Below, piece after piece: positions 1-64,000 of a DNA stretch of 64,000 bases. A program made the translations under genes and the position numbers. Each line of letters starts with the position of its first letter. The first letter of the stretch is position 1. The stretch is from Mya arenaria (taxonomy: Eukaryota > Mollusca > Bivalvia > Myida > Myidae), in the NCBI RefSeq assembly GCF_026914265.1, contig NC_069125.1, positions 75,641,546 to 75,705,545 on the forward strand, read 5' to 3'. The notes under the pieces were generated by a model. The model was not told the origin of the DNA. It searched no databases and worked only from the letters and a program-made list of their open reading frames with translations.

Positions 1-462
1 TAAAACACATTACAACTAGAAGGTACATGCATGAATCACAGTTAAATACAATACTTGTAATTGGTCAACACTTTGTTACATCACCACGTTCAGGGTTTCC
101 AAAGTTCAAATAAGATTTTCGCTTTATCATGCCATTGGCTGTAATGTTGATGCCTGGTGACCCCGTATAATTGTAAACATTTGAAAGGGTAAATATACCT
201 TCGTACTTATCACATATATGTGAAATGAATGACAACCACACTACAGATTAAAGTATGGCAGTTCTATTTAGTTCTTTTTTAACTAAATCGGGAGTGAAAA
301 GAACGATCATTTAATCTTTCATTGTCAAAGTATATGTTTGCAGTATATTTATCAGTTTGATACTTTTAATACTTTTTTTTCTTCCACACATGAAGCGCTC
401 TCATTTGATACCAAAATAATATGGGCTCACAAGGCATTAGAATTTCACATAATTGTACATTA
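1..462. other. Left edge, no recognised feature
   Basis: AT-rich sequence with no convincing exon on either strand. The remaining CLN3 exons from the minus strand are expected further left, but I could not recognise the next one (the conserved YFAEYFINQG region) here, so the gene must run off the window. Confidence 0.4.
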
Positions 463-466
463 TTAA

Positions 467-823
467 AGCTGCACTCTCAGTGATTTACCATTTTTACAAC
501 TTTTTATTTTTTGTCTTGGAAAGAGCAAATTTTTGCGTAAATATCTTCAAACCAATGATATAAGATGCTGACAAAAAATCAGATCGTAGATTTTCATATT
601 TCTGTTAGAAAAGTAATGTTTTATGACCTAAACCGTTAATAACAGTTAAAGAAAAATGCATAAAACATCAATTTTTGAACTTAAAAAAAAAATATCTGCG
701 ATCTATTTTTTTTTTGTCAGCAGTCTTATTTAACTGGTTTCAATGGATTTTCACAAAAATTGGCTCGTTCAAAGACAAAAAATAAAAAAGTTGCCAAAAC
801 ATTCAATCTGTGCAAGTGCAGCT
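467..823. mobile_element. Foldback MITE with TTAA target duplication
   Basis: The ends are inverted copies of AGCTGCACT, each flanked by TTAA (463-466 and 824-827). Further inward the arms still pair: GCTGACAAAAAATC near 569 and its counterpart TTTTTTTGTCAGC near 712. There is no coding capacity. The TTAA duplication fits piggyBac- or Kolobok-mobilised MITEs. The element ends in a run of A/T-rich spacer in the middle, so a long hairpin can form in RNA or DNA. Family assignment is inference from the duplication alone. Confidence 0.75.
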
Positions 824-869
824 TTAACCTTAAGCACCTTAAGTAAACCGGAAAAGCAATCTTATTAAA

Positions 870-2195
870 TAAACATAAATTAAAAACACTTAAGACCCAT
901 CTCACCCAAGGCACATTAAAAACTAAAAAAAAAACATCTGATTAAATAAACATAAACTAAATACCCAACTTACCCACTAGTGTTGACTTAACATACACTG
1001 GAAACATTTTACCAAATAAACACAAATTGAAAACTCATTTTACCTTATAAACATACACTGAAAACCCAGCTTATCCAATACACATCGACTGAAAATCCAA
1101 CTTACCCAATACACATACACTGAAGACCCAGCTTACCCAATACACATACACTGAAGACCCAGCTTATCCAATACACATACACTGAAAATCCAGCTTACCC
1201 AATATACATACACTGTAGACCCAGCTTACCCAATACACATACACTGAAGACCCAGCTTACCCAATACACATACACTGAAGACCCAGCTTACCCAATACAC
1301 ATACACTGAAAATCCAGCTTCCCCAATATACATACACTGTAGACCCAGCTTACCCAATACACATACACTGAAGACCCAGCTTACCCAATACACATACACT
1401 GTAGACCCAGCTTACCCAATACACATACACTGAAGACCCAGCTTACCCAATACACATACACTGTAGACCCAGCTTACCCAATACACATACACTGTAGACC
1501 CAGCTTACCCAATACACATACACAGAAAACCCAGCTTACCCAATACACATACACTGTAGACCCAGCTTACCCAATACACATACACTGTAGACCCAGCTTA
1601 CCCAATACACATACACTGAAGACCCAGCTTACCCAATACACATACACTGTAGACCCAGCTTACCCAATACACATACACTGTAGACCCAGCTTACCCAATA
1701 CACATACACTGTAGACCCAGCTTACCCAATACACATACACTGAAGACCCAGCTTACCCAATACACATACACTGAAGACCCAGCTTATCCAATACACATAC
1801 ACTGAAAATCCAGCTTACCCAATACACATACACTGAAAATCCAGCTTACCCAATATACATACACTGAAGACCCAGCTTACCCAATACACATACACTGAAA
1901 ACCCAGTTTACCAAATAAACATACGCTGAAGACCCAGCTTACCCAATACACATATACTGAAAACCCAGTTTACCAAATAAACATACACTGAAAACCCAGC
2001 TTACCCAATAAACATACACTGAAGACCCACTTTATCCAATACACATACACAGAAAACCCATTTCACCCAATCATTTAACTGAAAACCCATGTTACCCAAT
2101 AACCCATTTTATTCAATACACATACACTGAAAGCCCAGCATACCCAATAAATATAAACTGAAAACCCATTTTACCCACTAACATAAATTGAAATG
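870..2195. repeat. 31-bp minisatellite, about 40 units
   Basis: A tandem array of a 31-bp unit containing ACCCAGCTTACCC and AATACACATACACTG. Units in the centre (about 1,080-1,900) are nearly identical and differ mainly at one trinucleotide after ACTG (AAG, TAG or AAA). Units at both edges, especially 870-1,040 and 1,900-2,195, are degenerate, the usual pattern of an array homogenised from the middle. Not coding. Confidence 0.93.
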
Positions 2196-2221
2196 ATAAA
2201 CTTTGTTCAGAACAAAGAATA

Positions 2222-4055
2222 CAAGAGCTGTCGTAAGACAGCGCACTCGACTACGCTGCTTTGACTTAGAAGTGAATACAATTACGATGTAATATGTGCC
2301 TTTACATAAAAGCAATAAAACAATCAAATTAAAAAGTGAACAAGAATCACGATGTGACAAAACCAGGTTTTTAATGATTGGCAGAAGAGATTCAGTTTCA
2401 ACTGCTTTCTTCTATCTTTTGTAACAGTGACCTTGATGGGGCCCTAAACACAATCCCATGAAAATCCTTCATAAACTCTTCCTACATATCAAGTTTGGTC
2501 ACAGTATGTCAACCATAACTGAAACAGTAATCTATTTTTAGTAACAGTGACCTTGACCCTAGGGGGCCAAAAGGCAATCCATGAAAGCTCTGCATAAACT
2601 TGTCATATACACCAAGTTTGGTCACACTATGTCAACCCTTACTTTAGTTATTCAGTACTAACCATATTTCTTTTTTAGCAACAGTAACTTTGACCTAGAC
2701 CATGACTCTCGGATCCCAAAACACAATCTCAGGAAAGGTCTCTATAAACTCTTCCTATATACCAAGTTTGGTCACAATATGTAGACCCTTACTTAAGTTA
2801 TTCAATACCAACCCTTTTTCTATTAATAGTAACCTTGACCTTGAACATAGGGGCCTCAAACGCATTCCCATAAAAGGTTTCCATAAACTCTTCGAATATA
2901 CCAAGTTTGGTCTCTTTATGTCAAACCTAGCTAAAATTATTTGATACATAAGGTGACTTTGATGCTGCCCTCCCACCAGCCCGCCCCAACAATGACTTAA
3001 GTCATTCAAATAACTTGTTTTCCCTTTATAAAAATGTGGTAAAGAATATAAAAATGTGCCTTTCAAAAAAATAAAAAAATAAACAAAGGCCATAATAACC
3101 GTCTCCGTGGCCTAGTGGTTAAGCATCTGCCTACGGAGCGGGAGGTCGTGGGTTCGATCCCTGGCCCTGTCATACCAAAAGACGTTAAAAATTGGTACAA
3201 GTAGCTCCCTTGCCTGGCGCTCGGCATTTAAAGGGTAGTGTTTGGAAAAGTGGTGTACTCAGTACTGGTTTAACCCAGGAAAGTTGTACCAGTGTATCGG
3301 TGCTTTACACCGAGCACGTAAAAGAACCAAGGGATCTCTTCGAAAAAGAGCTAGGGTATCGCACCCAGAGTTCCTTGTATCCCACCACTGTCTCTTCAGC
3401 GTGCTGTCCCTTCAGCAAAAACAAAGGACCCCGTTGGAAATAAGTGCTTGCACATTCACGGGTTATCCTTGACCGCAAGGACTAAAAAAAAATAAAAAAT
3501 AAAAAATTGGTATTTAGGGTTAAAATGGAGTTATGTTTCTTGTTGTAAGATGGTCATCAATAATCTTGAATTTTATTAAGTGCATTGAATGAAAGGTATA
3601 GAAGTTTTTTTTATTAAAATCCCAACTTGCCCTTAATATTAACTTGCCCTAAAACTTTAACCTTAGTCAATCAGGGGCCATAACTTGTATTAAGGATAAT
3701 ATGGAGTTATGTAACCTCATTGTGTCATGGTCCTGAACAATTGTGTGAAGTATTAAGTCAAATGAATGAAGGGTATAGAAGTTATTAATAAATATCCCAA
3801 CCTGCCCTTAAACTTTAACCTAAGTTCCATAGTCAATCAGGGGCCATAACTTGTATAAAAGATAATATAGAGTTATCTAACCTCATTATGTGATGGCTCT
3901 GAACAACTGTGTGAAGTATTAAGTCAATTGAATGAATGGTATTGGACTTATAAGTGAAAATCCCAAAGTTGCCCTAAAACTTTAACTGGACGCCGACGCC
4001 GATGCTGGGGCGAGTAGTATAGCCCTCCTTATTCTTCGAATAGTCGAGCTAAAAA
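2222..4055. mobile_element. Pearl-like tandem-core element (copy A)
   Basis: Starts with ACAAGAGCTGTC and a short GCTGTC/GACAGC hairpin, then CGCACTCGACTA; ends with GACGCCGACGC, GTAGTATAGCCCTCC and CGAATAGTCGAGCTAAAAAT. The core has two tandem blocks: about 120-140-bp units around 'gtaacagtgaccttgaccct' (2,420-2,950) and about 167-bp units around 'ggccataacttgta' (3,520-3,960). A SINE (3,103-3,485) sits between them. The shared ends with the element at 7,558-8,776, but different cores, match the pearl family described in bivalves, which has been linked to non-autonomous Helentrons. The family link is inference. Confidence 0.65.
3103..3485 (+). mobile_element. tRNA-headed SINE 1
   Basis: The 5' head carries pol III promoter-like boxes: A-box-like TGGCCTAGTGG and B box GGTTCGATCCC. 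The body holds the block CAGTACTGGTTTAACCCAGG, which recurs in the unrelated-headed SINE at 51,494. The tail is GACCGCAAGGACT followed by an A-rich repeat (TAAAAAA). Lies inside the pearl-like element copy A. No clear target duplication was found. Not a working tRNA gene. Confidence 0.8.
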
Positions 4056-4132
4056 TGCATCTTCAATATCGAAGCATACAACAAAACATGAGTGAAAAAA
4101 AATGAAATCAAGGTGACCATTTCAGTCTTTAC

Positions 4133-7100
4133 CCTGTATGGATTGGTTACCACCTAGAAATGGTTCCCGTTCTGAGTCCTGCTGTATATGGTCTGGTTCC
4201 CGTTCATGTCTCTCAACAGGGCGCCGGATCAGCAGGAAGTAGGAGAACAGGTACACAACCACTGCAGGAGATGTCAACAGAAATGCATACCTGTAATGAA
4301 GGAAATTTCCTGAACCAAAACACTAAAACTCAAACCTGAGTTATTGTGTAATATTTGGTTTTGACATGACTTTGTTATAATGCACTATGATAAGTAAACA
4401 GTCATATCATGGAATATTTTGTTCAATATAACAGTGATTATTTTTTTCATTATAATATAAACATTGCATGAATGTTTAATACAAATCAATGTATTTTCAA
4501 AAATGCATTACTTTAGGGGCAATTTCAGATATTTGTTCAGTGTTAAAACCATTATCTGGAAAACAAACTTGCAACAGAGTATGCAGGATTTATTCCAGGT
4601 ATTATGGAGAATGGACCCTTTTCAAAATTTAGAAAATTGTTCCATCCCAAGCTACTTTCATATTTCACATCTGTGTTAGAACTGTTAAAATGCCATGGAA
4701 ATATACATAGATTGCCCAACAAATATATTATTTTTAATTCTTTTTCGGTGAAATATCATGCTATTATTTTCAAAAATTCAGAGTAAGACTAGTTATCACA
4801 GAAAACTATATTTTAGCATCTTGAAGATTGTTTTGTTTTCACTCAGTTATATGAATTTTGATCTAACAATGAAATTAAATAATTTATCTACCTTTTCTTT
4901 GTTTTAAACAATGATTTGTATCACATATGTCAGTTACAGATAATTAACATGCAAACAAATAAGTAGGAGTGACCTACTGTGTGAGATGTCTGAGTTTGCC
5001 CAAGTTGTCTCCCCCTGCTCCAACCACGCAACCGAAGGTAATGTAGATGAAAGAGCCCAGCACGCCCGCCATTCCCGTGCCACTCGACCATGCATTTACC
5101 ATCTTGCTGGGGAAGAAGCGCAGGTATCCCAGGGCAACACTAAAAAATACACACCGCAGTAGTCACCTTTCTTCCGCTCACCACTCACAAGCAACTGCAC
5201 AGTTATAGTTACCTGTACATGGACATGTATCATCTGATTATACAGGTCTGTCTTTAATAAACTATTCACTAATTCACTCTTAGATGAAGATAGGGACATT
5301 TGGTATCCAAACTTACTTTTCTCCGAATGCAGCACTTGCTCCAACAAAAACCTAAAAAGATCATATAAAATGACTAAGGTGATAAAGAATTTGACTGACA
5401 AAATATTCAACTACTGTTTGCAAATGAACTTAGGGAAGTGAACTCGTCAATCAGTTAATAAAACCACAATCACAGGGTCAAAGAAGCACTGCATAGATAT
5501 TTGTTTATTACTGTGCCCTGCTTGTAAAGCTACGATGTAATTGGTCGGTTGATGTTTAACCAATGCAAACTGTACATGTATAGATGATTTGCTGAGATAT
5601 GAGCCAGCCTCTTTGTAGTTAGTTCAAGGTGATGCATTACATGCAGTAAATGCCAAATCGCTAATGACTGCAGTAGGTTTCTTCTGATGTGCGAAGTCGA
5701 TTGACTGGCATAGATGTTGCACTTTATTTGACATTCACTTGTTGAATTTGGGCTAACTTAAAGCCACGATCATTCAATGCATCAAACACTTGAAGTGCTA
5801 AATTCATTTGCAAAAACAGTAGTAGTAAAACAAAAAGACACATAAGAAAACTGCGGAAGATTTTAAATAACAACAAGGAATAATATTCTTTATAAAATCA
5901 TATATTATTGCATGGGGATACAACAGACAAACAGAGACAGTAGTAGTGTGCTCCTTGTGCTAACTATGGGGCGTTATGTCTAGTGTAGATTATATAGTAT
6001 TATCCATCTGTAAATATTACAACATTATCATCATCCGAAAGATATGAACATCTAAAAAGTAGTTTGTTAGTACTCAAAAGATGACATTGTCAAGTGTTCT
6101 GAAAAAATATTCCGTCTTTGGAATGTAAAAAGTTAGTGTTAAAAGCCAAGTGTTTGGCATTATATCAGCATAACAGTGACTACATAACAGAGAGACTCAA
6201 CAAATGAATGAAGGTCAGTAGTTATTTCTTATGGTATATGTGCATGTCACACGGACTACCAGCAGCTTTCTCCAAAGAAGTGGTGGAACATCAGGTCCTT
6301 TAAACTATTGTTTTGAATTACGCCTGAAAGACTATAAAATATTCATAAATTGTCAAAGGAAAATAATTATATAAGAGGAAAGACAAGCAATGTCATACTC
6401 ACAATGCACACCAGAGAAAACCAAAAACTTGGTGCATATGCCACACCAAAAAGCCCTGAAAAAAACCCAGCTCACATTTGTTACAAAGAGATGATAGTAG
6501 AAGAGTTAACCCACACAGTGTTATATGAGGTGTTGTTTTTATTTGAATCATAATGATTCATAAATATGAAACATTTACATGTAACACAAATGGACACACT
6601 ATCCTTCCCATGTTCATAGAATTGTGAATAGGCATACAATTGAGATGTTAACTTTTATATCAGAGCTTTTGACTGAGTCAGGGGTCTTAAGGCATATTAT
6701 AGAAAGGTATACTATTGGACATGTCCCTATATTTAATCATTTATTAAGACATATACATTTAAGAGTTGAGTGGATTCAAATTTAATGTTCATATACCATT
6801 GTACATTTGTTGCTAAAAATTAAGCGATATCGTTAAATAGTTTGACGAATCGCTAACAACTAGCAACTTTCTGAACAATCAGGCAAATGTGTTATAAATT
6901 ACAACACATCACTACTTGCATGTTTGAAGACTTGCCTGTTGTTAGTGCACAGTATGTGGACAACTGACCAAACACTTACCTATTAGCATCAAACAGGCAT
7001 TAACAGCATATCTTATCCCATAGGAAACATTGAGTAAAAAGGCACCATTAATTGCTGAAAATAAAAATATATATATGTAAAAGGGTATCACTGTTGTCTA

Positions 7101-10100
7101 CAAATTTAAGACTTCCATACTTCTATTTCTTCTAGTCACATACCGGATGTTTTATTCAATAAATACAAGACGGTCCAAAGGGCCCTAGATCGCACACGTG
7201 ATATATGGAACTCTGGCCATTGCATTTCTATTGTTTTAATAAGAACTTTCCCTGAAATGAGCTAGTGACATACTGTTTCAACCAATATGAAATGACCCAT
7301 TACAAACTTGACCAAGTCTAATAGAGACAATCAGCCTCTGAAAATTAAACCTTCTATTGAGTAAACAAGATTTTGCTATTATTTAACTAGCCTTGATGAC
7401 ATCTGAAATGACATGTATTAAAACTTGGAACTAGATTTCATGAAGAGCACTCTTTTTGTTAGTCAGAAGAAAACTATACCCTCGATTATGATCTCAAGAT
7501 ATGACCTTTAATATGACCTAGAGACCCAACAAGGACTATTTTCAAGCTTGAAGTAAAACAAGAGCTGTCACAGAGACAGCGCGCTCGACTATTCCGGTGC
7601 TTTTCAGTGTAAGGATTGAAAAGTTTTGGCTAAACATGCATGGATCACTGTTAGATTAGATTTCAATGCAATACATGATGTGCTGAGATATTAACATAAA
7701 TGTGGTTACATGGAAAATTTCAACCAGAATTTTTAAGTCTAATAATAAAGTGCCATTATTTGCAAAAAACAGTTATCTATCTTGGTTATTCATTTACGTT
7801 GGATGGTTGAATACCATAGAATAAAGTCTCAATGCAATACATCAAGTAGTTGCTGAGATAATATCCTATGTGTGCTAACATGCAAGACCTTAACCAGAAT
7901 TTCTAAGTTGCATAAGAAAGGGGCAAAAATTATATAATATGAAAGAAGAAGGTTAAATGGTTGGGAGCCGTGTGTAAAGATTCAATGCAATACATGATGT
8001 ATTCGCTGAGTTATTAAGTCGAATAATAAGGGGCAATTATTTGCATTAAATGCAAACTAGAGTTATCTAACTTGTTTAATTAAGTAGGTTTGATGGTTGA
8101 GTACCATTGTATCGAGTCTCAATGCAATACCTCAAGTAGTTGCTTGGATATTAAAATAATGTGCGCTTGCACACAAAACCTTAACCAGAATTTCTAAGTC
8201 TAATAATAAAGGGCAATTATTGGCATTAAATGCAAACTAGAGTTATTTAACTTGGTTAATTAAGTAGGTTGGATGGTTGAGTACCATTGTATCAAGTCTC
8301 AATGCAATACCTCAAGTAGTTCCTGAGATATTAACCTATGTGTGCTTGCACGCAAAACCTTAAGCAGAATTTCTAAGTTGAATAATAAAGGCCTATTATT
8401 TGCATTAAATGCAAACTAGAGTTATCTAACTTGGTTAATTGAGTAGGTTGGATGGTTGAGTACCATTGTATCAAGTCTCAATGCAATACCTCAAGTAGTT
8501 GCTGAGATATTAACATATGTGTGCTTGCATGCAAAACCTTAACCAGAATTTCTAAGTTGAATAATAAAGGCCTATTATTTGCATTAAATGCAAACTAGAG
8601 TTATCTAACTTGGTTAATTAAGTAGGTTGGATGGTTGAGTACCACTGTATAAAGTCTCAATGCAATACCTTAAGTAGTTGCTGAGATATTAACGCAAAAC
8701 CTTAACCAAGGTGTGACGCCGACGCTTGGGTGAGTAGTATAGCTCTCCATATTCTTCGAATAGTCGAGCTAAAAATTGAGTTTTCAAGTAGATTATATAA
8801 AGACAATCATTTTGGACAAGTTTTACAATGATTGGATGAAAATGAAACCATCTGTTGAGTTCAAACTACTTTTTAATGATTCAACTTGGTGACCTACATG
8901 AAGCTTTTTATCCGACATGTCCAAACCCATATTCAAACTTGACCATAATTTCATTTCTATTGAGCTCACAAAACCGTTCTATGACTTGAAATAGTGAGTC
9001 AGTTTTTTACCTGGCATGACATCTGAATTTTTTTTCTCCGAATAATGTCATTTATTTTTGTTAACACTGTTACCATATACATACAATAATTTCATACACA
9101 CAATACTGTCATATCGATACATTAATAACATAGGTATAGTGATCATTTGGAAATCGAAAATATCTTATTTTGTATTTTTAACAGTGCTATTTTTTATGCA
9201 GTACAAATACAATACAACACATACAAAATACACATGAATAGTGAATATACATAACCATGTTTATATAAACAAAATGAAAGTTGGATGGTAAAAAGTAATA
9301 CTGATGATTCTGAAAAAGTTTTCTGTTGGTCAAATACTGCGCTGAGTTCACAATATTTTTCTATAATTTGACCTAGTAGCCTTGATTTTGACACCAAGCC
9401 AACAATTACACTCGCCTGTTATTTTTCAGTAGATAAGGGACATAACTCAACAATAATTAAAGCCAGAGTTATGGGCCTTGCTGTAAATGCAACTGATGCT
9501 CCAGATGACACCGAGACTAAGGCTATGACAATACAGTTTCTTTGTTTCTTGAAATTAGACAAACTATCAGGATGTTACTTTTTAATTAAAACCATTCATG
9601 TAACTTTTTAATTAAAACAGTTTACATGATGATAACATTTAATCTGAAGCTATACAACTTTAAAGATGTTATGAGAAAGCACCAAGGGTTAGTTTTACCT
9701 TTCACAACTGCGGACAGGGCAACATTGGCTCCAAACACAAGTCCAATTAAGTTTTTCTTTCCAAAACTGAAACAAGTTGAAATTGTTACTTTTAATAAAT
9801 ATATGTTAAAACTTTCAGTTTTCAGTTATTATTAAAAATGAATTATAAACACACATTTACATGTAAATACAATTTAATGTCTTACAAATAAATAATGAAC
9901 ATGCATGAATTAAGTTGAAAAGAAAGGAGAATCCTGGTTACCTATCTGCTATCGTACTGGCAGCGGAGGTCACAATCACATACGGAAGATTGTTGATGGT
10001 GCCCAGCAAAAACAACCCAATCTGAAAAATATGGCTATTCATAGTAGTGAAGAAACGAATATCGAGTAAAGCACATCGTGGTTAACATAGATGTTGTTGG

Positions 10101-10906
10101 TCTAAAATCAATGCAGCTACAGGAAACATTCATATGCTGTGTATTTATAATATAACTTAAATTCAAATATTAAACATATTCATATTGTGAGCAAAAATGC
10201 AATACTTTATTCAAACAGAACATTTTTCCGTGAGAGTCACATTGGTGTCATTTCAGATAACACAAGAAAACGAGACTGGAAAAAAGGCATTTGCAAAATT
10301 TTGACATTCAAGGGCCATAACTCTGTTAAAATTATGATCTGGCTGTTGATGGAACTCATTTCAGAACCATGCCAGTAAACAAGCTTGGTAAAGGTTTGAA
10401 AATAAGTTAGACTGTGGAAATGGCTATGCAAACATATGAAAACACGGGTCTGTACCTTCAATCAACCAAGGGGCATAATTTGACAAGTATTTAAACAGAA
10501 TGTATATACTTTGCTACATATATTTATATTGTTATTGGTACTATGCTTACAAAATCTTATGTCAACATTTTGAACTATATTGAGGTTTAAGGTTTTGCAC
10601 AACTTCTAACATAATTCAACATACATCAGAGCCAAAGTTCACCTTTCTACTTATGTGTGTATTTTAATTGACAACATGTGTACAAAGTTTAATGGAAATA
10701 TCTAAATAGATTTTGGAGAAAGACCAAGGGTTAGTTTTTGCATATCAACAATGTCAAGAAGGCCTGTCAGTGCTATGACAATAATTATTGTTTTTAATAA
10801 AGAAAAACAGACAGGCTAAATAATGAAAAGTGAAGTACTTTACCCAGTTCCTTATATCCATTTTTTTTCTAAATGCTAGTATCAGGCTGATGAACTGACC
10901 ATTCTC
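4133..10906 (-). CDS. CLN3: Battenin-like CLN3 membrane protein (5' part, eight exons)
   Basis: Minus-strand exons, 5' to 3': 10906-10844, 10021-9942, 9766-9699, 7054-6980, 6455-6403, 5351-5317, 5139-4978, 4290-4133. All junctions are GT-AG and keep one frame. The protein reads IGLFLLGTINNLPYVIV, then an ADTLP-type loop region, a WSSGTGMAGVLG motif and RFFPSKMVNAW, matching the CLN3 family (human WLLGLCNNFSYVV, WWSSGTGGAGLLG). CLN3 is a multi-span lysosomal/endosomal membrane protein of the MFS-like fold, lost in Batten disease and linked to glycerophosphodiester clearance. The last exon encodes an acidic cytosolic loop with EREPFLG, a possible dileucine-type sorting signal. The first Met seen is at 10861-10859 (MDIRNW); the same exon is open upstream of it, so an earlier exon is possible. 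The 3' exons are missing off the left edge. Confidence 0.9.
7558..8776. mobile_element. Pearl-like tandem-core element (copy B)
   Basis: Left end ACAAGAGCTGTCACAGAGAC with a GCTGTC/GACAGC hairpin and GCGCTCGACTATTC; right end ATTCTTCGAATAGTCGAGCT then AAAAAT. CTCGACTATTC and GAATAGTCGAG form short subterminal inverted repeats. The core has tandem units of about 180 bp, with unit anchors at 8021, 8201, 8380 and 8560. It lies in the CLN3 intron between 6,980-7,054 and 9,699-9,766 and splits an older repeat (7,230-7,557 and 8,777-9,010). Same ends as the element at 2,222-4,055. Confidence 0.7.
8777..9480. repeat. Old degenerate dispersed repeat (right part)
   Basis: Sequence around 'gacaatcattttggacaag' and 'accatctgttgagttcaaac' is a diverged repetition of 7,320-7,400 ('gacaatcagcctctgaaaatt', 'accttctattgagtaaac'). 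The style resembles the degenerate 'tgacctagtttttgacccc' repeats at 36,780-36,990 and 45,900-46,330. It is interrupted by the pearl-like element. No coding potential. Confidence 0.45.
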
Positions 10907-13900
10907 CTGAAAATCATTAATAATAAGAATCACATTGAACTCTTTTTATTTCTGTGGAAAGTGGTAAATTGTATTGACTATTTGTTCAGAATCAGGGGTC
11001 ATAATAACATTCATCTTTACTCCATTTGTTTTAAAAAAAATAATTGTGAACAATTGTACAATTTCAAATAGTTATATTAAAATTATATATATATATATAA
11101 AATTCAGCAAATTTCATCATCAACAATGAATGAGAATGAAAATTTAAATGAAGTAAAGATTTGCAGATTTGCCACTTTAGTCTGAACTCAGACACGAGAC
11201 TGTTCATAATCATGGCTCCTGGATGATCTCAGAGAGCCCAAGTTTTTACTTTCAGGAAAGCCCAATAAAAGGCTTTCTTGAAATAATATATATAATTCTC
11301 TTTTTTTGTATAAGTAACAAAAAAGTTGGCTGGAACAAGATTTCATTTTCAAACAGCCCGAATGTTCTAATAAATTAACCATCAATATATATATACTTAT
11401 CTTCAATGACTAGTTGACTAAAGATTACTTTAATACAGTAGATTATTCAATTTTTATCTTGTACAATGCAGAATGTTATTTTCACTCATAACTATTTAAA
11501 AAAATATTTCAAACACCTTAAGTCAAATATGTTACTGTATTTATAAAACATACTTCATATGCGACCAGAGAATGAAGCCCATAAATATACTGAATCATTT
11601 ATATTACGATCTGATTGCTTTACAAACATACCTAAGTACTATTGGTTCCCAGCTAAGTACGAATAAAAAAAGTCAATTATCGATTTTAATGAATTTATAA
11701 AACACCTGAAGTGCATTCAATAGATACTTTGATACTATATATTTTTTATCTTTGTCTATGTATTTCTTTATCACATGTTGCTTTTATGATCTAATAAATG
11801 GACTGTTATACTTAAACGGACTGTTATACTTTAGCAGTTCCTAAAAGAAAAATAAAGTATTTAGAAAACTTAATCATGTTTTAAAAAAAGAAGAATGTTA
11901 GCTGTTTTCCAATGTTCATTTGATTCATGTTTGCTTTGATTCTCTGCTTATGCTTCCTAGATAGCAGGACATTACGTTTTTTGGAATAAAATAATAACAT
12001 GGGTTAAAGTTTGAATTTTTCAAAATACTGAAAATAGGGTGTTTACATAGGGAAATGCCATTTTTACAATACATTATATAGGATAAATATTTTCCAAAAT
12101 ACTGAATTCAGTATCAATACTGAAAACTTTCACCCATGTAATAAGTGTTTAGCTCCTACCTGGAGCCCCTACCTAGGGAGGTTTGTAACATGCAAGGTAC
12201 ATGTAGATGGTTTCTAATGGTTTGAATTTTATCAGACCTAGTGTAACCTTTGAAAATATGATGTTGCAATGATTTCCACTACAATATTTAAAATGACTGG
12301 AATATACCCACACCAAAGACCTTTACATGACTCTCTGCTCCAACAGTCCAAAGTGACGAATTAGGCAACAACGTTTGCAATTGTTTTAATCATCTAGGTG
12401 TGCCAGCCTTAAAGAATAAGTAGGCATGTGTAATTTATCGAAGATAAGGATAGTATAAGTAAACAAGGTGTCTTAGTCGATGATTTTACATAACATTATA
12501 TCCGAAATGGACGGTCCGAACAAACAGACAAAAGGAAATTCCCGATTGTGTCAGGTTTTACATTGGAAGACACGTATTCTGTGCAAACAAAAGTTTTAAT
12601 GATACTCAAACAAAATCAAAGGAAACCAAATGAAAAGCTGACATTGTTTTATATAGGGTATAATTGGATGCAAAATCACCTGAACAAAGTTTACGCCCTG
12701 CAACGTAGCAGACAACATATTCAGGGACAAGCCACAGTATTGCTAGTCTGGAGTTCCTTCCCCTTTCTGCCCTTTCTGTCTTTCTAACTGTATGGTTAGA
12801 TGCCGGGAACCAGAACACAGTATTGCAGCAGTCAATAATTTTCAGGACACAGGAAATTAATAGTCTATCACGCTCTACTTAAATATGCATCTTCGGAGAA
12901 AGAAACAAGACAAATTGTTTTCATGAGATGGGTTATTGTTTGTGTCAATACCGGCATGTACAATAAACAGATAGAAATGTATATGTATTTGTTGTACAGA
13001 TAGATACATGAAATCTCATAAAATTATACTCTTGTATTTAACCAATTGAACCAGTAACAAACAAACAATGAGAATGCAGTCAAAAAATATTCAACTGTGA
13101 CTCAAATCGCTCAGGAAAAACCAGAGTTAAAAATGGTTTCATGAAAAGGTCACTCTGGAAACGTTTTTCCGTTTGTCCCTTTCCGCCGGTAAAAGCGGTT
13201 TAAAGTCACAATGTCGGGCATCACTTCAGCACTTGCTGAATGTGTTAACATAGACGGAAATGAACAATCCGACATACGAGATTAGTGTCCACATGAGATT
13301 TATGAAATATACATAATAAAAAAAAATATGTGCTGTGTAAAAAAGTCTACCGGTAGAATGAACAATAACCAACATCATATCTGCACGAAATCCTCGTGCA
13401 AAAAACTAATCATAATAATACTGTACCGCATAAGACAACATTTTCTTCGCTATTCTACGAAACGCTTGAAAATTTAAATGTAATCGTTTAATTTGGTTAA
13501 AGGTCTTATGAAATTGATTAAATATGAATCCATTGTACTTAATGTCTACTTATAACCACATGCCTTTGTACCCATTAATACCCTGAACCACCGGCGGAAT
13601 AGACTGGTGCGGCAGCCGGCCGGGTAGATTGATTACGACCGTGACAGCTAGACTTCTAAAGATAAAACCAATCCCTAGGGTCAAAGATGTCCCAGGTGTC
13701 TCGGCACCTTTGCCAAAAAGGTCGTTGGTTTGAGTCTGCTTCTATTTCCTAGTCCCTTTGGTGTAGCTATAGTTGTATAAGAATGTCGGACGAAGTTAAC
13801 CACTGCCGAAGTGAACCAAGCTTTAGTGAACCGTTAAGTCGAACCTGGGAGTAAGATTTATCCTAGATCGGACGAAGTGAACCATCTATAAATTATATAG

Positions 13901-15012
13901 GGAAAGTTGATTTAACCTTATTTTATTGCATATATGTATACATGAAAAAGCAAATAGGTTTTGTCGAAACAACTTTGATCGGAGGTTCGTCAAGCATTAT
14001 AAAAGTATTAAGATTTAAATTAAGACCAAACATTGACCGACCAAGTGCGTATCGCCTTTCTGCCATTAAAGTCCATGACCATGCCCGCTTGTGTCCTGTT
14101 CCGCGGTCAGAAAAAAAGCGAAGATAGCGACCCGCTTATGGTTGGTGAATTACCTTTGTTAATAATACAGAACTGAACATTTATCGAAACAAATATTTTA
14201 TTATAAAGGATGTTACCCTTTATACATCGTCGGCAACCAATGTACTTTCTTCCGTTACACTTCATACATAAGCATAGCGTAGTGTGTATCGGGGGTATCT
14301 GACGTTGTATATCTATCGAGAGATAGATTCCTTATAATGCCATTAAACCAAACGACTGAGACATTCAGGTTGATATCCGAAAACTCTTGACAAATACGTA
14401 TTGAAAAAAGGCCAAACCGAATTGATCTTACGTTCGAAGGATTTACCGCACCTTACGTTCAGAAAATGCAAAATATTTTTTTTAAAGCCACCTCCTATTT
14501 CTCAATAAAATAAATCGAGAAATGACGAAAAAACGCTTTCTTGGAAAGCCATGATGTATTAACACCACAAACCCATGGTAGTTTGTTTCTCTGATGGAAA
14601 ATAAAACAATACAAAATGACATATCCGTTGGGTATTTACTGATTTACAAAATGCACGTAGAATGGAGAATACAGGAATGCCATTTTAAATTAATTTTATT
14701 CTATTTCGCTCTCTAGATCCATGTTTTACCAAAATCCGTGGAAGCAAATAGTAATTGGTATGTCCTAAATACGGATCTATCAGCAAAGATACGGGAATAG
14801 TGCGCCTATATGTTGGTTAACCCAGTTTACGTAGAGCAGCTAGGCACAGTGGGGTAACATTCCTTCGTCTCCCTGTAATCGGGACGACCGGTCAGGGCCA
14901 AATCGGTGCTCACATGGCACACCACGTGCTTCAGTCGGATACTCATATTTTTTTGTAAAATCATTCTTTATCGCCAATTGATATAGGCCCACCAATTTGT
15001 AAGCACTGCACC
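10907..15012. other. Intergenic stretch between CLN3 and the FG-GAP gene
   Basis: About 4 kb without a gene I can support. It should hold the CLN3 promoter and any 5' exon (minus strand) and the promoter of the FG-GAP gene (plus strand), which are divergent. It includes an (AT)n run at about 11,084-11,099 and a moderately GC-rich patch at 13,570-13,900 with tRNA-like 'ggtcgttggtttgagtc', perhaps an old SINE. Short open frames here have no recognisable content. Confidence 0.4.
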
Positions 15013-17289
15013 ATGGCTGGCACGTTAGTCGGGATGTTTCAAGTGCGCTTTCTGTGTTTCCTTGCAGTGTGTCGTCTAGGGCACGGAGCGACGCTGCAAA
15101 GGCTTGGTTCATTCAGCGCAAAGAGCCCTGCATTTTCCACCCTGTACGAGGAGGCGCGGCCGGCGACCCCCGGAGACCGCTACAGCCTGATTGTGTCCAC
15201 CTTCTCCGGCCCGACTCTCTTCTCCAGCAGCGTCGACAGCGTGCAGCTCGTGCGGAGTGTAGGCGCAAAACTGGGAAACATTGGGGCCATAACACCGGAA
15301 GTTGTCACAAAAGATGTAACATGGCCAAACGAAATATCAATCGTTCCGGGTGCGTACTGTTAAAATATGCATTAAAGTTCTTATTTAGTTCATAAACGAC
15401 CTTGCATTAACATCAGTTTTTTTAAGTTATTTAAAGTTATTTTACATGCATATAATATGCCAACATCATAATAATTTTAACAACACCTGGTTTAAGACGG
15501 TGTGTTTAACGAAAAGATGCTGGCAATTCCCGATGGGTTCCTGGTTCCGTTCAAAACCAACGGGGCGGTGAAACTGGTAGACATCAGTACGCCTGGAAGC
15601 AGTCAGGGTCCGTATGTGCTGACAGATCATTCCAGCGGAGACTGGTTCTATCATCGCGTCGAGTGGCACGACATGGATGGAGATGGAGATCAGGACATTG
15701 TCACTTGCAGAGCGCGGGAACCGGTCGTTCCAGTCATATTTGGTAATAATAAGCTAACACGTGCATGCTTTACTTTCTATAATAATCAGATAAAAACGGT
15801 AAAACGCGAAATAATAATTATACTCCGTTTAAAAAAACGTTATCCTGATGGCCTCTCGATTCCTCATTTCAGGCCGAGAGGACGAAGAGCTGGTGTGGCT
15901 GGAAAATCCTGGCGGCAACTTCCGGCACACGTGGACCAGCCACGTGCTCACGCACGGACCCGATGTTTACTTCCGGTTCACACGGATGGCAACCCCGGAT
16001 GGCATGAAGGAGTGCATCTTCACCGCCCAGTTCTTCACTGAAAGCATTTCCGTTTATTGGACTTCCGACTCAAGCGGGCTATTCACCGATACCAAGCAGG
16101 TACATAATTAGTAACCAACTTTAGCTACAGCTTTTGGAAGCAGTTATCTTCCGCATGTAATGACATATATATCATGGAGTCTTCGCATACTCAACTACAT
16201 TTTACCTCAATACAGCTGCAGTCCCGTGTGATAGACGCGTCTATCGGACGTGTATTCGAGGTGGACGTGGCGGACCTGAATGGGGACGGCCGCCCTGACC
16301 TCCTCGTCACCACCAACGGAAACAATGGCACCCTCCTCGCTTACGAGATTCCTGATGATTTCAGGCAAACCACTCTTGCAGTCATAATAATTCCTCAATT
16401 TTGGTTATAATATTCTACAGTATACTTATTAACTGCATTATTAAAGCTTCGCTTCGTTCCATTAATAACTTACGGAATTTGATTACCTAGCACGTGAACT
16501 TGGGTTTGGTTCTTATGCCATGTTGACTGCAATTTTATTGATAATAAAATATCCTAAAATTAATTTCTGAAAAACAACCAGACAGGAATTGCGGACTGGA
16601 ATCACCTTCAGGACTGTACATTTTTAACAAATTCATATTGAACTGAATACATGAAGACGTTGAATTTTATATACACCATGAAATAATAAAGTGTACTGTT
16701 TCCAGAACCGGCAAGTTTGTGAAGCACACCATCGCCGTAGGGTTCAGCCCCCGGTCTAAAAGCATAGGGAAGGGGGCACCCGGCAGTGCTATAGCCGTCC
16801 ACCCTCAACCCGCCAAAAACACGTAGGTTGATTGTACCGTACTTGAAAAATAATAATGTACTGCGATATATTTCTGCAATTTGAATGTTTGGAATATCGT
16901 AAATACTACCAAATAATCATCTGGTACGCCTGTATAATTGCCAATAGGCAATATGTAATATCTGAGTTGCACATACATGTATATCTATAATCTATTGCAA
17001 TCACCAACTTAGATTTCCCCTTTCTTTTAGGAGCAAGCCTGTTATCCTGTTGTCGGGGGATGACGATGGACGGGCGTACGTGTTCGAGGCGGCCAGTCAG
17101 GACCCAGCAGCCTGGGCGTACAACAAGCAAGTTTTCTTCGACGCCGGGGACGCAACCGTCGGAGAGCTGTCTGCCGCCGACGTCGACAACGACGGTTACA
17201 CTGACGTGTTCGTGCCGTCATTCAACGGTAACGAGGTGATCGTGTACAGTTTCCGGCCGGCTCTCAGTGACCAAAACATCCTTGGCTGA
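15013..17289 (+). CDS. Secreted FG-GAP/VCBS-repeat protein, complete, six exons
   Basis: Exons: 15013-15349, 15497-15742, 15873-16099, 16216-16364, 16706-16822, 17031-17289; 1,335 nt, 444 residues, every junction in phase. The fourth intron starts with GC (CAG|GCAAAC) instead of GT and the frame across it is exact (DF-R-TGKF). The N-terminus is a signal peptide (hydrophobic MFQVRFLCFLAV, then CRLGHG), so Met8 is an alternative start. Three calcium-binding-type loops of the FG-GAP/VCBS kind are visible: DMDGDGDQD, DLNGDGRPD and DVDNDGYTD, each followed by a hydrophobic strand. This predicts an extracellular beta-propeller. The conserved WHDMDGDGDQDIV and DVADLNGDGRPDLLV blocks resemble invertebrate and microbial VCBS proteins of unknown role. 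No enzyme motif is evident; I do not assign a function. Confidence 0.9.
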
Positions 17290-18459
17290 ATACTCACATG
17301 AACTCGGGACAGATGTGGATCAATATATTAAATGTTTTATTGTTCTTCACTTTTCTCTTTTTTACAATTTGATACAAAAAACACACACAAATAACTTAAG
17401 TTGTTCTTCAGAGAAAGACTAAAAGTTTACAACACTTAAGTTAACCGTATATTATGTAATGCCTGTATGCGCAGGCACAAAACACAACCGTTTCTAAAAT
17501 CATCTTGACTTGAATATACTAGTAATATCATTTCATCAGAAATAGAATTTGCAAAAACAATTTTTGGCTAAAACAATGCCATTGGAGTAGAAAATTGCTA
17601 TCGATCCTCCCCTATACCCGGATATTACTCTTCCTGTTTGCCGCGCATACGTCACAGCACGCGGCCGTGCATGTGATCGACACGTGCTACGTCGGCGTTT
17701 CCAGAATAATTACCGGTTCGTTATAAATATTTCAACATTTTCTAAACAGCTTGGCATAGAAGTTCCTGTTGGAGTATTGTTATAATGCTTAACGATCCAA
17801 GGAACATGGCGGAGATTGCTGACGTTCAGTTCGATCTCATTCCGTCACCAAGGAGCGCGAGACAATCACTGTAAAATCGCATTTCATGCGGGTGCATTTT
17901 GTTCGCAAACTAAAGTTTAACCAAGTGCTTTGTATTTGAAACAATGTTTTTAAATCAACTTATATGCGCGGTCGTGGGAAGGTTAGTGCGGAATGTTCTC
18001 ACGGCCCTCGGCCATCTGTTACCATGTAGACACGCGGTTATCGCGCTATATACCGCTCCGACTCATTCGCTATAATTGGCCACAATGTCTATACCTCAAA
18101 TATGAGAATGTAAATGGCCTATTGAGCCAGTATAATGCCCATTTAAAGTCGCTTTATAAATAAGACAGATAAACACTAAAATAACAATGCCATTCAAGAC
18201 GAAAGATAAAATAATATATCTGCGAAAAAGCTATGGTCATAAAATTATCAAATAGTATGCAAAAGAAAGTGCAAACGTGGGATTGAAAATATTGCGATTA
18301 TTTTGGCTAAAAACCGTTTGTGACCGTTGAAATGTAACACTTCATGGTGACACATGTGACACATGTGACAGTCATATTGCAAATGAAACAAATTCAAATG
18401 TTGCAGACGGCATTTCTAACTCCTCATGTCCTTGTTGCAAATGTAACAACTCCTCATGC

Positions 18460-18491
<32 letters not shown>

Positions 18492-18841
18492 CTGTTTCAT
18501 TTTCAACCAAGAGATTTTGGTTATAAGGGTTGTTACCTTTGTCACATAAATGTTCTTTAAATCAACAGTTCACAATAAAAGTATACGTATACATACTGAG
18601 TATATTGCCACTCAAATTTATTTTATAGGAGACTGAACTGTTAAGAATTGTCTTTAAAATTAATTGGTATCTTACAAATAAAACGATAATACTGACGTGG
18701 AATAATTAGGACTTTTATAGAAATGTGAACGAACAAAAAAAATGCCAGAACATTGCAGGAGCATAGAAGTTTCATCTCTTTAATCCTCATTATATCATAA
18801 ATCAAAATTACTTAAAAGCAAAAGATAAGTAGCTAATTATA

Positions 18842-18842
<1 letters not shown>
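17290..18842. other. 3' flank of the FG-GAP gene, CpG-rich patch
   Basis: No gene I can support. A CpG-rich block at about 17,630-18,090 (cgcgcatacgtcacagcacg, a CRE-like tgacgt nearby) contains a 22-codon open frame starting ATGGCGGAG at about 17,806; this could be a promoter or first exon of an unseen transcript, but no splice partner is recognisable. A (GAT)n microsatellite lies at 18,463-18,490. Confidence 0.35.
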
Positions 18843-18888
<46 letters not shown>

Positions 18889-18889
18889 T
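18843..18889. repeat. (GACA)n microsatellite, LINE 3' tail
   Basis: About twelve uninterrupted CAGA units abutting the 3' end of the LINE. On the LINE strand it reads (TGTC)n, so it is best explained as the retrotransposon's 3' tail rather than an independent microsatellite. Confidence 0.8.
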
Positions 18890-19079
18890 TTTTATTTAGA
18901 CTTGTACAATGTACATCATCTACATAAACATATATATTTTCATAAAACATGTCAACGTGTATATACGACATGTAATGGTAAATATGTTTTTGTTTTATAT
19001 AACACAACATACTATGTGTAACAAAGCAACATACTATCATTTACTATGTGTAACAAAAAATGGAGGCTGAACTTAATAT

Positions 19080-19816
19080 TTATCTTTCAACATTCAACAA
19101 ATTATTTCGAATAACAAGAGCATATTTAATATACAAAGCTAGTTTAATTAATTCATTTCTATCATTTGATTTCAATAATCGTAGAAATTTGTATACAGAA
19201 GGGTGCATATAGTAACAACGTTTTAAATATTTCTTCCTAACATCGGAATAAAATGGACATATGCATATAAAATGAAATTCATCTTCAATATCGTTAGTAT
19301 TGCAAGTTAAACAGTACCGTTCCTCTCGCGGTATTCGGTTTCTGGCATATCAACCAGTCTGAATTCTCAGAGGAAATACAGATAACCTTAGTCTGGAGAA
19401 GTACAAGCGTAAATTTGTTGGTAAAATATCGAGGTATTTTTCGTATTCTAATGAAGGTTTAATCTCTTCATATATAGTTAAAACTGTACTATTGTTAAGT
19501 GTTCCGAGCCAATTTTGCTGAAAAATATCTAGTAGTCTACGTTTAAATTCATACAAAAAAAACTTTACAATCTATATTGGCAACATTGTCAAATATATAA
19601 GAAAAACCATGAGCGTCTAACAAATTCTTAACATTTGATACCCAATTTCTTTTACCATTATTACAATCTGACAAAGCTTGCTCATATACAGTTTTTAAAA
19701 TAATATTATCAGTTTTAACTACTTTAAACCAATAGTTCATTATTCTCATATATCTATGTATATAAAGCGGATATCTTCCTAGTTCACCATAGATACAGGC
19801 ATTATATGTATTTGGC
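19080..19816 (-). pseudogene. LINE ORF2 C-terminal region with Cys/His knuckle
   Basis: Continues from the RT with NYWFKVVK, GKRNWVSNVKNLLDAHGF and RLRLSVFPLRIQTG, then a knuckle RYCLTCNTNDIEDEFHFICICP (C-x2-C-x10-H-x4-C) near 19,320-19,255, and ends with a stop at 19,082-19,080. Such CCHC knuckles at the end of ORF2 occur in several LINE clades. Confidence 0.7.
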
Positions 19817-21321
19817 CTAACCTTCAGTAGTCTTTTGCAAAAAATTTAAGTGTATTCTCTCTATTTCTTTTGATTTAGAATTTCCCCAAATTTCACAAGC
19901 ATAATTCAAAACAGACAAAACAAAAGCGTCAAACAATTGGCAAAACGTTTTTGGACTAATGTCATAATCTTTACATTTGCATAATAGAACATTCATAGCC
20001 TTAAGGGCTTTGCCAATTAAATGTTCTTGATTAAGTGCAAAATTACCCGTGTAGTTGAAAACAGTTCCAAGATAGTTAAAATCATTTACTACATCGATAA
20101 CGTTTCCATTATAGGTCCAACGCTCAGTGTCTAATAATCCACCACGTTTACGAAAAACCATAATTTTAGTTTTAGTGGTATTCACTTTGAGTCCCCATAT
20201 ATTACAATATTCGAATAATGTGTCTAAATGATCTTGCATTTCTTTAGGTGTTTTACCTACAATGGCCATATCATCTGCGAATAACAGTAACATCAATACT
20301 ATATCATCAAATTGTAAACCGGATTCAACATTGTTTTGTAAATACAATTCAAAGTCTTCAACAAAGACAGAAAATAAAATAGGGGACATGACCTCCTCTT
20401 GGCGTAAGACAACAGCATAATTAAAATACTCAGAATAATTAGAACATGATTTGACACAGGATTTAACTTGTTTGTACAATTCTAAGAATTTTGCCTTGGA
20501 TTCCACATTTATACATTTTAAGCCATAATGCATTTCTATATATGGAATCAAAACATTTCATCATATCGACAAATATAACATATAATCGTTTATTTTCATT
20601 TAAATAGTTTTGTACTAATGGCATAAGTATAAATATTGCATCAACCGTAGATCTGCCTTTGCGAAATCCGAATTGTGCATCCGAAATTATGTTATGTTCA
20701 TTGCAAAAAAGTTCAAGTCGTGTGTTAAGCACAGAGTTAAATAACTTAGACATAAAACTAACAAGGGTAATACCTCTATAATTGTTTACATCATAAACAT
20801 TGCCTTTTTTATGCAAAGGGATTATAATACCATCCATCCACTTATCCGGATAAATGTGCCAATAATAAATCTATACTTTCAATAAAATATTCATTAAACA
20901 AGCAATCACTGCCATATGCTTTTCCACTTTTCAGAGACTTAACAGCTTTTAAAATTTCATCTACAACGATAGGTTGATCAAGTTCTGGGAACGTTTCATT
21001 TTGTTTATTAAAATCATTATTTTCACAAAAATCTTCCGCTTCTTCGTTTGAACAATCAAACACAATACTGCCAATATTTTTAAAATAGTCTCGAAAGGAT
21101 TCTAACTCTATTTTATTAGAAACCGACTTATTCTTATTTTTAAAATATTTCCAAAAATCATTTGGTTTAGCTTTCTTCAAATTTTCTATTTCAGACATTT
21201 TGCGTACATAAAATGCATTTTTCTTTTTGCGTATAATATTCTTATATTGCATTTTACGTTCGCATAAATCTAACCTATTTACATTTGTTTTATCACAATT
21301 ATACAAGTTTAATGCATTCAA
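19817..21321 (-). pseudogene. LINE reverse transcriptase domain
   Basis: Successive pieces carry the RT blocks: LKSGKAYGSDCLFNEYF (block 1-2), IIIPLHKKGNVYDVNNYRGI (the P-x-x-KKG...YRGI block), FGFRKGRSTVDAI, VDMMKCFDSI, and LLFADDMAIVG with the catalytic Asp-Asp pair. 'RQEEVMSP' stands where RQG-x-x-SP is usual. The pieces lie in two frames joined by shifts near 20,840 and 20,470. Confidence 0.9.
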
Positions 21322-21342
21322 ATAAACATTACGAGAATTAAA

Positions 21343-22430
21343 TCATTCTTGATCAAACCAGTCAGTATTTTTCATATAACTCTCTGTCTCAAAACTAGGT
21401 TTATTGTCAAAATAAGTATGTTTTGAAAATAAAGGGTCTGCGACACTTCGAACAATTTCAGTGAATTTTTTTAATGAATCGTTTAATGACTGTTTGGTGC
21501 AGTTATCTGAATTAAATACAATATTATTAAATTCTGGTAATTTACCTATTATACCAGATCGAAATTGATCTTTATAAATATCATTCCATTTATACCGTAC
21601 TTCAGAAAAGCTAGCATTATTTATTGTCGGATTATTACAAATCAATGACAATTGTAACGGGGCATGGTCACTCCATTCATTAAATTTCCCAATAGTAAAA
21701 CCATTGATCATTGAAAAATGACGTTCATTACATAACAAATAGTCAATCACAGAAGTACCGTTACGAGACAAAAAAGTGAACTGATTTGTATCTCCAATGC
21801 GGCCATTAACAATACGTATACATGATGATTTACAAAGATCTAATAATTTAATACCATGACTATTGTGACTTTTGTCTACAGAGGCCCTGACCGGGGTCCT
21901 ATCCGGTTCATAATCAATGTCATCAACATACATATTACACTTATCGTGAATTACATAGTCGTTTTTACTACTTATTCTACTGTTAAAATCCCCACATAGA
22001 AACACTGAACCTAGGCTCTCATAAGCAAAAATGTCATTTTCAAGAGTATCAAACAAGTTAATATTATTAAATGTATTATAAGCTGGGGAATCCTCACACC
22101 AAATATACGAACCACACAAATATATATCTTCATTTGTATTAAAAAAACTTATGGTCCAACTTAAGCCAAATTAATGTATCATGGTGATTCTTAACAATCT
22201 GTATTCCATCTTTCAAATGTTCTTTATAAAGCAATACTATTCCACCACTACTTCTGCGCGAATTTCTGTTTTGAAATTTTCTATAGAAATTATGTGTAAT
22301 AAAACCGTTAAGATTTATTTTACTGCTAGAGTTCGTCCAAGAACAAATATTATGTTGAGCAACAATATTTACAAAATCAGCACAAGATTGTTTATCGTTT
22401 GTTAGTCCGTGTACATTCCACGACAGTACG
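21343..22430 (-). pseudogene. LINE endonuclease domain
   Basis: Begins LSVLSWNVHGLTN, then SSGGIVLLYKEHL, and later shows the metal-binding GDFNSR and the catalytic SDHAPL motif of the exonuclease-endonuclease-phosphatase fold used for target-primed reverse transcription. The frame slips near 22,145 in a run of T, separating the first ~95 residues from the rest (22,119-21,343). Confidence 0.85.
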
Positions 22431-22453
22431 GACAGCTCACCTCCGGCGTGCCC

Positions 22454-22612
22454 CTAGTCGCGTACCGGACGGCCGTCAACGTACAGCGTGTCGTATGCGA
22501 TCCACGAGCTCTTCCCCTGTTCTCTTGCCGCCTTCATTCTTGGTATAAGTTTCCTCCGCTTGGCGATCACTTCCGGCGGGTGCTGCTCATACATATGGAA
22601 CGTGGTGCCCAT
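22454..22612 (-). pseudogene. LINE ORF1 C-terminal remnant
   Basis: Reads MYEQHPPEVIAKRRKLIPRM then KAAREQGKSSWIAYDTLYVDG and a stop. The HPPEV-x-x-RRKLIP...AR..GK...Y..LYV-G pattern is the conserved C-terminal piece of ORF1 proteins in many CR1/L2-like LINEs. It ends just before the endonuclease of ORF2, giving the expected gene order and showing the truncation point of the insertion at about 22,617. Confidence 0.7.
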
Positions 22613-22617
22613 TAACA

Positions 22618-24109
22618 TTTAAGTATATACCACCACCGACAACAACACCACCTCCAGCAACACCTACTGAACACTATGAGGTATGACACCAATTATACAA
22701 ATATGGATTTCTACTCAACAGTATATTGTAGCAGGCTTTCGCAGTCTAGCAGTAACTTCTGGTTGCAACAGATGCATGTTAACCTGTTAACGTTCGCAAA
22801 TTGTTTCGTGTTAACCACTTAATTTTGTATACCATATTACGGGGTATTTTTGTATTCAGCTTTACTTACTCACGTTTTTATAAATTGAGCACAATTGAAC
22901 ATTACAATCTTGTGCGCTGTTGTTTTTTTCAACAGACATGCATAAGTCATCGTGGGAAATTTACCAGAATAATACATGCTAAGTCATTTTTTCTGCCAGA
23001 TTATGTTGTTTTTTTTTGTATAGACCCTGAACTCTGATTTACCAACTGTGGTTTCCCTCCGGAGCAGTGCCATATGTGGAATTCGTCTACAGAGCGTGAC
23101 AGGCCGCGTCTGTGTGTCACGCTCGCGTTATTTGTCCAGACGACATGGGCGCGCGCCACTGGGTGATGGCAATAGCAGACGTCAGGTTTCCGGTGTCATT
23201 AGGTAGATTCACATGGAAGATTGGGAAACGCACGGCTTGGCATTGGTCGTGTTTATAATATAGCTAAATCGATCGAAAATTGCAGAATATTAATTTTAGT
23301 GATTGCATTTCAAATTAAAAGCAGCTGTTTTCAAATTCTATTAAATTTTGCTGTTTTTCATTCAGTTATTTCAATGAATGGTTTATTTGGTTTCTGTATC
23401 CGCAAAACTTTTACGAAACAATACCTGCATTATCATGTCCCGCCGACCCGCTGGTTTGCGTATGAATGGGGGTAGGAGGTGAAAGTGTTTCCACCAGACC
23501 TGGGCTGCTTCTCAATGAACGATGGTCATGGCGCTTCTGCAATTGCCTTATTTGGCTAATAGTTCTATTGTGGCCTTTTCCCGGGCCACTCGAAAACCAG
23601 CTGACGGATGTGAAAGTTTCATTGATAAAACCACCTTTCTTTTAAATGTGAAGTTGTTCAAGCAATTTTCTACAAATAGCAATGAAAGTGTTCACCAGTC
23701 ATTGAATACAAAATCTGAATGAAGACCATTCATTGATAAAACTCCTCCCGGTGGTTAGCTAATCCCCACCAGGTGTTTTGTTATCAGCCATTGCATAAGG
23801 GGCCGGTCCCTTTAAAATCTGCATTACAGCTGACGTGGTTCAGTTTTCATTGACAACATTCTAAAAACAAACATTCAGAATAAGGCTCTTAAAATTAAGA
23901 GTAAAGATCATTTTTACATGTATAGTTGTGCTCTTGAACTATTTGCCCCTTGCACAGAGTCTCATGTTCAGAGTGGACCTCTTCAATTGTTGACCTGTTA
24001 GATCACATATTAATTATAACATTGTTCCTAGGCGTAAATTTTGTGATTACATTTTACGATAATGTCTTTGCCCGCAAATTCATCGCAATTGTGAAATTTA
24101 TGATCACAC
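22618..24109. other. Intergenic, no gene recognised
   Basis: AT-rich DNA with one CpG-rich segment (23,085-23,215) containing a 9-bp inverted repeat GAGCGTGAC/GTCACGCTC with a 15-nt loop. No exon or known repeat is recognised. Confidence 0.35.
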
Positions 24110-24114
24110 TTTCT

Positions 24115-24925
24115 CAGGCGCGTAGGAGCTGGGGCGGCAGGGGCCTCGGCCGCGGCCCCTATATTCTGACAAGTAACGGCAATGGGGCCGCGAATATTTG
24201 ATACCGATTTTCTTAATAATCATATTTTAAACAAAGCTACGCTCATATAGATCAATACCAGTCCGACACGATATTGAGTAAACAGGTCACCATGTCATTA
24301 TTAAACCTGTGACCATCCAGCTGTTTGTCCTGTGACACCATGCCGTCGGCGGATTATCAAAGACGGGTAAGTGGAAGAAGAGGCAATACGACAATTAGTA
24401 TTTGTATCGTTTTTGACCTTTCAAAAACTGCAGTTCATTGTGATGATTGCAATTACTCGTTAAAATAGAAATGTCATTAAATAGCCAGCAATATGTTACT
24501 ATGTAATTTCAAACTCGCCGCATTAAAGTTTGATTTTAAAATGGACTTTCCAAATGACCCTAAAGTTTTAAATTTTCAAAGAGATCTTTTGTCACTAGAA
24601 AAAATGAACACATGGCTTTCAATTCGAAATGGTTCAAAAGTCACTCGTGGTTTCACTATAAACAGGTTAACTGTGCTAATTTGTTATTTATCATACATTG
24701 TGAGACTGCAAATATGAACACATGCTACTAAACGATTATAGTTTATATCCATCAACTATTTTAACCGAAAAAGGTTTAGATAAAAACATTTAAATAAAAC
24801 CTGAACTCACTGGAAATCGAGTCTTTCAATGCTGAAAATTAAAAAAACATCTCGAAGGTAGGGGACATCCCTCCCGTGCCAACCCCTTCCGCGGCCCCAG
24901 AGTCAATTTCCTTCCTACGCGCCTG
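24115..24925. mobile_element. hAT-like TIR element, 5-bp target duplication
   Basis: Inverted ends CAGGCGCGTAGGA (left) and TCCTACGCGCCTG (right), flanked by a perfect TTTCT duplication (24,110-24,114 and 24,926-24,930). GC-rich subterminal parts (ggggcggcaggggcctcgg; ccgcggccccagag) are also roughly inverted. 811 bp, no transposase recognised. The CAG...CTG ends suggest the hAT superfamily, though the usual hAT duplication is 8 bp. Confidence 0.75.
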
Positions 24926-25049
24926 TTTCTAAGCGCTTTGTTTGTGAAAATTGGTCTCGATATAATGACAAAAAGTACTTTTCACGATATATTTTCAAGT
25001 TGTTTATTTTTCCGGAAACGAGCAAATATTTAAAAAGAAAAGAAAGTGT

Positions 25050-25390
25050 GCTCGAGAGCACAAAAGTCACATTTTTCACAACTGTGATGTTTTTGTCTTA
25101 ATATTCACACACGTTTGTGAATTTTGTGCTCGATAGGGTAATTTCCACATATATAGCTCATTTTTCACAGTAGTTTTTTTCGTCAACATGCACATATTTC
25201 ACAATTGAGTTGCTTTTATACAACGAGAACATTTTTCACAATCATGTCAGTCTTTTTTGCCAACATGCTCAATTTTCACAATTGTTTCGTCATTTTTGTC
25301 AACGAGCACATTTTTTTTACAAATTGTGTCGGTCATTTTTCCGAATGAGCATATTTTTCACAAATTCATTAGAAAGTTTTCTATCGATAT
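25050..25390. repeat. Degenerate tandem repeat, about 55-bp unit
   Basis: About six diverged units each containing 'cacatttttcacaattgtg' and 'catttttgtcaacgag'. The open frames over it are a by-product of the repetition. Confidence 0.6.
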
Positions 25391-27417
25391 TCTTAGCTTG
25401 CTCTGGTTGATGATTTGTTTTGTCAAACTAATTGATACATATAAACGAAATCAAGACAGGTTTGTCCAAGTGAACTATTAATGCTTACATGGTACAAAAA
25501 TATATATGAAAACAATACGTGTCCCTTAAGGCAACAATTCATATACTAAAATTTATTTTACATTTCAGGAAAAAAGGGCGAACATCCCAAGTGATAAATA
25601 TCGGTAACAAATGAATAATGAATGGCAAATAAACTTTACTTTCAGGGAATACTGAATATTTAGAAATAATTCGGTCTTCTAGTGTGTGGTTTAATACATA
25701 TGCAACTGCCGATCATATTATACACACATATTATACATGTAGAAATTCAAGCGAGTCGACGTATGGCCAGATGACCCACAGACAGACAAAACTACAAGCG
25801 GACAAATGGACGACGTAACAATAGTTCACTATTCATACAATAGTATGAAAACATGTTGGAAAACTTTATTATGCCCTGTCTTGCAGCACATATCTTTACC
25901 AAATCGATTTGTGAAATACGTTATCACATATTCGACAATCTTGTGAAACATGTGACTTATGAATGTTATTGTCCAACAATGGTTTAGTTATTGTGCACCT
26001 GGTCTAACGGAAATACTCGAAGGCACTTTCTAATCTGCATCGAACATTTCACATGACTGTATAGCTAAACAACATAATTACTTACCTTGTAGTTTTTTAT
26101 TTTATTACCTTTTATACAGTCTTTTTTGCATGGTTAATTTGGTAATAAAGCTCTCATATTTTATATTACATGAAGCTAATGTTGTTTTATAATGAACAAG
26201 ATTAGTGTCAAGTGTCATACTCTTAATGACAACCATAACAGTATATCTTTAAACAAATTTGCCATATTTGGTATATTTAGTGATTACTAGTATCACCAGT
26301 CGGTAAGTGCCCTGGTGCGACAGAGCGGGCAACGCTGACCGAGCCGGGCCATCTGTCGCTCCCAGTGTCATGGGAAAAGCCAACTAATGTACGCAATAAA
26401 CGCCTCTATACATCCCGTCGCGAATGCTTTATCTAGGCCCGGAGGTTTCGGGTTTAACATGCATATTGTTCAAATAGCGGGAATATCTGTAATCTAATTA
26501 AGGATAAATATAAGTTTCATTTAGATATTTAAATATAAAATGGTAAACAGATGACACTTTTATGGAAGATGCCAACACTCTGGCGTATTGTCTCCGAGTG
26601 TTATATGAAGCATTATTGAAACTGTACATAGTGAAATTAACACCTCATATAAATTGAAAGGAAATAATGAAGAAAATAAAATCCCTTGCAAGAGCACATT
26701 TTGTTTTGCTATATAGCATGTATAAATAGTTTAAACTCCTTCATATTCATTCATTTGTGGCCTCAACGTAATTTGAAAGAATGCTCCGTTGCCTTTGGCA
26801 TTGACTTGGGCTAGTGATTGACACCAGTACATATATGTACTTGTAAATAATACTTTGATCATCCGATCAGGGTTAAGGGTCCGATAAGGGTTAAATTGAA
26901 ATAAGCAAAGTCTCGAGTGCTCTGAGACGCGAAAGGAAGAGGTGGTGGGGGGGGGGGCTACCAGCTGGCGGTCACTGGCTCCCCTTGCTGCCACAACGAT
27001 GTCCCCATGCGGATACCGGTCAGACATGACATGGCATCCTATGACAGCTTTATTGACTTCTTTTGTACCGAAATGTTCATCTATTCAGGCCTTTCATTAT
27101 TATTAAATATTCCTGCGCTGCATGGATTGTCACATTATCAATATTGTAAAGCTGTCAAACATTTTGCCAATATCACCGACCAGTTGACTTGAAAATAGTT
27201 CCAACCATATACCGATATAATTAAATAAACTCGCATACATTTAACAATCCATTGCAAAATACGTTGACATTAAAATAAATCTAAAGATTAATATTGTATT
27301 TATTTTATGGCGTTTGATTCGATTTTTAATAATGAAACGCAACTTATTTATCGGGGACTATTTCGTGTCAGTTCGCCCATGGCGCGGTTTTCCGGATGAG
27401 TGTCAATCGAGACTGGC

Positions 27418-27467
27418 TATAAATTGGCCGGTATGGCCGTGTGAATTCAGTTTCAGTTTGACAGCTG
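27418..27467 (+). promoter_or_regulatory. Candidate core promoter of the HLH gene
   Basis: A TATA box (TATAAA, 27,418-27,423) stands 30 bp before an initiator-like TCAGTTT (27,447), placing transcription start near 27,448 and giving a 5' leader of about 78 nt. An E-box CAGCTG at 27,462-27,467 just inside the leader could allow autoregulation or regulation by other bHLH proteins. The spacing is seen; its use is inferred. Confidence 0.55.
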
Positions 27468-27525
27468 AGAGGATTGCACGAAATAGAAGTGAAACAATCT
27501 AATTCCAGAAAGGATATTTTCAAAA

Positions 27526-30180
27526 ATGGAAAAGGTAGTAAATGTGTTTTATACGAGTTAGTAATGCTGGTAGTGGTATAAGAAATGGCAGTTGTAGCGA
27601 TCGATTATATTCATGGACTTCTCGTCTATCATTCTTAAAATGCACGTTGCCATTTGATTGAGTTAATTTGTTATTTTTTTAAGTGTGTACCTTACGGGCG
27701 ATAAAAGGCTGAAATAGCTTGTATGAAAAGCTTAAGTTAGTTGCATTCAGCTTTATGGGAACAGTGTTGGGCACAAATTGGTATCATACATAATTTAAAT
27801 GTTTTCCTTATTAGGTTAAAGAAGTTAAACTTACATCCACGAGAAAAGGCATATCATCTACGCAGATCGTTGCTAGGCAACATATGAAGAAGCACCTGCG
27901 GAGGATTCGGAACAAGGAATACCGCAGGTTACGTGCCATGGTGCCGGCCGTCGCCAAACAACAGAAAGTATCCAAGGTAATTATCAGACAACCGAAAAGT
28001 GATGAACTCTTTTGCATGAGAAAATAATTAGGGATGATAGGGAACTCTTGAAAATGATGTGTTTCTGTTTGAACTTCAATTTATTTGACGTGATTTGATT
28101 TTAATCGTACTTTGACAATTGCATCTAACAGTTCAAAAGACATGCTTTACGTTGAAACTTTCATGCAGTAGCATAATTGGTTAAGAGCCCATAATAGGAC
28201 GACCAACAGCTGTTAGTGATTCTTCTTATACTGGAACATGATCGGCGCCAATGGCAGTGCCAAACACTATCATTGCACGCAATATGGATTTGCGTGTCAT
28301 CTAAACCATTTCATACTAAATAATGGTCATAGATTGTAACTATCATGATATACCTTCGTATCATATACACCGTTAAGAAATGATATCGAATCACCAGGGG
28401 GAAGGAGCATCTAAAGATATAGGCTCAACAAACATGCAAGCCTGAAAGGCTTACACCTACCGCTGAATGTATTATGATTGGTTTAATGTGGACAATTTAT
28501 CACGATTTGATGAGTTTAACACTCGAAGTGTTTTATTTAACTGGATATCAAGATGATAGTTCTCATATGTTGTCTCCCTAGGCGGGAAGATGATGTATGG
28601 ATGAGGTGATATACTCCATATGTAGTTTCGAGGATGTGGTTTCGTCATGAGAGGCTCCATCTGTGTGCTGTCCGATGATAATACGCTGCTTATTGTCTTC
28701 CCGAGTATTGGGTCTCGTCATGGCCAGATGGCTTACATCACATGTCTTAACTTGGCGCGTTTTGTGGTCTATGTGCGGTTTATATATACCAACAAATCAT
28801 GATGTATCACCTGAGACCGATACAACAGTTCCGCTTTTTATGTCTTTTTACGGAACATTTAAAAAAATTGTTTCAAAGTTCATTTGTAATGGAACATGAT
28901 CGGCGCCAATGGCAGTGCCAAACACTATCATTTCACGCAATCATTTGCGTGTCATCTAAACCATTTCATACTAAATAATGGTCATTGGTTGTAAAAACTC
29001 ATATTGTTATTAGATGATGAATTATATTCATTTAATTAGAATAACCATTAATAGGCGAGCGCCTTAGATACATTGTATAACCGAACACTTTCCGTACACG
29101 TTGTGAAATACGACTGTTTGCTTTTGCAGGTTGAGGTTATTGAGGAGGCGGTCCGCTACATTGACGAGCTGCATCGCGCCCTGGCCGCCCGCCTCGGACA
29201 CACAGAAGCGCTCACTGGTATGTGCCACTATATATATGTGACTATATGTCAACGGTGTTTGATGTTCTCAATATCTGATAATCCATATACTAACTGATTG
29301 CTTATCCTTACGATGCATGAAGTACAAAAAAACCCTCTGAAACTCTACCAATACATCTTGAAATTAAAATACAATGTACTGATTATTTCTTTAGCATATG
29401 TCAAATAGTTCTTATGCACAGACCAAAGTCGTTAAGTTGGCCACTCAGATAGGGGCCGCACGACCCCTATTTCTCTCTTGACTGGACAAGAACCGGATTT
29501 CGGTAGCAGCATGTGCGCTAAACCCGTCCTGGCCATATGCTCTGTGTAAACCACAGGGAGAACATTGTATTCTTCGCAGACTCGAAAAAGAATGCTTAAG
29601 GGCTTAAATTTTCATCAAGTTCCCTTTCGGAAATCGTAAATCAGACATCAAAGTATTGTAACGCCAAAGTTTATGACATTCGTTTGAAATAATATTAACA
29701 TTCATATTAACCGCGATGAGACAGGCATGCGCAAAGCGTGGCACGTGTCACTGGCGCGCGTCGTATTCGATGCCATATGGCTCGCTTGATTTGACAGAAA
29801 TCCAATAGCAATAATTGCTGTTGTTAGAAGGAATCTCAGCAAATAAAATAATTCATGACACAAATCAATAGCTTTTTTTTTACAAGTAACATGCTTTTAT
29901 AAAGATAATAAAATCCGCTATACTCAAGCAAGGCCGACATAATATACTATGCAGGTATTACTTATTAATAGTTTTCATTTGATCTATTGTAGGCGACAGA
30001 GGGAGTACATGTACCGAAAATGACACGCTGAAGGAGTTTGTACACAATTTTATTCCCGCGGACTTCTTCCGGCGACGGGTAGCAGTGCCAATGGTGGTCC
30101 AGGAATATGAGAAACAGCAGCGGGTGCCGTCCTATCTGACACAAAACCACGGCAAGCCGCGCCCTGCCAAGTTTGTCTAG
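27526..30180 (+). CDS. Small helix-loop-helix protein with degenerate basic region, four exons
   Basis: Exons 27526-27534 (three codons), 27815-27976, 29130-29217, 29993-30180; 447 nt, 148 residues, all junctions in phase and GT-AG. The HLH domain lies at residues about 24-77: helix 1 HLRRIRNKEYRRLRAMVP, loop AVAKQQ, helix 2 KVSKVEVIEEAVRYIDELHR. The helix-2 KVSKVE motif is strongly like Id/Emc proteins (KVSKVEILQHVIDYI). The basic stretch is rich in Lys/Arg but lacks the conserved Glu that reads E-boxes (a Lys is at that place), so DNA binding by the usual rule is doubtful. The C-terminal 62 residues (HNFIPADFFRRR...PSYLTQNHGKPRPAKFV) match nothing I know. Nuclear regulator, probably dimerising with other bHLH proteins; the exact family is unsettled. 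Confidence 0.85.
28233..28995 (+). repeat. Duplicated ~105-bp block in HLH intron 2
   Basis: A block beginning GGAACATGATCGGCGCCAAT occurs at 28,233-28,338 and again at 28,891-28,995 in the same orientation, nearly identical except for a small deletion and a few changes near the middle and end. It is not seen elsewhere in the window. It may be a duplicated regulatory module or a dispersed repeat. Confidence 0.8.
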
Positions 30181-30774
30181 GGTAGGTGGCGAGTTTCATT
30201 TATCTAAGCTAGTATTTTAATAGTCAAATAAACAATTGTATATCATTTGAATAAACATTTAATCACCAAAATGCGAGTAAATCATTTATCAAGCGTTGTT
30301 ATAAATAATAATATATATGATGTAAAATGTCACAAAACATTTTTTTGTCTTATAAAAATGTTGAGCTATGTTTTTTTTTGTAGACGATGACGAAGCCTTA
30401 TGATGTACTGAAGCACAACTGTGATACAATATATGTTTGAGGTCATCGCTTTCCTGAGCCCTTACGAGCCATCATATATGGAGTAATCGGAGGTCCCGTC
30501 TTGCTTTATGGTTCGAGTCTATATATATATACCATATGTTCAAATAAGTATTATCATAATTTAAAGTCTTACTTATCTATATTTTCCTAGTCTAGTGTTG
30601 TTGTTTTTTATATACGAACACATTTAAATATATTCGTCAGTTAAGCATTTTAGAGAATACACACTTATATTTAAATGTTTCAAACGGTGCGGTTATTGAA
30701 TGATTTATTGTTTCTTTGTTTTGTTAGATGGCGTCAAAACGTGACCCGTCCAGGCGAGAAACGACGTCCGGCCA

Positions 30775-31290
30775 CTGACCAGATCCCCATGCACTTACCA
30801 GATCTCCACTGACCTGTTCTCCGCTCACTGACAAGTTCTCCACTCACTGACAAGTTCTCCATTCACTGACCAGTTTTCAATTGACCAGTTCTCCGCTTAC
30901 TGACCAGTTCTCCGCTCACTGACCAGTTCTCCGCTCATTGACAAGTTCTCCATTCACTGACCAGTTTTCAATTGACCAGTTCTCCGCTCACTGACAAGTT
31001 CTCAACTCACTGACAAGTGACCAGTTTTAAATTGACCAGTTCTCCGCTCACTGACCAGTTCTCCGCTCACTGACAAGTTCTCCGCTCACTGACGGTGACC
31101 AGTTCTCCCCTCACTGACCTGTTTTCAATTGACCAGTTCTCCGCACACTGACCAGTTCTCCGCTTATTGACAAGTTCTCAGCTCACTGACGGTGACCAGT
31201 TCTCCGCTCACTGGCAAGTTCTCCTATCACTGACCAGTTCTCCGCTCACTGACAGTTTCTCCACTACCTGGCCAGATTAGTTCTCCAATA
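30775..31290. repeat. 19-bp minisatellite in the presumed 3' UTR of the HLH gene
   Basis: About 25 units of CTGACCAGTTCTCCGCTCA with substitutions and small gaps. The HLH stop codon is followed at once by a splice donor (G|GTAGGT, 30,182) and acceptors stand at 30,382 (ttttgtag) and 30,727 (ttttgttag); a polyadenylation signal AATAAA lies at 31,415-31,420. If these are used, the repeat is transcribed in a spliced 3' UTR. Confidence 0.75.
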
Positions 31291-31414
31291 ACTGACCACA
31301 CTGCAGATCCGTTAAGACTGTGATAGCTGTAAATATACTTGTATATATGTGTTACAGAAACTATGCCTGAACATATTGTACATGTTCGCTGCAATGATTT
31401 ATATATTCTCAATG

Positions 31415-31420
31415 AATAAA
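31415..31420 (+). terminator. Candidate polyadenylation signal of the HLH gene
   Basis: AATAAA on the plus strand 1.2 kb after the stop codon, beyond the minisatellite, followed by a GT/T-rich stretch (tgtggttgctgctttttta). It is the first full hexamer with a good downstream element after the stop. Confidence 0.45.
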
Positions 31421-31527
31421 AGAATTCAAACTAAATGTGGTTGCTGCTTTTTTATTTTAGATACGTAGGAATCGTTGAAATTTACTTTGATACTAAATAT
31501 GAAGTGAAGCAGTCATCAACTGAGATA

Positions 31528-31745
31528 ATGGTGTAGTTGTATAGATGTCCGCCTCCCATCCAAGAAGTTTAAGGTTTGATCCCCACTAGGGGTGGTTTCT
31601 CATGGCCTCGCAAAATGGACATCAGTTTCGGTTTCTTCCAGGGAAACGAACTCGAGAGTAATTCCATACGCTTTCAGCTTTCGCCACAATTAAGATTAGA
31701 GAAATAAGTATAAACTTAATTAGTAACGTAGTTAATCTACGGACC
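31528..31745 (+). mobile_element. Degenerate tRNA-headed SINE 3
   Basis: The head 'ggtgtagttgtatagatgtccgcct' with B box GGTTTGATCCC is tRNA-like; the body 'catcagtttcggtttcttccagggaaacg' is a decayed form of the CAGTACTGGTT...CCCAGGA block of SINEs 1 and 2. Ends are unclear, and no target duplication was found. Confidence 0.6.
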
Positions 31746-32331
31746 AAGCTGTCGTCTGTTTAAGCTTAACTGCACCAAGGTTGGCGTCAACATTCAATTG
31801 TACCAATCGTAATAATTCATGGATGAAATTTAATCTTCCACTTTCCACTTTGTGTGATGGTTATTTAAAATTCCTTTACAGTCAAATTCACTGAATAAAA
31901 TGCAAATGCGCCATATGTGATGAGATCGAATTAATAGTTTGGACATGGGAACGATTTTTATAACAATCCGATTTATTTACACAAGATTCGTTTTTAAGAG
32001 CCCACAAGTGGTCAAATATTGACTTCAAAGGGCTTAAGAGAAGGGCCGTGAGAAAGTTAAAAGTGCAATATCGGAGATCCCTACGTTTATAAGAGGACAT
32101 TAAAAATGACAGGCAACAGATGAATCGGTTTTTGAGAGAATACACATATTTTAACCCGACGATAACCATTATAAAAGACAAGTTTGTGGTCAATACACGC
32201 CATACCTCAGAACATCTTCTCTAGTGAACGAACCCGGCACTGTTAAACTAACGGCGAATTTGTCGAGAAATCTTCCCTTTTTAAATGTCGCGAAGCTGCG
32301 GTTTGTAAAACAATAAGGACATTCAATATAA

Positions 32332-32337
32332 TTTATT
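32332..32337 (-). terminator. Polyadenylation signal of the SDR gene
   Basis: AATAAA on the minus strand, about 36 nt after the SDR stop codon, predicting a very short 3' UTR. Confidence 0.5.
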
Positions 32338-32372
32338 TACATAGAAATGAAATCATTAATGATGATCGATTA

Positions 32373-33224
32373 TTATTCATTCTTGACTATCTGTCTTTTA
32401 TTAATTATGTTCCCGTTGGGTGAATCGGTACCACACGGCAACAGGGCGAGCCAGGCGATATCGACCGCTGCCTCTTCCGGGGACCGGGCTACCACTCCAC
32501 CGAGGCAGCCATTCTCGTCCAGGTGTGTCTCCATCTGCTCTGTCCGCGTCCAGCCCGGGCAGCCCGCGTTGACCAGGATGTTCCGCCGACAATCTGCTCG
32601 CAGGTCCCGCGCAATCACGTACACGAGCGCGTTCTGTAGCACGCTGACTGCCTCCAGTATTCGGTCCGGCCACCCGTATTCCGCCCACACATTTGACTTC
32701 ACAGCTGATAAATACTTGTCAGCAAGTTTATCCAACTCAAACATAGTCACTTTATTTAAGTCAATTTCTTTCCTTATCTTGTCACCGAGACTGCTTAGAA
32801 CACCTAGCTCACTAGAAACGACAATGACACGTGCATGTGGTCTGAGGAGCGGCAAAAAGTACCGCATGAGGCTCATAGTGCCCTTGAAATTCGTGTTGAC
32901 GGTGAGCTCCGCCTGGCGGTAGATGGAGAGGGGCGTGTCCTTGGGGAACACGGTGCCCGCGTTACTGACGAGCACGTCCACGCCGCGGTAGGTCTCCGTA
33001 ATAAAGTCAAGGAACATACGGATACTGGCCGACTGGGTGACATCCAGCTCGTGCCATATGGGCTTCAGGCCCTCCCGCGTCAGCTGTGCACATGCACGTC
33101 GGCCCCTCGCCGTGTCCTTGCCTGTCACGATCACGTCACCAGGGAACTGCTGGAGCAACAGCCTCGCTACCTGGTAACCTATTCCGCGGTTTGCACCAGT
33201 TACTATTGCAACCTTTTTCCCCAT
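32373..33224 (-). CDS. CBR1-like short-chain dehydrogenase, catalytic Tyr/Lys lost
   Basis: A single open frame of 283 residues, close to human carbonyl reductase 1 (277). It has the NADP(H) site TGANRGIG (residues 9-16), the NAG motif (88-90), the family stretch QAELTVNTNFKGT and the C-terminal NAGCPGWTRT, and the Ser pair at the active site (SSELG, 137-141). At the catalytic YxxxK the alignment to CBR1 is gap-free between GWP and ARxL, yet the protein reads GWPDRILEAVS: Leu190 for Tyr and Ser194 for Lys. It should bind NADPH but is unlikely to reduce carbonyls by the classical route. CBR1 is a cytosolic reductase of carbonyls and quinones. An acceptor-like ctatttag just upstream of the ATG (33,236-33,243) suggests a spliced 5' leader, so the gene need not be a retrocopy. 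The long open frames on the opposite strand are shadows. Confidence 0.88.
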   Translation of the reverse strand: MGKKVAIVTGANRGIGYQVARLLLQQFPGDVIVTGKDTARGRRACAQLTREGLKPIWHELDVTQSASIRMFLDFITETYRGVDVLVSNAGTVFPKDTPLSIYRQAELTVNTNFKGTMSLMRYFLPLLRPHARVIVVSSELGVLSSLGDKIRKEIDLNKVTMFELDKLADKYLSAVKSNVWAEYGWPDRILEAVSVLQNALVYVIARDLRADCRRNILVNAGCPGWTRTEQMETHLDENGCLGGVVARSPEEAAVDIAWLALLPCGTDSPNGNIINKRQIVKNE

Positions 33225-35814
33225 TCTGTATTACCTAAATAGAAAGATAGTCTTTTATACAAGAAAGTAAATTGAGCATTTAACTGACAATGTGTTTACT
33301 TATTCAAATAATTACATTCACTAGAAATACAAAATATTACACCATAAATACCTTCTATTTATGATCCTCGTTTAATGTACATATGTAAGAACATAGTGCC
33401 TGATCGAGTATTGATCGATCCCTATATATTAAGTGTAAACGATTGGCGTTAAACCTCCGATCTACAAGAAAACAAACAGATCAGAATATTGGTTTTCTCA
33501 GAGAGCTTTAAAAGTAAACATTGTTTACCCTGGTAGTTGTATAAACATGTATAATTATGCAAATCTATTTTAAGTTTTCGAAATTCTTTAGAGAATATCT
33601 TCAGCGTTATGCTCGAGTCAATGTTATTGTAAACATTTAACCACATTTATATACCATCCAGTGATTGTCTAAATCACTGCACATATTACACGTTCTTGCT
33701 ATTTTCACTTTTATGTCCCATCGTCATGACCTAGGCTCCATGTGAGTCTGAATTTATATCTAAATTCATAAAGTTCTGTTGAACAGTATTAAATAACTTT
33801 GTTTTCAGCCGAAAACTGACCTTTCGCCTTGACAGGATCATGTAGAAATGAATGCTTTATACAACGAACGAATTAGAAACAAGGGCCATAACTCTGCTGG
33901 GCACAGACGCAAATAAACCCGCTGGGCCGGTATTCATATAACATTAAGTAATTTCTAAAGTCGATTTCCTTAAATTTTCAGTCAAATTTAAGCTAAAAAG
34001 TAAAATTGTTTTCAACATAAAAGTGTATATATCACATAAAAATTAATGAAATTAAGTATTTTCGATAGATTTTTGTTATTATATCATATGGCCAGTGAGA
34101 TACTTAACTTCGGAAAACGACTTAGTATAGGAAAATACTTAAGATGTTTTATTTTACCGGTCCTGATATTATATTTACGTACTGGTTATCACGCCTCAGA
34201 AAGTTATCAAGATAGGGACAACACAAAATCCCATGCTTTATATTATGCAATTCTAAACAAAGTAAAGGGCCTTGAACCTTTGTTTTATCGGAGGAGCCAC
34301 ACACTTTATACCCCTGCAACCAATCGTACAATGCCTAGGCAAGTTATCCAACGGCTATCTATTGGCTAGTTGGCACATTGAAATACTTAGTAGTTTGATT
34401 GGTCAATAGTAATTATTTTATAATATTGGCCAATGTATGTTTTGAGCAAAATGACCACACCAAAACTAACAAGTCTTATTGCTGCAGGTGCACAACTTTA
34501 CATTCCTGTCAAGTTTCATCACTGGCCCTCATACTGTTGGGATATGTATGTGCGACACAAGATTGTTTGCGAATCTTTCAGAAGGTCAAGGGCCCCGGGT
34601 CTGGATCAAGCAACACAGTGCACAACTTCTCATTCAGTTTTTGTTTTGTGACGCTGGCTCATATATTTTTGGAGATACACGCAAAAGGATACGTCTCATC
34701 ACACTGGTTAACCCTTGGAAATGACACGCGGCACAGGCGTTGTTGAATCAAGGCAAATGGTCATTCGGCACTTAAATGACAAAGTAACACATACAAACTT
34801 CGTCAACGTATGTGAATCTGGCTTCCAAAAACTACCACAACTCTTCATTTAGAGGATGCAGCCACACACAACACCCCTGGTGCACATACTTCCTGTACAC
34901 TTTCATCACACGGACCAGATACACGCGACACAAGAGTGCATTCTAAGACAAGGGTCATTACTCTGATCTTATTTGGCAAAGATGCACATCTTCACTTGCT
35001 GCTTAGCACGTGTCATCACTATGGATATTATTCTTTTTAAGATACATGCCACACAAGACTGAGTTGGATGGACAGTCAACCATTCCAAAAGTAGTCTCCC
35101 TTCAGACATAATACTAGTATACAGATTCAGAACACAATAAGAATGGTTGCAGTTTTATTTCCAGCGTATGTGGTACAAGATGAACACCAAACACATTCAA
35201 AGTTATTTTCAGCCCTGTTGTGCAATGGGCAAACGACCCTTTAACGTGCAATGGGCGTCTTTAAACAAATACTGAAAGACTTACCCTTGCTAAAAAAGAT
35301 CAACATTATAATTAACATAAGCCATGTCGTGCAATGCAGGCGTCTGCTAACGTGTCATTGGCCAGTAGAATCACAACTTTTCAATGAATGCATGAAAATG
35401 ATGGCAGTGCGACATTGACCAAGGAGCGCTGAAGGAAGTCATAGTGGCTCTCTCCATCAGTTGATTAGTTTACTCAAAACAAACATTATTCTTAATTGAA
35501 ATAAAACTCATCAAATTGAAGAACACTGAACTTAGTAGCAGGAGTACATGGTCAAACAATTAAATCAGAATTGCCTTTACTGGCTATAAAATGCAAACTG
35601 ATCCTGAGCTGGAGAGTTCCTTTAATGACTGTACTGGTATGCAGCTTCTCTGTGCAATGGTCTTGACACATGTTTGAATAGCAAATGCATTACCAAATAT
35701 TGATAACATAGGAAATCATAGAGATATGCGAGCTACCTACAAAAATGTAAAAAGAAAGTATATGATGAAGAATGGCATTAATATTTCACTGAAATGGTGA
35801 TGACCAAGCATGAT
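33225..35814. other. Intergenic with degenerate repeats
   Basis: Downstream of the U1A-like gene and upstream of the SDR (both minus strand). 34,440-35,130 is built of decayed, repeated phrases ('tttcatcactggccc', 'gatacacgcgacacaag', 'agggtcattactctg') typical of bivalve tandem-core elements. It may hold part of the 3' UTR of the minus-strand gene to its right. No exon recognised. Confidence 0.4.
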
Positions 35815-38800
35815 CTACTTCTTTGCAAATGAGATTTTCATAGCATTTGAAGGCGTAATCTTGAATCCCTGCAGAGCATCCTTGGCTGCGGCAGACTGTG
35901 TCTCAGTCTCAAACTCCACAAAGGCGATGTCGTGGCGACCGGGGACTAACCGAACCTCCTTGAAACCGGGGAACCTGAACAAAAAAACAGGAATCATTCA
36001 CTTTACTAAATGAGCCAATATTACAGGCAAGAAAATGAAATGGATATAACCAAACCATCAAGGTCTTTGGGCAAATTAGAAGGAAAAGGTTTTTTAAATG
36101 CAAAAAGTGCGAAAAAAGTGTTCTTTATATATCAATTTAAGACCATATTTTTTCTACCTGAACATTCTTTTTGATATCTTAAACACTGCAGTCATTGCCA
36201 ATATCCATCTCTACTTTTAAATTTAAAAGGTGGTCTAATTATTCCAGTACAACAAGCAACAGAAAAAAATAGCAAGTAGCAAATGCATACTGGTTGAAGA
36301 GCATTGAGAGCATCATCTCGTTGGTCTCCTCCGGGAGGTTGGTGAGGAAGAGGATCTGGTTTGGGGGCTGTTCTGGAATGCTGGTTGGGGCAACCGGCGC
36401 ACCACCAGCTGCAACATACATACACCAAGTGTTACATGCAAAGTTGTTCAGTCTCAATTCTCTTTATGCAACTGCAGTTGTTTTCAATGAAATAAATACA
36501 ACAAGGGGCTATGCAATACGCCACATTATTGCCAGATTTTCATTTTGACAATGGCTTTTTTATAACAGGATGAATGATTCGTGGGAAGTTATGTTGTTTT
36601 TTTTACTACCATTCATTGTATAGTTTTGAGCATAGGTAAAAAATTTGTCATGGATACAAATATTTTGAACAGAAGTCATGAAGGTAGAATAAAAGATGAA
36701 ATTCTTCATTGGGTTTAGTGTTTAACTGTATTGAAAGTGAATAAGGTTTTTGTCAAGTTTTATGAAAAATTTATTAAAAATGTTATTGAATTATTGACAG
36801 GGACCCCAAAGATTAGATCTTAGTGACCTAGCTTTTGAACTGAGGTGACCCATATTTATAATTGTTCAAAACAACTTGCAGACAAGAATCTGACCAGGTT
36901 TCATAATTGGATTGTAACAATTACAAACTATTGCATTTATGACAAAGAATACAAACTTTAACGCAGAATTATATAAAAATAAAGCAAAATTCATAATAAC
37001 ATATGCCTGCCTGGTTGTTGCCATTCTATAACCAGTAATTTTTCATTGAAAATCAAACTTAAAGCAATTTTAATTCAGTCATATCAACTAAGTAAGTATT
37101 GTGGCACATACCACAATGGTGATAAAACTTTAATACCTGGGACATCCGCAGGCTGTTGAACAACAGGCTGGACTGGCTGGCGGGCTTGCTCCTTCGCAGC
37201 TCGCTCCCTGAAGACAAAACAGCATACCATCATACCAAGTCCAAACATTATGTTTTTCACTTACACAAACAGGGTTATGTACTTGCATAACAATGTCAAC
37301 ATTTTAGGAATGATACTTTATCTTGAATTGAATATCAAAGGTCTGGGAAAAAATCAATGAATTAGGTACATTTTAATACTAAAGCATACATAATTGCATA
37401 GGAGAACAAGAAACACTGAAATGTGACAAAACAAATTTCAATGATTGAAGAACTTCAGCCTTCATTTTGTGATTCATTTTCAACTGTTTTCTTTTCTTAA
37501 GTAACAGTAACCTCGACCCTAGGGGCCCCAAGATGCAATCACATGAAGTCCTCCATAAACTCTTCCTTTGGTTAAAGTCTGGTTATCTATATTTTTGTAA
37601 CAGCGACCTTATCCTTGACACTTAGGACCTAAAACGCAATCCCATAAAAGGTTTCCATAAAATCTTTCTATAAACCAAGGTTGATCGCAATTTGTCAACC
37701 CTAAAACGAAGTTATTCAGTACTAACCATTTGTCTGTTTTTAGTAATAGTGACCTTGACACTAAGGGCCTCAAATGCATACCTTGAAAGGTCTCCAAGAA
37801 CTCTTACTATATACCAAGTTTGGTAGCAATATGTCAATCCGTACTAAAGATATCCAGTTCTTACCGTTCCACTACTTTTCGTAACAGTGACCTTGACCCT
37901 AGGGACCCAAACACCATCCCATGAAAGGTCCCCACAAACTCTTCCTTTCATGTACCAAGTTGTGTCACTATATGACTAAGTGTACTACAATTATACGATA
38001 CCATAGGTAAGTTTGACAAGGCCAGCCAAGGCTGTATTCGTATGAATACATGAAGATCATCAATGCTGAAAAGATGCCGCAAGTGACACAATTTAAGAAC
38101 TGAATCGCTGAAAACAAATTTCTATTTTCTTTTATGTTGATCTTGATCTTTGACAGAACAGACTCAAAAGCAATCCCAGGAGAGCTCTCCACATGTTTTT
38201 ACTTTACACACATAGTTTGGTGTCTATATGATGACCGAGTTTTTCACTGGAAACCACTAGCATGTCAATCGACTGCCTGCCCAATGACAAATCATTTAAT
38301 TTTGTTGATAACCCGGTTAACAAAGTGGTATATAGGACAAATACGCCACAAAGTGTTTATACGCAACAAAGTGTTTTGTTTTTCTTCTTCATACTAAAAA
38401 GTTCAGTATGTAGATAAGTATTAGCACTGTTACCTAGCAGCATTCGCCTGTCCACGCTTCCTCTTCTTGCTCTCCGCCTGGGCCTCCTCTTCCTTCTTCT
38501 TCTTTGGCCGCTCAACGAATGTACCCTTCATCTTTGCTACCATGTCAGAGTCCTTCTTAGAATACTGGATCCTCTAAACCCGAAAAAAACAACAATTCAC
38601 TCTGAAGGAAACATGCAATACATCAACTTTGAGTTCATTGGTATTATTGACACATGGAGTAACTGGTTTAGAACAGTTTTACACAAATTGATGACATCAA
38701 ATTCAATACTAAAAATTAATAATGTACAGCTAAATGGTAGGTTAAGTACAACCTAGTTTTAACAGAAGCATTTATTTTAACTAAAACTAGAAGCATGTAG

Positions 38801-39647
38801 TTTTGAGAGCATGGTTTTTGAAAACAGATGTCTCCATTACTCCTGAACAATCCCTTGTTGGATAACGGGCAACTCACAGAAAATTACGTTTCACACCTCC
38901 TAATCAACGAGGCCTTTTAACATTAATTCTAGCACAAACATTACCATAGGTTTGTCATAAAAGGGGAAGCCTTGCATGGACCGTAGTGCGTTTGTACTAC
39001 TATTGATATCCTTGAAAATGACAAATGCCTGGCCTCGCATTTTTAGTGTCTTCAGCGCCACTATGTCCAAGATTTGGCCAAACTGGGAAAAAATGGCATA
39101 TAGAGACTTCTTCAACTCTGAAAAACACAATTCAGCAAAGCTTTCAGATTAAGGGTAACTGATTTGTTTTATTTTTTACTTTGTAATTTCAAAAACATGT
39201 TGATTATGGCATATTTTACTTTTTTTTAAATATATTCATGCAACAGGGATGCACAACTAAAACATACCAGATGTACATGCAAATGTGTTAACAGTGTTCA
39301 AAATAAGCACAAGCCCTGCACTGGTAAAACTCTGGATTTTATATAGCAGGGCTTGATGAATTATTTGACGGCAAGCCTACGAGTGTACCTAGTATGGATT
39401 CATACTTGGTCATCAAAAAGTCTAATTTTAATTGTTGATGAAGTGAAATGTCTATACTTGAACATATTTAAAGGACAAATACATAATATTCATATTTGAA
39501 TTTGAATTTCTCTCAAGCCAACAACCATCATACAAGTACTATTATTTAACTTTAACTTACCATCTTTCTTAATTTTTTCATTTAAATTGTTGATGTATAT
39601 CGTGTGGTTTGGTCTGATGTCCATAATGAGATGTCAATGTAAAGATC
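35815..39647 (-). CDS. snf: U1A/U2B''-type spliceosomal protein (SNF), complete, six coding exons
   Basis: Coding exons, 5' to 3': 39624-39561 (exon starts 39647), 39117-38945, 38573-38434, 37207-37137, 36408-36291, 35974-35815; 726 nt, 241 residues, all in phase. RRM1 (residues ~7-85): [23 protein letters not shown]1 [17 protein letters not shown] Lys/Arg/Glu linker ([18 protein letters not shown]) and a Pro/Gln stretch follow, then RRM2 with [28 protein letters not shown] and [20 protein letters not shown]. It binds U1 snRNA stem-loop II and/or U2 stem-loop IV in the nucleus. '[12 protein letters not shown]' is as in fly SNF and human U2B'', while the N-terminus is as in U1A, so it is probably the single invertebrate protein serving both snRNPs. 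An acceptor (attgcag) 23 nt before the ATG shows that the 5' UTR is spliced. Confidence 0.95.
36780..36990. repeat. Dispersed degenerate repeat in an snf intron
   Basis: 'gaccccaaagattagatctta...tgacctagcttttgaactgaggtgaccc...tgaccaggtttcat' is the same style as 45,900-46,190 ('tgacctagtttttgaccccaagtgaccc'). No open frame of note. Confidence 0.5.
37480..38020. repeat. Tandem repeat, ~120-bp unit, kin to the pearl-like core A
   Basis: About four units around 'gtaacagtgaccttgaccctagggaccc', 'cccatgaaaggtctcc' and 'ataccaagtttggt'. The same unit builds 2,420-2,950. It lies in the snf intron between 37,137-37,207 and 38,434-38,573, so the repeat family is dispersed in the genome. Confidence 0.75.
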
Positions 39648-40329
39648 CTGCAATAAGACAAAACAATATGTCAAATAAATTATATAAAACACAATATGCA
39701 TTGACTTTTAGGTTTGAAAATGCTATAATTCAATTGGATACGATGTGTCACCTGCTGAGCGCCCAATCACTGTCAAACTGTGACCCAAAAATTTAAAACA
39801 AAAGGGCAATAATGACCCTATCTTGTTGACGAGTACACTACTGTCTAAAGTAGACCGTTACTGATTTGAACGTATACTTCAGGTTTCGAATTTGGACTTC
39901 GTATCTGATGCGACTGATTATAGTTAAGACCAAATGGTTCTGCAAGTGATTGTTGCTCTTTAGTCTCCATATCATGTGTTTATTGGGTTTTCCCGAATAC
40001 TGAGGTAAATTTCTGAGGTTAAATTTAGGATTGTTGTTGACACATGTACACCAATAGATCTACGATTTTACAAATGATGATATAATTTGCAGACAAATTT
40101 GTTGGATTTATCATCATTTTTTTCTTTCTAGAAGGCTTGATAAATTCAAGCGTATAAAAAATAATTATGTTAAACTGACTGTCTTTGGTAACAGGGTCTG
40201 GGGACAAACAAAATCGCCAACTTTAGGACCTTCATTGTTATGGATGCATGAATGAAAAAGAAGCTGCAATCTATGTACAGTTATGATTAATGTCTTCAAA
40301 TGCGAGTGTGATTTGTCATTCTACAAGTG

Positions 40330-41272
40330 CAGTGGTCGAAATTAGCACTAGTTGGACAGCAAAAAAATAGTAGCCAGACTTGCTAGTGACAAAAATAATT
40401 CCTACTTTCACTTTTGTACCGGCCAAAACCGCTTAAATCAATGTGATGGTTCCTACTTTCACTTAAGTAAACTACTATTGACTTTTGAAAAATTATCAGG
40501 GATTTTAAGAAGTTAACATTTGAAAAATATTTGATTATAGTTCCCATTTACTATTTTTTACTATTTAAACTTACCCCCTGGGTACACAAATTGGGGGTAA
40601 AATGCAATTTTGGGGGGTAAGAAATAAATATTTTATTAAGTCTATTGTCTACAGGTTACATTTCTGAACTGCCCTTTGGAGGACTTCATCCAAGTCTGTC
40701 CCATGTTGTTTCATGCAATAGTCGATTGTCATCCTGTTTTCAACATTTTTGACCAGATGCCTGCTTGTATTCTGGGATGAAAATCCCCTTTCACAAGGCA
40801 CAGATGTAAGGGGTACTCCGTACTGTCATCAGTATTGATGCCATCGACATTTTGAATGCAGACAGAATTCCTGTGTGTAGACTGGTTACAATGTTTCACA
40901 CATTTTGCCAGGCGTAAAAACTTATAACCCGTCTACATTGTAATGACGTCGACGAGCAGAATCTGCGGTTTAGCCAATTGATGGGACTAGATAGCATTTG
41001 TCTATTTTTAGAACGCGGTATGAGATTCCAACAAAATTAATATTCGCCCCAATGATTTTCAGGCGCGCGTAATCTTGTACTGGGTGAAAAATGAATGCGT
41101 GATTTTTTACTTTTTTGCGTGATTTACCTAATATTTTACGTCAGTGGGAACTCTGACTTCAGCTAGTGAATTTTCATTCGGGCCAGTAAACATTTGTGGT
41201 TTACTAGCCGGACTTGCTTGTGATTTTAATTTCTGATTAATTTCTTTCATTGTGATCTTAATTTTTACGACT
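40330..41272. mobile_element. hAT-like element with transposase remnant, 6-bp target duplication
   Basis: Ends CAGTGGTCGAAATTAG (left) and TAATTTTTACGACTG (right) are inverted with gaps, and both are flanked by CAAGTG (40,324-40,329 and 41,273-41,278). It carries the end of a hAT transposase on the minus strand (40,649-40,815). 943 bp; internally deleted. Confidence 0.75.
40649..40815 (-). pseudogene. hAT transposase C-terminal dimerisation remnant
   Basis: Reads TSVPCERGFSSQNTSRHLVK then ENRMTIDYCM and KQHGTDLDEVLQRAVQKCNL before a stop. The SVPCERGFSSQN...R..M motif is the hallmark of the hAT C-terminal dimerisation domain. Only this tail is recognisable; the catalytic part is gone. Confidence 0.8.
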
Positions 41273-42360
41273 GCAAGTGAGTACTTAAACAGGCAAAATA
41301 AAAGCAAGTGCATAAAATAGCTGAATTCATGAAATCCAACAAGAAGCCCATTTCATAAAACAACAAAGACAAAATAATGGCGACACGACGCTCTGCTCAT
41401 TCATCATGATAGAAGTACAGGAGTGGGAAGGGTCTAAAAATTTCTACTGGCGTTATCAGCTACTATACTTTTTTTTTTCTTCTTTAAGTGATTTTCTGCA
41501 TGAAACAGACAGGTTGTAATTGTTTCAACACAATGTATCTCTTCTGTGTGTGCCATAGCTAACAGTTTGTTGCTTCTTTGTAAGCAAGGCATAAGATGTT
41601 ACTTCATTTGTTCTATATATTCCTCAATCAGGCAATAATTGCCAGATCAACAATATTGCCAAACTAGACAAGTTTCACCAGCCTGTTAAAACCTGTAGTT
41701 CAAAAACACAAAAAAAACTGATTTTAAGTACACAAATAAAATAGCGTCGAGACCATAGGTGACATCAATGCCTTAATACCAGTGCGAGACAAAACAGGAA
41801 TCCAGTGGATTTCATTTTTAGAAGTAAGATCAACTGGATTCCTAATTTGTCAAATAAAATACTAAATGAACTCTGCATTGTCAGGGATGTGATTGACCTG
41901 GCAGCTGGAGGGGCTGGGCTGAAACCATTTCGGCCATGGGTTCTTGGGGCGCTCTTGGGGTTTTGTCAAAAGCACACTGCCGTAGTAGAAAAACTGACTT
42001 TTAAAAAGCTCTTTTGAGGGCTCTCCTGACTTCAAATTTGAAGCAAACTGAGATATTAACTCTAACAACCAAAGGAACCAAATAACTTTTTTAATCAACC
42101 AGGGGGTCCCCGGGGCCATTAGATCCGCGGATTTCCACGAATCCACACACAATTCACATACCTGAATGTGATGTCACTTAAACAAATGTACCTGTGAGAC
42201 TTTATTGGTTGACATTAGTCTAAAATAATAGACATGTTATACGGGATTCATTCAATTCCTAACGTCTTAACGGGTTTGTGCAAAAACTGGGTGGGTTTGA
42301 AAAATATTGAAATTGTATTTAGTGAAGTATTTTAGGTTTGAAATGGATAATAAAGGTTTA

Positions 42361-43773
42361 CAGTGCTCCAGCTAGCCCGTTTTTCAATGGCGCAGCGCCC
42401 GTGCCCCTTTTCTTACCGCCCTGCCCCTTTTTTGAGTACTGCCCTTTTCACAAATGCTCTATTAGCGCTAATTATCCCGTTAGTGCCCTTTTTACTATTG
42501 AAATCATTATCAAAGATCGGCAGCCGCTGTCATAATTGAGTCAAATTACGTAATATTTATGATAATAGTGTTCCCGCTAGGTGTCACCATGCTGCCCCAT
42601 TGCCGACTGCTTAAAATATGCCGTACTGCCCTTTTATCTTCCCATGTGCCTTGTCCAAGTCATATGACAGCTATTTGTGTAGTGAGCAGACGACATGTGT
42701 TTTCATAACCGGTCATCTTTTAATCCGATAATTAGGAAAAGCCAAATAGGGAACATCGTCAGGAGGCGGAGCTATTGAAAACCAGCCAATCAGAATTAGT
42801 TCGTAAAATGCGATAGAAAATGTGAGGGGATGGTGAAAAATGTTGTCAAGCACAATTAAATATTTTTAAATAATTGTTTATTGTATTGTACAGACGAGAC
42901 TCGCCATTTTAAACAGTGTTGATTTGAAGCAGACGGTCACTGCCGATTTATGAACACAGGAAAAGTGGCGCTAACACAATCAAATACATCACTTATTCAG
43001 TAAATGTTTTGAAAGTTTATTTGTAAAATATTGATGATGAAAATTTCTTTGTAACCCACAAAAATATGTTGATGCTTTATCTAGTGTTTACCTATCATGT
43101 CCACGATCTTGTCAAAATTCGCCGAAACCGCCATTTTGTCAGACCGAATTTAGGAGTTATTTTATCAATGTTTTATGTTTTATAAGTGACTTTTTAAGAA
43201 AGGGCAGTGATTTTAATTGTCATTTTATTCTAAAACATGAGCATATTAAACATTATTTTACCAAAGACAATTAAATAACAGTCAGGCTGAATGTAACATT
43301 CGTACTCAATCCTGAACGTACCAAATTAAGATTCGTCCCTTACATAATTTGTTTTTTTGTGTATTTATTTATTTGATTTCTTCAAATGTTTAACTGTCTT
43401 TGTTTTTTTCTTCATTTTACATGATTTTTAGGAGAAATATGTGACATTGCACTAAAGAAGACTCCAGTCAAGTACAATCACACTATACCACAGACAATAA
43501 GACAAATTTTAATTTTGATATTAAAACACACCCTTCTAAATTTTGAGAAAAAGCCCCATTTTGTTCAAGTCTGAAAATCATGGAAAATGATTTAAAATGA
43601 GTATGAAAACAAAACAAATTCTAGGGTGAGACCCCCCCCCCCCCCAGAAAAAAACCCTTGTGACAGGGGTGGACCCCTCCCACAACCACCCCCCAATCGC
43701 CCCTACACGACTCATGTAGCTTGCCCTTTTCAAAACTCCACCCTGCCCTTTTCAAATCCTGGCTGGAGCACTG
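42361..43773. mobile_element. hAT-like TIR element, 5-bp target duplication
   Basis: Ends CAGTGCTCCAGCTAG and CTGGCTGGAGCACTG are inverted; flanked by GTTTA (42,356-42,360 and 43,774-43,778). Subterminal parts repeat 'tgcccttttcaaa'-like motifs. Includes a C-run (43,632-43,645). 1,413 bp, no transposase seen. Confidence 0.8.
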
Positions 43774-43778
43774 GTTTA

Positions 43779-45895
43779 TATTCATATTTTACCATTGTAA
43801 GTTCAAAGCTATTTTGCACAAAAACAAGCATGAAACACATGATCTACGTTTCCAATTAAACGAAACTTGAGTGACACAGACAACAATTATGCCAAGCGAA
43901 ACAACTCGACCCAATTGTAATAACTCGGCCACCTCCAACAAGCTTCGTGATAGACTTTGTGATAGACCTCGTAAATACAATCGTAACAACTCGGCCATGA
44001 CCGAAGTGCTCCAATTGTTGTAAAACTGTGAACTGCAGCCTTGCGTTATGTTTTGACAGAATGAAATGAAGAAAACCGCATCAAACTCATAACTATTCGT
44101 TGGATATTTATTTTATGTGTACAGAACTAATATAAGATAACATAATCTAGTAATATTTCTTGTTTTTATGATATTTTATGGACTCAATATGCTATAACCC
44201 AAATCCCGATCGGAACAACTACCCACTTTTGGTACAAAATAATTTGTATGTGAAGGATTTGTCTTATCAAAAATCGTCAAAAAAATCTGTCAACATACAA
44301 TTATTTGGACTAGGTTGACATATACTGATGAACGAGCTCTACTGGAAGAGGTTTGTATATTAAAGAAAGGTTTATCGATATGTTGAGTTTGACACTAAGC
44401 CGAAATGGGCCGGATACTTCTAGTTGCCATTTTCATAGTGTCATGACTTTCGGACACATATTGACCGGACAGTCGGACCGATTGTGCAAAATCTAGAATA
44501 CCGGACCTGACAGAAGACCGGTACGCGTAAAAACACGCACACTTACGTGAACACTTCTTGTATAAAAAATGGAAACAAAGTACATTAAATAGTGATGTTC
44601 GACTACATATTAGAATTTTTAGACTTTCCATGGAATAACAGATGAATCACCTTTCTAAATTCTTAACATACAAAGGTAAATCCAAACAAAAACAAAACAG
44701 TAATTTTAATCAAAGATCCGTGAGCATATACTACCAGATTGAAAACGTTATTTTGGCTCACGGCAAGTGATTGACTTGATAGAATCTTGTATTTCTTACC
44801 AACTTTGAAAGACGTTTTTTCTTTAAACCGGAAGTGAAAATAAACAAAGATAAAAATAGGCAACGGTTACATTTCACTATTTTTACAGTGACTTGTTGTA
44901 TAGATCTACAACCTCGGCAAATGCTTTTCTGAAACATTTTTAGAAGACACTTGACAACTTCTCCATAACCACTTTTGTATCGAAAACGATCAATTGTCTG
45001 CCAATTATGAATTTTCCAAAAGATATATATTTTGTTGTTTTGACATACGATTCAAAAGGAATTTTGGCACTGCATTGAAAATGCAGTTACTTGCAAGGGC
45101 GGCCCCAGGAATTGACGATATAGGGGCGTAATTTAGGGGCACAACCCTTTGATATTTGCCCCCCCCCCTCCTCGAACTGAAATTTAAATGGTATAAAATG
45201 TTGGCCGGGGGTTTGGGTATATTCACCACCCCAGAATTGTTTTACCAATCCCTAGCCCGAAATGGTGCATTTAGAGTGTATGTTCAATTATTATTTTTTT
45301 CTCCGATGTTGACATAAAAACTAAACTTGAACTTTGAACCTCTGTGTAATCAATTTTAAATTGTTTTGTAAAAATGTGTAACCAAGGCTATAGAATGTGT
45401 ATACACACAGAGAGAAAACACCAAATATCGAAAATTTCTTCTTGTCACGACACCAGCGGTTTCAGATTGCAAATTGTCAATGTGAACTTTTAATATTGAA
45501 GAAGAATTATTCAAAGAATATATCAGAACGTACACTTTAAGGCTTAAGAGACATACAATGAATAGGGCTTACATTTGCGAAAATGGGGTAAGTGGTTGGC
45601 GAATATGCGGCAAATGGCTGGAATGTCATGTTACAATGCTGCGCCTCGTCAGACACATGTCGCATTTTGGCCACCCACTTTGTGCCTTATCGTATGCATG
45701 CCGAGCCGGGTCAACTCTGCCCAGTTACAATTTCAGCCTGGTTTATTCGGACTACTTTTGAAAAGGAGCGTACTTGTGGCCGGGATGTCGGGTCAACTCG
45801 GTCGAATGACCTTTTCGGCATATATTCTGAAAGGAAGCGTGCCTGTGGAATGCCGATGTTGGTATTGTGTTGTTCATTCCTAATTTTTAAGTGAT
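43779..45895. other. Intergenic, no gene recognised
   Basis: No supportable exon. 43,870-44,020 has repeated phrases ('aacaactcggcca', 'gtgatagac'). 45,560-45,890 is open in all three plus frames for about 200-300 nt but has no recognisable protein content; it may be an old repeat. Confidence 0.35.
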
Positions 45896-46330
45896 CCATA
45901 TTTCTTCAAAGGGTACCTCATGACCAATTTTAAACATAACTTGACCAATAATTACCATGATATGGTTCTAGACAAGATTTTTCCAATATTTGACCTAGTG
46001 AACTAATTTTCGATCAAATGTGACCCAGTTTTATTTACGACCAAGAGTTCATCAAGGAAAACATTCTGATTAAGTTTAATGAATATTTGACCATGTATTA
46101 TGCCTCTAGTATGTTCCAAAGATTTTTCTAAGATTTGACCTAGTTTTTGACCCCAAGTGACCCACTTTTAAAAGTGGTTAAGATTTGATCAAGGGGAACA
46201 TTCTGATCAATGCCTACCAAGATATGGTACCGGACGGACGGACGGACGGACGGACGGAAGGACGGAATGACGGACGGACAACGCCAAAACAATATCCCCT
46301 CCCGAAATCTTTGATTCGGCGGGGGATAAT
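45896..46330. repeat. Dispersed element with (GGAC/GGACG)n
   Basis: Diverged tandem phrases 'ttctgatcaa(g)tttaatgaa', 'tgacctagtttttgacccc' lead into a GGAC array (46,226-46,280), then CAACGCCAAAACAATATCCC and a GC-rich hairpin-like end 'cccctcccgaaatctttgattcggcgggggataat'. This is a common bivalve repeat architecture; the family name is not known to me. Confidence 0.6.
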
Positions 46331-46660
46331 ATACCTCTAGCATCGATTTGTGCAAAATGTAATCATTAAAAACAATTTTTGAAGCTCTGTATTGAATCTT
46401 TTCCAATTTTTCTGTGTTGTTCTTGCTACAAAAAATGCCAAACAACAGGACAGTAGTTGAAATTGGATCTGATAAAAGATTTATAGACTGTTCCTAGAGC
46501 ACGTCCATAGTGCTCCAATGTACACATCCAAGAGAGCATTGCGTGTATCATATCACAAAACACTACCTTACAGTGGTTGAGTACTACTTCACTTCACATC
46601 ATAACATTCCGCCAAGGTTCATATGTCCGGGCTTTCTGCAAGGATATCTAACTGTTACAT

Positions 46661-46719
46661 CAATGTGTACACACCGGTCTCAAAAATAGACCGTCAGTAA
46701 GACCGGTGTGTACACAATG
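46661..46719. mobile_element. 59-bp foldback insertion with 10-bp target duplication
   Basis: CAATGTGTACACACCGGTCT and AGACCGGTGTGTACACAATG are 20-nt inverted arms (one mismatch, 17 bp perfect) around a 19-nt loop. Perfect direct repeats ACTGTTACAT flank it (46,651-46,660 and 46,720-46,729). Long duplications of 9-11 bp are a Mutator-like trait; the element would be little more than two TIRs. Confidence 0.75.
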
Positions 46720-47012
46720 ACTGTTACATTGCAGACTACTGAAAGGGGAAGTAAATGTTGCATGGAGTTTTGAAAGTCACATATTGAATAGTGATATGTA
46801 ACCGTGTATATTTTTTTTTAAACACTTTTTTTGTAAACGTTTTAACCATAGCTTGCATGTTTAAGTATATCAGAAGATAATTGCGCGATTTATGTTTAAT
46901 TTGGTTATTTCAATACGAGAAGGTTATCACACACATTTCGAGATTCGTAAACGAGACATTACGGCAGCCATTTTTATTGACAAACCGTGGGAGGAGGGAC
47001 CAAAACAAAACT

Positions 47013-47015
47013 ATG
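47013..47015 (+). other. Proposed VPS26 start codon before a GC-AG intron
   Basis: Exon 2 begins exactly at the Ser that follows Met in VPS26B (acceptor tttgcag|AGT). The only upstream site I found giving a start in frame is ATG|GCAAGT: the coding part of exon 1 would be one codon, followed by a GC donor whose other positions are perfect consensus. The 60 nt before it (tacggcagccatttttattgac...) look like a leader. An undetected start elsewhere remains possible. Confidence 0.5.
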
Positions 47016-50000
47016 GCAAGTATTTCCTTTGACAGTTGATGATTTTGATTTTTAGGCTTTTAGAGGTCAACAACGGTAATATTGCTAAAATCTGCTTCAA
47101 ATGAATTTTAGTAATTATCTCTCTATGAAAGATGTTGACTACTGTTTACCCACTTCCGTTTTGACAGTTTATTCAAGTTGTTGAAATTATTATGAGTAAA
47201 TGGTCAACAATCCATTATTTTTTCATATCTGCTTATTTTCAAGAATTGCAACATGTCATGAGTTTTAAAACGCGTTTGTAAATAGCATTGCAACATGACT
47301 TTTTTTTAAATAATTTGACATGCAAAAACCTTACATTTCTGTGAATATACATACAGTATTTTGTGAGAATAAAAATTCAAGAATTATTCTAATATCTCAT
47401 TTCAAAGTGAAGATATAGCAATTTGTATGCACCCACCCTTCACCGCCATGAAAATGCTCTAACTGAAAAGTCACGAAATCCTGATCCCCAAGTTTTTATT
47501 TTCATTGTAAGGCATGTAGAACTGCCCAAAAGGCTTTATTTACTATATGCAAACATATAAACTGAATAAAACACAGCAAATGAACAAACTAAAATAAATA
47601 AACAGTTTCGTTACAAACTGAAACGAGTTGTACAATTGCAATTACAGTTTTAATTTATTACACTGCCATTTAATAATGTGATATTGATCAAACCAATTAT
47701 TATATTAATATTATATTATATATAATAATGATTGTCAATTTATGAGTGAATTCCTTCTTTTTGCTGTTGTCTCCTGTTAAATGTTTTATAAATACTAATT
47801 TGTGGTTGCTTATAAACATGATTCCCATTTGTAGGTTATAATCACATATAAACATCAACTCTGGATTTAAATAGTACATTTACATTACTTTAAGGCATAA
47901 AATGGAAATGGGAAACATGCTTATTAATTTTCCAAATAAGCTTATGTTTTTTGTGTTTAAAAAAAATCAAAATGAAGCCTTATTTGCATTCACTAAATGT
48001 GTTGCCTTACTGTATCAATTTATTTTCTACATTATGTAATCTGTGATTTATAATTCAAATAACATGACCCATGATTGGAATAAAATTTATCTTATCTTTT
48101 CTTATTACACAAAAACAACGTTTCTGTTAGAAAACTACTGATGTAACCTAAATCTGGCATTTTTCTCGGGCTTTATTTTATATAAACACTTCTTTATTAC
48201 ATACTGTAAACATATTTGAGAAGGAAACGGTATGAAACTGGGGACAAACACAAACTTTGTTAAAAAACATTGTTTATTTTACAATTATTCAAAGAATAGA
48301 CATAAAATGTATTCATTCTGAATGTTAACACCTATTTACACAGGGTGTACTTGCAGTTTGAAGCTGTCAGCAACTGTTTCATGTATTAATCATCAAGCAT
48401 CTGACTAAGTGAAAACGGTAGTTTCACTTTGCGGCAGCCATTTTGGATTTTTGTTTACATTTTGGCGAAGTCTATAAATGGTCTAAGAACGTTCATAGTC
48501 CATTTGTTTTCGTATCAAAAGTGATAAAAAACTATGAGAGATTCATCCCATGCTTAAAAGCAAACCAAATAATCCTTTGTACTTGCCTGAAAACATGAAA
48601 AAAACGTTTAATCAAATTTTCACTTTCGTTTTTCTTTTAGAAAAACCACGTTTTCAGTGAACTCTGACTGGTTTCCAGAATATTTCATCATCTAATTAAC
48701 TATAAATAGCCACATGGTTCTCCGCAAATGTTGATATATGTGTTTTTAAGGGTGTATAAAACCGGTACCAGTATTGGGTCGCCTTCCGTGAAAAATTAAT
48801 ATTCATGAGATTCATAAGGGGAGATTACTACAATTGACTTGGCATCGCTATAATGTAAAGTAAGTCTCAAAGGAAAAGATCACCTGGTGTGAGGCTCCAA
48901 CCTTTGCCAACCTTAGGGTTGACTTGTTGAATCACAAGCTCACCCGGTATGAGGCTCCAACCTTTGGCAACCTTAGGGTTGACTTGTTGAATCACAAGCT
49001 CACCCGGTGTAAGGCTCCAACTTTTGGCAACCTTAGGGTTGACTTGTTGAATCACATGCTGTCTTCTAGGTCCTTGCGTGCACTGGTTCTTATTCGCACA
49101 CACTAATGCCAAAGGTAATGTTTTACAACTTACAGTGTGCCAGGATATTAAGGCATGCCAAGGCAAAGTGTTTAGGGACAATTACAATGAAGTGTGACTC
49201 AGAGCCAATCAAGGGGTCATTTATCAATGTCTTTTAGTGATTTAATCAGCAAAATATGTAGTTTGAAAGGGAAGTTACTGTTGCTTGCTGTTCTGTGTTT
49301 ATTTGTGTACAAAGAAGTCACTTATGTTATGGCATATATATCTACAGGGGGAGAGGATTTAGATGCTCTGTGCAAGAATCTGTTTAAAGTGTTCAACTGT
49401 TGATGCAAGATCCCTCCCTTACCCATTTTATGACTGACCAACAACCCTTCAGAAATTCTGTTACTGTTTATGAGTTTTTACAATTGTTAAAATTGTTTTG
49501 TTTGCAGAGTTTCTTTGGTTTCGGCCAAAGTGCCGAAGTTGAAATCCACTTGGATGGCCAAGATACACGGAAAACTGCTGAAATCAAAACAGAGGATGGG
49601 AAAAAAGAAAGGCACTACTTATATTATGATGGTGAAACCGTCTCCGGAAAGGTTTGTTTCTCTGAACTGTAGCACCTGCTATCATAAGTTGTCATTAAGT
49701 AAAATACACATGCGCAATGATAATGAAATAAAAAAAATGTACTGCTCATAGACATCATGACATTTGTATGTACCGTAATACACCTTACTGGTTGAGAAGC
49801 AGTGTCCGACAGTTTTTACAAGTGTTTATTGATTTATTCATACATGTTAAAATTCCTACTAAGACAGGGCTTTTTCTATAGTACCCACGGGTCCGACTAT
49901 CGGACCCATTCCCAAAGCAAAATATAAGATATTTTTCCCAATCTTCAGAAAAAAATCCCAATCCAAAAAAAAAAAAAAAAAAATTTTTTTTTTTTTTTTT

Positions 50001-53000
50001 TTTTTTAGAAATTCTTTTTACCTGTACTGGTTCATTTTCAACATCCTAATAAATTATGTGATTGTAAGTTTTTTTGGTAATTGAACTGAGAAATCATTGA
50101 TTTTCATTACATTCAGACATATGAACTATTATATGTCATGATTTATTTCAATAGATATTTACACCCCAAGGATTGATATTTCAGCCATTGTGGGTCTTTT
50201 AAAGGGAAAATAAACTAATATTAAATCATCTCCTTATTCACAGGAGACTAGACAGCTTTTTCTTTTCACTGTAAAATTTCCCAATTTCCGCATTTTCACG
50301 ACGCAAAATTTCCCAAAATGTCTAGGGTCTTTTTCCCAAAATGGGTAGAAAAAGCCCTGTAAGATTGTTTACATTTTAGATAACTACAGCTCAAGCTGCT
50401 ATTGTCGATATATTTTTCACATGTATGACGTCACATATAGTGTATCTAATGGGGGCGCCAAGAGGGTACTTACACTGTTCTGATTAGCTGTTGACGAGAA
50501 GCAGTTTCCGACAAATCAAATACGCGGCAGATTTTAGGTGCCTATTGTGTGTTTTTTTAACCATTTATTCAATATACTAAATAGAAGACTATAATACGAG
50601 ATCTATTATTTAATTTTTCAGCATTTACCAAAAATTAAACATAAAAACTTACGCCAGTCAATCATCATTCTGGAAATCAGGCAGACACTAAATATCAATG
50701 ATATTTTGTTTCATTTCTAATAAGAACTTGTGTTTGTTATCATTTTAGTAAATGTGGGTGTAAAACTAGCATGACAACAGTGTTCACAAATATGTACACA
50801 ATGATCATCGTTTGTATAAGTCAATTAAGGACAACCTTGTAGCTATTCATTATAGATATGCAAATTAGGTTCACACGCATGCGCAATGCGCTGCGCGTGA
50901 CGATCCCCCACGTGCAAGTTTGTGTACAAATTGAAAAATAAACATTAAACATTAAATAATAATAAAAGTTATTTACGTGTCTCGGTAAAAACTTCAACTT
51001 TTGATTGCCTAGTAACCATATAATTGAATTGCAATACCTTCTTTATGAAGATAAAAAGAAAGTACGCGAAAAAGCGATTTGTCGGAAATTGCTTTCCGTC
51101 GGAAACTGCTTCTCAACCAGTAGAGTTCGGAAACTCTAAGAATTCAGACGCTCATAATTATTTTCAAAAAATAATTTATTTTGCGTACCTAATTTTCGGA
51201 CACCCAAAGGTCATCAATCATAACTTTCACAGTTACCGTTAACAAGTTTCACAGGCAGCGTTTATTGATCTTTATAATGTTTTTTTCCTGGCTAGATTAC
51301 CATACAGTATACACCACTACAACTTAATTGGTTACTAACCATCCTAAACGATTTATTGCCTGTAGAGAGAGGAAGTGTGATATATTTATTGGAGGATTAA
51401 AGAATCAACAAGGGCAGTCAGGGGATTAAGAAAACAAAGACATGACATGTTTGTACCACATTTATAGCCTGTATGAAGCAATAATCGTACAGTCCGCCCG
51501 GTTAGCTCAATCGGTAGAGCGTTGGACTCTGAATCGGACAACCCGGGTTTGATTCCCGGGCGGACCAGGTCACTTCTGTTGTGATTGGTTATGAAATCCT
51601 TTCTACGACCATTCGCACTGTACCACTGCCCCTGGCATGTACAGAAGTTGTCAGTTCCTTGCAGAGGTGAAGGCACCCAGTACTGGTTCTGCCCAGGATA
51701 GGTGTGTGGTGGTTGAACTGTCACTCTGGGACCCTTCAATGTGCTCACGCCGGGACCAGGAGTATAAACTACTAACACCACCACCATAATCGTACAGTTA
51801 TACTCATTGAAACCATCAATAGAACAATAAAAGTCAACACATTCAATGATACAGGTAACTATTTAACGAGATGAATTAAAGTTAGAAATGCAATACTGAG
51901 TTTACAATCGAAAACATCACGCAGACACATTAATTGCACATAACATTGTCCATGCTCTCCAAGAGATCTGCAGCCAATAGAAGATGTTGATTTATTTCAA
52001 TGCATGTGTAAATCGGTAAACTTAATTTTAATTAACTTGATGAAGGATTTACACTTAAAGGCGTAATAAATAACCATTGATAACTACGGAGAAATCAATA
52101 TGTGGTAAAACGCAATACATGAAGAAAGGGCAGGTTTTATTTTTATTTCCGACATAAATAAAATGTAAAAATGGTAATTTTCTTTAAATTCGGACAGCGA
52201 CAAAAAGAATCACTCTAAGGTGAATTACGGTATTCATTTTTCACAGGTTTTTAATATTAAAACATAATTAAACTAAAAGATTAAGAAACAGAAAAACTCT
52301 TTATTCGCAAATAGTCTCAAAAGCATTTAAATTACATGAAAACACTTGCAGTATTCATATCATAACTTGTTCAATACCAATTCCCTTTTTGAGTTACTTA
52401 CCAGTAGTGAGTAGTAAATTACTGAAATATTTCAATTCTCAGGTAAATGTGAACCTCAAGAAAGCAGGAAGTAAAATGGAGCACCAGGGCATTAAAATAG
52501 AGTTTATAGGACAAATAGGTAAGGCCATGTCATAATTACTGTTACAAAGTTTGAGATGCTATACCTATTGTAAAATATATTTATTTCAGATTGGTAGTAC
52601 ACTGAAGTCTTACAAATATGTACAAGTTGTATAATTGGACATTGAGCACTTTTACACTATTGAGCATAACTTAACAGAGGCATAGATGTTTGTGATGATA
52701 GTGTCTACTAACCTTTTCATCATAGGATTTATTCATTATATACAATATACATATACATATATAGTCATTCCTTGAAATTGAGTTTTTTTAACAAGCCCCA
52801 ATACTACGGTATATGTTCATGTCATGGCACGAATAATATCCAAAATATTTGCCTCATATAGTCACCAGAATTTAAGCAATTAAAACAAAAATTGTCACCA
52901 TTCTTTTCGTGCTTCTTAAGGTACTTGTATCTTTAAAACCTTTTTTGTTTTAAATATAATGATACTTTTTTGGTAATACACAAACGGAATAACGTAACAA

Positions 53001-56000
53001 TACACGCAGCACAATTTCATGTTATGATCAGCGCCATTAGCAGTTTGTTTTATGACAAACGGACCAATTGGAACAGTACTTTTATGCATAGCTGCAAGTA
53101 CATAATTTGTTTAAATGTATCTCCTGTGAAAAACCATGTGTTTGGTTCACCAATTTTCAGATATCAATTCATCGTCATAGTGGATTAGCAGCTGTCATGG
53201 TGGCGTCAGTCTATTGGTTATTTTGACCTGTTTATTGGAGTATTTGGGAATGTGTGAAGAACAAACAAAGTTTGTCACAATGTGTATTAAATTTTCTATG
53301 GACCGAATTTCTAAAAAATAAAAGAAATTTGGAGCAATTTTTAGCCAATTTCTGTTACTGAAATTGGTCTGGCATGGTCAAAATCAGCAAATTGGCAACA
53401 TGGTCAAAATCAGCAACATGGTCAAAATCAGCAAATTGGCAACATGGTCAAAATCAGCAAATTGGCAACATGGTCAAAATCAGCAACATGGTCAAAATCA
53501 GCAAATTGGCAACATGGTCAAAATCAGCAAATTGGCAACATGGTCAAAATCAGCAAATTGGCAACATGGTCAAAATCAGCAAATTGGCAACAAATTGGCA
53601 ACATGGTCAAAATCAGCAAATTGGCAACATGGTCAAAATCAGCAAATTGGCATTATGGTCAAAATCAGCAAGTTGGCAAATTTTAGTAGCCCTGGTTCAC
53701 GTTATTATTAAATTTTCTTGAACAAGCTTAAATACTTTATTTTCGTGTTATTGTGAATTTTTCTTGAACAGGCCAGAATACTATACATGTATGTTATTGT
53801 AGTATTAATTTCTTGATCATGCTCAAATATATACATGTATATAAAGTTAAACATATAACAAAACCAAAAAATGTTTACATGCCCAGGGTTGATTTGGGGA
53901 TTTGGGTTTGTTCTAATTCAGATGACTAGTCTTGTTTTATGGGACATAAAGTAGAAGCTAAAAACTGATGCAACAACCATGTGAAAATATAATTTAAAAA
54001 GCATAGTTTTGCATATAAGCATTTTACCAGTTTTTAGTGGCTTACATGAGTGGCTTTAGTGGCTTTCATGAATGAGATTAATGCTGCATTTTAGAACTGT
54101 ACTATGACCGAGGCAACCACCACGAGTTCACATCGTTAGTGAAGGAGTTGGCACGACCAGGAGAAATGAGTCAAAACACAAGCTTCAACTTTGAGTTCCA
54201 ACAAGTAGAAAAACCTTACGAATCATACACAGGTGCTAATGTTAGATTAAGGTAAGGTTTTCAAAAAACTATCCTTTAGTTTAAGCACTGTATGTGCTGT
54301 TGATATAAAGACAAGAAATAGTGAATACATCATTTGTACCGAGATGGAGGAACTTCATCAGGCAAGCAAAAAAGTCTATCCTGGCAACTTAAAATATAGC
54401 AAGCTGGATAAACTTTCTCCATCTCAGCATTAGACATTAATTGATTTATCAAGCTTCAAATGATTAAGCTTTCTCCACCAATAATCACTTGCAAGCAGAT
54501 CATAATATTTTCTATGAAGCATCTTAAATCCTTTTACTTTTTGTGCAGCTAACATTGCATGATAAGTATAAATTTCAACAGAATTAGATTACATAAATTC
54601 TTGAGCTTATCTGCCAACTGTAACAAAAACATTTTGCTAGCAAATATGTGCCAGATTTACAAAAAAGTTCATTGCTGCAGCTATTGTTTTTCACTTGTTT
54701 ATCTTTGTCATGAAATGACTTCCCAAGTGAAGCACAAGCCCTGAGCTCTTTTTACATGAAGATATATAATATCTTTATTCTATAATAGTTTTTAAATAAT
54801 GAATTAATAATAAATTAATGTAGAATTTTATTGTGTAACTCTTATATATCATATTTTATTTCCCCAGATATTTCCTGCGTGTGACTATAGTAAAGCGCCT
54901 AAGTGACTATGTAAAGGAGCAGGATATCATTGTTCACACACTGTCACAGTACCCTGATATGAATTCCAGCATCAAAATGGAAGTCGGCATAGAGGATTGT
55001 TTACATATAGAGTTTGAATATAATAAGTCAAAGTAAGAAAATATTTTCAATCTTCTTTAAACTTGTTAATGGATTTGCTTATAGTCTGGGCTGACCAGTT
55101 TATTTTCCAAGGTAATAACTTCTATTAAATTGCTCTTATGATACCATATTAAATTGCTCTTGACATATCATATTTATTGATGTATTTACATGCTCTGAAG
55201 ATATCATTTTTAATTCTCTTAAGATACCAAATTTAATTGCTTTTAAGATACCATATTTAATTGCTCTTAAGATACCACTTGAAGGACGTTATTGTTGGAA
55301 AGATATACTTTCTGCTAGTGCGGATAAAAATACGTTACATGGAGTTAGCGATTGTAAGACGAGAAGTGACTGGGGCAGGTATACCCAAGTACTACAGCTT
55401 TGAGTGTTGTATAAAGTTGCCACCAGTAGATTTGTTGTTGTGGTTGATAAAATTGTTCAATGTACCAAGGTCTTTATTCTAGTTTACAGCAAGATTTATA
55501 ATTTCATAGCTTTATTTTATATTCAGTTTGTTTGTGTTGTGAGATTAATGTGAGTTTCTTGATCATATGCCTTTTGTGTGATGTATGTTTTTATGCCCCC
55601 GAAGGTTGGCATATAAAAATTGCACCATCCGTTGTCTGTCCGTCCATGCATTTGACTCAATTTTTAGTGTCCGGACTGTAACTTTCTATTGTACAGCAGA
55701 TTCTAAAATAACTTGCCACTTGTGTTCGACATACCAAGACCATGTGTCACATGCAAGAACCATGACTTTACCCTAAGGTCAAGGTCACATGTGTTTTTTT
55801 ACTATGGAATGCTGCATATAAGGAAAAGAGTATATTTAGTCGTGTCTAGGCTGTATCTTTCTCTTGTACGGACAGGTTTTAAAATAACTTGCCACATATG
55901 TTTGACATATCAAGACAACGTATCTGTGCAAGACCCAAGTCCCTATTTCTTAGTCAAAGGTCACACTTGCAGTTTGTTCACAATGGAATGCTTCATATAA

Positions 56001-59000
56001 GGACATAGTAGACATATTACATATTACAGTGACCATGCATGTGTCTCATGTGGTGTTGCAAAACATTAATGAGAGGTAATTCATGTCTATAAATACCATA
56101 TCTTCATAAACATTCCTTTCTTTATCCACGCATTTCATTGATAATTTTTTCCTTTCTAAATTACCTTTAAATTAAACTTAAGTACCACTTCGGGGGCATT
56201 TGTTACTTACAGTGACATCTCTTGTTTCAGCCATCATCTAGTCTCCAAGGCCATACATAAGCTGTTGCATGGGTTATATGCGTAGTGATTGCTTACTTGC
56301 ACCCAGCAAACACCACAAATAAGAGTTCTGCTCATGCCTTGGGTTCATTCTGTCTAAAACACAAGTGTGACAGTATGCAGTTTCAAAATAAAATTGTGAA
56401 AATTGTTAAATAATGGATTTACTACCATTTAGTTACCAGGTGTTTCTTGACTTTCATTGTAAAAAGCATTATTGCATACCAAGCTACAGAACTCAGATTT
56501 GTGATGATATTAGAATTGTTTACGTTGCCTTGATTGATACTGTACTTGTTGTGGCAGGTACCACTTAAAGGATGTGATAGTGGGCAAGATCTATTTCCTT
56601 CTTGTGCGCATCAAAATAAAACATATGGAGATACAGATTATCAAGAGGGAAAGCACCGGCACAGGTGAATGTCTAGTTCTAGTTGTATGCATTTTGTGAT
56701 ATGTTGAAAAAGTCATGCGTTCTATACAAACTATATGCTAATGAAGTCACTTTAATATCATTTACTGCTTTTCTGACTTTCCATTATCACGAAATATATA
56801 TTCTGTTATAGATATGACCGGTACATGCAGTATGCTTTACTTTTTCTATCGTGGTAGTTCTATTGTGGTAGTTGCATAAGCATAATATTTTCACAAATAT
56901 TTTTAAGAAATCTGTTACTGTAAAACATTGATTTTTATCTGCTATTGATATGTCAGTTGATGTTTATTGATAGAATTAATTTTTCTTGGTAAAATTTGAA
57001 AATATTGAATTTTTAGTTAATTAAGCCAAATAAAAAAATAGGTCTGTTTCAGGTTACCCGACCGACCCTATTTTTTCCCGCCGACCCTAACCTATTTTTC
57101 CCTGAAAAAAATGTGATTTGGGTACGAAAAGCATTTGTTACGAAATGTATGTACGTAAAGTTGACAATATTAGAGTTGGATTTCTGAATGTATTTACCGT
57201 ACTTCACCTTAGAGTTCGGACATCTTAAAATAATTAATTTTTCGCTCTACGAATTCATAGAAATTTTTACATTTTATTTACATGTATGGTAAACCTGCCT
57301 TTTTTCTTCATGTCTGCATTTTACCACTTATTAATTTATCCGTAGTTATCAATGGTTATTACGCCTATAAGTCACGGTAGCTCCTTCATCAAGATAATTA
57401 AAATCCCATTCAACACCATTTTATACATGCATTGAAATGAATAAACACCTTTTATCGGCTTCAGATCAAACAGTCACATTGTGTGACGTCACATAACTCA
57501 GTTATACCCACGAGAATCTCATGGAGAGCATGGATATTGTTATGCAGGATTAATGTGTCTTGGTGGTGTTTTTTATTGTAACTTAAGTATTGCATTTATA
57601 ACTTTAATTCATCACATTTAATAGTTACCTGTATCATTGAATGTGTTGACTTTATTGTTTTATTGATGTTTCAATGAGTATTACTGTACGATTATTGCTT
57701 CATAAAGTCTATATTAAAAGTGTGATACAAGTTTCAAAGTTTATTGGCGGATCGTTTTACAAACATGTCATGTCTGTGTTTTCTTAATCTCTGCATTGCC
57801 CTTGTTGTTTCTTTAATCCTCCATTAAATATATCACTCATCCTTTTCACCAGGCAATAAATCGTTTAGGATGGGTAGTAACCAACTAACTTATCACAGTG
57901 ATATATAGGGTTAGGTAATCTAGCCAGGCATTGTAACGATAAAGATCAATAATTTTTGTCTGTGAGACTTAGTAACTGTAAAAGTTCAGTCGATGTCCTT
58001 TGGGTGTCCGAAAATTAGGTACCTAAAATAAATTATTTTTGAAAATAATAATGGATGTCCGAATTTTATAGATTGTCCGAACTCTTAAGGTGAATTACGT
58101 TTGTGCTTGTGTGGCAGGTATATTTCAATTCTTGAACTATATTTTCTAGTCAGATACAAATGTGTCAGATACTGACTTTCGGATTGATATGTCAGACTTA
58201 AGTGTGCAATTTTGGCAATAAAACCTGCATGTTACTTGTTCTTCAAACCTGAACCCCCAGGTCCTCTTGACAGCATTGAGGTTTCCTTGGCTGATGACTA
58301 ATATGGTAAATTTGCTGTCCCACTCTTCATGTAATTGTGTTACAGGGAGGTTAGTATTCTACAGAGGGTGATTGAAAGCAAACGGGTGCATAAAGAAAAG
58401 TAAAACCGTTCCTGGAAAGTCTTAAATAATAGCAGAGTGGTGTACCATAACTTAGTTAAAATCCAACCATCATTGTCAAAGTATTTAACCAGACAAATAA
58501 AGAATGTTTCCTTTGAAGCATGTAACATGTTTAAAAACTACTGATAAACCTGAAAATTGATGACTTTTATTTTTGTTACTTTCTGAGTCAACAGTTACTA
58601 AAATCGATATATCAAAAAAAAAAAAATATATATATATATATATTCCGACCTACCTACCCTATTTTTTTTGGCAGTGTTACCTGAAACACACCTATTTTTT
58701 TATTTGGCCTTACAAGTGAAACATATTTTATGCTTCTGAATTAGAACCTTTTGCTGCTTCCATTCTGATGGCATGAAATTATTATAATATGATAAATATA
58801 GATCATATAGATAAATATGAACTAAAATCTATATATGTAAATCTATATACAGGTGTGCCTTCAGATTTAAGATATGATGGGTTTTGACTGCGAGAATATC
58901 TTGTTTTGCAGGTCCCAACACGTTTAATGAGAATGAGACGATAGCAAAGTATGAGATCATGGATGGAGCCCCAGTGAGAGGTCAGTGTTCACAGGAAATG

Positions 59001-59642
59001 GGAAATACCGCCTTGAAAACATCGCCTTGCCATTCAAACAGAAATCTCCTAAAGACATCTTATGATATAGAATTGTATTTGTCACATTTGAAATATTGTA
59101 CCTTTAACTTGAAATGCTAATTAAATGTATTGGTTTTATTAGGAGAGTCAATACCAATCCGGTTGTTCCTGAGTGGGTATGAGTTGACGCCGACGATGCG
59201 TGACATCAACAAGAAGTTCTCTGTACGTTACTACCTGAACCTGGTCCTTGTAGATGAGGAGGAACGCCGATACTTCAAACAGCAGGTAAATGGGTTAGAC
59301 AGCACTTTAATATAAGAATGCTTACTGTTATTGATTGTTGCCTGAATGAAAAATTGTACTGCAAAGTCATAATGTATGGTAAAGACACCTTGTACAATAA
59401 AAATAAAGGATTGATGAAGGGAAATGGCAGAAGAGTATTTATAGCAGTTTAAGATAATAAGATGTTATGTTTTTTTACAGGAGATCACTATTTTCCGAAA
59501 AGCGGATAAGGTTCGTAAACCAATGACCCAAGGTCACCAGACCCACCGGTCCATGATGCAGCATGCCAGCAATCCTGCAAGGGAGCCTGTTGAAACTCCC
59601 GACCAGGAGAAGAACTCGAGCGACAAGGAGGAGACAGAATGA
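47013..59642 (+). CDS. VPS26B: Retromer subunit VPS26 (B-type), complete, with alternative exon 6
   Basis: Exons: 47013-47015 (proposed lone ATG), 49508-49651, 52443-52518, 54095-54251, 54868-55032, 6a 55272-55378 or 6b 56558-56664, 58912-58980, 59143-59285, 59481-59642; 1,026 nt, 341 residues with one exon 6, all in phase. Protein: SFFGFGQSAEVEIHLDG, EHQGIKIEFIGQI, ELYYDRGNHHEF, VEKPYESYTGANVRLRYFL, SIKMEVGIEDCLHIEFEYNK, IAKYEIMDGAPVRGESIPIR, KKFSVRYYLNLVLVDEEERR. This is nearly collinear with human VPS26B (336) and closer to it than to VPS26A. VPS26 is the arrestin-fold subunit that joins VPS35 and helps select cargo for endosome-to-Golgi/plasma-membrane recycling. The Ser/Glu-rich tail (KNSSDKEETE) is divergent, as usual. 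Introns 2, 3 and 6 are loaded with repeats. Confidence 0.95.
48878..49060. repeat. 60-bp tandem repeat, three units
   Basis: Three near-identical units containing GGTGTGAGGCTCCAACCTTT and GGTTGACTTGTTGAATCACA in VPS26 intron 1. The unit is divisible by three, so both strands stay open; not a gene. Confidence 0.9.
49788..51120. mobile_element. Inner TA-duplicating TIR element
   Basis: Ends CTGGTTGAGAAGCAGTGTCC and GGAAACTGCTTCTCAACCAG are inverted and flanked by TA (49,786-49,787 and 51,121-51,122). It is inserted inside the left terminal repeat of the larger element. A partial internal copy of the end (gagaagcagtttccgaca) occurs at about 50,498. It carries a further insertion, 49,865-50,359. 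Confidence 0.85.
49865..50359. mobile_element. Innermost hAT-like element, 5-bp target duplication
   Basis: Ends CAGGGCTTTTTCTATAG and GGGTAGAAAAAGCCCTG, flanked by TAAGA (49,860-49,864 and 50,360-50,364). Contains a poly(A)-poly(T) palindrome at about 49,964-50,006. 495 bp, non-coding. Confidence 0.85.
51494..51785 (+). mobile_element. tRNA-headed SINE 2 with 13-bp target duplication
   Basis: Head: A-box-like TTAGCTCAATCGGTAGAGCG, anticodon-loop-like CTCTGAA, B-box GGTTTGATTCC and a GTCCGCC/GGCGGAC pairing of the ends. Body contains CACCCAGTACTGGTTCTGCC, the block shared with SINE 1. Tail is (CCA)n-like. Perfect duplications ATAATCGTACAGT flank it (51,481-51,493 and 51,786-51,798). The related element at 57,183-58,100 has the undivided site. 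A tRNA scanner may call the head a tRNA; it is a SINE. Confidence 0.93.
53370..53690. repeat. 26/18-bp minisatellite in VPS26 intron 3
   Basis: Units AACATGGTCAAAATCAGC with or without AAATTGGC, about 13 in all. All three plus frames are open, giving QNQQIGNMVK-type polypeptides that are artefacts. Confidence 0.93.
55125..55275 (+). repeat. Tandem repeat carrying exon 6a acceptor copies
   Basis: About five degenerate ~30-bp units of 'atttaattgctcttaagatacca'. The last unit supplies the acceptor and first bases of exon 6a (cttaag|atacca), so decoy acceptors stand upstream of the real one. Confidence 0.75.
55272..55378 (+). CDS. VPS26B: VPS26 alternative exon 6a
   Basis: 107 nt, acceptor cttaag|ATACC, donor GCAG|GTATAC, entering with two leftover nucleotides of a Lys codon and leaving one, exactly as exon 6b. 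It encodes the same first 20 residues after the Lys as 6b (YHLKDV...RIKI), then RYMELAIVRREVTGA instead of KHMEIQIIKRESTGT. Including both 6a and 6b would shift the frame, so they should be mutually exclusive. Protein position about 182-218, at the start of the C-terminal arrestin half. The polypyrimidine tract is weak. Without splicing the frame runs on 34 codons to a stop. Confidence 0.8.
55593..56199. mobile_element. MITE between exons 6a and 6b
   Basis: Ends ATGCCCCCGAAG and CTTCGGGGGCAT are inverted. The interior has 'ccgttgtctgtccgtccatg' and repeats of 'aaaataacttgccac...gacatacaagac'. Non-coding; target duplication unclear (T-rich flank). Confidence 0.75.
56558..56664 (+). CDS. VPS26B: VPS26 exon 6b (canonical form)
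   Basis: 107 nt, acceptor gtggcag|GTACC, donor ACAG|GTGAAT. KHMEIQIIKRESTGT is almost the human VPS26B sequence (KHMEIDIIKRETTGT), so this is the likely default exon, and 6a is the derived or specialised one. Confidence 0.9.
57025..58708. mobile_element. TIR element hosting copy 2 in VPS26 intron 6
   Basis: Inverted ends CCAAATAAAAAAATAGGTSTG followed by TTTCAGGTWAC, about 35 bp alike. The outer copy 2 element (57,183-58,100) is inserted inside. Target duplication not resolved. Confidence 0.7.
57183..58100. mobile_element. TA-duplicating TIR element, copy 2 (inverted)
   Basis: Starts TA|CCGTACTTCACCTTAGAG and ends CTTAAGGTGAATTACG. It is the reverse orientation of the element at 49,773-52,230 and has no SINE: its sequence reads straight through ATAATCGTACAGT (minus strand, near 57,690), marking the pre-insertion site. 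Confidence 0.8.
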
Positions 59643-61880
59643 TCTCCATGGAAACCAACACTTTGTGGGCTGTTGCAATATAGAACACTGTGAACATTGT
59701 TAGACATCCAGATATGGTTTCAATGACCTGATAGGCTCAAACAACGTGGGTGAAATGTAGCAAAGATTTTTCAAAATTAATAATGATGACTGTAAATTTG
59801 AATTCTCCATCTTAAAACTTACTGTAATATACTAAGCCTGTTGCAATCCTGAAGCACATTGCTTGTTTGTAAAGGTATGGTTATCAAACACATTGTTTCA
59901 AACTTAATATAATTGCTAAATGATTGTATGCTTGGTTTACTAGTGTATATACCACTTGTTTCTGAGGCAACAATGATTATTTTAGCGTGCTGTCAAACGT
60001 TACCTTATTCAAGAACCTTGCCTATACTTGATATATGCATGAACATTTAAACCAGTGGGGTTTCAGAGTACTGAAAGCAAGAAAACGTTTTACCTGCAAG
60101 GATCTTAACAATGAATGTTTGTGTTCTTGTGTATACAGTTAGTGCTAACATACTTTCTAGTCTTTCAGCCTCTATAAATGTCATAGCATTAACAAAAATC
60201 AGATATCAGAGCTGTTTATAAGACAATGCTGCAATATTCCAGAGAGATTTGGTTTCTAATTTCATAAGCGCACACACTCTCGCACACATTATCCTAAACT
60301 CTTCAAATAAGCTGTTTATTTCTTGGGCTTAAAAACCTGAAAATCGCTGCCACAACATGTTTTAATTCCAGGTGAAGAACAAAAATTCAAAATGTCATAT
60401 GTTCACCAGCTCAAGATATTAACAAATGCTTCCATTTTTGTTTGGAATGGAAACAAAAGATCTATGTAAAAAAATATCAATATTTTCCCGCACTTAAAAT
60501 TTCTCTATTTCATGTTTGTACAACGTATTGGTTACCGTTAACTCATTTTTACCATTCATATTTGATGTTATGTTGTCTTGTAAAAAAAAAGATTTGAAAT
60601 TCATCCAGGTTATTGTTGAAAGCTTATTTGTTATGATTGGACTTTCATTTACTAAATTGAAGGTTACGCCATTGTGTGGTGATTTTTGAAAATTACTATA
60701 GTTTTATTCAACATAATAAAATGCATCAATAGCATATTGGTGAACTAACAACAGTAACCATATGTACAGCTAATGTAGACACAAATATTACATGCATTAC
60801 TTCTTTCAAAAACCATGCAAATTATGAAAGCTTATTTTGTAGATAAATGGCAACCCATTTATGCAAATGTAATATTCAGGATTGTTTATACTTCCAATGG
60901 ACTCATTCTGTTGTTTAATTCCTCTAGAAAATTGCTGTTATTAATTTGCAGTATAATAATGACTTTGTTGTGTTAGTATGCATGCTATTCATTTGAATGA
61001 TGTCGCCAGCATATCATGGCAGATATATAGGGGTCAGATTGTCTGCACCGTCCAGGTCACACTTTTATTTCTGCTCACTTAATTGAGCATTTCTCATCCA
61101 ATCTTTACCAAATGTGGTCACATTGATGAAGGACATAATGTCACAGCCATGTTTGAATAACAAAATTCACTGGTGAGTAGTGGTCCTTGAATTGTCAACA
61201 ATAATAAAATAAAACGTAGTATAAGGAGGCAACAACTTCACGATAACATGGTACAGATACATGTACTGTTGCTTGCAGAAGCCACTTGGTTAATAAAAAA
61301 ACCTTATTTCCTTAGTTGTGGAAATACACCCACATGGTATGTTCCACGCGATTCTCCTTGTTGACAGTGAATTGAAAAAAAAACCCATTGGCTTGTCAAA
61401 TAGTTAATTTTTAAGTTTCTGATCTGCAAGTTATTCTAGTGCTTTGATAACTGTATTTCTCCAGCTCAAATCTTTCTGCCTCAACACTCATTAAAATAAC
61501 TTTGAACATCAGCCAAATTCAATGTTTCAAAGTCAACTTAGTTTAAAAAAAAATATATGTAGAAAGAACACTGACATAAACTGACATAAACGTTATAAGA
61601 GTAAATATTTTCCTTGTGCATCTCAAATCTATTTTATTTTAAAGAAGGTTCTTATTAAGACTAAACTGTTTGACAGCGAACGCATCACTGCTGTGCTCTT
61701 GGAAATGTTAAATTGTTTTGTTATCAGTGTTTGCGTTACATCTTAGTAAAGAAGACTTTTGTTAGGTCAAGATTATTCGGTTATCTTGCTTTAAGACACA
61801 ATTAGTTGACAAGAGGTTTCAAGGTGAAGTCTTATAAATGTGATTGTTTAAATAAACTCGGAAGAATTATACAGGAGTAT
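59643..61880 (+). other. VPS26 3' UTR and flank
   Basis: No further gene. AATAAA-type hexamers occur near 60,714 (ataataaaatgc) and 61,850; which one ends the transcript cannot be told. Confidence 0.4.
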
Positions 61881-61881
61881 T

Positions 61882-62665
61882 GTAGCTTTGGTGTAGTTCC
61901 CTCCTGACCATGCTGTAGTTTCCTCCTGACTATGCTGTAGTTTCCTCCTGACTATGCTGTAGTTTCCTCCTGACTATGCTGTAGTTCCCTCCTGACTATG
62001 CTGTAGTTCCCTCCTGACTATGCTGTAGTTCCCTCCTGACCATGCTGTAGTTCCCTCCTGACTATGCTGTAGTTCCCTCCTGACTATGCTGTAGTTCCCT
62101 CCTGACTATGCTGTAGTTCCCTCCTGACCATGCTGTAGTTCCCTCCTGACCATGCTGTAGTTCCCTCCTGACTATGCTGTAGTTCCCTCCTGACCATGCT
62201 GTAGTTCCCTCCTGACTATGCTGTAGTTCCCTCCTGACCATGCTGTAGTTCCCTCCTGACCATGCTGTAGTTCCCTCCTGACTATGCTGTAGTTCCCTCC
62301 TGACTATGCTGTAGTTCCCTCCTGACTATGCTGTAGTTCCCTCCTGACTATGCTGTAGTTCCCTCCTGACTATGCTGTAGTTCCCTCCTGACCATGCTGT
62401 AGTTCCCTCCTGACTATGCTGTAGTTCCCTCCTGACCATGCTGTAGTTCCCTCCTGACTATGCTGTAGTTCCCTCCTGACCATGCTGTAGTTTCCTCCTG
62501 ACTATGCTGTAGTTCCCTCCTGACTATGCTGTAGTTCCCCCCTGACTATGCTGTAGTTCCCTCCTGACCATGCTGTAGTTCCCTCCTGACTATGCTGTAG
62601 TTCCCTCCTGACTATGCTGTAGTTCCCTCCTGACTATGCTGTAGTTCCCTCCTGACCGTGCAAGT
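61882..62665. repeat. 22-bp minisatellite, about 35 units
   Basis: Head-to-tail GTAGTTCCCTCCTGACTATGCT units, highly uniform apart from a TATG/CATG variant and an occasional TTTCC. Downstream of VPS26. Confidence 0.95.
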
Positions 62666-63244
62666 GTAGATTGTTCATGTGTACAAGCATTCCAGTATTC
62701 ATTGTCACATTTCATGTTCATCACTGTAGTGTATGGGCTTCATAAAAGATGGATTCAGATTGATTCTTATCGCATAATGATTGATGTTTCAAGTTTGTGA
62801 AATTTTAAAACCATAAAAAAACAATTTTTAAAGTGTTGCATCTTAGAGTTTGTTGTTTGTAATGAGTAAATGTGTTGTTGTGTTTATTTTATAATACAGA
62901 AACTATGAGAAGTTGCATATTTCTCACAGTTTGGTATATGAAATATACATTGAGAATTATGCTGTCACAGTGATAAAAAATAGCATGCAAGCATAGAACT
63001 TTTTATTGAACAAATGTACTTGATATGGATTTAAGTGTAAACATTTGTTTATATGTATTATTGTATTATATGACAAAATCATGTTACATGCATAAAACCA
63101 TTGATGAAATACGTTATTTATAAAAAGTAAATAAATATTAATTGATTTTGATGTTCGCATATCATTCATCCCCCATGAACATCGACGATGTATATGATTT
63201 TTTTACAATTATATCTTTTATTTATATGTTGTCGGTACTTTGAG

Positions 63245-63905
63245 TGAGTGGTTCAAGGAATTGTGATATACATAGTACTTGGACTGTGGTTCAAGGTATT
63301 GTGATAATCTTGGTCAGTGGTTCAAGTAATTGAGATATACATAGAACTTGGACTGTGGTTCAAGGTATTGTGCTAATCTTGGTCAGTGGTTCAAGGTATT
63401 GTGATATACATAGTACTTGGTGTGTGGTTCAAGGTATTGTGATAATCTTCATCAGTGGTTCAAGGTATTGTGATATACACAGTACTTGGACTGTGGCTCA
63501 AGGTATTGTGATAATCTTGATCAGTGGTTCAAGGAATTGAGATATACATAGTACTTGGACTGTGGCTCAAGGTATTGTGATAATCTTGATCAGTGGTTCA
63601 AGGTATTGTGATATACACAGTACTTGGACTGTGGATCAAGGTATTGTGATAATCTTGGTCAGTGGTTCAAGGTATTATGGTATACATTGTACTTGGTCTG
63701 TGGTTCAAGGTATTGTGATAATCTTGGTCAGTGGCTCAAGGTAGTGTGGTATACATTGTACTTGGTCTGTGGTTCACGATATTTTGATAATGTTGGTCAG
63801 TGGGTCAATGTATTGTGAAATACTTGGTCAGTGGTTCCAGGTATTGTGAGATACTTTGTCAAATACTTGGTCAGTGGTTCCAGGTATTGTGAGATATTTT
63901 TAGAC
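63245..63905. repeat. ~69-bp higher-order minisatellite
   Basis: Units of about 69 bp made of two ~34-bp halves, both starting GTGGTTCAAGGTATTGTGAT; one half ends ATACATAGTACTTGGACT, the other AATCTTGGTCA. The near-23-codon period keeps frames open; not coding. Confidence 0.9.
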
Positions 63906-64000
63906 CTTGAGCTGCCAATTGACCCTGCTCCCCCCTAGGGGGAATTTTGAAGGTTATGATTTTCTTAAAGCTTAAGCAAAACGCCACAAAATGAGATATG

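Follow-up and report, generated by a model that had tools for sequence, protein, structure and literature searches.

Two old duplicated exons, probably mutually exclusive, in the VPS26 gene of Mya arenaria

Introduction

VPS26 is a core part of the endosome-recycling coat known as retromer, and vertebrates vary this arrestin subunit by gene duplication. A stretch of 64,000 nt from the bivalve Mya arenaria (the window, C4:75641546-75705545 of an 18-contig assembly of 1.216 Gb) raises the question of whether a single VPS26 gene could provide two versions of the subunit by splicing instead. The preliminary description of this window proposed that two neighbouring homologous exons, here called 6a and 6b, are used in a mutually exclusive manner and so give one gene two VPS26 variants, with 6a as the VPS26A-like copy.

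Published work, as far as the available portions of each source extend, sets the background for this proposal. In many cases, similar exons that lie side by side are not used in a mutually exclusive way (PMC5740500), human events of this kind are mostly ancient and involve mostly conservative substitutions (PMC9741552), and in every Manila clam tissue studied, mutually exclusive exons and retained introns were the least frequent classes of splicing event (PMC9803972). The main texts of PMC5740500 and PMC9741552 do not mention VPS26, and that of the Manila clam study (PMC9803972) mentions neither VPS26 nor retromer. In the few papers examined on VPS26 and retromer splicing, exon duplication and bivalves, drawn mainly from outside subscription journals, we found no report of a mutually exclusive VPS26 exon pair.

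Structure and copy number of the VPS26 gene

The VPS26 gene lies on the plus strand and spans at least positions 49508 to 59642 of the window. Its exons were placed by tblastn, with a human VPS26B sequence as the query, and their borders and open frame were then checked. Exon 2, which encodes SFFGFGQS..., is found at 49508-49651, followed by exon 3 (52443-52518), exon 4 (54095-54251) and exon 5 (54868-55032), the common exon upstream of the pair. Exon 6a occupies 55272-55378 and exon 6b 56558-56664. Downstream of the pair lie the common exon 7 (58912-58980), exon 8 (59143-59285) and exon 9 (59481-59642), which carries the stop codon and the C-terminal tail common to both predicted isoforms. 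The gene model begins at exon 2 (49508); no exon 1, which would carry the start codon, was found. On translation, exons 2-9 spliced together give an open frame of 340 residues and a stop with either exon 6. In both predicted isoforms the Pfam Vps26 family (PF03643) is covered over its full length (1-275 of 275), with a score of 461.5 bits when 6a is used vs 464.6 with 6b, a cost of 3.1 bits for the 6a swap.

A Pfam Vps26 search of the whole genome returned eight matches, seven within this gene and a lone one outside it, in the stretch C5:7852780-7855917. The latter resembles one exon of VPS26C, and we take it to be a piece of that gene, which encodes a retriever subunit. Since this sole other match is read as VPS26C, the animal appears to have one VPS26A/B-type gene, as far as the search reaches; no second gene of this type was found in searches of the 1.216 Gb assembly. 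Beyond this genome, no VPS26 relative was present among 12 pattern stretches in viral contigs or among 57 in prokaryote genome contigs.

Layout and reading frame of the exon pair

Exons 6a and 6b are each 107 nt long, have GT-AG borders and share both phases, starting after the AA of a lysine codon and ending with the first base of a glycine codon; their coordinates, lengths, phases and splice dinucleotides proved exact. With the junction codon included, 6a encodes KYHLKDVIVGKIYFLLVRIKIRYMELAIVRREVTGA and 6b encodes KYHLKDVIVGKIYFLLVRIKIKHMEIQIIKRESTGT, and 73 of the 107 nt are identical between the two. As an adjoining internal exon that is homologous to 6b, similar in length and in the same frame, 6a has the form of a tandem-duplicated exon. 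Each copy occurs once in the assembly, and 6a contains no stop or frameshift.

The two products differ unevenly along the exon, as had been pointed out. Over the first 20 whole codons the copies specify the same residues despite 13 silent differences, and the codon that spans the exon 5 border adds a fourteenth; after these 21 identical residues, 8 of the last 15 differ. The replacements are mostly conservative: five of the eight are of the K/R, H/Y, I/L or I/V type, with BLOSUM62 values of 2 or more, and at the other three positions 6b has Q, S and T where 6a has A, V and A.

Translation also agrees with the proposal that the copies are incompatible in one mRNA. Joining 6a to 6b breaks the frame and produces ...TGAGTT-stop, the stop being the fourth codon past the 6a-6b junction, so that combined inclusion, by translation, leaves no functional product. 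Omission of both copies yields ...KSQHV-stop.

Selection and age of the pair

Among the 28 codons that encode the same residue in 6a and 6b, 17 differ silently, compared with 16.6 expected at saturation, the latter being the number for random pairs of codons sampled according to the codon usage of the gene itself. The silent sites are therefore saturated, which rules out gene conversion as the source of the protein identity. The Nei-Gojobori method gives 0.94 silent and 0.14 replacement differences per site over the whole exon; the corresponding values are 1.01 and 0 for codons 0-20, and 0.83 and 0.34 for the last 15 codons. Because dS at such values cannot be corrected for multiple hits, we call the duplication old without assigning it a date.

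Neutral change would have left a different pattern. In simulations that introduced 34 random substitutions (100,000 runs from each exon, 200,000 in total), not one run ended with 8 or fewer changed residues, the lowest values being 11 and 12, and none kept the first 21 residues identical. Silent saturation together with the failure of all 200,000 simulations to reach the observed conservation upholds the earlier suggestion that both copies have long been under selection, and for 6a in particular it indicates long selection as coding sequence.

Which copy is canonical

The divergent tails allow the two copies to be ranked. In its last 15 residues, 6b is identical to VPS26B at 13 positions, to VPS26A at 9 and to Chaetomium VPS26 at 10 of 14, and the corresponding counts for 6a are 7, 6 and 9 of 14; VPS26A and VPS26B themselves share 8 identical residues in this stretch. 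Because of these counts, 6b is best regarded as the ordinary copy and 6a as the derived one: on tail identity, 6b is the canonical, VPS26B-like exon, and 6a has no special kinship with VPS26A.

The VPS26A-like character once ascribed to 6a, based on its MEL motif, has to be abandoned. MEL is also present in Chaetomium VPS26, the tail identity of 6a is 6/15 to VPS26A vs 7/15 to VPS26B, and its tail scores tie in BLOSUM62 (44 against each). Among solved structures, the best match of 6a is, by a small margin, Chaetomium VPS26 (52.2 bits, with VPS26B at 51.8 and VPS26A at 50.4). A special fungal kinship of 6a is unsupported, as 6b shares more positions with the Chaetomium tail (10 of 14) than 6a does (9 of 14).

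The 6a acceptor array and splice-site strength

Immediately before 6a, on the plus strand, Tandem Repeats Finder reports a 24-nt direct tandem array at 55123-55277, which falls into two runs, one at 55123-55174 (2.2 copies) and one at 55183-55277 (4.0 copies). The unit, TATTTAATTGCTCTTAAGATACCA, combines the 3' end of the intron with ATACCA, the six bases that open exon 6a. The array ends six bases into the exon, and its last unit is the 6a acceptor itself. Because the unit joins intron end to exon start, the upstream units are copies of the 6a acceptor, and the AAG/ATACC border recurs in those lying 24 and 48 nt upstream.

The 19-nt core of the array, with at most one mismatch allowed, occurs four times in the assembly, three of them at this locus. 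When up to two mismatches are allowed the count is 108, vs 56 for a backward control, and loosely similar single copies of the core exist elsewhere in the assembly. The 281-nt array region has itself as its sole match in the assembly, in a search that skips simple repeats. The array has therefore most likely expanded locally out of the 6a acceptor, and the acceptor would then predate the array.

Splice sites were scored with approximate weights that had not been adjusted to this animal. On these weights, the 6a donor (CAG/GTATAC) scores 0.51, the lowest of the eight donors examined, vs 4.64 for the 6b donor; 23 of 259 regional GTs outscore the former and one the latter. The 6a acceptor, at -2.14, is the second lowest of nine, with 6b at 5.09 and exon 4 lowest at -2.71, and it is outscored by 54 of 181 regional AGs, compared with four for the 6b acceptor. 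The array and the weak donor, neither of which the preliminary description mentions, bear directly on the use of 6a. Exon 6a is probably either a minor or regulated copy, or a copy that is losing its use.

The second of these possibilities, that 6a was formerly a working alternative exon and has recently lost its use here through array expansion and a weakened donor, its frame being undecayed so far, is in our judgement unlikely. It would explain why the intron directly before the 6a acceptor is filled with 24-nt units that supply competing AGs, why the 6a donor scores lowest in the gene on the approximate weights, and why changed residues are concentrated in the last 15 codons of 6a. Yet 6a has kept its AG and its phase where the array ends, the acceptor of exon 4 scores lower than that of 6a (-2.71 vs -2.14 on the same approximate weights), and 6a has acquired neither stop nor frameshift.

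The array acceptors would also serve a second alternative, in which 6a is mainly a poison exon that leads to a stop, nonsense-mediated decay and less VPS26, either when joined to 6b or via the array. If the two in-frame acceptors 24 and 48 nt upstream were used, translation would stop at the fifth codon, with the junction codon included in the count, and the combination of 6a and 6b reaches its stop at the fourth codon past the junction. Selection on the encoded residues would be superfluous in a pure poison exon, whereas the two copies agree in all of their first 21 residues at silent saturation, and we regard this reading as quite improbable.

Still harder to accept is a role for 6a as an alternative last exon, with translation continuing into the intron and ending the protein early. 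The frame does stay open for 34 residues beyond 6a, and the 6a-6b intron holds AATAAA or ATTAAA at 56171 and 56387 only; but 6a is followed by these hexamers only after ~790 and 1010 nt, and it retains a GT that corresponds in position and phase to that of 6b, so we give the idea very little weight. That 6a and 6b resemble each other by chance, through an assembly error or because one is a very recent duplicate is hardly credible, given saturated silent sites, a conserved protein and the single occurrence of each copy in the assembly.

Introns and the mechanism of exclusion

The intron between 6a and 6b is 1179 nt long (55379-56557) and so not too short to splice. For pairing of the docking/selector type, three intron pairs showed no excess over shuffled sequence in a coarse test on 450-nt pieces, which could miss short sites; the best duplex energies were equalled or beaten by 9/40, 20/40 and 2/9 shuffles, the last being a small sample. 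The 6a donor is no U12 site, with four of nine positions mismatched to the U12 consensus, and the best matches to a U12 branch before 6a, 6b and exon 7 have 3, 3 and 4 mismatches of 8, respectively. AG-free zones of 22 nt before 6a and 42 nt before 6b give no sign of a distant branch point. A U12 or distant-branch-point mechanism was rejected in the absence of a U12 signature and of a long AG-free zone. What remains is exclusion by reading frame combined with ordinary regulated competition between splice sites.

A model for the exon pair

We consider it likely that 6a and 6b form an old mutually exclusive exon pair, with 6b as the default and 6a as a minor or regulated copy. Of the original proposal, the part that stands is the old tandem duplication, the purifying selection and the layout suited to exclusive use, and the part that does not is the analogy of 6a with VPS26A. 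In our model, one internal VPS26 exon was tandemly duplicated long ago and each mature mRNA would contain 6a or 6b. Exclusivity would be enforced at least by the frame, as each copy is 107 nt long and both or neither soon lead to a stop; mRNA with both or neither should be degraded. The choice of copy would probably be set by splice-site strength, because 6a scores as having the weaker sites on the approximate weights, together with trans-acting factors.

By prediction from its sequence, the gene can probably make two slightly different VPS26 proteins. Use of 6a would replace eight out of 15 consecutive residues in the C-terminal arrestin subdomain. This stretch presumably corresponds to about residues 205-219 of human VPS26A, and the VPS35-binding loop, which we take to lie at about residues 235-246, would follow shortly after it. 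The 15 variable residues are not named in the available passages of the literature on retromer structure. The effect on the protein would probably be a mild tuning of contact with VPS35, membrane or cargo, not a new function. A stronger version, in which a regulated switch gives two functionally distinct retromers from one VPS26 and the acceptor array acts as a tunable brake on 6a, seems doubtful to us.

The pair can be set against several known systems. In the portions of PMC5740500 and PMC9741552 available, human mutually exclusive tandem-duplicated exons resemble 6a and 6b in being adjacent homologues of the same length and phase that shift the frame if both are used, and they are likewise old, with mostly conservative substitutions; the VPS26 pair is a prediction from sequence. 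The likeness to vertebrate VPS26A and VPS26B, to which the preliminary description had appealed, holds in that there would again be two versions of the retromer arrestin subunit per animal, although the vertebrate paralogues are separate genes, whereas 6a and 6b differ as one internal exon. The parallel is loose because vertebrate VPS26A and VPS26B differ predominantly in their C-terminal sequences, according to the part of PMC12260524 available, whereas the 6a and 6b isoforms share the C-terminal exon. The same source, to the same extent, describes splicing that varies another retromer core subunit, VPS29, whose isoforms VPS29A, B and C differ by added N-terminal sequence without a swap of duplicated exons.

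If splice-based, the arrangement would represent an independent solution to varying the retromer arrestin, in an animal with one VPS26A/B-type gene, and would mark the 15 variable residues in the C-terminal subdomain as a point at which retromer is open to tuning. The acceptor array would be a natural case of splice-site duplication beside a constrained exon.

Other features of the window

The introns of the gene hold further repeats. In the intron between exons 3 and 4, a 26-nt tandem repeat of ~10 copies lies at 53413-53679. Within the 6a-6b intron, a 607-nt stretch on the plus strand (55593-56199) has 12-nt inverted repeats (ATGCCCCCGAAG) at its ends; roughly the first 416 nt are part of a dispersed repeat family, other copies matching mostly that part, and the 40 candidates scored out of 2582 gave at least 137 matches, several of them in runs ~181 nt apart. 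The intron between 6b and exon 7 contains 33-nt inverted arms, 94% complementary and 1618 nt apart, at 57025-58708, possibly an inserted element.

Beyond the stop codon of VPS26, a 22-nt tandem repeat (34.8 copies, 96% match) begins after ~2.2 kb at 61892-62656, and a 69-nt tandem repeat (8.4 copies, 91% match) occupies 63247-63823. On the minus strand, three open frames at 19817-22119 look like pieces of a non-LTR retrotransposon, with endonuclease-like and reverse-transcriptase-like motifs. Also on the minus strand, an uninterrupted open frame of 283 aa at 32373-33224 carries a GANRGIG motif and resembles a short-chain dehydrogenase/carbonyl reductase.
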